Below are positions 1 to 64,000 of a stretch of 64,000 nt of DNA, one piece after another (positions within the stretch are counted from its first letter, which is position 1; every line of letters begins with the position of its first letter). The translations under genes and the position numbers were made by a program. A model generated the notes under the pieces. That model worked only from the letters and a program-made list of their open reading frames with translations. It had not been told where the DNA came from and ran no database searches. Source of the stretch: Pyrenula massariospora (lineage: Eukaryota > Ascomycota > Eurotiomycetes > Pyrenulales > Pyrenulaceae). The stretch spans positions 186,001 through 250,000 of the forward strand of contig JAGFMI010000022.1 of the NCBI GenBank assembly GCA_021030905.1. Reading direction: 5' to 3'.

Positions 1-1109
1 GCCTATGTCTGCTTAGCTTTCTTCTCGCCTACTTCTTCTTTTAATAATAGGGCCGGTCGTGTATTTGTACAGTCGTGCTGTATCGACAATTTCTGAATAA
101 GACTAGATCATGGGGCCTTTTAGCAGGAGCAATGCGAGAGTTCGGTCTCGGTGGGGGTGGCTCGGAAGATGCTGATGGTACATATTTCTATGCTAAAGAA
201 TGGCTGATCGCATTCTGGAATGGGCCGGATTTCTCCTGCTTGCGCACGGTGGCCCGGATTTAAAGTCGTTCTTGTACTCCTTTCCCCTTCTAAGTGAGTC
301 AAATAACGGCGCCGATTATGGTGGAACGCTTCAGACCTTCGAGTCGAATGGTCATCCGTCGTCATCTTCCCGTGGTGTCTTCCGCTTTGATTTTCAGTAC
401 GTAAAATGCAAGCAATGACTATCTTCTCTTCCGTAAACTCTCAATTATCTCTAAGAACAACGACAGCTGCCCGAAGTGAATGCCTGAACTAATTGAAATA
501 CGGAGTGCATCAACTTAATATATCTGTCTTGGCGATGGACAGGGTTTTAAATTTGAGAGACACGGGAAGGTTATTTATTTTAGCTTATCCTTCCGCCTCA
601 CCTACGGCAACAATACCTTAGAGCTACGCAAGACAGTGATGGAGTTATTACCTTACATCTACGTCCTTAGGCCTGCAAGACCTTTCCTCAAAGCTTTGAC
701 AGTGCCACATTCTACCCCGAGATCCCTTCGAGAGCTTCAAAGCGTCAAATGACATCCATCACTACTTGGGGTTTTGTCTTTGAAGAACGGTGTGTTTTGC
801 CATGAGTATTATGTCTCCAAATGATACCGCGTAGAATGATCCCTCCCTATCTTTAAAGCGGGAATCATCAAATGTATCTTTCAGGCTCTGTTTTACAAGC
901 GCCACCTACGGTCTATTGCTCTCCTTGGTGTTACCCTCTCCTCTGTCACGAGCCTGCAGTAAGGGGCGCTTTGCTTTCAGTGAGCCCCTCCAACCCCAGC
1001 CATCTCAAAAGCCTGCCCTTCTCCCCCCTGTGTTGAGCAGAGTTCTCTGTTCAGATCAAATCCTTCCTTGTTCGACTCAGTGCCACCAATCGACTTGCCA
1101 TTCTCCGCA
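1..1109. other. Intergenic, no gene seen
   Basis: Only short unconnected open frames occur here, none with a recognisable domain or a convincing splice partner. The last 200 bases are CT-rich and precede the transporter start at 1110, so they probably hold its promoter and 5' leader. Confidence 0.5.
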
Positions 1110-2604
1110 ATGCCACCCCGACGCAGTCAGTACAAATATTTCCGCCAATCTTTTTCCTTCCAGCCACTGTCATTGAAACCTCTTCCCGGCTCTAAAGTGG
1201 AGAATGTCAGAAGCCCATTGTCTGCCGTTTCACCTGGACATCATACGGGAGCTCGTGGATATTTTGGGCTGCCACGCAAAGGACGGAATGAGGTGGATAT
1301 TGAGAAACAGCAAGCCATAGGCCCTGTAGTTGAAGAGCGAGAGGGAAGTTGCAGCAGCTCTAGGAGTGGAAGCGGAGACGAAGAGGACTGGCTGAGTAAC
1401 AGTGATGATAAAAAATCTAGGGATTTAACCGACACAGAAGAGAGAGTACGGATCGATAAGGGCCTTTTCGGCTGGCTAGGAACTTATGCATTCACAAGCA
1501 CAGCATCGGTAAAGAATTATTTCTTGGAAAGATTGGACGAGCTGTTGGCTGACCTCTGTCATTGATAGACAATCCTCTCTGGCTCATCCTCCCACGCAAC
1601 GCCATATACCTCCTCTACCCTGACTCTCCTCGTAGTCCTCGCCTTCTTAATGCCATTCCTTCATTCACAGATCCCGATCACACGACCACACATCATCCTC
1701 TGCCTCAGTTTCACAAGCATAATCGTCACACCTTTTCTTTCCACTTCGCTTCTCCAACTCGCTCCACCATTCTCGAAATCCTACAAATCAATCTCCGATC
1801 TCCACACCGCCCTTCTTCCTCTGTGCATTCATCTTCTGTCACCGTTCCCTACACTCCCACGGAGTGCTGTTCTATCAATCATCACTTTCAGCGTTGGTCT
1901 GTTCACGGTCTCGCCATCGCTCAGTATCGAAAACCTGGACAGCTATGTCGCTAAGACCGGCTTTCTTGGGGTTGCAGTCATATTCACTGTTGTGGCAGCT
2001 TGGTGGATCCTCGATCTGGTAACGTTGAGCCGGAGGACGGGTGCAGCGGCTGAAGTCTGGGCGAGGCAGGTGTTGGTCGCAGTTGTTTTAATCCCTCTGG
2101 CAGCGCTATGGACCGGGGAGACGAAAGTAGTTTATGCGAGGATGCAGAGCCTTGCGGATCTGTTGGGCGCTGGATTCTTGATGGAGCTTGTGGTAAGTCT
2201 TCGGAATTTTTACATCCTAACCCCGGCAACGCCTGCTTCCTGACCGACGTAATTCAGACCTCTTTTCTCTCCGCGATCTCCATAGTCGCCTTTTTTGGTC
2301 TGATCACCGAGTATGGTCCAATCACCGGGACTTTGCTTGCACAGATTAAGACGATTTGTCTTGTGATTGTTGGCATGATGACAAATGCCGGCAGTGGTCA
2401 AAATTTTCCTCAACTAAGCTTCATTGGCATTCTGGTAGCGGCTGGAGGGCTTGTTGGGTATGTATTTCATTTTTACTCACAGTTCTGCATTGGAGAAGCC
2501 CCTCTTCCCTTCAGCCTCTCTAAATTGGGAAGAACCCGATATCTCACTGATGAGTTACGCAGATACATCAACGTAATGAAGGATATGAATCCAAACATTT
2601 ATAA
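1110..2604 (+). CDS. Multi-pass membrane protein, DMT/nucleotide-sugar transporter-like
   Basis: Three clear exons: 1110-1508, 1569-2192 and 2258-2458. The introns at 1509-1568 (GTAAAG, branch GGCTGAC, TAG) and 2193-2257 (GTAAGT...CAG) keep phase 0. The first ~120 residues are hydrophilic, with an acidic Ser/Asp/Glu stretch. Roughly eight to ten hydrophobic segments follow. The C-terminal half (TSFLSAISIV, GPITGTLLAQIKTICLVIV, then a Gly-rich final helix) resembles the second repeat of drug/metabolite-transporter superfamily proteins such as the SLC35/TPT carriers; no substrate can be inferred. The 3' end is uncertain. A GTATGT at 2459 with an acceptor at 2562 gives a short tail and a stop at 2604. 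Reading through gives a stop at 2653. ATG 1110 is the first in-frame ATG. The family call is an inference from hydropathy and motif style only. Confidence 0.6.
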
Positions 2605-2653
2605 GCCTTACGGATTTTTGCTTTCCGGACACCGAGACACTATCGTGCTCTAA

Positions 2654-5191
2654 TATTCTAGAGCTTGCTAAAACTGATGGAAGAAGATGATTTGGTCTGA
2701 AGCATGATCACTTGTTACGATGCGGCGAGTGAATTTGTGGTGCATGTGTAAGTGAAAAAGGCTGGTTTCGAGCTGCAGGCGGGGACGAGCCTTGACTGGA
2801 TGCTTTGGCAAATCATTTCATACTTCACGGGTGGAAATTTCCTGCTGTAAACTATCTCCGGCGCAAACGAGGTTCGTTGAGTAGTCTTTGAGTCTGATAG
2901 CCATCGGCGTGGAGAAAGGTCTTCAAGGAATCCGACGCCTCTCAAATCCCGAAAGGTATGGGGATAAGGCTTGATGGTGGTATGGATTACCCATCGGGCG
3001 CACAACCATGAAGCACTCACAATCGTGTTGATGAGCGCTCTTTCCCAACAGCTTCACATTTTTGAGGAGTTGCTCTGCGCTATCTTCACTGAAGATTTAA
3101 AGCTTCCTACCTGAGATCCCATTGGCACACTTTTATCTGTACCACGGTGTGCGTCGGAACATAGGAATTCCTTGTATGTAGATGTTTCAGCTCGGAACCC
3201 ATCCAACTAAAGTAGACAACCGGCACTCGTGAGAAGGTTTGTGCTGCAGAATAGGTACCTACAAGCTCACGTCATTCGCGTACGGTACTTGATGCCAAGC
3301 ATCTCGGGAAGGTCCGGGCGTGTGTCAAGGGCAGCCTTGAATTCTTTCACCGGATTCCTACTTGCCACCAGCTTTAAAACTTCGAGATGTTTGCGAAGTC
3401 CGATGAAGTCGGGTAATTGACTCCTCAACATTTGGACTGTCTATGTACATGGAATATTGTGTTTTCGACGGAATTGAGATCGGTCCGCGTGGAGACGAGG
3501 TCAAAACAACGCGTCGCGTCTTGTGAACCTTAATAGCAACCTGGTCCAGCCAAAACCAAAAAGCTTAAATTTAAATTCTAGAAGCATCAATGTCTACCAT
3601 CGAAGCGCATTTGCTATCCATTTCGTCGCTCAAGGGCCTTCGAAGATAGCACAAATCTCAATTTTCACCACATCGTTCTCGGCGCAAGCTGGAAAGGTGG
3701 ATGATAGATGCACTTTGGTAGACTGAAAGGCCGCAACAAAGTATGAGAGCACGTGAAAGTGGTATTGCCAAATTCGGCACCCGGCTGGTTGTGGGGGAAA
3801 CCAGTTGTAAGTGAAAGCTTTCTCCACCAGATATGTCAATCGATGGTATTGTCTAAGAATTGCAAAGATCTAGAACCTAGATAGCTCACCAGAGCAACTT
3901 CCAATTCGGGGGACGCGTCTCGACTCTGCCTTCCGCTCGAATTGCCTTCATCGACTAGGTGATCTTTGAGTTAATGAGCTCCAAACTGATCATTGACTTT
4001 CAATATCTGGTTGGAGACTTATGCTTCGAAAACAGCACCCAAAAAAGGTCACCTCTGTATCAAATTTTCTCAGCTTGGTTTACTTCAATTGATGAGAAGC
4101 ATCGATAGGTTCGGGAATGGTCATGACAATCGGTGAATGCGAGGACCAACACTCCGCAGATGTCATATTGATTCATGTTATTAACGGCGAAATAGGCCCT
4201 AGACAACCAAGGGTCGCAAATCCTATCTGCCAATAAGAAAAGTCCAGCCATTCCTGCCTCTACGTTATGCGAGGTCCATGCCAAAGTCATTGCTCGTCGA
4301 GAGTGTAGGTATAGGTGCGTCCAGAACCTTATTTTCCATAAATGGTCTGGTCTTTGGAGCTATCGAATGCTAGAGAGTTATCTCCTGGTCTTCCAGTCTT
4401 TCCTAAGCTCTCGAAGCTGGCATTTCCCTATTGGATGCTTGAACGCTAATTGAAATTCTTTCAGTTCCTTCTTTGGTCGTCTCATTATCATCCAGTTTCT
4501 GCCACAGGCATGGCAAGAACATCTCTGTATCTCTAAGTCTAATCTCTAAGACGATTTTCTGAGGTTTTCTTACTTGGCGAAATTGTCAGCCTCCTGATCT
4601 ATAGTGGAATGATGACTTCGGGATACGGCTCGTTTATGCCTCCAAAAACTCGGTCCCCGCGAAGGCTGCCTCACCCTGTTCACAAAATTGTTGGCGACTC
4701 CATTAGTTCCCAGAGCTTGGAAGGTTCCGTGGTAACTCCAATATAACAGCCTTCTCAACAAGTCCCTGCTAACCGTCCCATGTATTGATCGGCTCTGTGC
4801 TTATCTTTGTCAATTTCGATGAAAATTGACATGGAAAGGTTTGTACCCGATAGTAATGTCCCATTTCTTTTCTCGAACCGTGAACCTAAGTAGAGTGTTG
4901 TTGCCTTATCTGATGACCCAGACTTCACACGACTGAAGTCTCGACGCTTGAAACCTCTGGTTTCAGTCTCAAGCGAAGTCCGTCAGCGCACTACCAGATC
5001 GAGCCATCCTTGTTTTAAGCGCAAATTGATGCTGCTATTTAAGCTGATGCCTGAAAGTCCGCCCAAGAGTGTTCGGCATCAGAACTTTTAAAGACATCAT
5101 CTTACGCTCGTTGCATCCTCTCCCATTTTTCATTCCTCTTAATTCCTATAGATTTTGGCTTCATCTAGTGGCCTTGACTGCGGATTACGAT
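2654..5191. other. Gene-poor intergenic stretch
   Basis: About 2.5 kb without any open frame above ~100 codons and no domain I recognise in any frame. No tRNA, tandem array or transposon terminus was seen. The last 150 bases, ending at the start codon at 5192, presumably hold the promoter of the next gene. Confidence 0.45.
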
Positions 5192-7570
5192 ATGGCAGGA
5201 TCTCTTCGGTTCAATTCTTTCTACACCATTCTCTTCGGATTATCTCTTTTGAATCATCTAGCCGGACCTTTCCTCCATGTCGTGGCTGCATCGCATATAA
5301 CAAATGGAAATCATCGCTTCGAACATCGATTTGGCTACTATGCTCGTCGAGCAGATTCCTACCAGCGCCAAACTAAGAACAACACCGAAAGTACCAATCG
5401 CCGAGCAGGTTCCTACGAGCACCAAATCAAGAACAACACCGAAAGTAGCAAGCCAGCGCCCGACATTTCCATATGTAAGGACATACCTGTCTGGGACGGT
5501 GGAACAACATACCTTAATTCAACAGCACCCAAGTTCTTAAAGAACTGGCTAGCTCAATATCGGTATGATGAAGGGTATAACAGCACTGGCGACTTCCCGA
5601 AATATTTTGTAAGGAAGCTATTTTCTGGAGCATTGGACATGAGATGCGATCTTTCCGACTGCGATTCGGTTCCTAGCTGCTTCGACATTGTGGCGAATGC
5701 TCCTAAGAACTGGACTGCTGAAGATGTTGAGGCGGTGTACTACAACATCAGAGCTATTGATGATTATTTCACGATTGCGCAAAGACTCTTGGTGAGCAAC
5801 CTATCCAACTTTTGTGATCGAAAAGTACTCACAAAATCCATAGGATGCAATGAATAATGTGGAAAAACATATACAAAGCCAGATCCCAGGAATCGTCCAT
5901 AACTTTTCGTGGCACCATAGTGATGCGATCGAAGAGCAATGCGAAAATCTGTCAAAACTGATCACGACTGTAATTCAAACAGCTATAATAACTACGATGT
6001 TGATGGTGGGGTCGTTCGCAGCACCGGGTACGTCGGAGGCTACTCAGAAAGTTGTTAGCAATCTTTTTGGTAAGTGTTGGAATGGATCTTGGCTCAGGTT
6101 ACCTCTTTCTGACTATCCTAGCTGCCTTAGGAACATTTGTCAACAATGTTATAGGCATAAATCCAGTACGGTGTCACCATTCCATTCATAGCCACAGTAC
6201 TGATTCTATATCAAAGTTGTACTTCAAAGATGCATTTTGCTCGAACAAGCCCAATCCCCCTGAAGGAGAGGAGGTACAAACCATTGAGACAGCAGCGGAG
6301 TTCTTTGCCGAATGGATGGCGGATTTGCGCAAGGAATATGATGCAGCAATTTTAACTTTCAAGGCGGATAACAGTGACCTGCGAAAATATGTTTCCGACA
6401 ACCAGACACTGCCCATCTTAATCACAGAAGGAGCCACTGGACTCAACCAAAAGCAAGATAACGATACACAGCACTTGGAAATAGTAGAAGATCAGTATGC
6501 GCAGGTTTACCGGAACGGTATGAGTATTTGGGTGATGTCATATTACTTTTCTGGGGTGTATTGCTGGAGGAACCCGAATAATTATTGCGTCGAACGTGCC
6601 TTGGACGATTCCATTGTTTGCGTCAAACCTGACGAAGGTATTGAATGTGAAGTTGCATCATGGATGAAGTATGGGTCCCTGACTCCTCTTGACTGGTGTC
6701 GTTAACGTGAATGGCTTTTTTAGGTGGCATAAAAATCCTAATTTGATACCTATATTCGGCATTGATACGGTTCGAGGAGAAGATTACGGCTACAATGTGC
6801 GTGACCTGGTCGTTAGATCGTACGAGAATTACTTGGAAATTGGTTTGAAAGACAATCCATTAAGTTGGCAGGAGTCGTCGAAACAGTATATCGCCACCGG
6901 TAGGGTTGACCGATTGGCGATTCTCCATCTACCAGTCTGTTTTGACCACGGTCGGTACCCGCTACCAAACATTGGGCCAGCCCCATCCGTTAACGACACC
7001 GGTGATTATCCACACCTCGAGGGCGACGACAAGATGTTTGGGTGTAACTGCGGCTACGGCGGAATCGAAACGGATGAATTTCATGAAGCTATTGGTATCA
7101 AAAACACGTCATATTACGAAGACTCTAAGGGATTGTGTGCAGGCATGGGTGAGAGGAAGTACAACCAAAATAGCCCAGTCAAGGCGTTTAAATCTTGGTG
7201 CGACATCAGACCAGGATTCGATGAGGCATGCCCTGTGGTATGGGAGGAATTTGGAAAAATACGAGAACGCTTCAACGTTGACGACAAGGCAGCTGCTTGC
7301 TGGGTGGTGGATTACTCACGGTCTTGGACCGAAGCAATGTCACGCCCTCATAAAGAAGTCATCGATTTTAAAAAGTGGGCTAAGAAATGGGTAAAAGAGA
7401 TGGAGTGCGCGAATCACTGGAAACGCAACTACGACAAAGCTGAGTTCGAATGTTCCTACGATACCGAGCTCCCAGAAACTGTTCTCGACGTCTTCAAAGA
7501 TCTCTTCTCCCACATACGCGATGATGCCGAATATTCTCGCGGCATATATATCGGCGTGGTCCCCCCTTAA
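5192..7570 (+). CDS. Secreted or membrane-anchored orphan protein, 739 aa
   Basis: Four exons: 5192-5791, 5844-6069, 6122-6668 and 6724-7570. Introns are 52 to 55 bp with GTGAGC, GTAAGT and GTATGG donors and TAG acceptors, and all phases match. I chose ATG 5192 because it opens a typical signal peptide (hydrophobic FYTILFGLSLL core). An in-frame ATG at 5069 would bury it. After the signal comes a two-copy 18-residue repeat (5345-5452) rich in N-glycosylation sites (NNTES). A Cys-rich region follows, then a hydrophobic segment near residues 240-262 (TAIITTMLMVGSFA), then a long acidic, aromatic and Cys-containing C-terminal half with FGCNCGYGG. I recognise no family; the architecture resembles large secreted proteins that are patchily distributed among plant-associated ascomycetes. 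Exon 3 has three in-frame acceptor choices (6121, 6130, 6154). Confidence 0.7.
5345..5452 (+). repeat. Tandem 54-bp repeat inside the secreted orphan gene
   Basis: Two adjacent 18-codon units encode RRADSYQRQTKNNTESTN and RRAGSYEHQIKNNTESSK. The nucleotide match is high across both units. Each unit has an N-glycosylation sequon, and each starts with a dibasic RR that could be a processing site. Confidence 0.75.
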
Positions 7571-10500
7571 GTACGGCCTTTTTGCTGCCTCCATCCACGG
7601 TACGCCTGACACCGAGCTCGAGGATGGGTCAGGGATTATTGAGAAGATGGTGACTGGAGCAGAATTGAAACGCTTGATGCAAAGCCTATGGGTGAAATGC
7701 CGCGCCGGCCATAACGGTGGGCAGGTCCCGCTTTCCTATCCGGATGCAAATAACGGTAAATTGGGCATTCTGAAGATCGAGGCTGTTAAGAATGACCGCG
7801 GCTGCGGGAGAAAAATGTGGGCGAAAAGAGAGGCCTCTCTGTGTCTGCACGGGGACTCTTTCGAAAAGCTTCCGTCACTTGACAAAAGAGATGTCTCAGC
7901 GAACACAACGCTTTCACAACCAAGGCTGGGCTGGGACTTGCCCTTTTATCCCTGACAGCCGCGTCCTCGGTTCTGAATACAGCAGTTGTAGCCAAGCTAC
8001 GAAACATCCATACTGGCCGACGCTAGCCTTCTTTTCCTTCCACCTCAACTTTTTCGCAGGCCATCTTTTGTCGGCATCCACCTTAGCAATTTCCTGCTGA
8101 CAGAAACACGTGATCTTAAGTACCCACTGCCTTGCGTCTTTATTTCTGTCTAGCCTCCAATCCGACATTCTATGGGCAGCAAAACAACAATCGAGCATCA
8201 TTCCAGAAATCTCTTGGCCTCCGCCACCGCCCTGACGGCCATTATCGAACTGTGTCCTATTTTTCGGGGTTTCTAGGATCGCTTGGTCCTCCTTCGTCCC
8301 GTCTTCTTGTACCTTGCGGTGGACGAACCCAACTCCTATTGACTGCTGCGATAACGCTCCAGTAGCCACGGCAGCAGGGAGTGATTGCTTGATCATAAAC
8401 AGGGAGAGGTACGTGCGGAGATGGTTTCTGTAGCATGATCTGATATAATTTCTGTTACTCACGTTTAATTTTTCTTTTCTACATGGTTTCTTACATCCCC
8501 ACAGGCTTCCTTGGGGTTTCTTCGAATTGTTAAGGCGCACAGATAGTCCCATCGATATCTAACGAATAGATCGCCCTCGTAACTGAATCACGGCCCTGAA
8601 TATTGCTATGACGTTTATCACGCACGATCCTCCAAACAACCTTGACTCACAATCTGCAAGACCTATCAGCCATCTTCACTCGATGCATGGTATAGCATAT
8701 CAAGCCCCAGCCCCCCTAGACACTAGAGACTGATCTCTCCTCTTCTCGCAAGATCTCCGCCGCACAAGACACACTCAACGAAAGAACCCTTCTCCCCCCT
8801 CGCCCCCCCTTCCTTTCTGCCCATTATACGCCCCTTCCCCACCATTACATTAGCCACCGTCGACCGCGCCACACCCTGGCCCCCACACCATACGCTACAC
8901 ACATGACAGCGTAGAGAACCAGAAGGTAGGCGTAGGCGTAGGCGCAGCATGCGTGCTATACAGCTCCGAGCGATAAGGTTGCATGTAGGGCGTGGATGGG
9001 GGTGGAATGCTCTGCGGAATGTGGGGGCTAGAAAAGAGAAAAGGGGTGGGGGAAGGAAGGCATTGAGTAAATAAGCGAGCTACACAGGAAGAGCGTGCTG
9101 TAAGAAAAGTGTGAATCGTGGAAAGCAAGTTACAGCTAATAACCGCGCCTCAAAATCATCACTGCACAGTGTCGCGTCGTCATCTAAGGTTCTGATTCTA
9201 CAGTACATGGCTTTCAGCCAGCAGATGACCAGGGAACAGAACAACGTATGGTTTTGTATCGAAGCATCGGCATTGCGATTGGAGCATAGAATGAAAAGAA
9301 GCGAAAAGGCTGATTGTTAGATATATGGAACGGTACTTGAAGGTCGTTTATATTCAAAGACAACCACCGAAAAGAAAGTCAGCATAGTGAGGAATTTCTC
9401 AAGATGCTTTTCATCGACCGCACATCCTCCCCTATAATCCCACTCAGACCATCCGTCCAACACGGTGCTATAAAAGCATTATCACCTCACAACCCACGGG
9501 ATAGACAGCGCAAAGAAAGAAACGAACAGCAATGACGTCCAGGCGACCGGAGACTCAGCAATCCTCAGCTCTCGGACTATCTTCCACAGAACAGACTAGA
9601 CAACGAACCCTACACCCTCTATTGAAAAAGACGTGATAGTGCGTCAGCCATAAATCCATCCATCTCCCACTCCGCCCCAACCCCGAAGCCAAGCCCGCAG
9701 CCCTGACCGCAAGACGCCACTGTCTCACACGCCCGAGCCGAGAAAAACCAGGCTGAGACATGCATACCTCACACACTTACATAGTACGTGCATACACACA
9801 CACACGTCGCCTTGAGACATGCATACATACCTGCAGACGGTTAGTTGTCAGTCAGTGTGCACAGCCACGTTATTCATCGATGCTGCGCGCTATTCACTGA
9901 TGACATAGTCTCTGAAACGAGGTGCGTGCTTGCTCGGCGCAAAATCGGCGTGCTGTCGAGGCTTGGTGACAGAAGTCGTGGGCCACCTCAACCAGATTAT
10001 TAGTCAGTAGGGGTGGCCATGACTTCTGTCCCCCAGCCTGATCCGATTCTTTCCCATCGCAACGTAGTGTCGACACAGTTTCGCAAAAGAGAGGGAGAGA
10101 GGCTCGAAAAGCTCATCTTAACAATTATCAATCATATTGAACTACCCACTTCACACCAGAAAAACATAAACTAGCTTCGCTATCTCCAGGCCTTCTGCCT
10201 GATCCCGACCCAAGGCCATTTCAATTCCATGCAATATGTGGTATCTAGGAAATTCCGTCGAGCAGGATTGGGAACAAAGTTATCAGAAACGCCAAGAAAG
10301 GAAAAGGAGGAATCCGATCAAGTCTATAGTTAAGTCCCAGAAACCCCAAATTCAGGTAGGTCCCAAGGAAATTCGTGAAACAATTCCGTCCGTCCGTGTA
10401 GGTGTTATAAATCTGTGAAAGCGCCGAAGAACGATTTCCTCCCAATGGTCGTTGGATGGCGGTAGGTAACTTGTCCTCATGTAGACAAGTCTCGTTCATT

Positions 10501-10696
10501 GCGAGGTCTGCACCCCAACCCAGTCCGATCGTCAAAGATCGGAATAAGGCCCATCATGACCGTATGTATCTGCGAATCGAAGCGTTGGTCAAATAGTGCT
10601 TTCGTGACATATCGACAAACACCCAATAGCCTCGAGGGACAGGGTAAACATAAATATCCACAATCGAAAGAATCCGAAAATCGACGGGATGTTGAC
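7571..10696. other. Gene-poor 3.1-kb stretch with short repeats
   Basis: No reliable gene is visible. The longest frame (minus strand, 7914-8552) shows no domain. The right half is pyrimidine-rich or GT/CA-rich: hexamer repeats (GTAGGC) at about 8926-8945, CA dinucleotide tracts near 9791-9806, and a twice-occurring GAGACATGCATAC at about 9755 and 9813. A palindromic element sits at 9959-10039. The last few hundred bases before 10697 are probably the 3' end of the CRZ1 transcript, which is on the minus strand. Confidence 0.45.
9959..10039. mobile_element. Palindromic MITE-like element, copy A
   Basis: Left arm 9959-9987 and right arm 10012-10039 are imperfect inverted repeats of about 29 bases around a ~24-base loop. 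The arms contain GACAGAAGTCGTGG (left) and GACAGAAGTCATGG (right, reverse complement). The same arm sequence recurs in the elements at 55919 and 58669, so this is a dispersed family rather than a chance hairpin. No coding capacity. Confidence 0.7.
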
Positions 10697-12916
10697 TTAT
10701 TGCCACCCGCCGGGCCCCGCAAAATTCATCCCGGGTCCGCTGACATAGCCTGACTCGTCAGGCCCCTCTCCGCCCATCATGCCTCCGCTAACGTCGCTTA
10801 GATCGCCTTCATCCGCGCTTTGAGGCATGGCATTCCAATCAATGTTATTCAGCGCCGGGTACTGCGCTAATAATGCTGCAGGGAGCATAAAGTTGCCGTT
10901 GGGCATGCCCGAAGGATCACCGGGCATCATCATCGGCTGCTGTACAGGTTGCAATCCCGCTGCGATCTGCTGTTGTTGCTGCTCTATGAAGCGTACTCTC
11001 TGGCGTTCTTGTGCTTCCTCGTCCAAAAGAGGCTTGATACAGACGCGGCCAGCTTCGGAGCGGAAATGACGTCCCAAAGCATCTGCACGGGCAAAGCGCC
11101 GGCCGCAACCCCATTGCCCGCCAGAGCCTAGCTCACCCTTGCAAACGAATTTCTTTTCGCCTGAATGGAGGCCTTCGTGTCGCTTCCGGTCGTGTTGTCG
11201 TGCAAATGCCTTGCCACAGACCGTGCAAACAAAAGGCCGCTCATCAGTATGCGTTCGAAGGTGTGAGCGTAGGTTGTACGCCCGAGTGAAGCGTTTCGGG
11301 CATAGATTGCACTGGAATGTTGCAGGATGTTTTTGTATCCGAGTGTTTGCGCCATGATTAGGAGAAGCGTTTGGCCTCGTTGGATCAGCCAGGTCCAGTA
11401 TATAGTCACGGGAATTGACAGAAGAAGTAGAGGCGCGCCGGGACTTCTCGGATCGGTTGGGCGAAGCATCTCGGGATTGAGAGGGGAGCGGGGACAGCGA
11501 TCGGACGGAATGAGCCGAGCCTGCTGAAGGTGACCTAGAGTGACTGTGTCCGGTTGGAGATGGCGATCGAGCTGTCGGACGCGCATTGAATGAATTTGGA
11601 TCCGAATGACTCCGATTCCGGGCTCCTATAAGATTGTTAGTTAATGTGAAGCGATTATGAGCTTCGAGCTTACTTGTCGGTGGGCTCAATGCATCCACAT
11701 CACCCTCATCTTTCTCGGGCTCAATGCTTCCCTGACGAGAGACACCCGGTGCAGGCTCAATGTTGATCGTGGGAGCTGGAAACTGATCCGCTTGACCCAT
11801 ATCCGAAAAGGTCGAGTGATTTCTCTGATGTCCACGTGGAAGACTTGTCGCTGATTCTGTTGCTTGTGATGTATAGATTTCGGGCCCACTGGTGCCCATT
11901 GGTTGAGTCATTTGTTGACTGAGCATGTAATCCTGTGTCATGCCTAAATTGGGACCAGGTTGGCCTCCAAGATGAGGCGATTCATATGGAGAATGCGCTG
12001 GTGTAGATCGAGGTTGGTCAGCTAGGCTGAAATTTTCGAATTGTCCCAAACCACTGTTATTATAGTCATTCTGGTCTTGCTGTGCTGTCAGCAGCGGAGA
12101 CGGATTGCCCTCCACGGAATCGAAATTCTCATTCTTGAGATAAGGTGATGGCGCAGCGGATGAGGAGATGTCTGAGTGATCTGAGGCTGCCCGACGATGA
12201 CCCTGGAAAGGAGCTGTTCCCAGCATTCCCTGCCAATCTCCTTGGGAATATGCTGCATTTGATGGTGCTAGGGAAGAGTGGCGTGAATGCTGTGGTGTAT
12301 AGAATGCGCCTGCAGTGGAGGCTGGCGATCCTGGCCGTCCGGGAGAGTTGTCAAAGTGTAGGAGATGTGGCGGGGTTGCGACGTTTGGAGAAGACATTCT
12401 GCTCAGGTCCGCCGGATTGACAGCCTGATTCTGAGGTTGAGAAGTTGAAAATGCGTTGTCAAGCGAAAACTCGTGGTTAAAGTCTGAATTATTATTGTTG
12501 TTGTTCTGGAACATCGAAAAGCCGTCACCGTTCGCGCCGGCCGCTTCAAAGAACGGAGGGTTCAAGTCCTGAGGTTGCTGGTAGTCAGGCAACAGTGTAT
12601 GGTCTTGTCCAAAGTTATTTTCTGGTATATCTGGTGCCTGGAAGAAGCCTGTGTCTGGACCTGTGGACTGCGGCGCGGGTTGAGTTTGAAGAGAAGGATT
12701 AAGATATGGTGACGATGTATTGTAGTTGATATTATCTGCCCCGTTTGGGGAAGCTCTATTGAACTTGCCGGTGGTGAAGGTCGCGTTGCTAACCGCAGGA
12801 TCAAGACCGAGCCCCGTTACTGCATCATGGTATTGTTGGTGAGGAGAAGGTGAGTGATCGATTCGATTCTTATTGCCCATCGACGGAGATCTCCCCCGTT
12901 GGTCATTGGGGTCCAT
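10697..12916 (-). CDS. crz1: Calcineurin-responsive C2H2 transcription factor Crz1/CrzA
   Basis: This is the transcription factor dephosphorylated by calcineurin in the Ca2+/cell-wall stress response. It then enters the nucleus and binds CDRE promoters. The start is MDPNDQRG at 12916, the usual Crz1 N-terminus; ten in-frame codons lie upstream. The long N-terminal half is Ser/Pro/Gln/Asn-rich with many SP sites. A PTINIE motif (about residue 382) fits the PxIxIT calcineurin-docking consensus. The C-terminus has two classical C2H2 fingers (FQCNLCPKRF..., FVCTVCGKAF...) and a third, longer finger (CKGELGSGG...CGRRF) typical of Crz1. The frame is open throughout, but 11626-11673 (minus strand) is a perfect 48-bp intron: GTAAGC donor, TTAACTAAC branch, TATAG acceptor. 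It is a multiple of three with no stop. Spliced, the protein is 723 aa. Confidence 0.93.
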   Translation of the reverse strand: MDPNDQRGRSPSMGNKNRIDHSPSPHQQYHDAVTGLGLDPAVSNATFTTGKFNRASPNGADNINYNTSSPYLNPSLQTQPAPQSTGPDTGFFQAPDIPENNFGQDHTLLPDYQQPQDLNPPFFEAAGANGDGFSMFQNNNNNNSDFNHEFSLDNAFSTSQPQNQAVNPADLSRMSSPNVATPPHLLHFDNSPGRPGSPASTAGAFYTPQHSRHSSLAPSNAAYSQGDWQGMLGTAPFQGHRRAASDHSDISSSAAPSPYLKNENFDSVEGNPSPLLTAQQDQNDYNNSGLGQFENFSLADQPRSTPAHSPYESPHLGGQPGPNLGMTQDYMLSQQMTQPMGTSGPEIYTSQATESATSLPRGHQRNHSTFSDMGQADQFPAPTINIEPAPGVSRQGSIEPEKDEGDVDALSPPTSKLEAHNRFTLTNNLIGARNRSHSDPNSFNARPTARSPSPTGHSHSRSPSAGSAHSVRSLSPLPSQSRDASPNRSEKSRRASTSSVNSRDYILDLADPTRPNASPNHGANTRIQKHPATFQCNLCPKRFTRAYNLRSHLRTHTDERPFVCTVCGKAFARQHDRKRHEGLHSGEKKFVCKGELGSGGQWGCGRRFARADALGRHFRSEAGRVCIKPLLDEEAQERQRVRFIEQQQQQIAAGLQPVQQPMMMPGDPSGMPNGNFMLPAALLAQYPALNNIDWNAMPQSADEGDLSDVSGGMMGGEGPDESGYVSGPGMNFAGPGGWQ
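11626..11673 (-). other. Cryptic in-frame intron in crz1 (48 bp)
   Basis: Read on the minus strand the segment begins GTAAGC, contains TTAACTAAC 11 bases before the end and finishes TATAG. It adds 16 codons without a stop, so retention gives a longer isoform. Its inserted residues interrupt the Ser/Pro-rich linker between the PxIxIT motif and the zinc fingers. Confidence 0.85.
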
Positions 12917-14762
12917 GGTGGCTCCGAAAATAGAGCACTCAAGCAAAAGCTCGGGCCAGATGTAGAGTTACGTAGAGGGTATTGTGGCAGTGACCGTTCT
13001 CTAGAAGAGTAGAGGAAGGGAGGAAGTGGGGGATGGCAGGAGGTCTGGTCTTGGTCAGGGCTCCGAGTCGTCGACTTGTGAGCTTAGTGCAGGCTCCACC
13101 AGCGTTGAAGCCTCACCGATTCTGCCTGTAATGCAGAAAGCCAGATCAGCTACTGTACCTGAAGTGTTTCATGTGTGCTCTTTGCAGAAAGATGGCGTTG
13201 GTACCTGTGTCAGCCCCGGTGGACCCGCGAGGCTGTGCAAGCCGGGACAAGGAATATCACCGTCACGCTTCTGGAATTCCAGTATATCTTTTCTTCTGCG
13301 TAGAAATCGCGATTGGGCTTGCCGTGAGACAGGTCGGGATACCAGAAATCGAACGGGTGTGATATGTGCAAGCCCAAAACGCACAGCGATAAAGGTAGGC
13401 ACTAAGGAATAGCGGTGATGGCGGGACAGGGGCACCGAAGCCAGGGAGGTCGCGTTTGCCCGAGTTCTGGAAAGAAGTGCCGACTTGGAGAGATGCAAGT
13501 CACAGACAAGTCAGAGAAGGCATCAAGGTTGTTAGCTGCTACAACGGCTGGAGTTGGCGAAGAAGGTTGATGAAGGTCGATTGAAGATAATGCGGTCGCC
13601 GTACTTGCGACGAGCGCTTAAGCGGGTGCAATCAAATTTGCCGAGCCTGGCGCCCACCACACACACATTTCCAGCCTGTAACGTGATTACAGCGTCCGCC
13701 GGCCTCGTTAGAACTTGCAGGGTCTACGCGTTCCTTCAGCTGCCATCAGCATTCACTCATCCCGACTTCCACTCCCTGCGCTACCTCAACCAATACCCAT
13801 ATAGGGAAGAGGTCTGTACGTAACGGTTGGTATCCAATACCCAACTTGAAATCTACATTATTGCATGCACTGTGACGGCAGGCCAAGTTGTGTCGGATTC
13901 TGCCTTGAAGACTCCCAATCCCAACACCCGCCGACCACTCTCCCACGAACAAGGTGACTAATGTACAACCATGCGGACTCGGCATCTTTCCTGCGCGATA
14001 ATGTGCTCCTCTGCACCATGCCGGCTCGATCACAAACGATGCAATCCGGGAAGGGCACCTGCACGTGCGAGTTCTTAAGATAGGATCTTTAGACTCCCAC
14101 TCCAGGCTGCTCAGCCCTGTGGCGGAGCCCAGTTCTCGGCGTCGCTGATTCGTGCCGTTTCATGATCGGCCACCAGTCCCCTTTTGGTGCATACGCGGGA
14201 ATCCCTTGCTTCTGGAAAGCCGAGGAATCCTCAACGCTGTAGTCCAAAATGCGAATTGCCATTGGATAAAATGATAATCCTATCACCATAATCCCTCTCG
14301 TTACGCAAGGATAGAAATAGAAACAATACACCAGGAGGAACAAGACACATCTTCCCCGAGCCGAACGCGCTCCATCAATTTTTCGTTTTGCAGGTGCCCT
14401 TCTGGAAAGTGGACACGAGATGGCGTCGATCTGAATAATGTGGTCCCATGTGCAGATTGTGGTTAGAGTACTGTCTAACAGGGACACGCCGCTTCTGGAA
14501 GACAGTGGTACTTCTAGTAAATGTTGGTTGATGGAGAAGTCGGGGACGGAAAAGGCTCGGGGGAGTCCGGGAGACGCGTGTGTGGAACTTGGGGGCGTGG
14601 AGGCAGTGAGTGACGCCATCGACGCGTGCTCGAGGCAGCAGCTATACGCGCCAAGGCTCGGTCCATAACACTGAACATCGGTGTACCTGAGATGACGCTG
14701 GGACGACGAGATCGATCTAGAAGCGGGCTCCAGACCCAGTAGAGTGAGCGTGCTCGGTCGCT
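12917..14762. promoter_or_regulatory. Divergent intergenic region between crz1 and rad52
   Basis: This 1.85-kb region separates the CRZ1 start (minus) and the RAD52 start (plus). It must hold both promoters. No gene-like frame was found: the 176-codon minus-strand frame at 14089-14619 has no domain. I could not fix specific transcription-factor sites. Confidence 0.5.
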
Positions 14763-16492
14763 ATGCCAGCGTACGTGCCTGTCTGCCTTTCCATATCACA
14801 ATATACTGATTACAACGGGATATAGCGTAGGAGATCAGCACCAAACAACCGACAATCCATTTGATGAACCGAAACCTCGTATCAGCGTTTACACTGCACA
14901 AGAGGTAGCAACCCTCCAAAGTCGGCTCCACAAACAACTGGGCCCCGAATATATTTCAGCTAGGCCTGGTGCCTCCGGTCAGAAAGTTCACTACATCACA
15001 GCGGAGAAATGTATCAATCTAGCAAATGAAGTCTTTGGATTCAATGGATGGAGTAGCGCAATACAAAATATTCAAATTGACTTTGTGGACGAGAATGCCA
15101 ATACGGGGAAGATCTCTCTAGGACTATCAGTCATTGTAAGGGTTACTTTGAAAGATGGTACATTTCATGAAGACATCGGGTATGGCCATATTGAAAACTG
15201 CAAAGGAAAAGCTGCTGCCTTCGAGAAGGCGAAGAAGGAGGGCACAACAGATGGTTTGAAGCGTGCACTAAGGAATTTTGGGAACGTGCTTGGCAACTGC
15301 GTCTATGACAAAGATTATCTGACGAAAGTGACTAAGGTCAAAGTCGCCCCAGTAAGTAGTTGCCCCTCTATATCCTTGTTCCATCACTGACTCCATGACA
15401 GACAAAGTGGGATGTCGAAAACCTATACCGCCATTCAGATTACGTTTCTGTCAAGAAGGAACCTGCCGGGGAAGAAGTTGTAACGAGGGCGAGCGAGCAG
15501 ACAAGTGATGGTGTGTATGGCCTAAGAATACCTGAGCAATTGCTGACTGTATCTTCACAGCCAGCACTGCTGAGTTTGACGACGACTGGGACGGAGATGC
15601 TTTTAACGAGGCTGACTTTAGTGAATCTCATGTTGGCAATCTAGACGAAGTCACAACAAACCCGGTACTGCCACTGCCAACAGGAGTCAGCACATCCCGA
15701 CCACTCCAGCGTCCTCGGAATGAATTTCAGACCCCTTCTCGACAAAACTCGACAAATTTGGTGGATCCACAAAAACCGCCACAGCCGGCGCTCCAAGCTC
15801 AAAATCGACCACAACCTCGAATGCCTCCACCGCCTGGAGCGCCACAGATCCGTGGAGGGCTGCCTCCGCCTCACGCTTCGCTAAATACACCGCACACAGG
15901 GGGCAGCCATTCATCCTCACCAGGTGTCGAATCTCAGCATTTTCGTCCTCATCATGCAACCCATAATAGTACAAACGTACCTCCCAGAAATCCTGAAGCC
16001 GCACCTAAGGAGGTCCTGCCACAAAATCCCCCTTCCGCTGGCTTCTACTCTGCCCGTACTATTGACCCTTCAAATGTGATGGCAGACCTTCCCCCGGCTC
16101 CCGCCCCTGGTGCGCAATTCAATCCTCATGCTGAGAGTCCCTCTATTCGCAAGACCTCAGGCTTTGATCATCGGAAATCTGCTCCAGTGTCGAAGAGAAC
16201 TTTGAATGTAGAAGGAGGCAGCTCAGTTCATGCGAACCAGTCTCCTCTCCCAGGCCATGCGCCGAAGCCTCAAGCCTACCATCCTCCTGCCGTCGCCTCG
16301 AGGGATTTCATTAATCCATCCATGGACATGAACAGACGGATTGGAGCGCCATCTCGGACCCCAGCCAAGAGACCCCCTCTTGGCGAACTCTCAAATATTC
16401 CGGCACCGCCAATGGGAGCGGTTGTTGGTAATGGAGCCATGGAGGACTCTAAGAAAAGGAAAATTGAGGGACCGACCGCAGGGGAGAATTGA
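14763..16492 (+). CDS. rad52: DNA recombination/repair protein Rad52
   Basis: Rad52 loads Rad51 on RPA-coated ssDNA and anneals complementary strands in homologous recombination. There are four exons: 14763-14770, 14826-15351, 15402-15510 and 15561-16492 (524 aa). The first exon is only eight bases (ATG CCA GC), which fits the Pezizomycotina pattern of a tiny first exon. Its GTACGT donor and TATAG acceptor restore MPAVGDQHQ. The conserved Rad52/22 single-strand annealing domain covers about residues 30-195: YISARPGASGQKVHYI, NEVFGFNGW, GKAAAFEKAKKEG, DGLKRALRNFGN. The remaining ~330 residues are Pro/Ser-rich and disordered, as expected for the RPA/Rad51-binding tail. They include an acidic FDDDWDGDAF motif and end in a basic KKRK cluster. 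Confidence 0.95.
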
Positions 16493-17033
16493 AAAATTAA
16501 ATGGGCGTAGAAGGCGTCAATGAAGCAAGCGATGTCTGGATCTGTTTTAGAGCTTTGTCAACGGCACTCTCAAGGGATAGGTTCAACAGCGTAGGAAGCT
16601 GGCGAGAGGCGTTGCTACTGGCATTGATACCTGCGTGAAGTGAGTATGGAACAATTTGGGTTGTAGAATGCGTGGATTCTTCTATCAGGGTCCAAATAAA
16701 TAGTGCAGCACCTCTATAAATCTCCTTGCCTTGCTACAATCTGCGCCCGTGCCTTCCGTGAGCCAGCTCTCCTGATTTACTCAAGGGGTCTCGGAACAAT
16801 TCCGCTCGTCTTCGGACATAAGGATTTAAGACGAATGGCGCATTACCTCAATTGACCAGCCCTTATTGAGAACGTCTAAAGTAAAGATTTCACCGTTCCT
16901 CCTCTTGTTGCTAAAATTTTCGCGATTCTACGATCTTGCGGCTCTATTACGTTCAGGATATTCTTGAGAAGACCACCAAAGCTCAGCATTACCATCCCCA
17001 ACGCGTTCCTTTTCTGTTTTCCACCAATTCAAC
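16493..17033. other. Intergenic between rad52 and the GST gene
   Basis: 540 bases with no reading frame of note. It should contain the rad52 3' end and the promoter of the downstream gene, which lies on the same strand. Confidence 0.5.
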
Positions 17034-17993
17034 ATGTCCGAAGCCCCAGCCACAAAAAAGCAACGCACGCACCCGCATTATGAGCTCCTCTACCACCCGG
17101 GTATTCCTGGCCGCGGCGAATTTCTCCGTCTACCGTGAGTCTCCTCTACTTCCCTGTCCACCCCGCACTGACTCTGCTCCGCGGCACCGCACAGCCTCGA
17201 AGCCGCTGGCGTGCAGTACACCGATGCCGCAAACTCTACCTCAGAAGGCAAAAGCAAAGTCTATGCCACTCTCAAGACTCCACCTCATGGTAATCCTCCG
17301 ATTTTTGCTCCGCCTGCTATGCTAGTTCCCTCCGCCCATCCTACAGATGCTTCTGCTCCGCTCCTCCTGCATCAAACTCCCACGATTCTTGCATACCTGG
17401 GGCCGCGGCTTTGTCTTGCAGGACCGACTGAAGCACATCATTTCTGGACGCATCAAATTGCCAGCACAGCTTTAGACTTGAACAACGAGGTTCATGACAC
17501 GCATCATCCAGTTGCCGTCAGTGCGTACTATGAGGAGCAGAAGGACGAGGCGTTGAGGAAGAGTAAAGATCTTAGAGAAAATAGGCTGCCAAAGTTCTTT
17601 GGGTACTTTGAGCGCGTGTTGGGGGAGAATGAGAAAGGTGGGGGAAGGTACCTGGTAGGGGAGGGGCTAACATATGCGGATACAACGGTTTGGCAGGTTG
17701 TAGATGGGTAAGCGTATTTATACTTGTCAATTATTTCCTCATTTCTGCAGCCAAATTAATGCTGCTTGTTGGTTGATGAGTCCTAATCAATTAATGATTT
17801 ATCCAGACTCTTCTTCGCTTTTCCCAAGGAAATGGCAGCTATTCAGAAGTCTGGCAAATTCCCATTGTTGTTCGAAAAGCTCTACCCAGGAGTCAAGGAA
17901 GAAAAGGGGCTCAAGGAATATCTTGTTAGCGACAGGCGGAAACCCTATTCCATGGGCATCTTCAGACACTATCCAGAGCTGGATAAGAATTGA
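17034..17993 (+). CDS. Glutathione S-transferase family protein
   Basis: Likely a cytosolic enzyme that conjugates glutathione to electrophiles. There are three exons: 17034-17134, 17195-17707 and 17807-17993 (266 aa). The introns start GTGAGT and GTAAGC and end ACAG and CCAG, both in phase 2. The N-terminal thioredoxin-fold half has YELLYHPGIPGRGEFLRL, with the Tyr and the Arg-Gly of the GST glutathione site. It also has the PTILAYLG segment that follows the cis-Pro/Ser region, although the usual QS pair is replaced around LLLHQTPT. The alpha-helical C-terminal half has the GGRYLVGEGLTYADTTVWQVVDG motif (the N-capping box, Asp in YADT) seen in GSTs. The class most resembles sigma/alpha-like fungal GSTs. 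The substrate is unknown. Confidence 0.88.
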
Positions 17994-18610
17994 GCAGTGG
18001 ACTTATGTGCTCTCTCCAATTTGGGTTACATAAGTTACGCCACAGGTGGAACCAAAAAGCGTCTTACACTAAGCCGACTGCAATACAAAAGAGTGTTTAG
18101 AGTATCCAAAAGTTGTTCTTACGGTCGCTCAATCGATCGCATCACGTCTGAGAACGCGGTGACCAATACCTTTTTGCGTTCAGCAGCATCTTTCCTGTCC
18201 GGGATACTGAAGTCACTTGGAATAAAAAGGCCATTTCAAATTACGACGGCCCTTCCTACTAAGATGGCCAGGATATAAACCAACGACAAATCCATTACAG
18301 AGCTAATAGCACCATATCATTCTGTGATCTTTATCCATCCGCAGTGCGTTATCATACTACAACGGTTCCAGAATCGACGATTTCTATTTAGGCAGCCCTA
18401 CCGGGAATCTGCGGTTAAATCAAACATGCAGGGTGCCGATGATTCCCCACTCCACCCACTTTCGAGCATCTCCAATTTTGCATTGACCACATACGTCGTA
18501 GAAAACAAGGACAGCCAAGATGGCGTCCTTAAAGAGCTGGGGTTTGTTCAATATTCTGCAGTCTTTTTTGACCTGCGGTCTTGCATCTGTTCGTTTTGCC
18601 CGGTATCAAG
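17994..18610. other. Intergenic upstream of the DUF2264 gene
   Basis: No gene is visible. The frame of the downstream protein stays open a little way upstream of 18611, but it holds no conserved sequence. Confidence 0.45.
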
Positions 18611-20548
18611 ATGTCTGTCCAGGCTGATGGGCACATGCCTCCTCATCCCTTCAGCAAATGTCCCTTTCGTACACGATCTGATCTTCAAGAGGCATGCATC
18701 GCGCTGCTGGATCCACTCCTTCCTCGATTCACGCGAGGCTCAACGCGTGTTAAGATTGGAGCAACTGCTACGAGATACGATGAAGCAGGAGCGCAGCTTG
18801 AGGGCTTCAGTAGACCGATGTGGGGACTTGGATCTTTGCTAGCTGGTGGAGGGGTGTATACTGGAACCTCGAAATGGGTTGAGGGTCTAACCAATGGAAC
18901 TGACACGGAACATCCGGAATACTGGGGTGATATTGAGGACTTGGATCAGCGGATGGTGGAGATGTGTCCGATTGGCTACACTTTGGCTGTCGCGTCAGAC
19001 ACGTTCTGGAAGCCGCTTTCGGACAAGCAAAAATCAAATGTTACTACTTGGCTCAATCAAATCAACAAAAAGCAGATGCCTAACACCAACTGGCTGTGGT
19101 TTAGAGTGTTCGCGAATCTAGGTTTGAAGACCAACGGCGCGGCGTTCTCAGCATCTCAGATCGAAGCGGATATGGACCATCTAGACAGTTTTTACATTGC
19201 TTCGGGATGGTCGAATGATGGCCCAAAAACACATTGCCAAATGGACTATTACTCAGGACCATTCGCCATTCAATTTTTACAGCTGCTGTACTCAAAGCTC
19301 GCAGCAGACATTGACCCAAGGCGATCGGAAGAGTATCGAAAGAGGGCCTTTGCATATGCGAAAGATCATGTACATTACTTTGATCCAGAGGGTAGAGCCA
19401 TTCCATTTGGTAGATCGGTGACGTATCGATTTGCAATGGCAGGCTTCTGGGGCGCTTTAGCTTTTGCTGATGTCGAGCTCCCCGCCCCATTGACGTGGGG
19501 CGTTGTGAAAGGTATCCTCCTTAGAAATCTTAGATGGTGGGCGACACAGAAAGATATCTTCAGCACCGATGGAACGCTCACGATCGGATATTCGTACCCG
19601 AATATGTTTCTATCCGAAAACTACAACTCTCCCGGATCACCATACTGGTGCTGTCTGGCACTTACGCCGCTGGCCATCCCAGAGTCACATCCTTTCTGGA
19701 CGGAGGAGGAGCAGCCATACCCATCGGCAGCACTTCCCCAAATTGCTCCCTTGGACCATCCCAAGCATATTATGGTACGTCGGGGTGGTCATTCCTTCCT
19801 CCTGGGATCTGGACAAGCCTGCCATTATCCGTTGAGAGCTACACAAGCGAAATACGGGAAGTTGGCGTATAGCTCCGCTTTTGCCTATTCGGTACCTGTC
19901 GGGTCATACCAGCTTGAGCAAAATGCAGCAGATAACTCGCTCGCGATCTCCGATGATAAAGGAGAGTCGTGGCAGACGAGAAGGCAATGTATCAACTTCC
20001 AAATCAAGACCTACGACGGGTTGCCGGTGATGGAATCGGATTGGTTTCCGTTCCCTGATACGAAGACGGAAACCTGGCTGATTCCACCAACAGAAAGTCG
20101 TCCAAACTGGCACATCCGTATACATCGTGTCAAAGGGCAGAGGAACATCATTTCTGCTGAAGGTGCTTTCGCAATTCATGGGTGCAGTAGTGCTACTGGT
20201 AGATATCTTGGCCCTTTATCGGACTCCGCAAAAGAGGGACAAACAAGCAAGGAGGGCGAGGCGCTTGTGGTCTCAACAGCTGGAGCAGTTGGTATTGTGG
20301 AATTACGCAAGGAGTTGCAGCGGAAGGGGGAAGTCGTTAAATCTGACCCCAACTCCAACTTAGTTGAGAGCAGAACGTTACTACCTACACTGCTGCTTGA
20401 TGTTCCATCAAATGAGGATTGCTGGCTGGTGACAGCCGTCTTTGCCATCCCGTCCTCCGCAGAAGGCTGGCAAGAGAAGTGGAAATCGATGTGGCATGAC
20501 CGACCGGATATACCAAGTTGGGTTTCAGAGTTGATTTCCAAGCATTGA
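18611..20548 (+). CDS. DUF2264 domain protein
   Basis: Single-exon, 645 aa. It matches the DUF2264 family (fungal and bacterial proteins with an (alpha/alpha)-barrel-like fold, often near carbohydrate genes; suspected but unproven glycan-active enzymes). The signature regions are visible: a Phe-Thr-Arg-Gly...Ala-Thr-Arg-Tyr-Asp-Glu N-terminal block, [70 protein letters not shown] and a C-terminal beta-rich domain starting near [13 protein letters not shown]. The conserved Asp/Tyr in QMDYYSG and the Trp/Asn pair in NTNWLWF are typical of the family. There is no signal peptide at the chosen ATG ([11 protein letters not shown]). The frame is open upstream of it, but without conservation. Confidence 0.9.
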
Positions 20549-21419
20549 GCATAGGTTCAGTAGTATCCTCATGTGGAGGATTTCCAACGTTGTGACACTT
20601 GCTGGGATCGAAAAATTCTCGAAGCTCTTCTGTAGAGAGACAACGTTGGAAGTCTCCCCAGGCGTGGGACAAGAGTCCGCCGTGTTCCTGGTAGAGAACC
20701 ATGTCTTGGCATGATATGTTCCGCCGAGGACAAGCCTGCAAACCCGTAGGAAAAGTGTCATTCCCATTCCAGAAATAATGCGTCGACTTCTGGAGCAGAA
20801 GAAACCCTTGCAGAAGCTTGACTAGCATCAAGTCTGCCATTGGTGGTAATTACCAGGCCAATTTCTCCGTGCCAATGTTCTGCCAATACTGACCACGAGG
20901 CTTTAAGATCCGCAGCTCTGCCGCCACCGCTTGGGGGTCCCCATCAAGCCCTCATTCGGCGGGTAAAAAGGGTCTCTCCCCCGCACCCTCCCTCCACAAC
21001 CCCGGACCGCCAAGGCTCCGCAGGGATAGGGTCGAAGCTCCAGACTGGCCCTTGCAGCTCCACTCCTATTCCATGTCTGACCACTCTGACAAGCATCGTG
21101 CCTGTGAAAGGGTTGTTCGTCCGGCAAAATAGATATTGCAGCGAACGATCCTAGGATGCACCACACCTCCGGGAACAGCCTTGGCGGCTGAATTCTTCCC
21201 CACTGATCCTATCTCGGTAATGACCTTACTCTACGTGAAGATTCTTGCCGTTGACGCGGCTTGCTAGTCCGGAGGATGGCTACCGAGATTCCTTGGCGAT
21301 GGATTTGGGAGGTTTCTTTAACTTTGGCTCTGCCCTACCTGCGCTGGTCTGATCTTGCGCCTGGCGAGGAACAGACTCATCTTTGGACGAGGAATTGGGC
21401 ATAGGCCATATCCGCCATC
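20549..21419. other. Intergenic, promoter side of the MFS gene
   Basis: 870 bases, GC-rich in the middle, with no supportable gene. The minus-strand frames that reach into this region are shadows of the DUF2264 gene. Confidence 0.45.
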
Positions 21420-23334
21420 ATGTCTTTCATTCTCAGAAGATTTATTCATAATGAGGCGATGAAGCAGGACCCGCCAGAGATCTATGGATGGAGGGTCTAC
21501 GCTCTGGCTTGCTCAGTAAGGTGTTTAATCCTTTCTGATTTTAGGAAAATTCTTACTGACCGTGGACATCACCAAAAAGGCATGTTTCGGAGGAATGCTT
21601 TTTGGAATGGAGACCGGTATCATAGGAGGCGTCCTAACTTTAAAGCCATTTGAGGCGTATGTCCCTGCCCGATTGATCTCAAGAGTCTATTCACTAACAA
21701 TTCTCTAGCAAGTATGGGTTGACTGACCTCAGCGATGTCGCTCAAGCAAACTTATCAGCGAACATTGTTTCCACGCTTCAAGCTGGTTGCTTTGTTGGTG
21801 CGCTTGTCGCCTCAGCCATCGCTGACAGATTTGGTCGAAGATCGGCACTAATGGCAGCTGCCGTGGTGGCTTTTATCGGATCAATGATGCAGACAGGCGC
21901 CGATGGTCATCTTGCCGCTCTCTACGTTGGCCGGTATGCTCCTTAAAATTGCTTTACCTTTCCTCGGTCACTGATAGTGCTCTGTCAGTTTCCTTACCGG
22001 CCTCGGCGTTGGTGCCGCGTCTATGGTCACCCCTCTTTACGTCTCCGAAAATGCTCCACGTGCTATTCGAGGGGGTCTCACCGGTGTCTACCAATTGTTC
22101 ATTGTCTTTGGTGTTATGCTTGCTTTTTGGATCAACTATGGTTCTCTGTTGCACCTTAGTGGCAAAGCACAGTACATTGTTCCTCTTTCGATGCAGGGTC
22201 TACCGGCAGTCCTGCTCTTCATCTTCATGTCCCTCTGCAACGAGTCGCCTCGATGGCTTGCCAAGCAAGACCGCTGGGAGGCCGCCAAAACTACCCTCGC
22301 CAAGGTCCGCGCCCTCCCACCGACCCACTCGTACGTCGAGACCGAATTCCTCGAGATCTGCGCCGTGATTGAGCGCGAACGCCTTCTGATCGGCGGAGCG
22401 TCATTCTGGAATCTCCAGAAAGAAATGTGGACCATCCCCGGCAACCGGAAACGTGCACTCATCTCGATCACGCTCATGATCTGCCAACAAATGACGGGTA
22501 CAAACGCCATCAACTACTATGCGCCTCAGATCTTCAAGAACCTCGGCATCACCGGGAATACCACCGGTCTCTTCGCGACGGGAGTGTACGGAATTGTCAA
22601 GACCGTCGCCTGCGCATGCTTCCTCCTGATCGCCGCTGACTCCCTGGGACGCCGGAGATCACGTAAGTACTCCACCTTGCAAGTAAAGCAACAGAACACT
22701 AACTCAAACGGCGCAGTCCTATGGACCAGCATCGCCCAGGGCCTCGCAATGTTCTACATCGGCCTCTACGTCCGCATCTCCCCGCCCCTAAAGGGCGAAG
22801 CCGTGCCCCCGGCCGGATACGTGGCCCTGGTCTGCATCTTCCTGTTCGCCGGCTTCTTCCAGTTCGGCTGGGGGCCCGTCTGCTGGATCTACGTCTCCGA
22901 GATCCCGACCGCAAGGCTGCGGGCTATGAATGTTTCCCTCGCGGCGGCGACGCAGTGGCTGTTCAATTTTGTTGTTGCCAGGTGCGTTTTTCCACCCCCC
23001 TCATATCGTTCTGATTGTTGGTTAAGTGGTGCTGATTTGTGCTGATAGAGCGGTGCCCAACATGCTGGCCACGGTCGGCGCGCACGGCTACGGCACGTAC
23101 CTGATCTTCGGGTCGTTCTGTTTCAGCATGTTCTTCTTCGTGTGGTTCTTTATCCCCGAGACGAAGGGGATGAGTCTGGAGAAGATGGATGATCTGTTTG
23201 GGGTGACGGAGTTGGTCGAGAAGAAGGTTGTCGAGGGGGTGATTGATGCGGAGGATGTTACGGAGACGGCGAGGTTGGGGAGTGTGATGGGCAGGGGGAA
23301 GGAGGGGGGTGATGTTAGGGTTGAGAGGGCTTGA
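21420..23334 (+). CDS. MFS sugar/quinate-type permease
   Basis: Plasma-membrane proton-coupled transporter, 540 aa, in six exons: 21420-21515, 21580-21656, 21709-21933, 21989-22662, 22717-22981 and 23049-23334. All phases agree. The first intron ends in an unusual AAAAAG acceptor after a CTTACTGAC branch. Twelve membrane spans fit. Sugar-porter signatures are present: [13 protein letters not shown] in TM1, [10 protein letters not shown] after TM2, [16 protein letters not shown] after TM6, [17 protein letters not shown] in TM7 and a closing [18 protein letters not shown]. The N-terminus ([21 protein letters not shown]) is the form seen in fungal quinate permeases (QutD/Qa-y). Quinate is therefore the best guess, but no quinate catabolic genes are adjacent. 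Codons are GC-rich towards the 3' end. Confidence 0.92.
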
Positions 23335-24297
23335 GGAGTCCTTTTGTGTTGTTTTGTTTTCTTTTTGGAGGGGAGGCATGCAGAGAGAGGAATGGGAAGA
23401 TGTCTTGTATAGCTGGGGTGGGACGCTCGAGGCAGACGGGTAGGAGATAGGCTTCCTTGTAACCGCGGTACTGTCCGACCCAGACCATGTCTGTTCTTAC
23501 GAGAATCCTCAGGAAAGATGCTCAATGCCTAATCCAGACACCGTGGGCTCATCAAGACGCAACTACGTGTCTATTCCCACATGACGTTCTTGTTATACTA
23601 TAAAAATAAAATCAACAAACTAGCCATCAAAACACTTCAACCAAGAACCCCTAGAAACAAACCCTTCAAACCCCTGCCATCACAAGTCCAGTCACCTCGA
23701 CGCATCCATACTATTCGTTGCGCGTAACATACGCTGTCTAGATTCCATGTCCTCGCCTGAACACAGAGTACGTGGGGTGCGCCTTCAAGCCCCTACCCCT
23801 GACATGATCCCCTTTCCACCTGCTCACGCTCTACCCCCGAATTCCTATTACATATCCTTGAGCTTTGCCTTAATTGACGTGAGCCGACCTGACCCGATCG
23901 AGCTAGATCTGCCTACCTGGCTAGTCAATTACTTAGATAGTCACTTCTCACACATCCCCCACGAAAAATTAAGCAAGTTACGTTGAGTAGACTAAGTCAG
24001 AGCGGGTTTGGGTTGTCGGGGTGGGTGGTGAGGAGGGAGGTACGGGAAGTTGGGAGAATGGGAGGGAAGTGACCGATTATTGGTGAGGTAGAATTTCAAG
24101 TAAAGGGGGATGGAATAGGGCACTATGTACCCTGCGAAGCTCGGAATAACGCCCTGGGGCCAGATAGATGGGTTAGCGGGTGGATAGACGGTTCCGGGAG
24201 CTCGTGTGAATTTTCAGGAAAAGCAGTTCTGGATTTCGCGTGGAAACCATGTCCATTTCGTTCTGTCTCTGTAAAAGGAAGATAATTTGGTTCCATC
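23335..24297. other. Intergenic between two convergent genes
   Basis: The permease (plus) and the desaturase (minus) converge here, so the stretch should hold two 3' ends. Only a spurious 79-codon frame is present. No hairpin terminator or repeat stood out. Confidence 0.45.
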
Positions 24298-25422
24298 TCA
24301 ATTCTGAACCTCCGACTCTTTCCAACTCCCCACCAACCTTCCCCCCTCGGCCCTCTTCACCCGGCACCGCAGACCGACCTCTTTATCAAAGACAAAATTC
24401 CACGTCACAGCCGGCCAGCTCTTGTGATACGGCAGTGTGTCGTAGAATTCACGGGCCGTGGCGTGCAGCGTTGGGAGGCGGGTCCACGGTACGGCCGGGA
24501 AGTCGTGGTGCTCGTTGTGGTAGCCAACGTTGTAGGTGAGGAGGTTGAGGATGCCGTAGTAGGAGTATGTTTCCGGAATGGGCACGTTCTTCGCCTGCTC
24601 CGGTGGGGCTTTGGGCGGGTCGAAGACGTAGTGCTCGGCGATGAAGTGTGCGGCGCAGGGGTGGAGGGAGCCGGCGAGGAAGGAGGACATGAGGAGGTAG
24701 ATCAGGGAGTTGAGTCCGAGGAATTTGAGGATCATCAGGTCGAATGAAGCTTGGGCGATTATGTTCAGGAAATGGATGTTGGTGAAGGGTATCTTGTAGA
24801 CCATCATTGGTCGGAGTGCGTAGAAGAATATCTGAAAAGTGCAGAAAAATGCTTTTCCGAGTAGGGAGTCAAGAAAGATGACCTCCAGAGCTGTTGGGAG
24901 ATCTGTGTCGAGGCCGTCGACACCAAGAGATTTGTGATGGGTGAGGTGATATGGTCTGAAGGCGGCGGAATAGGGAATGCCAATTGGCACGTTGGCGAAT
25001 ATGGCGAGGAGACGATTGGCGAGGGGAGATCGGAACGCGAGATTATGGCTGATTTCATGGATGGCAAGGAAGAGATTCTGGTTAGCCGTAGCGCCGATCA
25101 TGTACGCTGTGAGTAAGAATGGCCATGATAATATAGGTGTTGAGCGGAGGAGATATGCGCAGAAGACCTGGAGGGAAACAACGGCGAGGCAGAGGTATTT
25201 GGTCCATGGCTCTGGCCCGCAGAGCTTGGTGACTTGGGGATGGGCTTTGATAATCGCCTGACGGCGCGTTCGATGTGGCTCCTCAGTGTAGGTCCAGAAG
25301 AACTTGTCTTCAACTTGAAGACTGTGTGACTTGCTGTGTTGGGAGGTCTGCAAAGATAGTTTAGCGTTGCCAGCAGTACTCGAACGACTTTGCGCGGTGG
25401 TAACGACAGTAGCTGAGGACAT
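24298..25422 (-). CDS. dsd1: Sphingolipid delta-4 desaturase
   Basis: Membrane di-iron enzyme of the ER that introduces the delta-4 double bond into dihydroceramide during glucosylceramide synthesis. Single exon, 374 aa. The chosen ATG (MSSATVV) lies 76 codons into a longer open frame whose upstream part is unconserved. The N-terminal DEGS-type block FFWTYTEEPHRTRRQAI is followed by four to five hydrophobic segments. The three His boxes are intact: HEISH at 122-126, HLTHH at 159-163 and HNEHH at 302-306. GLDTDLPTALE, after box 2, is diagnostic of this family rather than of acyl-CoA desaturases. No cytochrome b5 domain is present, as expected for delta-4 enzymes. Ends in a basic/acidic tail. 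Confidence 0.95.
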   Translation of the reverse strand: MSSATVVTTAQSRSSTAGNAKLSLQTSQHSKSHSLQVEDKFFWTYTEEPHRTRRQAIIKAHPQVTKLCGPEPWTKYLCLAVVSLQVFCAYLLRSTPILSWPFLLTAYMIGATANQNLFLAIHEISHNLAFRSPLANRLLAIFANVPIGIPYSAAFRPYHLTHHKSLGVDGLDTDLPTALEVIFLDSLLGKAFFCTFQIFFYALRPMMVYKIPFTNIHFLNIIAQASFDLMILKFLGLNSLIYLLMSSFLAGSLHPCAAHFIAEHYVFDPPKAPPEQAKNVPIPETYSYYGILNLLTYNVGYHNEHHDFPAVPWTRLPTLHATAREFYDTLPYHKSWPAVTWNFVFDKEVGLRCRVKRAEGGRLVGSWKESEVQN

Positions 25423-26639
25423 TGTGAGCTGGTAATAAAGAAAGCTTCCAGTCAGATCTTCAATTGCAAGAGACTTCTGATGTGAGCATGATTGGTCGAG
25501 AAGGAATGTTGCCAGTCCTGCCCAGCTTGCCAAAAAAGAAAGACACGCACGTGGGTCATTAAGGGTACGATCTGCAGAGTCTTGGCATAGTCTTGGCGGT
25601 CCAGGTCCTAGTCCCCGTCTCGGCATACAGTAGAAGCTACAAGCAAGCACCGAAGATAGCTGTCCATTGATGGCTATGGAAGCCAGCCTGAGGGAGCCTC
25701 GGAGTTAATCATACGCTTTGTACTCACTCTGTTGTAAGAGCGTTCGGCCCACCCTTCTAAGAGCCCTGAAACAAGCTTATCAAAACCGAAATCTAGCGAA
25801 ACCTGTGCCGAAGGAGAATGGCCATGGCGTCCCCTTCCTTGGAAAAGGGCCTCGAACTCTAATCCCTAACCTCATTGTTAAATAGTCATTTTAAAGCGAA
25901 GCTATGTCTAGCAGGCTAACATGGATGGAGAATTTGCCAAGAGTACGGGAGCGTCTGGACCTTGAAATTGTCTCAGCCTTGTCAGCCAGACTCTTTTTAA
26001 CATCCTTCTAAAGACTTTACGAGGGCTTACTGATATAGCGTACGCTTCATTCTGGTTCTTTACAACTCCACAAGGCTTAAGACGACCCGTTGAACGGACT
26101 ATATGAAGACATCAAAGACAAACTTCCTTAGCCACTACGATGTGGATTCGATTTCTCTTTCATTAGATGCCGCTCCGCCTATTCTAGTTCTAGACTTCCA
26201 TTATAATCAATTTCTCAATGTCTTTGGTTTCCCGGCTTTCACGTCACTTTCGACGGATGCTGAGGGCCATGAAGCTATAGGTGAAGTACCGATTCTTTGC
26301 GAAAACTACGGTAGAAATGGAGATCTACAGCATCTTCTTGAACAGGACGACCGTAGTACTGAGTGCAGTGGATCCAGGACGGTATAGTTACCCAAGCAAG
26401 GATGCCTGTCCTGCCAACTCCAATTGAAACTGGCTGAGGAAGTGGCCCTATCACCTGTCAAAATGGACTTTACTTACCCATGGGATCAAATCCGAAATTT
26501 CCATGGCAAAATCATAATTGTTTCGGGTATTAGCCAGATCCATTTCGCAATGTTCACTACGACAAAGATCCTTTAAGAGATTCCTAATATACCTCAGCGG
26601 CCGCTCGTCCCAGATTATACAGATTCTCCATCTGCTTTT
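25423..26639. other. Intergenic upstream of desaturase and HET relic
   Basis: Holds the desaturase promoter (minus strand). No credible gene: a 94-codon frame at 26103-26387 has no recognisable domain. Confidence 0.4.
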
Positions 26640-27318
26640 AGAGAAATGCATGATCAGCTAAATGAGCGTATGGAGAGCCATGACGTGCGTGAAAAGCCTG
26701 CCCCTTCATTTCGACTAGCTAGGCTGATAAGAGTTAATTCTTCAGATAAACGTTGCGATCCCGTGCTTGTGGATGCGGACAGCTACCCTTAAGGCGTTCG
26801 GTACGTTGCTCTTAGCTATTGCTAGGGCAACAATTCACCGCAATTTATTAGTTGTCCTCGTCTTTACAACAACGGACGACATGTATGCCATGGAAGATTT
26901 GCCGAAGACGTGTCAGGATGCCATCGTATTCACCCGTCAACTTGATGTAGACTATCTGTGGATTGATTCTGTTCGCTTATATCGATAACAAACTGCAATA
27001 AGACACCTCGTATCCTTGAGATTTACACCTCAAATTCCCGAGAGGTTTCATCTTACATAATTGAGCAATCAAAGCGTAGATACGCTCTTTCGTGTATTTA
27101 ATAGCCCCAACAACCCTCAACCCGTTGAGGGAATAGTCTCGAATTACACTAAGGTCTTTCAATCACTGTTTAATCCATGGCCACGGCTTATCCGTCCTCG
27201 GGCATCCATGTCGAAGACTAGAATACGGAAGCTTTAAGATATGATTTCATTCTTGGTTAACAGGTTTATACTTTTTTCAGATTTATATCTTTTGTTAACC
27301 CCCTTGACAATGAAACAC

Positions 27319-27442
27319 GGTCCCATGGCGTAGTTGGTTAACGCGTGAGCTCCGCCACCAGATTGAGCACAACAAAAACTAACTCCATATAAAGATCGTA
27401 CTAATAATGCGGGGATCCTGAGTTCGACCCTCAGTGGGACCA
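27319..27442 (+). tRNA. tRNA-Ile(AAU) with a 50-bp insertion between D arm and anticodon arm
   Basis: Reading 27319-27344 plus 27395-27442 gives a complete 74-nt cloverleaf. The acceptor stem pairs GGTCCCA with TGGGACC (7/7). The D arm is GCGT-AGTTGGTTA-ACGC, followed by A26. The anticodon arm is TCGTA-CTAATAA-TGCGG with anticodon AAT at 27403-27405. The variable loop is GGATC, the T arm is CTGAG-TTCGACC-CTCAG, and the discriminator is A. The A box (TGGCGTAGTTGG) and B box (GTTCGACCC) are intact, and a T5 terminator lies at 27475. The extra 50 bases do not sit at the 37/38 position of ordinary eukaryotic tRNA introns. They sit at 26/27, starting GTGAGC and ending AAAG with ACTAAC inside. The gene lies in the gap of the HET relic. 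It could also be a pseudogene made by insertion, but exact GT-AG boundaries restoring a perfect tRNA argue against that. Confidence 0.85.
27345..27394 (+). other. Putative spliceosomal-type intron within the tRNA-Ile gene
   Basis: 50 bases, GTGAGC at the 5' end, ACTAAC at 27378-27383 with the branch A 12 bases before the 3' AG. These values match mRNA introns of the same window: GTGAGC is the donor at 5792, lengths are 47-55 bp, and AAAAG acceptors occur at 21579 and 42676. Removing exactly this segment restores a normal tRNA. Confidence 0.75.
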
Positions 27443-27474
27443 TCAGGAAATCAAAAGGATGGGATACATCCAAC

Positions 27475-27479
27475 TTTTT
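27475..27479 (+). terminator. RNA polymerase III terminator of the tRNA-Ile gene
   Basis: Run of five T on the coding strand 33 bases after the discriminator base; the first such run downstream. Confidence 0.65.
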
Positions 27480-28165
27480 GCCCTCGATGTTTAACCTATG
27501 ATCTTGTTCTCTTTGTATTTTGATTCTTTGCCATCTTGTTCTTCAAGTATTTCTAAGGGCAGGCTATTTAACAAAGAAAGTTTGCCGAGCCGAGTATCAA
27601 AATTATCCGCGAGCTCTGTACGTGGCCTTGAGCCATGACGCTCGCCAATACTTCGTGTCGCGAACAAGATGGTATCGGCCATGACCACCAGGCGGCATAT
27701 CTTGACAGTCACAAAGGCCACGGTTGAGAATGTCGAACCAAATCCGTTTCCACTGGCCACCTCCGGAGCTGTTCGATTGAGCGGCTTTGCCCTACCTTAT
27801 TTTGTTCGCTCGATTACCACCATGTCTAACGGGACGGCAACAATGCAATGTGTGGATGATATATTTACAGGAAATCTCTATCTAGATGAAAGACATTCTA
27901 CCTAGTCAACTGGTCCGCTCACCATGAAGCCGTTAATTTAAAGCTGTATATGATCGTCATTGGCAGGTTCTCTTGCAAGTTCGGGGAGGCCCATCTCAGT
28001 GCCTACTTCCTTGCGACTATACTCCAGCAAAATCATGCAGACTTCACTCGAATGACACCCAATGTAGCACCTTCAGCCGAGTCGGTGTTTTTCACATCAA
28101 CGACAATTACGTCTTGATCTCGCGTCTTCGGGACGATCAAACGAAAGAAACTAGTCTCATATGAG

Positions 28166-29214
28166 CTGGATTACGGGCATAGCATGTTACATGCACGACT
28201 TTGGTCTGTTCCAAGTGATAGCGTGGAGAAGACAGACAAGCCATGCGGTGCCATCATGAGACTGTGGTAGGCCAATCTTTTCCAACGAGGAGCGGAAGAC
28301 AGATCCTGACCTCAAGATCCGAGCTGCTACAATCCGAGGGAAGTCACCGAGTATACACCATAACATGGGCAAACTCTCGGAAGAGGTGCGGCCCAGAATT
28401 CCCCTCTAGCTGCCAACGGGAGCCACGTCCTGTTTTTAGAACGGTATGAGGCCCATCGCCCAATCATTGATATCAAAGGACATACATTGGGATGAAAATG
28501 CCTCGATTGATATCAAAACCGATCAGCAGAGCTAACACGTGGATCGAGCAATGCTTTGCACAGCGGACCAAGAGAGCTAACAGACCCAGCACGTCTTGGA
28601 ACGGCCTTTATCCCTTATGCTGGCGTAAATGCCCCAAGGACAAGAATTGGTCAATCATAACCGGGGCTTACCCAGTTTTTGTCCGTAACATTCCAGATTA
28701 CGGTTGACACAAGCGAAGGCGGGACGAATTAATTTCTTAGTCCATTTATGCTGATATAGGGGATATGTTCAATGTTGGATGCGAGAGGCCGCTGGCTCAT
28801 AAGAAGTGAAGTCGATACACCTCGGCAATCTTGCGATCGAACTGCGACCGGTTTCTTATATCAAGACTTCGCTGCATATCCAGCGTGCCGCACAATTTGC
28901 CCGCTAATATGCAGTGGCGAATGCCGTATCGTATGTCATGACTTAGGGATAGTACTGTATCACCAGCAAGGAGCACGATTCCCGCGCTATTACGCAGCGG
29001 GAAAGAAGGCGTATCAGGTAGTAAACTTCTGCACGACGTTGAAAGGCGCACTATACACAGCTTCTCACCGCCGTCTACAAGAGCGCAGACCGCCGGTCAA
29101 GATGCTCCCCATGGGATGTCATTCGAGTTATTCCCAACTGAACTTAGCCCTCCTCTTCACATCCAAATTCAAATATTTCTGTATTATATCTGACTAATCT
29201 TCCTCTCCTTCACT
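28166..29214. other. Intergenic, possible decayed coding sequence
   Basis: Several frames of 60-140 codons with frequent stops in all frames. None carries a recognisable motif. Given the adjacent HET relic this may be more of the same eroded sequence. Confidence 0.35.
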
Positions 29215-30696
29215 CTACTCATCCTCATCGTCCGAAATAACCATCCTCTTCTTCCTCGCGTGCGGACTCCCCGCCGCGCCCACCTCCCCTTCCTCCATGT
29301 CATCATCCCTATCTCTTTTCGGCGTCACCTCTCTTGTCCTCTCCGCGGCCGCTGCCCCACCCCTCGTTTTCTCTCGGACCACCGTCTCCCTCCCCTCGAT
29401 CTCCAGATCATCGACGTCCGGATCGTCTTCCTCTTCTGGCTCGCCTTCGGCATCTTCATCGCCGTCTTCGTACGTCTCGATCTCCTCGTCACTGCCCGCC
29501 AGGAATTTGTCGTCCATGTCGTACTCATCTTCCCTTGTTCTACCCCTAATGCCTCCACCATATCCACCTTCACTCTCGGTGTCCGTGAGAATCTCCCCCC
29601 GCCGATTTGCCCGTGGTTTCTTCTGCTTCTTCTTCGGTCTCGTCGTCGCCATCCCCAACTCATCATCATCCCCTTCCAACCCCCTCAGCGTCAGCCCTCC
29701 ACTTCTCCGGATCCGGTTATAATTCTTCGAGTTGCGCGTCGCCTCCTTGAACTCCATGTTCTCGCGTTTCCGAATCTGGGCAAGTTTCTGGCGTTCGAGG
29801 TTTTCAGCGTCGCGCTTCGCTTTTTCTGGGTCGACGCGCAGCGTCTTGATGGTGGCGACAGGGTCTTCGTAAGCGCCGGCCGCTTTGAGGTCGGCTTGGA
29901 GAGCGAGGATGGCGGTGTCGGATTGGGAGCCGGTGGGGAGGACGCGGAGGGCGGCGGAGATTGGGGAGACGAGGCGGAAGCAGCCTGCTGTCTCATGCGG
30001 GGCAGCGAGGTAGACGTGGGCTTCTTTGTTGGGGTTGTAGGTAGTGTTGGGTTTTTGGCGCAGAGAGGTGGGGAGGGGCTTGCGAGGGTTGATGGAGTTG
30101 GGGAGTTGGCGGAGAGCTTTGGCGTCGAGGCGGTAGTGGTCTTTTGGGTTGGAAGCGATTTGAAGGGTAAAGGAGCCGTCGGACCAGCGGACTATGCGGG
30201 AGTTTGATTGGATTCGGGAGGATTTTGGGTTTGAAATGTCGTGTCGCCAGAAGATGCTACTAGATGCGACGTCGAAGGGCGAGAAGGGACCATCTTTGGA
30301 GCCATGATTCTGTATTGGGATCGCGTAGGTCTCAGGATCGAAGTTTTCGGATTCGATACCCATGAAGTCGGGCATGTTGAGGAGGTACAGTTCGCCGTCG
30401 CTCGGACGGGGATCCTTAATACGACCTAATTGAACGGAAGAAATGGTCTCGCGCTTGGGTTCTAGACTGTAGTCAAGCCGGTCATCGTCCTCCGCAAGTT
30501 CTCGATCTCTTCTATCTTCGTCATCACCGGAGTCCAGCTCTGGATCATCGAGTTTTCGCCTTTTTGGAGGAACTTCTTGGTCGTCTTCGGAACCGAAAAG
30601 GTCACCATCGCCTTCAAGTTGGCTATCAACATCTTCATTGATGCTATTTGGTCTCTCGGACAACGGAGTGTCGACTTGATCCTCGTCCGACGACAT
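29215..30696 (-). CDS. leo1: Paf1 complex subunit Leo1
   Basis: Leo1 is a subunit of the Paf1 elongation complex that travels with RNA polymerase II and supports histone modification. Single exon, 493 aa, starting MSSDEDQVDTP at 30696. The upstream 49 codons of the open frame look like leader sequence and are hydrophobic, unlike any Leo1. The N-terminus is highly acidic. The Leo1 core spans about residues 90-270: ELYLLNMPDFMGIE, FDPETYAI, SRIVRWSDGSFTLQIA, HVYLAAPH, AAGCFRLVSPIS-like. A basic region with RNSKNYNRIRRSGG follows, then a long Asp/Glu-rich tail ending MVISDDEDE. Long mirror frames on the plus strand (29260-30207) are by-products of this biased composition. Confidence 0.94.
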   Translation of the reverse strand: MSSDEDQVDTPLSERPNSINEDVDSQLEGDGDLFGSEDDQEVPPKRRKLDDPELDSGDDEDRRDRELAEDDDRLDYSLEPKRETISSVQLGRIKDPRPSDGELYLLNMPDFMGIESENFDPETYAIPIQNHGSKDGPFSPFDVASSSIFWRHDISNPKSSRIQSNSRIVRWSDGSFTLQIASNPKDHYRLDAKALRQLPNSINPRKPLPTSLRQKPNTTYNPNKEAHVYLAAPHETAGCFRLVSPISAALRVLPTGSQSDTAILALQADLKAAGAYEDPVATIKTLRVDPEKAKRDAENLERQKLAQIRKRENMEFKEATRNSKNYNRIRRSGGLTLRGLEGDDDELGMATTRPKKKQKKPRANRRGEILTDTESEGGYGGGIRGRTREDEYDMDDKFLAGSDEEIETYEDGDEDAEGEPEEEDDPDVDDLEIEGRETVVREKTRGGAAAAERTREVTPKRDRDDDMEEGEVGAAGSPHARKKRMVISDDEDE

Positions 30697-31048
30697 GTTG
30701 AACGGGTGCGTGAGGTCACTCGACTTTTTGCGGGTTGGTAATGGGAGGAAGCCCCCGTGCAGGAGAATCAGTACCAATGACGCAAAAGTGAGAGGCAGCA
30801 AGACGGTGCTTGCGGCAAGCAGCTCATGAAATTTGGGGACCAAGTGGCGTCCGCGGAGTAAAAATGCCGAATCGGGGTTAGTGGAGGCTCACAGATGCAA
30901 GGGCGGGTTGCACCTGAAGCCTGGTAGAGTCAACTTCTCATGGCCTAGACGCTCGGTTCGACCACTTCACCGCTACGAAAAATCTTCACTCTGCCACTGG
31001 CGTTACTCGAGAGTCAGGGCAGCAAGACTTAAACTTCGGCCCGCCGCA
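30697..31048. promoter_or_regulatory. Bidirectional promoter between leo1 and the MOB gene
   Basis: 352 bases separate the two divergent start codons. Both genes must be driven from here. No clear TATA box was seen on either strand. Confidence 0.55.
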
Positions 31049-32272
31049 ATGGCGACCTTTTTCCAGAGTGTGTAAGTGTTTCCTGTCCCATGACTTGAAA
31101 CCCCCATTTTTCCAATTCAGGGACACTTATGCAAGTGGCCCCTCATCTTGTGCTTGAGCACCTGTCTCAAAATAGCCCATTCCGGACCTCGCACTGCTTC
31201 CTTTGCCATGTATCAAAGCTGACCCCTGTCTGCAGTCGCCAGGGATTCGGTCGCGGCTCCAGCAAGAACAATAGCCAGCAGAAGCTTGGGAACGGCTCTC
31301 AGTCACCTTCTCCAACCTCCTTCCATGCACCGCCGATGCAGAATATGGTTGCCTCGCCATCGCTGTCTGCCACCCTTCATGTTGACAATAACCCCCAAGA
31401 AAGTGAGAGCAAGAAGTTCTTCAACGAGAAATACGCAAAATGTTCGGTGAAGGGGAACTTTCTTACGCTCGCCGCACAACCGAAAAACGTTGAGCTTGGA
31501 GAATGGCTGGCGCATCAGGGTAAGAGCTGTTGGAAGTGACAGCTCGTTCGTTGCTAATGAGCATAGTGGTCGAAATGAGCCGGCTTTTGACTGGCATGCT
31601 ACAGGTTGTTCAGGAAGTTGATACCAATCAAGGCGCGCCTCTGTGTAATGAACAGTCTTGTCCTACGATGTCGGCTGGACGGTATGATCACTGCAACCGG
31701 ACCTTTCGAACCCAAACTGACATCTAAACAGCCTCACCTACACATGGCTTGAGAATGGCCGTCCTGCCAAGATACCCGCCCCTTCCTACATCATTCGCGT
31801 TCAGAAATGGATTATTGGCAAGATCCATGACCCGAACGTCTTCCCTACAGATCCACCAACTGGAGGAGCAAGTGCAACCTACGCGTCCGGCGACGTAGGT
31901 GGTACCCCAAATAATACGAATCCCATTCCGATGGGCCCAACATCCTTGAACACTTCGCTGACTACTCTGTCTGGTGGAGACTGGATCGGGAAGACGAGTG
32001 GATTTCCTCAAAACTTCCACCAAGACTGCAAAAGCATCGTCAAACAGATGTTCCGATGTTACGCTCACCTGTACCACTGTCACTATGATAATCCTTTTTG
32101 GCATATCAACCGACACCTCGAACTAAACAGCTGCTTCGTCCATTTTGTGACTGTGGCCATGTATTATGACCTATTACCGAAGAAAGACATGGAACCTTTG
32201 CAGCCTTTAGTTGACATCTTCATTAAAGAGAATGTCATACCTCCGGAGGCAGTTCGGCAGCATCATTCTTAG
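31049..32272 (+). CDS. mob3: Mob1/phocein family protein, probably MOB3 (STRIPAK)
   Basis: Four exons: 31049-31071, 31236-31519, 31567-31681 and 31732-32272 (320 aa). The 164-bp first intron joins MATFFQSV to RQGFGRGSSKNNS. The phase at every junction is consistent. The Mob fold is clear: VELGEWLAHQVVEM, EQSCPTMSAGRLTYTW (zinc-site Cys), PAPSYIIRVQKWIIGKIHDPNVFPTD, FPQNFHQDCKSIVKQMFRCYAHLYHCHY and the HLELNSCFVHFV helix. An insertion of ~35 residues (GGTPNNTNPIPMGPTS) sits before the zinc-binding helix. The ending MEPLQPLVDIFIKEN resembles fungal phocein (MOB3, a striatin-complex subunit) more than Mob1 or Mob2, which bind NDR kinases. The subclass is a judgement from memory of those sequences. 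Confidence 0.85.
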
Positions 32273-32819
32273 AAGAGAGTTAATGAGTACACGGCCGGAT
32301 GTTGAAGAAGTAGATTGACTATTGGAATTGACGACAAGATTACGGTTCCTGTTGAATGGTATGAGTTGTTGTCGTCCAATTAACACTGTTGATGAGACCG
32401 GAATATGAATATTGAGCGCACTAGCATCAGCATTGATGAGCGTTTCCGGCGTCGACAGGGGGCTTGGGAGTTTTGGCGGACATATGCTACACTTTGTAGC
32501 TCTGGAGATATCCAGGTACATATTCTAGGAGGGATCATGTCGCTTGACCAAACATAGACCAAGATTTGGGCCACATTTGGCACTTCCTGGTATACAACTT
32601 TGTCAATCCAAAAACTTTGTGTCAGCTGTGTCGTCCTCTTCGTGCAGACGTGCCTTCAAGATTGCGACGATATAATGGAATACTTACTTGGTCCTTAACG
32701 TAATCGATCCGGCGAAGCTCGGGACCGACACTTCTCGCCGGTGTACACCTCCTTACTTGATAGGCCGAGGGTTATATTGACTTTAGCATCTGGAAATACT
32801 GATTAGACTTTCATTTGTA
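32273..32819. other. Intergenic between convergent genes
   Basis: No gene seen. The MOB gene (plus) and the small coiled-coil gene (minus) end on either side, so 3' untranslated sequence is expected. Confidence 0.45.
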
Positions 32820-33335
32820 TCATATATGCAGTCCTCCTCCTTCTCCGTCATCATCCATTTGCTCCTCTAGCCGTCTCCTGAGCTCTTCGTCTGTCAAGCT
32901 CCCACCCGTCGGTCGTGTTGATGATGGCTCCGGCTCCCGCTCAGATGTGTCTCTGATTTCACCAGCACCATTTGGTAAGTTCTCTTCATTTCCATCCCCT
33001 CTGCCATCACCATTCAAAACCACTCCCTCGCCTTCCACGTCACTCTCCCCGTCCCCTTCATGCCAGCGTCCGCCCCTGCGCTCCACTTCCTCACGTACGA
33101 GAGCGATTCTCTCCCTCATGCGCCCCATGACCTCCTCATTGTCCCGAACAGCGTCCAGACAGTCCGAGTCTCCACCGACGCTGTCGGAGTAGGCTTGCAG
33201 CTCGTTGTTGGAGCGGGAGAGGTGGGCAATGGAGTTCTGGAGCTCGTGGGTCTTTGCGTAGAGGGAAGATGTTGGGAGGGATTCGAGGGCGTGGGCGAAT
33301 GCGGCGGGGGAGATGGGATGGGATGAGGAGGACAT
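32820..33335 (-). CDS. Small conserved-looking coiled-coil protein, 171 aa
   Basis: Single exon beginning MSSSSHPISPAAFAHALESL. Residues 15-60 form a strongly predicted helix (SSLYAKTHELQNSIAHL, then RSNNELQAYS). A second charged helix follows (EEVMGRMRERIALVREEVERR), and the rest is an acidic Gly/Asp-rich tail ending GEGGGLHI. The compact two-helix head with a disordered acidic tail recalls small nuclear complex subunits, but I cannot name the family. The mirror frames on the plus strand come from composition. Codon use and the lack of stops support a real gene. Confidence 0.7.
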   Translation of the reverse strand: MSSSSHPISPAAFAHALESLPTSSLYAKTHELQNSIAHLSRSNNELQAYSDSVGGDSDCLDAVRDNEEVMGRMRERIALVREEVERRGGRWHEGDGESDVEGEGVVLNGDGRGDGNEENLPNGAGEIRDTSEREPEPSSTRPTGGSLTDEELRRRLEEQMDDDGEGGGLHI

Positions 33336-34401
33336 TGAGGCGGGAGACTAGGGGTGTCAGGCGTAGAGGAGAGTAGATGGCTTGAAAGGTTGATAAGGGT
33401 AGTGGCGGAGAAGGTTCTTGGCCGGGGTGGGAGTGGAGGTCTAATCTGGCTAAAAGTCTATAGTTGGAGACCGTTTCCGCCGCCCTTGTTCTCTGGCAGA
33501 TAGAGGGGTTTCTACCTCGACCGTTGGTCTAACGTTGGTAACAAGTCTCGATGGTGGGTCAACCTTTTTTGGTCGAAACCCGACCTGAATTGACCCAGCG
33601 TTCGGGTCAGTCATGCCTGAGGACATTATTTTGCCAATGATCACTCAAGTCCGCCACCCTAGACATCATTCCATCGAATCCGCAGACCTCAAGCCTCGGT
33701 TCTTAGTATACCCGGCGTGGGACGTTTAACTCACTCTCTGCCTCTAGGTTCATCGATGACTTCGCCAAGCCGGCTTAGTGGACCGCCAGGCAGTGCATCC
33801 CCCCGACTCAAATCACCCCGGATTTCCTCATTTGCCGGAAACGTTGCACAGGCTGAGTTTCTTGCCTTTCTCGCTACCTGACCAATGCTATCACCGAAAC
33901 GGGATGCACCCCTTCAGAAGATTTACATAGCCGCCCCCACCATCATTCCTCGCTTTGATTCTCCATGCATACCCGCCCTCGCCTCCCTGCCTCCAATCAA
34001 TCCAGCGTCTTCCTGGACCCTCGTGATCATGCAGTTTCAAGAAAAGGCTAGCTCCAGAATCTGAGCGTTCCTGGCAGGATTTCTAGCACCGTCGCCGAGG
34101 TTTCTTTTGATCATCACCTCCCATATTGAGGATCTTCGCCGTGTCTTGTTTGCGGGGCTGTGGGGATGGCGTGTTGTGCGGCGGTCTTCGTGGCGCCACA
34201 TTGGGATACCATGTCTAAGACCTACAGCGATGCCTTCTATGTTGGGGTCGGATAAAGGCTGTGAGATAGCCTTCTCTGGCGGAGAACCATGATATTTGTT
34301 AAGCGAGCCTTCCCAGCTTTTGCGCATCGCCGTCGCTGTCTTTCCTTGCTCCTTTCCATTCAGTGTTGTTCAGGCTATCTCTCAGCTCGTTAATATTCAA
34401 A
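33336..34401. other. Intergenic between two divergent genes
   Basis: About 1.07 kb with no supportable gene. It should carry the promoters of the coiled-coil gene (minus) and the lipase (plus). CT-rich blocks precede the lipase ATG. Confidence 0.45.
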
Positions 34402-35461
34402 ATGTCTATCCCTTGGAGATCTTTATCTTTGGTCCTGTTTATTTCAACGCTTCGTACGATCGCAGCCCCTCTACAGAATCGAGGTACAGAATCGACCGGA
34501 CTTGTGAGCTGTTGAATTTAGACTGATCTGCCTAGCTATCTCCCAGTCCTTGTATGACCAATTGAGCTTCTTCGAACAATACGCCGCGGCAGCATATTGC
34601 TCCAACAATAATGACTCTCCCAATACCAAAGTAACATGCTCTCCTGGTAATTGTCCCGAGGTAGAGGCCGCAGATACCAACACGTTGACCGAATTCCAAA
34701 AGTGAGTCCAGTGGGTTATTTAGATGTGATCAGCACTGACAGAACTCACACATAGTTCCCTCGTTACGGACGTGACCGGCTACGTAGCTGTCGACCACAC
34801 TAACTCCCTAGTTGTTGTGGGTTTCCGTGGTTCTAATTCGGTGCGAAACTTCATTGCCGACGCCGACTTCCCGGCAGTTCCTACCGACATCTGTGCTGGA
34901 TGCCTTGTTCATGATGGCTTCTGGAATTCTTGGGCAGAAGCAAGAGCTGGTGTTATGGCTGCCATCACCGAAGCTGATGATGCCTATGCAGACTACAAGC
35001 TAGTCATAACTGGACATTCTCTAGGGGCCGCGATTGCAACGTTGGCTTCTGCTCAGCTTAGAAATGAGGGACACCCAAACGCCCTTGTACGTATCGCTGC
35101 AACTTCCTCTTACGACATCATCCTCAGCTAATGACTCTAGTACACATACGGCTCTCCTCGGGTGGGAAACACGCCATTTGCGCAATATGTAACGAACCAG
35201 TCGGGAGGAAATTATCGGGTAACACACCACCAAGACCCAGTTCCCAGACTCCCACCGATTCTCTTCGGCTTTAGCCACACAAGTCCGGAGTATTTTATCT
35301 CCTCTGGCAATAATGTTACACCAACGACGAATGACATTACGGAGTACGATGGGATCGATAATCTTCAGGGCAATGCTGGGCAGCCTACAGTCAATCTTGA
35401 TGACCATGGGTGGTATTTCAATGCCATCTCAGCATGTGGAGGTTTTGAGATTGAGAAATAA
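34402..35461 (+). CDS. Secreted class 3 (alpha/beta-hydrolase) lipase
   Basis: Extracellular triacylglycerol/feruloyl-type lipase, 299 aa, in four exons: 34402-34483, 34536-34701, 34756-35086 and 35141-35461. The introns of 52-54 bp (GTACAG, GTGAGT, GTACGT donors) all keep phase. The signal peptide is MSIPWRSLSLVLFISTLRTIA, followed by a short propeptide and the AISQSLYDQLSFFEQYAAAAYC lid-proximal N-terminus common in this family. The oxyanion-hole region is VVVGFRGSNS. The nucleophile elbow is GHSLG with Ser171. The acid is Asp in HHQDPVPRLPP, and the catalytic His lies in DDHGWYF. The Cys pairs are as in Thermomyces-type lipases. It probably degrades host or substrate lipids. Confidence 0.95.
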
Positions 35462-35815
35462 GCTATTGAAAGTAATCTACGATGAAAGCAATGGGAACTA
35501 TTATCATTGAATATGATGTCTCGACGTTAAAGGCTGTTCTTAAAGTAATGTCAATCGAATATCTCGATAGATAAATTCTACAACTCATACTGCTATCTTT
35601 GAAAAAAGCTGCGATAACGTGACCATCAACGCTTCACGACGGAAGGATAGATTTACAGACTATGGACAGTCAATGCCATACCTTGCTGCTAATATCAAGG
35701 GTAGGTATCCACTACCCTTGGAAGGACGGAAAATTCCGCGCAGTTTTCCGCAAGTAAATGCAGGATACCTAAAACTGTTGTGTAGACGGTTTTCCATGGA
35801 TTGGACCTTAACCCA
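35462..35815. other. Intergenic between lipase and rhomboid gene
   Basis: 354 bases, AT-rich, no gene. Contains an imperfect palindrome at about 35697-35719 (AGGGTAGGTATCCACTACCCTT) of doubtful meaning. Confidence 0.4.
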
Positions 35816-37662
35816 ATGAATGAAGTCTGGTTGAGGGCATGGCGCCCAATTTTTTCTTCATTGCCAAACCCTCTGTTTCAGTCAGAAGTCTGCTTTGCCG
35901 GTCAGCGTATTCCTCCCTTGCATCCGCTGGTGAAGCGACAGTGGGAAGCTCCGCGCAGCTCCAAAGTCACACGTGCTAGCCCTTTGAAGCAACTACAGAA
36001 CCTCAGAAGCTTTGCTACACGTCGAATACCTGCAGTCCGAAAGATAAATCCGCCCCAGCCGCTCAAAGAAAAAAAAGCAGGCGAAGCACGGTTTAGGGTA
36101 ACGGATCTGTCTCCTGCCGAACTGTATCAGATCCTAGGTCGCCCAACTCCACCAAGTCACGTTGCCAACCAAATACTTCGAATTTTGCACTATCGGCGTC
36201 TCAATGGAACGCTCGACATTGATCTCCCTCCGCAACTTGGGCGCGTTTTGCGGCAGTATCCTACGTGTGTCGAGAAAGGACTACGCTGGCTACGAACAAC
36301 TCATCCCGTGGATGAGGATGCCGCTATAATCTCTAGGATTATCAAAGAAGAAGAGGAGGCTGAAGAGGCAGCTCTAAACAGATCGGACAGTCAATTGATT
36401 GCGCGAGCACAGGAGCTTGGGCTATACAAACCGCAAAGCGGAAGCTACGATGCAAAACTTGGACCTCAAAAAAGCGTTTATGGAGAGGGAGTCTTGGATA
36501 GACTTAAGAAAGAGCAAGAGAGAAAGAGGGCCCTTAGAGCAGAAAATGATAAAAAATTCGAAAAAGAGAAGCTTGACAGGGCAATAGCAGAAGGAAGGAT
36601 GGGGCCCATGGAGCTTACCGCGGACGCCGACTTTCGTGGTATGTATCTTTCAAGGCTGCTCATGAATGGCGAGCTAACGAACTTTGTCTGCTAAGATATT
36701 AGAAGAGCGCGATTCAACGGTACCGCGCAGCGGTTTAGGGAGCGAACAAATCAATGGTCAAGAAAATATGCTGAAAAGGCTTTATCGAATTTGAATCTAG
36801 ACTCTCCTGAATTCAAGAAATTAAATTTCGTAAGGGTCTGAGAACTTCATAGCGATGGCTTCGCTAATCAAACCACTAGATGAAACGACTGTTGCCGACC
36901 TTTCTCTTCGCCAGCGGCCTGACTATGATTTGTTATTACTATGCACAAGCCTTTGGAAATCCACCTCAATCGAAGCGCTTGTTTCCATCGTTTTCCGTCT
37001 CCGAGACCACAATTAGCTCTATAATTGCTCTGAATGTCGCTGTCTTCTTTCTCTGGAAATTCTTCCCACCAGCTATCAACATGCTTAACAAATATTTTCT
37101 CCAGGTTGTCGCAACTCCAACTTGGTTCTCTTCCCTAGGCTGCGTCTTTAGCCAATCCGAAGTCAACCATCTTATGGCAAATATGCTCGGTATCTATCTC
37201 ATCGGCTTGACTCTGCATGAGCAGGTTGGTCGACCCACCTTTCTTGCTGTGTTTCTCTCCACTGGCACAATCTCAAGCTTGGCTTGTCTGGCGCTCTATA
37301 CTGCACGCCAAATGTGGGCCATCACCTCTTTAGGCGCGAGCGGTGCCCTTTGCGGCATTTTCGCCTGTACGGCAATCCTGAATCCGAATTCCAGATTCTC
37401 CGTATTCTTCCTGCCTCAAGAGTGGCAGGAGAAGATTTCGCTCAGCGGAATGACTTTGCTCAAACTGGTAGTTGGTTCCGAGTTATTTTCGGCTACAACG
37501 TCATATCTTGGGCTCAGGACGGCCAGGATCAATGTCACAGCGCATCTTGCTGGGCTTGCCGGCGGTGCCGTCTGGGCTTGGGCGTTGAAGAATGGCTGGG
37601 TCTGGAAGAGAAGGAGGAGGGATACAGGGGAAGAAGTCTGGGTTAAAGTTCCCACGAGATGA
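35816..37662 (+). CDS. pcp1: Mitochondrial inner-membrane rhomboid protease Pcp1/Rbd1
   Basis: Intramembrane serine protease that cleaves mitochondrial substrates (Mgm1/OPA1 and Ccp1 in yeast), affecting fusion. Three exons: 35816-36638, 36696-36829 and 36880-37662 (579 aa). The introns use GTATGT/CTAAG and GTAAGG/CTAG, and all phases fit. The N-terminal ~310 residues are a matrix presequence (Arg-rich, few acids) plus the fungal Pcp1-specific region (DLSPAELYQILG, NQILRILHYRRLNGTLD, GLRWLRTTHPVDEDAA). The rhomboid domain starts at about residue 320 with six to seven spans. Its motifs are NHLMANMLG at 415-423, GASGALCGI (catalytic Ser473) and AHLAGLAGG (catalytic His541). The mature protein ends in a basic tail. 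Confidence 0.93.
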
Positions 37663-39119
37663 CGATGCTGGTAGCTTCAATCCTAACATAATAAATTTCC
37701 TGGAAAATCTTCACTCTCGTCAACGGGAATCTTCCCTACATATCTATCATGCAGTGACGCTCACAGCATAACATTTTTGGGAGGGCTAAATGCAGTACTT
37801 ATAACGCGAAAGCGATGCATCTACTTGAGCTGAACCGCCTGCTTCGTGATGCATCGCTGCTATGGGGTCCATTTGAAGTTAGGAAAGTATTAATATGAAG
37901 ATTAATCCCTTGGTCCAAGCGCCTTGTGCTTTATTGCTTAAAAGAAGAGGACTTCTCGCCCAGCCGTCTGCCAACCAAAGCACTGTGATCGTGTGTGTGC
38001 GAATAGACGGGCTTGCCAAAAATGGAAAATGGACACGAACCGTGATCCTAGAAGCACCGCCCCCAAAGCGTGCGAAAGTCAACTCACCAACTTCAAGATC
38101 TGTTGACCACCCGCTTTAAGTCACGCTAAACTCCTTCGGTCTGTTACTGACACGACACCAACTCGAAATCTTTTCATTGTCTCTGTTCCAAAGGGGAAAC
38201 TCGCTTCTTCTTTCTCCTACCGTGCGCGACACATGAAATTACCAAACCCTTCTCCGTACTGCGCACAGAATCCACAGATAATAACATACAACGCGTTACG
38301 TGCTGCTGTGCCTAGAGCGAATCAAACTCATCGCATTCACCTTCCAAATCATCGTCTTGCTTTCCTTGCATTCGTAGCGACCAACATCATTGACATAGTT
38401 CTGCTTTCTACTATTTGCTAATCGCTCGATTCTCGGTTTTATATTTCCGCAGCCATAAGAGAGTTTGGGTTTTTTCATTGGTGTAACAGACTAGCTAAAT
38501 ACCGATAGGCTTTCCAGCAAGCAATCATTCGGCGCGCATCCACCACTTGCTTTTTCTCAGGCCAACAGCGCAACAAACTCCCTCTAACTTTCAACACCAA
38601 TCCTTTTGCAATGCTTTATCCCATAAATCATGAGTGTTTCTGCTTGTGTTCTAGACTGGACTGCACGTGCCCACTGCCTTTTCCGACCTACTCTGAGGCC
38701 AACAACAAAGCAACGCCCACGCCCATCAATACCCAGGATCGAGGTCAACATGATGTTTGGAGCGCTAATGAGCTAGCTTGTGATACTTTTAATCGTTGAC
38801 GAACATGAGTGAATTCATAAGCTCGCTCAGTCCCATCCATTGTTCATAACGCTTTTTGCACACCTAAACGCGATATTTACCGGCTAGAGGTAACTTAAGT
38901 AGGTGTCATGCTTTTCGTCTGATCTTTTTATGCATATTTTCTTCCTCCGCAACTCACTCACGTGATATCTCTTTGTTGCTGGTTAGCGGCGTCCTTTGTT
39001 CACTGAGTTGCGGTGAGTAGACAGTGAAGATTTAGCCAAGCATGAAAGGGTCTGTGAATCATGAAAACCTCACTATCTGTGCACAGAAGAACAATGAGGT
39101 TTCCGCATTCACCGTCAGA
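37663..39119. other. Intergenic, no gene seen
   Basis: 1.45 kb, AT-rich with CT-rich patches. Only frames of 60-75 codons without features. Includes the promoter of the next secreted protein. Confidence 0.45.
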
Positions 39120-40849
39120 ATGCGGCGCAGGAGTCCCAGCTTCTGCCGCCGAATCAGACTTCCCTTTGTACTATTTCTCTTTGTCGTCGCTTCTCATCTT
39201 GCGGTCAGCACGCCCGTTGGAAGTAAGACATGGGTCATGCGCAGGACACCAATGGACCAGCTTGCAGCTATCGAGGACTTGTCACTCGGCAAGCGTGAAG
39301 ATACATCGCTTGTCGGCATTGTGAAAAATGGGAAATTTGGTGATATCACAGATGAAGCCGCAATCGATCTCTTATACTCGACCTTTAAGGACGAAATCGA
39401 TCGCCTTAGGTTTGTATCAACACGTGGTCTAATAATCCTGTAGTTGACTGGTTTAGGACCGCTGAGCTTAGTGCCGAGGTAGACTTGGATAAGCCGAATA
39501 CGGGCAAGCTCTCCAAGGGGGGCAAAAGCAATTTAACGCCAGCGCAGTACATTTACGGATCAGACTACAAAGAGACCGATCGTGAAGTCGATCGCACAAT
39601 TATTGGGATTCTAGCACTGAAATGGATTGTAAAGGGGGACTACAAAGCCTTCACTGCAACACAATTGCCGTTTCCGAAAGTCAGGCTTAGTGAAGACAGC
39701 TTCAATCACTTGAAATCTAAGGCAGAGGAAACAGTCCAAGACACCAACAACCTTCTCGCGGTTATCGTCGCCTTAGTCCTCGGCGATGTTGGAAAAGATA
39801 CAAACCTAGTCAATGATGCTAAAGCGAAAGGGATAGAAATGGACGATCAGATTGATCATGATCAAGTCCTCTACGAAGCGGTCGCCGGCGGTATGTTTGA
39901 TGAAGCGCTAAATCTGCTATCCGATAGCAGCCTGCGAGAGGACGTGAAGCTCGGAATACAAGTAGGAGCTACGCTTAACCTGCCCCAACTAGCCCAGGCA
40001 GAAAGTCCTCCAGGAAGTATCAAGGCGGTTGCTCTCATGAAAGGCAAGCAGCGGGCCTGGCAAATCAAATACCTTGAAGTACTCTTCGATGTTGCAGGCG
40101 CAGGTGCAGGAAACAACGCTGGCTCTGCAGCCAGGATGATAGAGCCCGTCTATAGCGGCTTCCTTGCTACGTATGACGCGCTTCAATCCGTCATCGACGG
40201 CGCAAAGGATGTCCTTGCTGCCTACAACTCGATCCTGCTTGCACGTAATGATAAGCTTGTAGCAACGGGCTTCGACTCCTTATCTGTCGATAAGGAAGAC
40301 CAACGTGCCCTCCTCCGCATCATGCTGATCACAAGGACTGACAATCTCGAGCCTGCGAGCCAAGCTCAACTCATCCAAACGGCCTTCTCCACAGTCTTGA
40401 AATCAGATGATCGACAAAAGATTGTCGATGGTCTTAATGTGCATGGCATTGACGACAGCATCGCGATCCTACCCTACTATATGCCTGGTATCTTCGACGT
40501 TTACTATACCAAGCTGGCAGACGCATCTAAGGGCTCCCAATGGACCGACGACGACAGGAAGACCGTGCTCTCGGCTCTCTTGCGGTATCTGGCGCGTCTG
40601 CTGGCCAACTCGAAGCCTCAGAAGAACGCTGAGACGTCGAAAGTTGTTCAGGTTCAAGCTGATCAGGTGGTTCCTGACAAGAAGAAGCCGGATAAGAAGC
40701 CTGTTGTCAATGCAGGTGACTACAAGACGAACCCGACAGGCCTGGCAAAATGGTTCGATGATTACCACGTCAAATTTCCGGATGGATCTGGGCTTCCGCT
40801 TGACGATGATGGGTCGTTGATTGATGATCAATCGACTTGTGAATTGTAA
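39120..40849 (+). CDS. Secreted orphan protein, 560 aa, Kex2 site
   Basis: Two exons, 39120-39409 and 39457-40849, joined across a 47-bp GTTTGT...TTTAG intron (branch GTTGACT) in phase 2. I prefer ATG 39120 because it opens a signal peptide (basic RRR..RRIR then LPFVLFLFVVASHLAVS). An in-frame ATG at 39042 gives 26 more residues and no better signal. A KR site (LGKREDT) after ~35 residues suggests Kex2 removal of a propeptide. The mature part is alpha-helical and Asp/Lys/Ala-rich: a long LLAVIVALVLGDVG helix, an AGAGAGNNAGSAAR segment, then a Lys/Pro-rich linker (QADQVVPDKKKPDKKP) before a short acidic C-terminus ending STCEL. I do not recognise a family. The helical repeats could be a binding scaffold, which is a guess. 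Confidence 0.72.
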
Positions 40850-42156
40850 TGAGTGATGGAGGGTAATATCGTCCTCTGGTCCAATTAATGGTCGAATATC
40901 TTAGGGAACTGACAGGGACGGTTTGTTAAAAGGTTGCACGAAAGGCGGCTCGCTTTTAGATCTATCGTTACACAATTAAGATGACTTTGACAAATGTTTC
41001 CGCAGAAAGCCGTCCGTGGCTGTTCGTAGGATTTTGATTCCACAACCGCAGAAGCCGCCAAGCGTTTACGAACCGACAACCCAGATGTCTCCTATCTGTT
41101 TAATTCGCAAGGCACCTTGTCAATCCATACCATTCTTGACGTCTCCTTCGAGCAATCGTCGTTAATGCCCACGTAACCCTTTCCCAGGCAATTTGGAGAT
41201 CCACATCTGAAGATTTCCCCTGACCTTTTTTCCTCACAGTCTTCAACACAAATTCAAGATCTCAAAATCCGGTTAATCAAGCAGCAATACACGTGTCTCC
41301 ACCGGCATCTCGCCTCAACGGCGACTTTAGCGTGGCCCCCAAATTAATAACGTTCTTTTTCTATACGTCCTGCCCACGTCGATGCCCACATGGCAGGGAT
41401 GCCGCATAATCACCTCGGTCAAGCTTTGTGGCTCGATGATCAAACGGAAACCAACTCCTCCTCAAATGAAACGGCCTTTTCTCCACAATGCCCGCCGGAA
41501 CCCGGCCGGCGGCTCCGCGACGCCTGAGACGGAATGGTAGGTGACCATAGCTGTTCAATGAAGACGCCTTGCGATTCGTGTACATGGCCGCTTTTGGAAA
41601 TTCCGTCGTATTCTGAATCAATACCCTCTGTGCCGCTTCGTGGGAGCGGCGTTAGTCGGCGTTTTCAATTTTTGCTTTTGTTGTGAGACGTTCTTCCAAT
41701 GTCCAGCTATGGTTGTCGAAGGACATATGTTCTTCTGAGGAACGGTCAATTTGAGTTCCGGATGCTACTTCCTTGTCCTGTTCCCCACAAAATCCCTTAG
41801 CCGGCGAGATTATGCAGGGTGCCTGGGGTGTGCTAAAGGCGGATTCTGGTCTGGCTGTACGTCACCAGCAATCTATTCTACACCACTATGGAGAATCTTC
41901 GTTTCATTCGGCTGCCGCTTTCTGTTTCTCGACGTTGATGAGATTGTGGCTGCGGCTATATTCCATGTCCTTAAACTTCCCGATTGGAATTAGAGCGTTC
42001 ATGGGAGGTGCCTGTTGTTGAGGTTGAGATGGTATAAGAACTATGACGCCCTTTCCATTGAGCCTTGCTTGCCACGGCTGGTAGATGAGATTTTAAGGTC
42101 TCTGGTACACTCAAACTGGTAGGACTTTTTACAGCAACACTTCTTCAACTATCAGG
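40850..42156. other. Intergenic, no gene seen
   Basis: 1.3 kb. Short frames only (60-86 codons), none recognisable. The last ~100 bases before 42157 are pyrimidine-rich, as expected for the upstream region of a secreted enzyme gene. Confidence 0.45.
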
Positions 42157-42874
42157 ATGAAGTTCTCTTTAGTCTGTGCTATTGCAGCACTGGCAGCCCC
42201 GGCGTCAGCTCTGCAAGCTACTACCACTGTACGTCGTGTTGCATTTTTGCTCAAGACTCCCTAGGCCCAGTCCTATCGCCGCTGACATTTAGGATAGCGT
42301 TACTACGACGGCCAAGAAGGCGCTTGCGGCTGTGGGACTAGCTCGGGAGCTTTCAGCTGGCAGGTCAGTACAATTGTCACGGGGCTCTTCCAATATGGCC
42401 AGCGTGTATCGAGAGACTGACAGGATCTCCGACTCTCTAGCTCGGCGTCGACACATCCGCCTCACCCAAAGTCTACACCGCCGCGGCGTCCCAGGCCATC
42501 TTCGACTCTGGCGGCGCCACCTGGTGCGGCGCTGGCTGCGGCACCTGCTTCGAACTCACGTCCACCGGCGCTGCACCGTCTGGCCAAGGGACTGGAGGCG
42601 TCAACGGACAATCCATCATCGTCATGGTATCTCGTACCCTCTCCCATTGACGGGGCGAGCTAACACATACAAAAAGGTGACGAATCTTTGCCCTAACGCT
42701 GGCAATGCGCAGTGGTGTCCGACGGTCGGCGGTACGAATAGCTATGGGTTCTCGTACCACTTTGATATCAATGCGCAGAGCGAGGTCTTTGGGGATAACC
42801 CGATTGTGAATTTCCAGCAGGTTGGGTGTCCGAGTAAGGCGACGAGCGATTTTGCGCAGTGCGTCTGCAAGTAA
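42157..42874 (+). CDS. Small secreted GH45-like endoglucanase/expansin-related protein
   Basis: Extracellular beta-1,4-glucanase family with a double-psi beta-barrel, 173 aa, four exons: 42157-42228, 42298-42363, 42441-42626 and 42677-42874. All junctions are phase 0. The signal peptide is MKFSLVCAIAALAAPASA. The GH45 signature RYYDGQEGACGCGT carries the first catalytic Asp (Asp28). WCGAGCGTCFELTSTG follows. The second Asp (Asp138) lies in YHFDINAQSEVF, and the Cys pattern matches single-domain GH45 enzymes (five or more disulphides). No cellulose-binding module is attached. The last intron ends CAAAAAG. The enzyme fits plant cell-wall degradation by a saprotroph or pathogen. Without structural data an expansin-like, non-catalytic role remains possible. 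Confidence 0.9.
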
Positions 42875-43687
42875 GGCCGTTGCTAAGGGGAGGGATGGAG
42901 AACATGTGAATGAGTGATGGGGCATGAGAAGGAAGAGCCCGCGAGAGTGTCTTGGTGGACGATAGAGAGGCGGACCTGGCAACAGTGGAAGGCAACACAG
43001 ATTGGATTTAAAGAATTCTCTCGCTTCACAGCAGAACGTTATTTACAATCTTGTACCTATTATCTCAGAAACCACATCATCTAACCGATCGCATTCAGGC
43101 CATGCATGGCATTATTTGACATCTTCTCTCCAACCAGTTATGCTCTTGTTAATTGCTCTTCTGCCGAAATCCTTAGATATTTCATGCGTGAAGAGGGAGG
43201 CTTCAAGTATAGTGAAGGCATTCACTTCCCCCCATTTAATCTTCAGGAAGCTGGAGAAGCAGAGCCTGGCTTTCAAGCGCACGCGGCAGCGAGATAATGT
43301 GCCGCCGGCAAATCTTCGGATCTAAGATTCCACTTGAGGCTCCTTGTGCGGACACCGACTCATCACACTACACGTTGACTATGACTGGGTAGTCCCGGCG
43401 TGAACGCCCTGTCAAAGGTCTTCTCACGGTCTCACCACATCAGAAACAGCGGCCTGAAAAATGGCTCGCTCGTTCGACCAGCCGATGCAGGAGTTGCTGC
43501 ATGAGAGCATCCCTGCAGGAAATGATTGGCTCAGAGGGGGGGCCCGGACGCCTCTGGTTCGATGAGGCGGGATCACAGCCTTGCGCCGAAAAACTGCTGT
43601 CATTTATATTTTGAGACAGAGATAAGAAGCTATGATGGCGATCTGTCGTTCGGTTGCTGCTCCTTTCAAATGCAGCGTTGATGCGAG
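42875..43687. other. Intergenic, no gene seen
   Basis: Contains a 63-codon and a 107-codon frame without features. Nothing else supported. Confidence 0.4.
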
Positions 43688-45379
43688 ATGGATAGTAGAT
43701 ATTTTGAAGTCACTTGGTCAGGGCATTCTAAGGACCACGAGGCCGAATGGCGCGTGAGACAATGGCGTCGAAACGAAAGTTGGCTGAGAGAGCCCAGCGT
43801 TCGACATGCGAGCGGTCAAAACGAGCGACACGCGGCTAATGTCCAAGTCACCAGTCTTTTCCGACCTGAAATTCAAACAACTACGGAGGATGGCTCGGTG
43901 CAAATTGCCCACGCTAGAGATTCTGGAAAACGAGTTGAAAGAGGAATGAAGTATTCAGAGGGTACCAGATCACCAGCCAAGAGTGCAGATGTTCCCAAAA
44001 GACTCCCCAGGCCGCAGCCAATCATTCATCAGCCAGAAGCTCCGCTAAGAGAACGCCGCATCAATGCTTCTAAAGTAGAAGAACCACAGGCAAAAAGTGT
44101 TGATGTCAGTGACCCCTTGGCCAGGCGGGAAGCCTGGCGCAAATTTCGCCCTCGCATCGATCCTTCCAAAACCTGGGTCGATACCCTCAAAGACTCGCTC
44201 CAAGAGCCAGAACGAATTGACAGGAAGTCAACTCAACCTGAGAAGGAACCCAAAGCAGACTTAGACGCCGAGAAAGACCCATCCGCCTTTTTGAGGGATC
44301 AGTTCAATTGGTTTCTCGATGCCAAGTCGTTCACTACCGTCCAACTTTTTGGTATCCTTTGTGGGGAAAAGAGTTTGCGAACCCGTAGCTCCGAAGAGCT
44401 TTTCCCTAACGAATACTTTGACGAACGAGTGGTACGACATGTAAGCAACAGGCTTAAATCTGCGGTGTTTGAGATCACACGAGGACTTCAACATAAGCTC
44501 GCTCACACGTTGCTGAAAGAATTGAATTTTGACGAGAAAAATAATTTCAAATGGAGTAATCATATATTACTCAGCTGTAAGTCTGATTTCGGTGGACATG
44601 ACCTAAGGCGTGGGAAGAAAAGGGGATCACGCGGCTTGAGAATCATCTTGGAGCGTAAAAGACAAAACCATGGGGCTCGGAGTCCCGCTGATGCCATTAA
44701 CGCACAACCTGGGAAAATTTTGACACCGTCTATCAAACGGCAGAGCCCATCCAACAACCGGCGATTCACTCGTGATAGTTGGCGACCACACAAGCAGAAT
44801 GTTCCTTGTGAAAGCGACGACTGGGTACTACGTGGGGGGTCTCCGTCCGTGCACTGTACTCATCCACCAGATTCATACCCCATCACCTCACAACCCGAAG
44901 AGATAGATGTTGCTGGATGCGAAAGTCAAAATGAAAACACTACACATGACGAACTTAACGGTGCGGAATTTCTGCGGGACGGATGGCTAGTGGCCTGTAT
45001 TCCTAAGCTCAAGGTACCCTATGAGAATTTCAACTTTACTGTTCTCGGTGGGCGTTATCTCATACTTCAGTTCATTCGAGGCGAGCATAATTTCGACGTG
45101 TACCTTGTTGAACATTTGAGAACTGCCATACACTATGAGGCTCGAGCGTACTTCCTCTCTGGGCTGTCCCGGAATACCAGAACACATCGGAGAGATGCAA
45201 TGAAGAACTTTCAAAGAAGATATGCGATTTGTTCTTTCAAGCAGAATGGTCGGATCTTTGTTCTATACGACCCAGATACTGTACAGAAGCCAAATCTACC
45301 GATCTGCGTTTCATCTATGCTCCCCCGAATGGATGAAGATGTTTTCGAAACTACTTTCCCGCCGTTGCCCCTTTATTAA
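43688..45379 (+). CDS. Hypothetical protein, 563 aa, basic and disordered N-terminal half
   Basis: Uninterrupted 563-codon frame starting MDSRYFEVTWSG. The N-terminal ~230 residues are hydrophilic and Arg/Lys/Glu-rich. A structured stretch follows (DPSAFLRDQFNWFLDAKSF, then a helix AVFEITRGLQHKLAHTLLKELN), then a basic linker (LRRGKKRGSRGLRIILERKR). A final beta-rich part includes VLGGRYLILQF and VYLVEHLRTAIHYEARAYF. I do not recognise a family. A GTAAGT at 44579 could begin an intron, which would change the middle part. The length of the frame argues that it is real, but expression evidence is lacking. Confidence 0.55.
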   Translation: MDSRYFEVTWSGHSKDHEAEWRVRQWRRNESWLREPSVRHASGQNERHAANVQVTSLFRPEIQTTTEDGSVQIAHARDSGKRVERGMKYSEGTRSPAKSADVPKRLPRPQPIIHQPEAPLRERRINASKVEEPQAKSVDVSDPLARREAWRKFRPRIDPSKTWVDTLKDSLQEPERIDRKSTQPEKEPKADLDAEKDPSAFLRDQFNWFLDAKSFTTVQLFGILCGEKSLRTRSSEELFPNEYFDERVVRHVSNRLKSAVFEITRGLQHKLAHTLLKELNFDEKNNFKWSNHILLSCKSDFGGHDLRRGKKRGSRGLRIILERKRQNHGARSPADAINAQPGKILTPSIKRQSPSNNRRFTRDSWRPHKQNVPCESDDWVLRGGSPSVHCTHPPDSYPITSQPEEIDVAGCESQNENTTHDELNGAEFLRDGWLVACIPKLKVPYENFNFTVLGGRYLILQFIRGEHNFDVYLVEHLRTAIHYEARAYFLSGLSRNTRTHRRDAMKNFQRRYAICSFKQNGRIFVLYDPDTVQKPNLPICVSSMLPRMDEDVFETTFPPLPLY

Positions 45380-45537
45380 CATAGTTACGCATGAATCAGA
45401 CGGGAGCGCTCCGACAACAATGTCGCAATCTGAAAGGCTGGGACATGATCTTGACATCACACAGATATATTTTCTATGCGAATGAGATCCGGCCAATATC
45501 CCAGGCCCACCTTTGCACTGAAATGCTCTTCATTACA

Positions 45538-46161
45538 TTATTCTGATAATTTAACTTCTGTTCGAAAAACGTCGGAGTCCATCCTTTGTTCGATGGCTTC
45601 CTTCCTTCTCTTCAACATTTTTGGACTTATGCTTCTCGTAACAACCGTCTTGCCGCTGGGTTGAACCCTCCTTGGGAACCGGATATCTTGAGCGCCTTTA
45701 TCCACGGAAGCCTCTGCGATAGCATGATAAGGCTGGTCTCGTTCGCTGTCGGCCAAGTACCGGGATAGGGTCGGTGAACTTGGCTGTTCGTACGCAACGG
45801 CATAATGATCTGCGTTGGGTTGGCGGCGATAGAAGCTTATGATATCCCTTGTGTAGTCCGGCCCAATATTTGAATCATTGTTTGAGAGCGTCTGGTGAAT
45901 TGGCCCTAGGATGCTTTCCGAGGCGTCAATTGAAGAGCTAAGCTGACTGAAGTCTTGGAAGAAGAGGAAGCCTGGAGATATCTGATCGCATGGCGAAGGG
46001 TTCTGAAGAAGATGTTCCTCAGAGCCATGCTGTTGCGTGGCCATATCGTGTTCCAACCTCTCCTCCGTTGAGGGAGATGGCGCATGAACATATATGGAGC
46101 TGTAGCTCCTACTCAGTCTCTTTTGATTATGTTGTTCACCGATGCTGGTCGAGGGAGACAT
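45538..46161 (-). CDS. Small Ser-rich hypothetical protein, 207 aa
   Basis: Frame read on the minus strand from ATG 46161 (MSPSTSIGEQ); the longer frame starts at a TTG. The protein is Ser/Gln-rich, with a short C-terminal helical basic segment (SPKMLKRRKEAIEQRM). A good donor (GTGAGT) at 46314 and acceptor (CTTACAG) at 46223 suggest a 92-bp intron in the 5' leader, which supports transcription in this direction. No domain recognised. It lies convergent to the preceding gene. Confidence 0.4.
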   Translation of the reverse strand: MSPSTSIGEQHNQKRLSRSYSSIYVHAPSPSTEERLEHDMATQQHGSEEHLLQNPSPCDQISPGFLFFQDFSQLSSSIDASESILGPIHQTLSNNDSNIGPDYTRDIISFYRRQPNADHYAVAYEQPSSPTLSRYLADSERDQPYHAIAEASVDKGAQDIRFPRRVQPSGKTVVTRSISPKMLKRRKEAIEQRMDSDVFRTEVKLSE

Positions 46162-46222
46162 TGAGTAAAGGGTGCTCTGGGTCTCTGATGGAAAAGAGTT
46201 GCTTCCTAACAACTTTTAGAAC

Positions 46223-46314
46223 CTGTAAGTTTTGAGAGCGTATTGCGCGCGGCCAGGCGTAAGAAAATAGCAATGCAGGGAAACACAAAGATAGGAGAAG
46301 GGAGTTGCACTCAC
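46223..46314 (-). other. Possible 5'-leader intron of the Ser-rich gene
   Basis: On the minus strand: GTGAGTG at the start and CTCAAAACTTACAG at the end, 92 bases. Translation across it is blocked by an early stop, so it would be in the untranslated leader. Confidence 0.4.
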
Positions 46315-47788
46315 AGGTAGGACAGTAGAGTCAACAGAATGCTCGAGACGAATTTTTAAGAGCCAGGACGATTTTGTACTCGAACACTTCGCAGGGTGAG
46401 ACGCAGACTACCACGACCATTGTTGAGGCTATTCTGTGTATGGGACCTCCATCATCCCACAGAAGCACTCATGTCCGCTTCTAAGTCAAGGGCCCCCAAT
46501 CGGATGCATTCCTTGAGTGAGAATGAAACGTTTGGTAAGTGCGGCTACCCTGGCCCCTCACATACTTGCTTGAGGTGAGTAAGATGTTGAAATGGGGCCA
46601 TTGGATAAAGCATAGGGCCCGATCCATAAGTTCCAACTTTTTTGGAAGAAATAGGTTTGATACGGCTGAGCGAGGGTTGACGTGAGATCCATGAAAAGGA
46701 AGCTACAGCTTTTTTTGCGACCCCAGTAACCGATCCTGGGTATATCTAGGGACCCCAAAACGCAGTGTTGTGCGTGGAAATATAGGTACCGATCTTACGT
46801 CACACTTAGTTTAGCAACATAGATCTACTGGCTATCTCTCAGGGTACCGGTGCTAGACTTATGACCTTAAAGTGAGGACCGAGATTCCCGTGCGGATGAT
46901 GGCGATCGAATGCTCCGTGACAGGGGAAAGGGACAAATGAAGTTTGAAGGGCCCCGAGTAGAACGCAGAACATCAACGGGCCACGCGACAAGACCAATCA
47001 TTCTTCAAACTATCCGACGCTCGTATACGCGTACCGAAACCGCCATTGCGAAGAGCCCGAAGGAGAGGCCGCGGAGCCTCATCCGCGGTCACCAACCGCC
47101 ACGTTGCCAGCCTTGGCAAACGGGCCCCGAATAAGACTGACAGCAGAGCGTACATGCAGATGGCACATGCAAGGCAGACCTCTACCTTGTCTTTGGGCTA
47201 GAGCATTCCTGCTAGCTATCGCGATTTGGAACCTTACCAGGTCTATGTCGGCCGCCGGAAGACTCGACCGCGTGGGCTTGATCAGCTTCGGCGGTCTGAC
47301 ACATGCTTTACGGAACCAAGTCCCCGAGAGGATATACTTCGGGAATGAGTGTTATTCCTAACTGACATTACATGAGGGTCTCATGGGTGACTGATATGTT
47401 TGGCATAATTTTTTACTATTTTCTTGCTATCGTCAAAACATGTTTGCAAATGACGCTAGAGCAGATCGCTGCCTTTCACCAATCCTGTGGTCAAATACCC
47501 CTCCCCCACTTCGGATGGCTTGAGATGTGAGGCATCCGGGCCCCCAATCATGTTCCACGAGGCTGGCCTAGACATCATGCCTCATCGCTCTTCAAAAGTC
47601 TCCTTGTGCCCACGCCGCGGTCTCTTCTATTTCTGCAATCCTTCAACGTTTACTATACCAAGGGTTGCCATCTCCCCTCTCTCAGAGCACCGGCTGTCCG
47701 GTTCAGGTCAGTGACACATTTGCCATCCCTCTCACTCTTACTCACTGTCTATTAGCTCTGTCTCTCTTTCCCTTGCAGAGGTGAGGTT
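46315..47788. other. Intergenic upstream of the C2H2 regulator
   Basis: No reliable gene. Around 47550-47705 lies a frame (start ATG 47550) that could be the missing first exon of the zinc-finger gene through a GTCAGTG donor at 47706 and the acceptor at 47853. This is unproven. Confidence 0.35.
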
Positions 47789-47869
47789 GCCCGAAGCAAC
47801 GGCTTCGGGCTTCCGTAATCTTTGCAAGCTATCATGGTCATCACATAACGCAGAGCGGGCCGAGCCCGC
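47789..47869. repeat. Two adjacent perfect hairpins before the zinc-finger coding region
   Basis: 47789-47810: 9-bp perfect stem GCCCGAAGC/GCTTCGGGC with loop AACG. 47855-47869: 6-bp GC stem GCGGGC/GCCCGC with loop CGA. Their role is unknown. They lie in a leader or intron, or flank the presumed acceptor at 47853. Confidence 0.5.
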
Positions 47870-48989
47870 CACAACTCAATTCTTATGACCCGAATGTATT
47901 CCATGATTATGAGATAGATGAGTCTACCAACGGTCTAAACTGGCTTCAGCCGCCAGCTGTAGAAGCTCCTTTCTTCAGTTCGCGCTCTCAATGGGAACTT
48001 CCTCCACTAGAAAACGATACCTCATTCGAGCTTCACGATGTTCACACACAAACCTTCGGAGAATTTGACCTTAACACTAATGCACTCGCCGACTGGTCAA
48101 CTTCGCCATCTGCTGTGGGTACTGTGGAAAGCACGGAATCCTTTTCTAGTGTGAGGGATCTCAGCCGAGATACCACAGAACGAGGATTAGAGACTGCAAC
48201 TAGCGCTGACGACGAGTTTGACCACGGTTTTGGTTCCGACACCCTACGCTCTTTTCAAATTATTAATGAAAACGACACTCACTTAAATCTTTATCCGACC
48301 TTTTCGGCGTCTCAGTGGCTTGGCGCAGAATCAAATACCGTCATCAATTCTTTATACTGCTCGGCCGATACCGTCGTTGAGCCTCAAGCTCAGTCTGACA
48401 GCTGGCTGCGGACTCAAGAACATCATGCACCTGCTGGATCCGCACATTCATGGGCTCAACCTTGTCTTGGTTCTGGTTCTATCATCACCCATCCTGAAGC
48501 TCCGACCCATTCAGAAGGGCTTCCCCTAGACACTGCTTTCCAGCCCAGGATCCAGCCGCCACAAAATAATACGCAAAGGAAGACTGACCCTAATTTGATG
48601 CCCTTACCGCCAGCGACTAGGCACACCTGTTCGCTGTGTGGACGGGGCTTCGCCGACAAAAGTCGTCTTCTGTATGTACTCCTTCTGTGAGAAGAAGTTA
48701 TACCGATGCTGATTAATACAGTTGTCATGAGGCTACACACAAACATGCATGCGGAATCGACAATTGCAGTCATGTGTCGAAGACGAAGCGGGATCTTTCG
48801 CGCCATCAGAACTCGAAGCATAAGGGCATCGTCAAAGCCACAAGTTTCACTTGCGAGTTATGTGGGGCATCGAGAACAAGATTGGACCGTTTGAAGGAGC
48901 ATCGGAAAATTTGCGGACGAAGGAAAGCACGCAGAAGCGAGACACTGAACGCCAAGATGGATGTCTATCATCCAAAGCGCCAACCCTAA
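47854..48989 (+). CDS. C2H2 zinc-finger transcription factor (5' end unresolved)
   Basis: The frame runs from the presumed acceptor at 47853 through 48671, then, after a 50-bp intron (GTATGT...AATACAG, 48672-48721), to the stop at 48989. No in-frame ATG occurs near the start, so one or more 5' exons are missing from this model. The first ~250 residues are acidic and Ser/Thr-rich, consistent with an activation domain. Three zinc fingers follow. CSLCGRGF...HEATH is classical C-x2-C-x12-H-x3-H. CGIDNC...HQNSKH has a C-x4-C start and an H-x4-H end. The last, CELC...HRKIC, ends in Cys (C2HC). A basic tail (CGRRKARRSE) may be the nuclear signal. Target genes are unknown. Confidence 0.75.
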
Positions 48990-49193
48990 GTCTCCCCGCG
49001 ACTCATACCCTCTCTTCGATGTCAAACTCTTCTCAAGACACCCGTGTTCCCTACCCGCCTTCGCGGTGCTATCGATTAAAAATATCCTTCACCTACGACT
49101 TTGTGAGGGAATGTATCAAGTCCGACCCCCGAGGATGGCGACCCCAATGTTCTCCCGCTCGTTCATATCATGCTTGCTTTCATTCATGTTACA

Positions 49194-49315
49194 TTTGCTC
49201 CGCGAGCTGAGCCAATATGCGTCACTTTGAAGAAGAAAAAACAGCACTCTTTCGGTTTGCTCTGCGAGCTGAACCATTATACGCTGCTTTGAAAATTGAA
49301 ACAACACTCTTTAGG
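49194..49315 (+). repeat. Imperfect ~61-bp tandem duplication
   Basis: Unit 1 (49194-49255) and unit 2 (49256-49315) align along their length: both begin TTTGCTC or TTTGCTC-like, then CGAGCTGA, CACTTTGAA or CTTTGAAA, and ACACTCTTT. A third partial start (TTTGTC) follows. About a quarter of positions differ, so the duplication is old. Confidence 0.6.
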
Positions 49316-49705
49316 TTTGTCGTCGGAACTGTCTCTTTTCATCTCACACATGAGTTTACTTTCAGGTCATTCGATAGTTGTTGCGGACTCGAGCGCCCTC
49401 GGTTTGGATGGCTATTTGCCGCATGGGCAAGGCGGAGGATTTTATTGGGTCCTACTGAACGATTTTCCACATGCCGAATACATTTCCATGTGTATACATG
49501 CTGTACCCCCGACCTTACGTTAAAACCATCGGTCATCACTGGGAGGTGACCTGTGGTGGGCCACTTGTACCGTCGAAGGCCTTGTCCCGCAGAAGGAGTC
49601 TTCGAAGTGCCCGTCTTATCCGGAGTCCTGCGCATCCAGGACTGCTTTCCCATACACAACAATTCCTTATCTTGCGATTAGATGGTTTTGTTCGATATTG
49701 GTGGA

Positions 49706-49741
49706 CATCATGGAGCCTTGCTGGGAGGTGGCTCCATGATG
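49706..49741. repeat. Perfect 12-bp-stem hairpin
   Basis: CATCATGGAGCC pairs with GGCTCCATGATG across a 12-base loop. It is not near a recognised gene end. Confidence 0.55.
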
Positions 49742-50624
49742 GGCTTGGTCTACGGATCCGATGCGGGATGGGCGGGACCAAGTCACCTACTCCCGGGCTT
49801 TTGGACATGAGGGCTATGACTAGATCTGGCAGGTAACAGAGCACCTCCATCCCCGACTCGAATAGGAGTTCAAACTGGGCGGTTGGGTATTTACTTTTGC
49901 ATGCTTGCAGCACTGACGGCAACTCGTATGTCCCATATCGTCGTCCTGTCCCGAGCATGTCACCGACCCCTGGGGCCCTCATTTCTAGAAGACAGCTTTG
50001 CGCTCTTGGGACAGAGCACTGAGGACGGTCCAATGGACCCTCTAGGGAAGATTCGGCAGATCATTTGGCTGATCACGGTTTCTTTGATAATTAAGACTTT
50101 TTCTAGCTTGACAATGAGATATGAATTTTCCTGCAGTGCTTTTCCAATGGCTCGGAAACTAGCTTCCTGGTAGCATATCATGCTCCTGAATCGACGCGTT
50201 TAGAACGAGCCATCCTTTTCGGCGGTCGACAACAGGTTTGTGCCAAAGGAATTCTCCATGATATTTAGAACATGTCGCCGTTGTTAAAGTTGATGGCCAT
50301 CGTTAGTACGGTCATAATATCCCATCGACGATGAAGAGTTGATGCTGAACTCGGTCCATCATCGCAAGGGACGGCTAAATCGTTCCTTGTCGATGCTGGG
50401 TGTCAGAGCATGTGGCGCCTCCAATATAACCCGGGCGGGCGCCAGTGTTAACAATTCGATGCCCTGCGACTCCTGAACCCAGCCTGCGCCAGCCCCGCGT
50501 CGCTTTGTGGAGTGGAGCACCGGCAAATCCTCGGCCAAACTTTCTCGAATGCACAGAAAATTTACCCGGAGCTGTGATTGAGCGAGTTCTGTGTGAAGAT
50601 ACACTACAGGTGGTAGCCTTCGCC

Positions 50625-53033
50625 ATGTCAAGCTCAACGGCGCAGAAGAGAAAAGCTGTTACGAGGGATGTCGAAAGCGACCCTGCCATCGTGTCTGGTG
50701 ACGAGTTCGAGCTTGGGCAGCTTGATGGAGAAATATCGAGCAGTGAGAGTGGGGAAGACGTTGACAGTCTAGACGATGAGGATGAGCTGGACGGGGAAGA
50801 AGAGGAAAGTGAGGAGCTCGGGAGCGATGAGATACCGTCCGAGGAAGAGTCCTTCGATGGACTGAAAGAAATCACAGCAAAAAATACTGCACTTAACAGT
50901 GCCACGAAGCAAAACGCAAACACAGCCAACGGTAATGTTGACGAGGACGACGACAGACCCAATTATCGTGTTGTGCGAGATGCCAATGGCAATAAACGAT
51001 ACCTATATCCCGAGATTGATCCCGACGATGTCTCAGACGAATCAGACGTGAATGAGGAGGCAAATACTATTGGCAATATCCCGCTTTCCTTCTATGATCA
51101 ATACCCGCATATTGGATACAACATCAATGGCAAGAAGATCATGCGGCCTGCCACAGGAGAAGCTCTTGATGCTTTACTGGACAGCATCGAGGTCCCAAAG
51201 GGGTTTACAGGCCTGACAGATCCTTCTACTGGCAAGCCGTTAGAGCTTAGTCAGGACGAATTGCAGCTGTTACGCAAGGTTCAGATGAATGAGATTCCTG
51301 AGGACGGATATAACCCATATGAGCCGACTGTTGAGTATTTTACAAGCCAGACGGAGATTATGCCCTTGAGCTCCGCGCCAGAGCCGAAGCGGCGATTCGT
51401 GCCTTCAAAGCATGAGGCCAAGAGGGTAATGAAGATAGTGCGAGCGATTCGGGAAGGCCGCATTATTCCGTACAAACCCCCGGAGGAAAGAGAAGAGGAG
51501 GAAGATGATGTTCAAAGACATGACATCTGGGCCAACGAAGACGCTCGTCCAGACCATCCTATGAATGTTCCCGCCCCGAAGCTCCCACCACCAAACTTTG
51601 ACGAATCATATCATCCACCGCCCGAGTATCTACCTAACCAGGCGGAAAAGAAAGCGTGGAATGAGACAGAGCTAGAAGACCGAGATAAAGATTTCCTTCC
51701 CACTGATCACAAGTCACTGCGCTCTGTACCTGGTTATGCAGATTTTGTCAAAGAAAAATTTGAACGATGTCTAGATCTCTATCTAGCCCCCAGGATTCGG
51801 AAATCCAAGCTCAATATTGATCCTGAATCTCTTTTACCAAAATTACCTAGTCCGGAGGAGCTGAAACCATTCCCGACTAGATGCGATAAGACTTTTACAG
51901 GCCATCAGGGTCGAATCAGGAGCTGCGCTTTTGATCCTTCAGGATCATACATTGCAACTGGTGGCGATGATGGCACCGTCCGCATTTGGGCTCTCGAAAC
52001 AGGTCGCCAAATGTGGTCTGCCGTCATTAAATCCAACGAAGCCGTCAATGTTGTCCGGTGGCGTCCTGGCCGAGACGCGTCGATACTTGTCATTGCCGCC
52101 GGGGACAGCATTTACTTTGCTATTCCGCAAATTGATGACTTATCCCTTAAATCATCCGGGCTTGACGCAGATCTTGAAGCTACCAGTGACGCTGTATTGT
52201 CTGCAGGCTTCGGGACGGCGGCAACTTCCAAATCCACCTCTTCGAACACCAAATCCGAATTATCACCAACCTGGCTTCGACCTTCCTCCGCTCTCCAATC
52301 GTCTGATATTCTCCTTACCATCCCTAGCCCGCACTCTACACAAGCTCCCAAGGCTCTGTCTCTCCACCGCCATGGCAACTACCTTGTAACAATCTCACCA
52401 TCTCCCAGCACACCCGCTCGTAATGCTATCGCCATCCATACCCTCTCCACTCATAGAACTCAATACCCTTTCACCAAACGTCTCAAGGGCGGTGGCACCC
52501 CCCAGATCGCACACTTTCACCCTTCCAAACCTCTTCTCTTCGTCGCTAATCAGCGCATCATTCGCGCCTACGACTTGTCACGCCAGACTCTAGTCCGTGT
52601 CATCAGTCCAGGTGCCCGCTGGATCTCCAGCTTCGACCTACATCCCTCTAGTTCCATCGGCCCAGTGGCGGATAACTTGATCGTGGGGAGCTATGATCGA
52701 AAACTCTTGTACCATGACCTCGATCTGTCGCCTCACCCGTACAAGACACTACGATATCATTCCAAGGCCATCAGGACGGTCAAATGGCACCCGAGATATC
52801 CACTGTTTGTGGATGGTAGTGACGATGGGAGTTTGCAGGTTTTTCATGGAGAAGTGGGAAGAGAGATGCTGGAGAATGCCAGGGTGGTGCCGTTAAAGGT
52901 CTTGAAGGGACACAAGGTGGGCAATAGAGAAGGCGAGGGAAAAGGGGTGGGAGTTATGGACGTGGATTGGCATCCGACGGAGGCTTGGTGTGTCAGTGCG
53001 GGAGGGGACGGGGTGGTGAAGCTGTGGGTATAG
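50625..53033 (+). CDS. erb1: Ribosome biogenesis protein Erb1 (BOP1)
   Basis: Nucleolar scaffold of the NOP7-ERB1-YTM1 (PeBoW) complex, required for 27S pre-rRNA processing and 60S assembly. Single exon, 802 aa. The chosen ATG ([12 protein letters not shown]) starts the usual basic then highly acidic N-terminus. The BOP1NT domain follows with [23 protein letters not shown]-like sequence, [36 protein letters not shown] and VRAIREGRI. The linker has the conserved [34 protein letters not shown]. Then come seven WD40 blades, e.g. [15 protein letters not shown]..., VRIWALETG and the final VVKLWV. Nothing is missing. Upstream in-frame codons to 50445 are not conserved and are treated as leader. Confidence 0.96.
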
Positions 53034-53659
53034 AGAGCCATTGAGAAAATGTTAATCTGGCCGCATATGGCATCTACAAAAGGTGTGTCTCTGCTGAGGA
53101 TTTGTCGTTCTTGAAAAACGAAAAGTAGAGGTTCAAGGATTTAACGCATGCTTCACAGCAAGCTCCCTCGATGGTCTCGCTTGAAAATCCTTTCCTTTCC
53201 GTGGGCTTAAAAACTAGCCTGAAGCGAAGTAGGTCGGATGTGAAGATGCCGTGAAGTCCTCAACTTTGCTAGAATTTTAAGCGAGCTTAAGGCGAAGAAT
53301 ACGAGAACAAGCGCAAGGAATTTGGAAGCACGTTCCAGAACCGCCAAAGGGTCTGTGGCGCAGCGCGAGGTCTGTGGCGGTGGCATGGGTACACGGATGC
53401 CGAAACCCATGTTGCGTAATATATCACGTACATTGTTCCTAAACGAGACGAGTCTTATCCTCTCCTTATAAGACTTGCAACTTAATTCTACAGTCTATTC
53501 TCACCGTCATAATACCCTACAGTCTTTTTTCCTCATTCCGCGAACAGTATATATCTAATCGCACAAGCTCTTCTTGAAAAGCAACCCGCCAACCTGCTCG
53601 CTGAACGTATCTCACAGCTTACACACCGATCTTCGACTCTCTCTACAACACCATCCAGC
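53034..53659. other. Intergenic between erb1 and the WW gene
   Basis: 626 bases with no gene. The final 150 bases include pyrimidine-rich promoter/leader sequence ahead of ATG 53660. Confidence 0.45.
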
Positions 53660-54523
53660 ATGGCCGACTCCTCGGACGCGCCTCCCTCCTATGAGCAGTC
53701 CCAAGCTTCCACATCCACTCCAACCCGCAAAAACACAATCCCCCCTTCCCACCGCCGGAGCATGGAAGACGAGCGCCGCCCCCTCCCCGCCGGCTGGATC
53801 CGCCAATTCGACGCCGAACGCAACCACCAATTCTTCGTCGACACCAAATCCACCCCCCCGCGCTCCATCTGGCACCACCCGCACGACGACGACGCCTACC
53901 TCTCCACCCTCTCCAGCGCGGAGCGCGAACGCATCGAGCAAGAGGGCCTCAACCGCGCCAAGACCAAAGAAGACCTCGCGGCTGAAAGCACCGACGACGA
54001 CGAAGCCGACCTCCCCCCCCAACCCCCACGCCCCAAATCCCCCATCGGCCCACCTCCCGGGCAGGGGCAGGGGCAGAAAAAAGACAAACTCGGCCGCCGC
54101 CTCAAGGACGCGCTGACGGGCACGACGCACGAGCAGCGCGTGCGCGAGCGCGCCCGCCGCGACGAGCAGGAGCGCCGCGCCTACGAGATGCACGTGCGGC
54201 TGCGCCAGGCCATGGTGCGCGCCATGCAGACGGGGGAGCCGCAGTTTGTTGCCAAGGACGCGGATGGGAAGGATATTTATATTGAGCCGCCGGCGCAGGG
54301 TGGGGGGTATGGGGGAGGGGGGTATTATGGTGGGGGTGGGTATGGGGTCAATCCGTATGTGAGGGGGGGTGGGCCGTATGCGGATCCGAATGCGCGGTTT
54401 ATTAGGCCACCGCAGCCGTATGGGAGGCCGTATGGGAGCGGGTATGGTGGGGGGCTTGGGTTGCCGATTTTGGGGGGGTTGGTGGGTGGTGCGTTGTTGG
54501 GTGGGGCTTTGGGGGGGTTCTGA
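53660..54523 (+). CDS. WW-domain protein with Gly/Tyr-rich tail
   Basis: Single exon, 287 aa. A PPSY motif at residues 8-11 is a class I WW ligand. The WW domain spans about residues 40-75 (PLPAGWIRQF...FFVDTKSTPPRSIWHHP) with both signature Trp residues and the Pro. It is followed by a helical charged segment (SSAERERIEQEGLNRAK), a Pro-rich linker (PPQPPRPKSP), an Arg/Glu-rich helix (EQRVRERARRDEQERR) and a Gly/Tyr-rich, low-complexity C-terminus ending in a small hydrophobic Gly-zipper (LGLPILGGLVGGALLGG). Its own PPSY could bind its WW domain. Third-position GC is far above that of neighbours such as erb1. A mirror frame (53612-54193, minus) is compositional. The role is unknown; an adaptor is likely. 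Confidence 0.85.
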   Translation: MADSSDAPPSYEQSQASTSTPTRKNTIPPSHRRSMEDERRPLPAGWIRQFDAERNHQFFVDTKSTPPRSIWHHPHDDDAYLSTLSSAERERIEQEGLNRAKTKEDLAAESTDDDEADLPPQPPRPKSPIGPPPGQGQGQKKDKLGRRLKDALTGTTHEQRVRERARRDEQERRAYEMHVRLRQAMVRAMQTGEPQFVAKDADGKDIYIEPPAQGGGYGGGGYYGGGGYGVNPYVRGGGPYADPNARFIRPPQPYGRPYGSGYGGGLGLPILGGLVGGALLGGALGGF

Positions 54524-56372
54524 GGTCGGTGCATTGGGGAACGTCGATGGATGGCTAGATTAGGGTGGAGGGGCCTGTGGACAGTGGGTTTTCATTTACA
54601 TTTCATGTTTATACTTCTCTCAAAAGACGTTGATAGCTCGCTGAGGTTTCTGTGGATGAGGGACGACTCCTCCTGCTGCTGCTGATTCTGTACGGCGTTT
54701 GGGTCTATGGAACGGGACATTTCATAATATTCAATTCTACTAATTATCCATATCCTTACGAGACAATACCACGCTCATATCATACGTCGTAGCCCATACT
54801 CTAAGTAGCACCCATGCACAGAAAAAAATCCAACACACCGCATTCATCAAATATCCCTACATATTCTCCTGTACTACTACTAACTTACCTCACCTTCCCT
54901 TCCCTCGCTTTGTACATCCATAGCCATAGCCATAGCCATAAAACGCCGTAATCATACATAGGTAGACGGAAATACCCCCAACAATCCACTCACAACCCAC
55001 AAAGCAAAAGCTTCAAGCACAAATCACAACCACCACCCGTTCGCCTACCTGACACGCCACAACACAACAAGACGCGAAGTAAAGACATAGACATCAACAT
55101 TAACACAGTGAGAACGTATTTTACATTGTGTGTTGGTTGTACATTTATCTGGGTAAGCCTAGGCAGGTGTGGGTAGGTAGGATGGGAGATAGGGGATGGG
55201 GGGATGGTCTGGCTAGACCAGCCAGGCAGATCATCCGGGTGTCGTAGGTACTCTTGACCAGTAATTCCTATCCGCCCGTCACGGCGTGAGGCGACGCATG
55301 GACATAGCTTAGATATGTATATGAACACGTCGCATGCGCGCCTCATCCCATTGCGTGCTTTGGTTGTATAGATTCAGAGCGGAGCGACGGCGTCAGAGGG
55401 TAGGGTGCAGGGCGTGGGATAATAAATAGTGGATAGGGGATGATAATAAAGGACGGGTATTGTCTGAACATATGGATAGCCGGATCATAGGTTCGTCGGA
55501 CATTACGTAAGCGTCGGGAATGTCAAAGACCATTTCGTCGGGAATGTGATTTCTGGCGGATGAGCATCATGTTGAGTTGGCTTGATAAGGCTAGGGAGTT
55601 GCCTAGGTGGGAAGGGGGGTTGGGACGTGGTCTGCGATGGTTTTAGGGTGGTGTGGCGAGGGAGGGAGGGGTTGGAAGGAGCGGGATACTGGCGGGCGGG
55701 ACGGCTGACGGTATTGGACAAGTGGGGCGGTTAAGAAGTGACTGGTGGGGAAAGGGGTTTGGAGATTTGCACTTGATTTGCTCTGTGAGAGTTTTAAATG
55801 GTAAGTGTAGTGATGGGTTGGGGGAGGGAGGGAGGAAGCGCGGTAGGTGGGGCGTATGTTGCTGATGGCCGGCCAGGGAGGGGAGTGGAGAGCGTGTATG
55901 CTTTTGGAGTTAAGGAGGCGAGGCTAGGTGTCAGAAGTCGTGGCGCATCTGGTTGTCAGTATTAACACCTGTCCGGTGTATACGTGAATGCGCTACGACT
56001 TCTAACACCTAAACTCGATTGGCATTGAGTGTGTCGATGCTTGGCGTCTGGCAGACGTCGACTCTTAGGTCCATCTTAACCCGGCTGAGGCATGATTTGA
56101 GTTCTAGGCGAGCAAGCTTCTACATACGAGCTGCGGAGAACAGGACAAGTCTTCTGATTTTCAGGACACGATCTGCCTAGATAGGGCTGACAACGTATAA
56201 GACTAACGTACGTCATTGAAAATGTTCGACTCCTTTGGCCGGCCGTGTCGTTCGCCCTGCGTTGGCTGGCCATATAGAAGGGCTTGAGGTTAGGGTCTAT
56301 GCTAGGGTTCCGGCTACAAGTTGCTGTGCTGGGTTTCATTTGCTTTGACACCAGCGTACTTCTGGAACTAAG
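54524..56372. other. Intergenic, 1.85 kb, with hexamer repeat and palindrome
   Basis: Contains (CCATAG)n, about 3.8 copies, at 54918-54940, a G-rich block at about 55600-55870 and a palindromic element at 55919-56017. No gene could be supported. Confidence 0.5.
55919..56017. mobile_element. Palindromic MITE-like element, copy B
   Basis: Left arm 55919-55948 and right arm 55988-56017 pair over 30 bases with four or so mismatches, with a 39-base loop. The arm core (TCAGAAGTCGTGG) matches those of the copies at 9959 and 58669. Most mismatches in the right arm are C-to-T or G-to-A relative to the other arm. Confidence 0.75.
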
Positions 56373-56840
56373 CTAGTCGAACCTAGAGCTGGAGCAAGGC
56401 GAATCAGTTCGCTTTGCCCAGACCCAGCTGGTTGAAGGGTCAACATCTTTATCGACAATCGATGTATTCGAGTGATCTTCAGCGTCATCCTTGATGCTGT
56501 CACCGAGAACAGAAGGCTTGGCCTCATCAGTTCGCTTTGCCCAAACCCCGGTTGTTGAAAGGGCAGTGACTCTATCGACAGTCAGGAGTGAGACGCCATC
56601 ATCGCCATTCTGAACTCCTGTGTCAGAACGCTCGAGGGTCAGAAGAGTCGATAGTTGAGGATCGCTGCTGAGTCCCGGCTTGGTGACGATATCAGGGGAC
56701 GACTTTTTGACCATGTTGGCACCACCATTGTCAGCTAGGACGCGGTTAGTAGTGTCAAGGACGATGAGCTTCGTTTATGTACCTCCAGAGAAAGCGACTG
56801 CCACAGTGGCCAGTGCCGCAAAGACGAAGCTCTTCAGCAT
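56373..56840 (-). CDS. Small secreted protein with repeated VWAKR motif (Kex2-processed precursor candidate)
   Basis: Two exons on the minus strand: 56840-56783 and 56734-56373, with a 48-bp intron (GTACAT, branch ACTACTAACC, CTAG), phase 1, 139 aa. The signal peptide is MLKSFVFAALATVAVAFSG. The mature part contains two copies of a ~22-residue unit: ALSTTGVWAKRTDEAKPS and DPSTSWVWAKRTDSP. KR dipeptides sit at 86-87 and 127-128, 41 residues apart. The ~67-bp DNA behind each copy is also visibly repeated (56399 and 56526 on the plus strand). Secreted precursors with repeats ending in KR are the hallmark of Kex2-processed repeat proteins: alpha-pheromone and ustiloxin/phomopsin-type peptides. 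No UstY-like modifying enzyme is in the window. The biological role is inferred only. Confidence 0.7.
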
Positions 56841-57471
56841 GTTGGGTGAAATTCTGCGTCAGGCACAAACTTTATGCAGACAGGTTTATGCAAGCTTAAC
56901 CTCAAGTATTGTCATATAGAGGGTTAAGAATTGGAATCAGGTGAATATATCGCTAACCAAAAGGTACGCAAAAAAGATGAAAGACATCGTAGGGAAACCG
57001 TGACGATATTATAGAATGCCAGACAGATGTGAACGAGTGAACCAGTAAGCTTGTATCCAGATCATCAAACATATTGCGGCACGAAGGGGCACATACGAAC
57101 GCCACATCGCCCATCCGACGTTATCCGCTCTGCATTACTGCTACGGGAATAATCACCAAGCGGAGACGGGAAAGTAAACGATCCAATGAAGTCAAAGAGT
57201 CGCTGAGAAGGAGGAAGAAAATCGCAAGAAAGGAGCGATCAGAGAAGGAAGAACGTCACACGGACAGGACAACCAGAAAAGTCCCCGAATACGTACTAAG
57301 ACCAACATAGAGATTGGGTAGATCGTATTTTCAACATCTCTTCCTTTGGAAAGAGTGGTAGTCCATATTGAGCATCCTCACCTAGAAACCGATAGAACAT
57401 CGCCAAAACCCCCACTCAAGACCCCCAAACACCTATCAAACAACCATTCCACGCATGATAGGTGTTGCTCC
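56841..57471. other. Intergenic upstream of the VWAKR precursor
   Basis: 631 bases containing a basic 78-codon frame on the plus strand that looks spurious. Should hold the precursor promoter (minus strand) near 56850-57000. Confidence 0.4.
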
Positions 57472-58485
57472 CTAGGACTCTTCCACTAGATTCTTTTCTT
57501 CCACAAACTTGCTACCTTCTAGTAAGCGCCGTTCAATCGTACCTGCGAGTGCAACCTTCTCCAATGATTCTCGATCAATCAACCGCCCTCGACACCAATA
57601 CCCACATTCCCGATTCTGATTGTGTACCAAAGAGTCTGCGTAAATCTCAACGTCGATGCTCCGGATTCCCTTGCTCCTTGCACCAAAGCCATTGGCGTAA
57701 TAGAAGCTTATGGGTAACTTGCTACATAGATCCTCCACCTTGTGTTCCATGGCGCTGGGATCTTCAGTGAGTAATAGTGGCGGTGGAGCCCCTGGTTGGA
57801 GAGGAGGCCACGGGATCCCTTGAGTTGAATGACAGGAGAATGAAATTTTCAACTCTAATTTCCTGATGCCTGGAAATTGGTCTAGGCGTCCGACGGCGCC
57901 CGCGTGGAAGCAGAAAGGACATGCGCAAGCTCCTGGACGTCCATGACCTGTTTCCCAACCATGGAATGCAGACGGTGACAGAGATAGTCCATCGGGACCG
58001 CTTGGTTGCACAAAAACCTTGAAACCGAATTCAATGGACCGAATCAAATCCTTAGTAGCCTTTGGAGCCACCTGCAGGAATCTTGAGAGGCAAAGCTGGT
58101 CGCAGAAATGTAGCGTGATGGTTGAGAAGACCACGGGTCTCGCTTCCTCGTAAATAAAGCGACTGGTGCGGAGCCAACTTAGGGAGAAAAGCGATCCGTC
58201 CTTCTTCGTTCCCCCATTGTCGCTAGAGCTAAGGTGACTTCCGCACGGTCGTCGTGAGAACGGCTCGAGGAGAACTCTGCCTCTCAATTTGTCGATGGAG
58301 AATGGCGCACCTTGTCGGAATGTCAAGCCAAATAGCAGGATAGGCTCGAATCCGGCAACGTATTGCCAGATCAGGCGGCGGACGAGAGCCGGCAAGGATA
58401 GGATTGGAAAAGCGGCTTGGGGCTCCTTGCGGCGTGGTTTGTTGGGCTGTTGCTTTGAAGGTTTTCGCGGCCTGAGAGTGACCAT
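57472..58485 (-). CDS. Fungal F-box-like/DUF7730-type protein
   Basis: Single exon, 337 aa, from ATG 58485. The N-terminus is basic. An F-box-like motif follows: FPILSLPALVRRLIWQYVAG. The SWLRTSRFIYEEARPVVFSTITLHF block is very common in a large group of Pezizomycotina proteins of unknown function (the '2EXR/DUF7730' style, in which an F-box-like helix is followed by LRVSRQIYEEA). A Cys/His-rich insert (CACPFCFHAG) and a C-terminal helical part follow. Such proteins are thought to be substrate receptors, but this is not established. The gene is complete with no intron. Exact family naming is from memory and moderate in confidence. Confidence 0.75.
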   Translation of the reverse strand: MVTLRPRKPSKQQPNKPRRKEPQAAFPILSLPALVRRLIWQYVAGFEPILLFGLTFRQGAPFSIDKLRGRVLLEPFSRRPCGSHLSSSDNGGTKKDGSLFSLSWLRTSRFIYEEARPVVFSTITLHFCDQLCLSRFLQVAPKATKDLIRSIEFGFKVFVQPSGPDGLSLSPSAFHGWETGHGRPGACACPFCFHAGAVGRLDQFPGIRKLELKISFSCHSTQGIPWPPLQPGAPPPLLLTEDPSAMEHKVEDLCSKLPISFYYANGFGARSKGIRSIDVEIYADSLVHNQNRECGYWCRGRLIDRESLEKVALAGTIERRLLEGSKFVEEKNLVEES

Positions 58486-60497
58486 GGCTTATGTAGGTCT
58501 ATTCGCGTTTCGAGCTGGGAAGCAAGCATGAGTACGGCAGCGATCAACTTGAAGTAGCAGAATTTGCCCCAGCGACCACGACGTCGCGTCGCGATCATCA
58601 CAATTTAGGCTCTTTAATTATAAGCCATGAGATGCTACTAACTAGCACTAATTTGGCCACTACCGCGCGAGCCTGGGGGACAGAGGTCGTGGCCGATTAT
58701 TTTTGCCCGCACCACACCAAAACGATCGGCCACGACCTCTGTCCGCCAGCCTCGGCGTGATATTTAGAACCTACAAAAGTTTTAGTCGCGTCCGATTGGC
58801 CGGGGGCCAAGATATGAAAATCGGAGGCTTGAGTTATCATCTTATTTTGATAGGAAATTGTTCTACTATTTCATCGACCGATAGAAAGTGGTCCTTTCAA
58901 GACCGCTCTGATTAAAGGCGATAATCTACACCGGGTTCAATTTCCCGGCGGCAAACGACAGTCTCTAGGTCTCGAATGCTCAACGTGATAAAGAAAGCAA
59001 GACTAATGTGCTACTAGCTAAGCTTAGAGTGGGCTGTTGAGATCAATAGATATTATCTAGCTTTTCATTTGCGTCATTTGATGCCTCGAGCTCGCTAACG
59101 TCTACGGTACTTCTGGACTTCTTGGCTCGTTGTTCGACACCAGCTTGCGGTTTTCTTGTCGTTAGTACCTAAATTCGCATTTTCTGGACGCTATGCAGTA
59201 GTGCAATAATTCCATGTCGCCGTGGAGTGACTCGAAACTAGATGCTCTCAAGTGGCAACATCAATAATGGCAACTCTGTCCACAACTAGTGAGCTCAAGT
59301 ATTGCAGTAACGTTATAACAAGAACAGTCGACCTGCTGATTTGGTCAGTGTTAAATGTTGCGCTAGTGAAGAGCAACGTCAAGACAAGTAGCCGCATGAA
59401 GCGAAGGTGGATCAATAGCTGCTACAGACACAAGATTCGTTGGTCCCAACGAAACAGGCTCTGTGCTGCATTCATCAAGGACGTGGAAGTAGGCTTTTGT
59501 GCTTGGCAGTCGAGCTACTTGGCGCCTACTCTCTAGCAAAGATACAATTTCACAAAACGCGCAGGAGACTTTCGCATCTAAATACCTGGAGAGCGAAGCG
59601 AGAAAGTTGGACCTGAGTCTAAAATTAGCGGTTGGATTTCACTCGAACTGCCTATCCGGGGTAGGCATTGTTCGGGCCGACTTCGGGTATATACTTCTTG
59701 GCGACTATGTTAGAAATTTCTCTTCGCCAGCGATTCTCTGAAACTGTAGCTTTCACATGAACTGGCCTAGCGTTTCTAAGCTCTCTCTGTCTAATTCCTC
59801 CAACTTCACCCGAACGTCCACCACGCAGCCCTTCCGGCAACAATATGGCCAAAAATCTCTGAGACGGGAGGCTTGGAAGTTGCAATTGTCTATAGCGCTA
59901 CAAACGATTTTCGTTGTATAGCTACGTTATATCGCTTCACGACTGCATCTCTTCTCTCCTTCATAATGTCTCCTTGCTTACTCCAACTGGCCTCAAGGGC
60001 ATTGTTCTCGTGGCTATGGTGTTGCGCTTTCCTCAGGTTTTATCAACTTCAAGCTATTGATACGAAATATCGGTCTGTTGCCGACGTTTTTCATTTCTCA
60101 GTCATGATGTTTCCCTTCTGTAGTTAGCCATAGCGATATGTGCTTCTAGCTCGAGTGTCAAATTGAAGTTGAGGGCGCTAGACAAGCCGCAAACATATCT
60201 CCAGTGTTACTCCTCCGTTGATGCAGGTAGTTTTTGATACAGTCTGATCCGTCTCCTCTGCATGCACTTGAACCTCTTGTTGGAAGTCATTGTCTCCACT
60301 CAACAAGGAAAGAGTATTAATCGACAATATCCACATGGGTAACGTAAGCCTTCGTTGATCATCTTGCTTCAAGCTTATAAAATTTTCTTGACCTTTTCCC
60401 AAACACTGTCTACCCTCTTGTGCTACCCTAAAGCTCCGGCTCAAGGCTCCGAAGTAGGGGACTCATAGAAAGAGATACCCTAAGAGATACTGAAGCT
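58486..60497. other. Intergenic, 2 kb, with palindromic element
   Basis: Only frames of 70-94 codons, no domains. The element at 58669-58753 is the only clear structure. Confidence 0.45.
58669..58753. mobile_element. Palindromic MITE-like element, copy C
   Basis: Left arm 58669-58697 and right arm 58725-58753 pair over 29 bases with two mismatches; the loop is 27 bases. The core is GACAGAGGTCGTGGCC. This is the best-preserved of the three copies. It has no coding capacity and shows no obvious target-site duplication that I could confirm. Confidence 0.8.
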
Positions 60498-62350
60498 ATG
60501 AAGACATGGTCTCCCAACCATCTTTTGCTTTTGACAATTGCTCTCTCGAGCAGCCTTTCCACACTCAACGTAGCAAAGGCATCTCCATCTGATGATATCG
60601 GTGAGATTGATCAACGCCAGGATGAACCAGATGCAAGTATCCGAGCCAGTGATGTCGTCGCTGTTGAGTCTGATACAGTCACAAACCTGGCCGTAAGAGT
60701 TGAACCAACTTCGGAAAGTGAAACAACTAGCGAGGAAAGTATAATAGTCTGCGACGATGATGATATCGACGACTCCAACGATGGAGTTGTCATAGTTCAA
60801 GCAGGTCAAGGAGACCCTCCGCCGGAAGGCGACGACCTCCCGCCGCCGGCCGATGCTGGACCAGGAATCGACCCTAATACCGCGGTCTGCACGATGAACC
60901 GGAAGCTGCAGAAACGCGCCTGCGGAGAATTTAAGTTTTTGTATCGGAAAACTGGATTCAAAATCGTCTACAGAGATCCCCCCGAGCTTGACACTCTGTA
61001 CATAGCGTACACAGATGGCAAGCTCCACCCATTCACGCCGACAACGTGGGATATGAAGGAGCTATCACGGGTGAGATTCAGCGACGGAGTAACGAGATTG
61101 ACCTACTGGTTTAGGGAAGCAGATAAGGGAGAAGCCATGTACTGGGTCTTTCAAGCTGGTCAAAATGGCAAAGATGGAAAGGGTAGAATGGTTCGAGACA
61201 TCGACGGGGCGGGCAACCAAATTCGTCCAAGCATCATTAAAAACCCCCCTGTTACCGCTGGACCGAGTAATAGTGGAGGTGGCAGCGGAGGCGGAGGCGG
61301 AGGAGGGGGAAGAGGAGTAGGAGGAGGAGGAGGAGGAGGCGGCGGTGGTGGTGGAGGGGGAGGGGGAGGAGGAAGTAACGGAGGGGGAAGAGGTGGCGGC
61401 GGGGGTGGTGGCAGAGCTAGTCCACCACGCACTGGCAGGTTTGGCAAGTATGTCGACTTGAACGGGTTGAAAGCGTCAGAAGGTAGCGTCGATCTCTGGA
61501 GGGATGGTACCGGAGACGGCCTCACAGAAGGGTTAGATGCAAACGGGGTTGCCTTGCTAAAGAAGTGGCTCACCAAAGTGCGAACTCGCATTCCAGTTGC
61601 GGCTCGGTTGTCAGTTTTCTATACCGATCAGGGTCAAAGAGATGTAAGCACTGCAAGTCCCGGTCATTTGAAATAATCTAATATCCAGTACCACAGCAAA
61701 TGAAGCACGTCATTGAAATTCTCCTCAGAGGAGCTGGGTTCTCCTACTTTGATGTATTCGGAGGAGATAAACCGAGCATGCGAGGCGGTAATACAGATGG
61801 GTTGATGCCAAAGAAAGGCAATATCAAGAAAGAGCAATGGAGAAAGATGTTGTTCATGGGCATTTATCGTGGCTCAAGAGGTGCCTCACTGTTTCTCTAT
61901 ACTCTCTCGCCTTACAATGGCTGATCAACAAATTCTCCGTAGCCATTGCACAGGAGACTAGAAGTGCAGACGTCTATGTCGTTCTCCAGGCTAAAGTCGG
62001 CGACAGAGCAATCAGAAACATTTTCAGCCCAGTCGAAAAGACAAAGGACAAGGACAGCAATTATCCAGGTATGATACTTCTCAGGCCGTATGCCATATAG
62101 CGACAACAGCTCACCATGAGAGAATTGTGCAGGCGTCGGACAAGTTTGGGCTCAGATCGAATTACCAACGTTAATGCGGAATCCTTTCGTCAAGAAAATT
62201 TGGGCAGTCCAGCAGAATTCCAGGGGAGAGTGGGTAACAGAATGTCAGTGGGACGCTAATAGCCCTTACGCAAAGAGCCCGGAAGATGTGCCACTCATGA
62301 GTCTTGACGACGTTTTGTCAGTCGATCAGATTCCTGGAACGAAGCATTGA
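60498..62350 (+). CDS. Secreted orphan protein with poly-glycine linker, 557 aa
   Basis: Four exons: 60498-61643, 61697-61880, 61943-62068 and 62133-62350. Introns of 53, 62 and 64 bp keep phases 0, 1 and 1. The signal peptide is MKTWSPNHLLLLTIALSSSLSTLNVAKA. An acidic region (DDDDIDDSNDG) and a Pro-rich part (PPEGDDLPPPADAGP) follow. A first globular segment (CGEFKFLYRKTGFKIVYRD ... FSDGVTRLTYWFREADKGEAMYW) comes next. Then a Gly-rich linker (about residues 260-308, coded by 61270-61420) leads to a second globular domain (DLWRDGTGDGLTEGLDANGVALLKKWL, HVIEILLRGAGFSYFDVFGGD, ADVYVVLQAKVGD, VWAQIELPTLMRN, WDANSPYAKSPEDVP). The exon 2/3 junction at 61880/61943 is chosen because it alone avoids stops. 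No family recognised; a bimodular secreted protein. Confidence 0.72.
61270..61420 (+). repeat. Glycine-codon (GGN) tract inside the secreted orphan
   Basis: Long run of GGA/GGG/GGC/GGT codons with few interruptions, coding the poly-Gly linker. The mixed codons indicate an older tract rather than a single recent slippage event; copy number is likely to vary between strains. Confidence 0.8.
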
Positions 62351-62801
62351 TGGAGAATGCTCATTGGGATTCTACTTATTTGCCAAATCTTGTCGCAAAG
62401 AGTTTTAATCGTTATTGTTTGGGGGGGTAGGTTTCCTGCCTGTTTCGTCCTCTGAGAATTTAATTTCACATTACAATAAAACTTAGCCATATACTATTTC
62501 CTCTTTCTTAGGTCGATGCCGCTGACCGATCTCTGCAAGCTTTAGCTATAGATGAATATTTTGGAGCATAGAGGGAACATGAACAGATTGTAACTACGAA
62601 CGTGAACGATCTCAATTGCACGATGTCGTACCCGCGATATCAAGTTGAGAAATTGATGTAAAGAGTGTTTGTGAACAGACTACGCAATTTGAGAAGGCTT
62701 GCGGGAATTGTGCTCTGCTTCCACTCCTAAATCTGCTCTGATATTGCCGTCTCTGCCGCTTGTTAAATTTTCTCCGTAGCATTTCCTCCAGCGCTTTCTC
62801 T
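62351..62801. other. Intergenic between convergent genes
   Basis: 451 bases holding the 3' ends of the poly-Gly gene (plus) and the DLH gene (minus). No gene seen. Confidence 0.45.
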
Positions 62802-63645
62802 TCAGAGATATCTCGCGAAAAACTCTGCGGCTTGCGCATATCTAGAAGTATCAACGTCAAATTCGAAAGTCAGATCATTAGGGACATACCCTCTCTCGAA
62901 CTCCCTCGCATTCAGCTCGTTCTCAAGATTCGCTCTCCCTCCCATCCATCCATGAAACATTGCATGGTACGTTTCGACCTCCCCTTCCATGCCATCTTTA
63001 CCTAGTATCTGCATGTACTCTTTCACAATTTGGGCAGGCTCATCCTTAGAGGCCAGACATAAATGCGGTATGGTAAAATTTTGTGCATCTTCCGCTTGCA
63101 ACCGCCCTGGGTGAGCCTGGCCGGAAGCCTTGAACAGCGTTCCTGGTCCCGAAGCGATGGCAGCGACCTTGCCACCCCAGCAAAGACCGAACAATCCCCA
63201 GTTTTGGATTTTCTTCCATTTCCTTTGAGCGGCAGCGGTGACACGCTCGAGAGCCTCAACGTTCTTTGGAAATGCTGCCTTCTCTGTCAAGAACTTCTCA
63301 ACTGCGGCCTTCTTCTCATCATCCCCCTTCACCTGAGTAGGGTAGCTGTCGCCCTCGAAGAAGTCTGGAACAAGCACCAGAGCATTAAGGCTGTCGGCGA
63401 GTCTGTCCGCTCCTTGTAGTGTCTGCGGCATGAAACCGAAGACGTCGTACACGTCTATGATGCCTTTAGTGGCGTCTTTACTACCAGTAACATCTTGCAA
63501 AGTTAACTTATTGATCATCATTATACAACGGGCTTGGCAACATACATGTCTTCAGAGAACTAATCTGCTCGAAGTCTCCCTTGGGCTTGTAATTTGTCGT
63601 AAGAACAGGAGGTAGGTCTCGGCAAGTTTTGCTGAAATTCTCCAT
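62802..63645 (-). CDS. Dienelactone hydrolase family protein
   Basis: Cytosolic alpha/beta-hydrolase, 263 aa, two exons on the minus strand: 63645-63546 and 63493-62802. The 52-bp intron (GTATGT...TTGCAAG) is phase 1 and rebuilds SLKTYVTGSKDATKGIIDVYDVFGF. A reading without the intron would lose the N-terminus. The DLH triad is complete: Cys138 in FGLCWGGK, Asp184 in ASKDEP and His214 in MFHGWMGG. The family includes enzymes that open the dienelactone ring in chlorocatechol degradation, but many fungal members have unknown esterase roles. No pathway genes are adjacent. Confidence 0.92.
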
Positions 63646-64000
63646 ATTCGATGTTCTGATATCGACTTCGATCCCTACTTCTCTCTCCAGGACCTTATGC
63701 AGCTTGCGTCTGCCTTCTTTTATGTATCTCCATTCTCGTGGGTGAGCTGAGTGATGTGCCGGATAAAATGCAGCTTTTGTGCGGGACTTTTCGCCGTCGA
63801 GGCTGCATTTGACCTGACGTTCCCTCCTATAATTTTGGCCCCTTCGCTCTCTCGGCTCCTGCCAAGCGGGTACCGGCACCGTTCCTGGCGCCGGATTTAA
63901 GATCTTGTTTCCCAACCTTGCATTTCCTTCTATCCTGCTGCCTTGACAACACTCTATCGTTTATCGACGGCGGCACAGCAAGGCCGCTTCTCCTGTTTCA
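63646..64000. promoter_or_regulatory. Upstream region of the DLH gene
   Basis: The 5' side of the DLH gene (minus strand). An open frame from 63915 runs through the DLH start in the same frame; I treat it as leader. No other gene is visible before the window ends. Confidence 0.4.

Follow-up and report, generated by a model that had tools for sequence, protein, structure and literature searches.

Candidate U2-type spliceosomal introns in the tRNA genes of a fungus related to Pyrenula

A 50-nt segment that interrupts a tRNA-Ile(AAU) gene is very probably a U2-type spliceosomal intron in a functional Pol III gene, and among the 40 nuclear tRNA genes that we read, 18 appear to carry at least 23 such introns. 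It is also likely, judging from the sequence, that the tRNA gene set of this fungus has undergone an invasion by spliceosomal introns, with several isoacceptors (all Ile(AAU) among them) now dependent on the spliceosome and two unrelated splicing systems acting in turn on one precursor.

An interrupted tRNA-Ile(AAU) gene

The gene lies on the plus strand of the window, by which we mean the whole 64-kb stretch of DNA that was analyzed (C14:186001-250000, in a genome of 37,828,131 bases, about 37.8 Mb, on 33 contigs). Once the segment 27345..27394 is excised, exon 1 (27319..27344, tRNA positions 1 to 25) and exon 2 (27395..27442, positions 26 to 73, with the anticodon AAT) form a cloverleaf. As a first-pass annotation of the window had claimed, this cloverleaf is perfect. 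The spliced tRNA of 74 nt, GGTCCCATGGCGTAGTTGGTTAACGC-ATCGTACTAATAATGCGGGGATCCTGAGTTCGACCCTCAGTGGGACCA, has all stems paired (acceptor, 7/7; D, 4/4; T, 5/5; anticodon stem, 5/5, with two G-U pairs). The insert of 50 nt is a GT-AG segment at tRNA position 25/26. Among the boundary pairs lying within 15 nt (as many as 961), three gave equal cloverleaves that keep this anticodon, and one of the three is GT-AG. The position given in the annotation, 26/27, corresponds to a structurally equal cut one base further 3' (TG-GA); the GT-AG cut itself falls at 25/26.

The segment starts with the 5' splice site GTGAGC (27345..27350), whose profile is like that of the other 22 tRNA inserts described below, and ends with AAAG (27391..27394); an mRNA intron in the window (21516-21579) ends with AAAAG. 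The branch-site motif ACTAAC is at 27378..27383. Both GTGAGC and ACTAAC had been pointed out in the annotation, which counted 12 bases between the motif and the AAAG; the 12 nt are those from the branch A (27382) to the 3' end of the segment. Also in line with the annotation, the stretches that we take to be the A box (27326..27337) and the B box (27421..27431), from their match to the consensus, are uninterrupted in the window sequence, and a T5 run that would probably serve as the Pol III terminator is present at 27475..27479. A TATA-like sequence with a putative role, TTTATATC, is found upstream (27282..27289).

The annotation had anticipated that standard scanners would probably miss or reject this gene. 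ARAGORN in default mode reported no gene here, and the Rfam family search of the 64-kb window gave none at the gathering score. With introns allowed, ARAGORN called Tyr(ata), and with 27345-27394 removed it called Ile(aat). In the minimum-energy prediction for the unspliced RNA, the D and anticodon arms were not formed; the fold was not unusual in comparison with shuffles (z, -1.05).

A second Ile(AAU) gene interrupted at the same site

Two places in the genome matched the pattern CTAATAA-N15-TTCGANNC. A looser Ile(AAU) pattern, with up to 2 mismatches allowed, gave 10 matches, namely, the same 2 at 0 mismatches and 8 at 2 mismatches that were not tRNA-like by eye. Besides the window gene, an Ile(AAU) gene was thus read on the minus strand of C22 (L036). 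It has an insert, GTACGT...TACTAAT...AATAG, at 25/26, the same site as in the window gene, and a second one in the T stem, at 62/63, that reads GTGAGT...GATATAG; with both removed, the cloverleaf is full. The spliced tRNAs of the two genes are identical at 47 of 74 positions. Therefore, the splice signals were kept at the shared site while the exons diverged.

The first-pass annotation had named intact Ile(AAU) genes elsewhere as the finding that would speak against its reading. No intact Ile(AAU) gene was found at up to 2 mismatches or among the 23 Rfam matches outside C25 and C26, where ARAGORN gave no Ile anticodon, and the only two that were found each have an insert at 25/26. A complete cloverleaf, an AAU anticodon, and the lack of an intact rival gene in the pattern and Rfam searches argue for a functional tRNA-Ile(AAU).

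Census of interrupted tRNA genes

Inserts of the same kind were found in 16 more tRNA genes and in a U6 gene (see below), which strengthens the case made in the annotation for possible spliceosomal processing of a Pol III tRNA precursor. The census combined several searches. The Rfam tRNA family gave 41 matches, with only 63 of 1116 first-look candidates scored, and 23 of the matches were outside C25 and C26. Many tRNAs are present on these two contigs, which we therefore infer to be organellar, and their 18 Rfam matches were kept out of the 40 genes. The B-box patterns GGTTCGARYCC and GGTTCGAYYCC occurred at 51 and 46 places, respectively, and the letters of all 89 places outside C25 and C26 were inspected; this added L036, L044, L057, L077, L090, L106, L109, L112, L113, L123, L137, and L146. 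L150 came from a search that used concatenated tRNAs as bait and gave only 4 first-look candidates. Together with the window gene, these additions make 14 genes beyond the Rfam set. Two D-arm patterns matched 12 and 16 places. Six of the 28 repeated earlier finds (four genes already read and two places on C26), 9 were picked by eye and read, and the other 13 were left out. The nine comprised three tRNA genes (L156, L157, and L160), three odd copies (L153, L154, and L161), and three non-tRNA loci (L155, L158, and L159). The count of 40 tRNA genes, presumed nuclear, comes from an incomplete census and leaves out seven tRNA-like loci (L114, L118, L127, L142, L153, L154, and L161).

Of the 40 genes, 18 had ectopic inserts, 5 of them two each, for a total of 23 inserts. 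They are 46 to 60 nt long and have GT-AG ends in 22 cases and GC-AG ends in 1, and they span the tRNA from the D arm through the acceptor stem. Apart from those in the two Ile(AAU) genes, inserts were found in the D loop of Pro(TGG) (L150) and of Phe(GAA) (L160, with another at 28/29), at 12/13 and 64/65 in Lys(CTT) (L112), at 26/27 in Leu(AAG) (L146) and Trp(CCA) (L156, with another at 54/55), at 29/30 in Arg(ACG) (L090), at 31/32 in Gln(CTG) (L077) and Gln(TTG) (L044), at 32/33 in Arg(TCT) (L157), and at 33/34 in Leu(TAA) (L057, GC-AG) and Leu(CAA) (L137, GT-AG). Further 3', they were at 63/64 in another Gln(TTG) gene (L029), at 69/70 in two Arg(CCG) genes (L027 and L028), at 71/72 in His(GTG) (L026), and in the variable arm and at 70/71 of Ser(AGA) (L024). 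Inserts therefore share a site in pairs of Ile (25/26), Gln (31/32), and Leu (33/34) genes, and these pairs suggest that the introns were either gained ahead of the divergence of the copies or acquired repeatedly at preferred sites.

After excision, every acceptor pair was formed in 16 of the 18 genes, with mismatches left in L146 and L044. An ordinary intron at 37/38 was also parsed in 13 of the 18. The Rfam search picked up just 5 of these 18 genes; mRNA-type introns in tRNA precursors, if real, would explain why a standard model search misses most of them.

Several other features were seen in the course of this reading. In L114, L118, L127, and L142, the T arm and acceptor are good, and a long odd insert lies near the anticodon; a hairpin-like stretch, CTTGG...CCAAGCCCTTCGGGGG, is common to L114 and L118. 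L161 is an initiator-like tRNA with an anticodon loop of 12 nt. Within the long 37/38 introns of L026 and L112 is a AAGGTTGCGGG-like stretch that is similar to the variable region and T stem of these same tRNAs. The 65-nt 37/38 intron of tRNA-His also holds a second possible GT-AG reading, which is not claimed here.

Borders and splice signals of the inserts

ARAGORN was tried on excised sequences from 127 loci as a means of separating classes of excision ends. The shares of excisions with a hit were alike across classes: 1354/7206 for GT-AG (a set that included the 127 unexcised loci), 1573/9156 for TG-GA, 1316/8107 for GT-GA, 1509/8181 for TG-AG, and 1160/6167 for CT-AC. The program failed to separate the classes because uninterrupted tRNAs were found wherever else the sequence was cut. 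We therefore wrote our own cloverleaf scorer and applied it to all excisions of 38 to 75 nt, with any ends, at 119 loci (without L156, L157, and L160). The best score among loci not judged to be tRNA was 23.4 (L052), and genes needing one excision scored 25.9 to 29.1. L127 and L142, both left out of the count, reached 28.4 and 28.2 after some excision.

In this unconstrained scan, GT-AG was among 3, 2, 3, and 5 equal best excisions in the window gene, L090, L029, and L146, respectively, and it was the sole best for the T-stem insert of L036. For L150, L057, L137, L077, L044, L024, L026, L027, and L028, another excision outscored the listed one, by a margin of 0.01 to 0.8 points. Among these alternatives, some cut the 5' acceptor or around a loose anticodon loop, and uninterrupted tRNAs likewise tolerate harmless excisions with this scorer. 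We then counted the loci rescued (gain of at least 1.5 and score of at least 25.5) for each of the 256 end-dinucleotide classes over the 119 loci. GT-AG rescued 11 and the next class 7, a modest lead, with one of the 11 (L127) outside the list of 18 genes; at two other thresholds the lead was 8 to 5 and 9 to 5. Excisions chosen by splice signals rescued 9 loci. When they were slid by 7 to 15 bases, 0 loci were rescued in the 5' direction and 1 to 3 in the 3' direction. Slides of one base still rescued 8 and 6 loci, because the borders are often ambiguous by one base.

The border test used for the window gene (up to 961 pairs within 15 nt) was run for each insert. GT-AG or GC-AG was among the equal-or-better placements with the same anticodon in 23 of 23 inserts, and the number of such placements was 7 or fewer in 18 of the 23. 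Loose placement was seen for the variable-arm insert of L024 (163), L150 (49), the D-loop insert of L160 (33), L027 (18), and L028 (13). The product of these border chances is not a P value, since the inserts were partly found by signal. For the same reason, most inserts having been picked out visually or from their GT-AG ends and branch motifs, the following counts are biased upward: a G at position 5 of the 5' site in 21 of the 23 inserts, an AG at the 3' end in all 23, and a YTRAY motif 7 to 24 nt from the 3' end in 21, compared with 5.0 on average, and 12 at most, over 2000 shuffles. YTRAY was absent from the inserts of L146 and L157. In L036 (62/63) and L024 (70/71), it lies 21 to 22 nt from the 3' end.

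Comparison with protein-coding, U6, and 5S genes

For comparison, five mRNA introns were delimited on the plus strand of the window in a sugar-transporter gene (21516..21579, 21657..21708, 21934..21988, 22663..22716, and 22982..23048), each as a gap in the protein alignment with GT/AG ends set by eye. The AAAAG acceptor at 21579, which the first-pass annotation had assigned to a protein gene, fits such a gap. These introns are 52 to 67 nt long, and a branch motif is found in 5 of 5. The tRNA inserts (46 to 60 nt) are like this small set of five, from one window gene, in both length and 5' site, which agrees with the view in the annotation that the segment is the size of an mRNA intron.

A U6 gene (L152, around 1500-1800) has three GT-AG introns of 49 to 51 nt, all with a branch motif, and a five-base exon between two of them. 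No intron was found in a second, diverged U6 gene (L151, around 1500-1600). Five 5S genes matched their family over the full length, with no interruption. The closest named-species matches of ERB1 (50445-53033) were from Pyrenula ochraceoflavens (74%) and Pyrenula sp. (71%), and those of the transporter exon 22023-23045 were likewise from Pyrenula (85% and 78%).

Alternative explanations

Three known intron types did not fit the inserts. A canonical tRNA intron is excluded by position, with 0 of 23 inserts at 37/38. Group I or II introns are rejected by the length of just 46 to 60 nt, and no Rfam family was found at the gathering score in the window. As for introner elements, the 23 inserts include a single matching pair, from the Arg(CCG) genes L027 and L028; thus, there is no sign of a recent mobile intron family among the tRNA inserts.

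A quite improbable alternative is that the tRNA splicing endonuclease cuts the inserts out at bulge-helix-bulge motifs, which would make them ectopic tRNA introns of the kind discussed for Cyanidioschyzon merolae. According to two sources, introns of that species resemble ours in their unusual positions, from the D to the T arm, and in occurring several per gene (PMC9602550, PMC3978253), one tRNA having introns in the D, anticodon, and T arms (PMC9602550); some ectopic introns in a cryptomonad nucleomorph even have no defined motif (PMC3978253). In the review, disrupted tRNAs are connected with bulge-helix-bulge motifs and with the tRNA endonuclease, whereas the inserts here carry mRNA splice signals, and a strict test for the motif (4-bp core and outer helices), which relaxed motifs would escape owing to its fixed distances, gave 0 complete motifs in 23 inserts and a best core of 3 of 4. 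Moreover, cutting at such motifs would leave the GT-AG ends and branch motifs unexplained. That the interrupted genes are pseudogenes, with the real tRNAs made from intact copies that escaped the search, is very unlikely. The incompleteness of the census, the existence of odd or cut-off copies (L153, L154, and L161), and the acceptor mismatches in L146 and L044 fit this idea, but the full acceptor pairing of the other 16 excised cloverleaves would be unexpected in unselected sequence, the searches for an intact Ile(AAU) came out negative, and introns sit at the same site in diverged copies. Least likely of all, and extremely so, is an unrelated insertion that happens to start with GT and end with AG. 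These dinucleotides are common, and the window gene has 3 equal placements; chance is nevertheless contradicted by 23 inserts in 18 genes, mostly at structurally fixed borders.

Proposed processing and relation to known systems

Under the spliceosomal reading, Pol III would transcribe the whole interrupted gene, and the spliceosome would cut out the insert, which would leave as a lariat in the nucleus. The cloverleaf would fold only once the insert is gone, and the tRNA endonuclease and ligase would act second where a 37/38 intron is present. A ruler mechanism, by which the enzyme measures a set distance, is described for the yeast tRNA endonuclease (PMC3978253). The 37/38 introns should go second because the cloverleaf needs removal of the insert and because of this ruler mechanism. 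Splitting of the A box by the Lys intron at 12/13, and of the B box by the Trp intron at 54/55, suggests a greater reliance on upstream elements for the transcription of these genes.

Canonical nuclear tRNA introns, at 37/38, were parsed as a second, separate kind of intron in 13 of the 18 genes, and the inserts differ from them in being elsewhere in the tRNA and having mRNA splice signals. Spliceosomal introns are present in the U6 genes of some fungi, and the U2 snRNA gene of Rhodotorula hasegawae reportedly has one. The likeness lies in GT-AG ends and a branch motif within a small-RNA gene, as in the U6 gene L152. The hosts here are instead tRNA genes, with internal promoters and, in most cases, endonuclease-type introns as well. 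Another precedent outside Pol II genes is the rDNA of lichen ascomycetes, for which spliceosomal (mRNA-type) introns are described (PMC8527467). Our host is related to the lichen genus Pyrenula; the rDNA introns in that source are in Pol I rRNA, whereas the introns here are in Pol III tRNA.

Among the matches listed in the open-licence literature, a scope that takes in few subscription papers, no title or abstract opening mentioned tRNA genes with spliceosomal introns. tRNA splicing is described as spliceosome independent (PMC13149111). If our reading is true, this separation is broken in a fungus with mRNA-type tRNA introns, translation capacity is tied directly to the spliceosome, and the spliceosome can act as a rule on short, highly structured Pol III transcripts. 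With many tRNA genes carrying mRNA-like introns, the cell probably needs its mRNA-splicing machine for some tRNAs. The genes would also offer an example, from nature, of introns gained outside Pol II genes.

A sequence 3' of the window tRNA (27451-27542) resembles the flanks behind tRNA genes of other kinds. Linked flanks were found in 7 of the 32 tested (the window gene, L010, L011, L012, L019, L023, and L109), with the likeness starting about 30 nt or less past the tRNA end. The shared flank may be a small element sitting behind tRNA genes; an ectopic intron is present in just 1 of these 7 genes.
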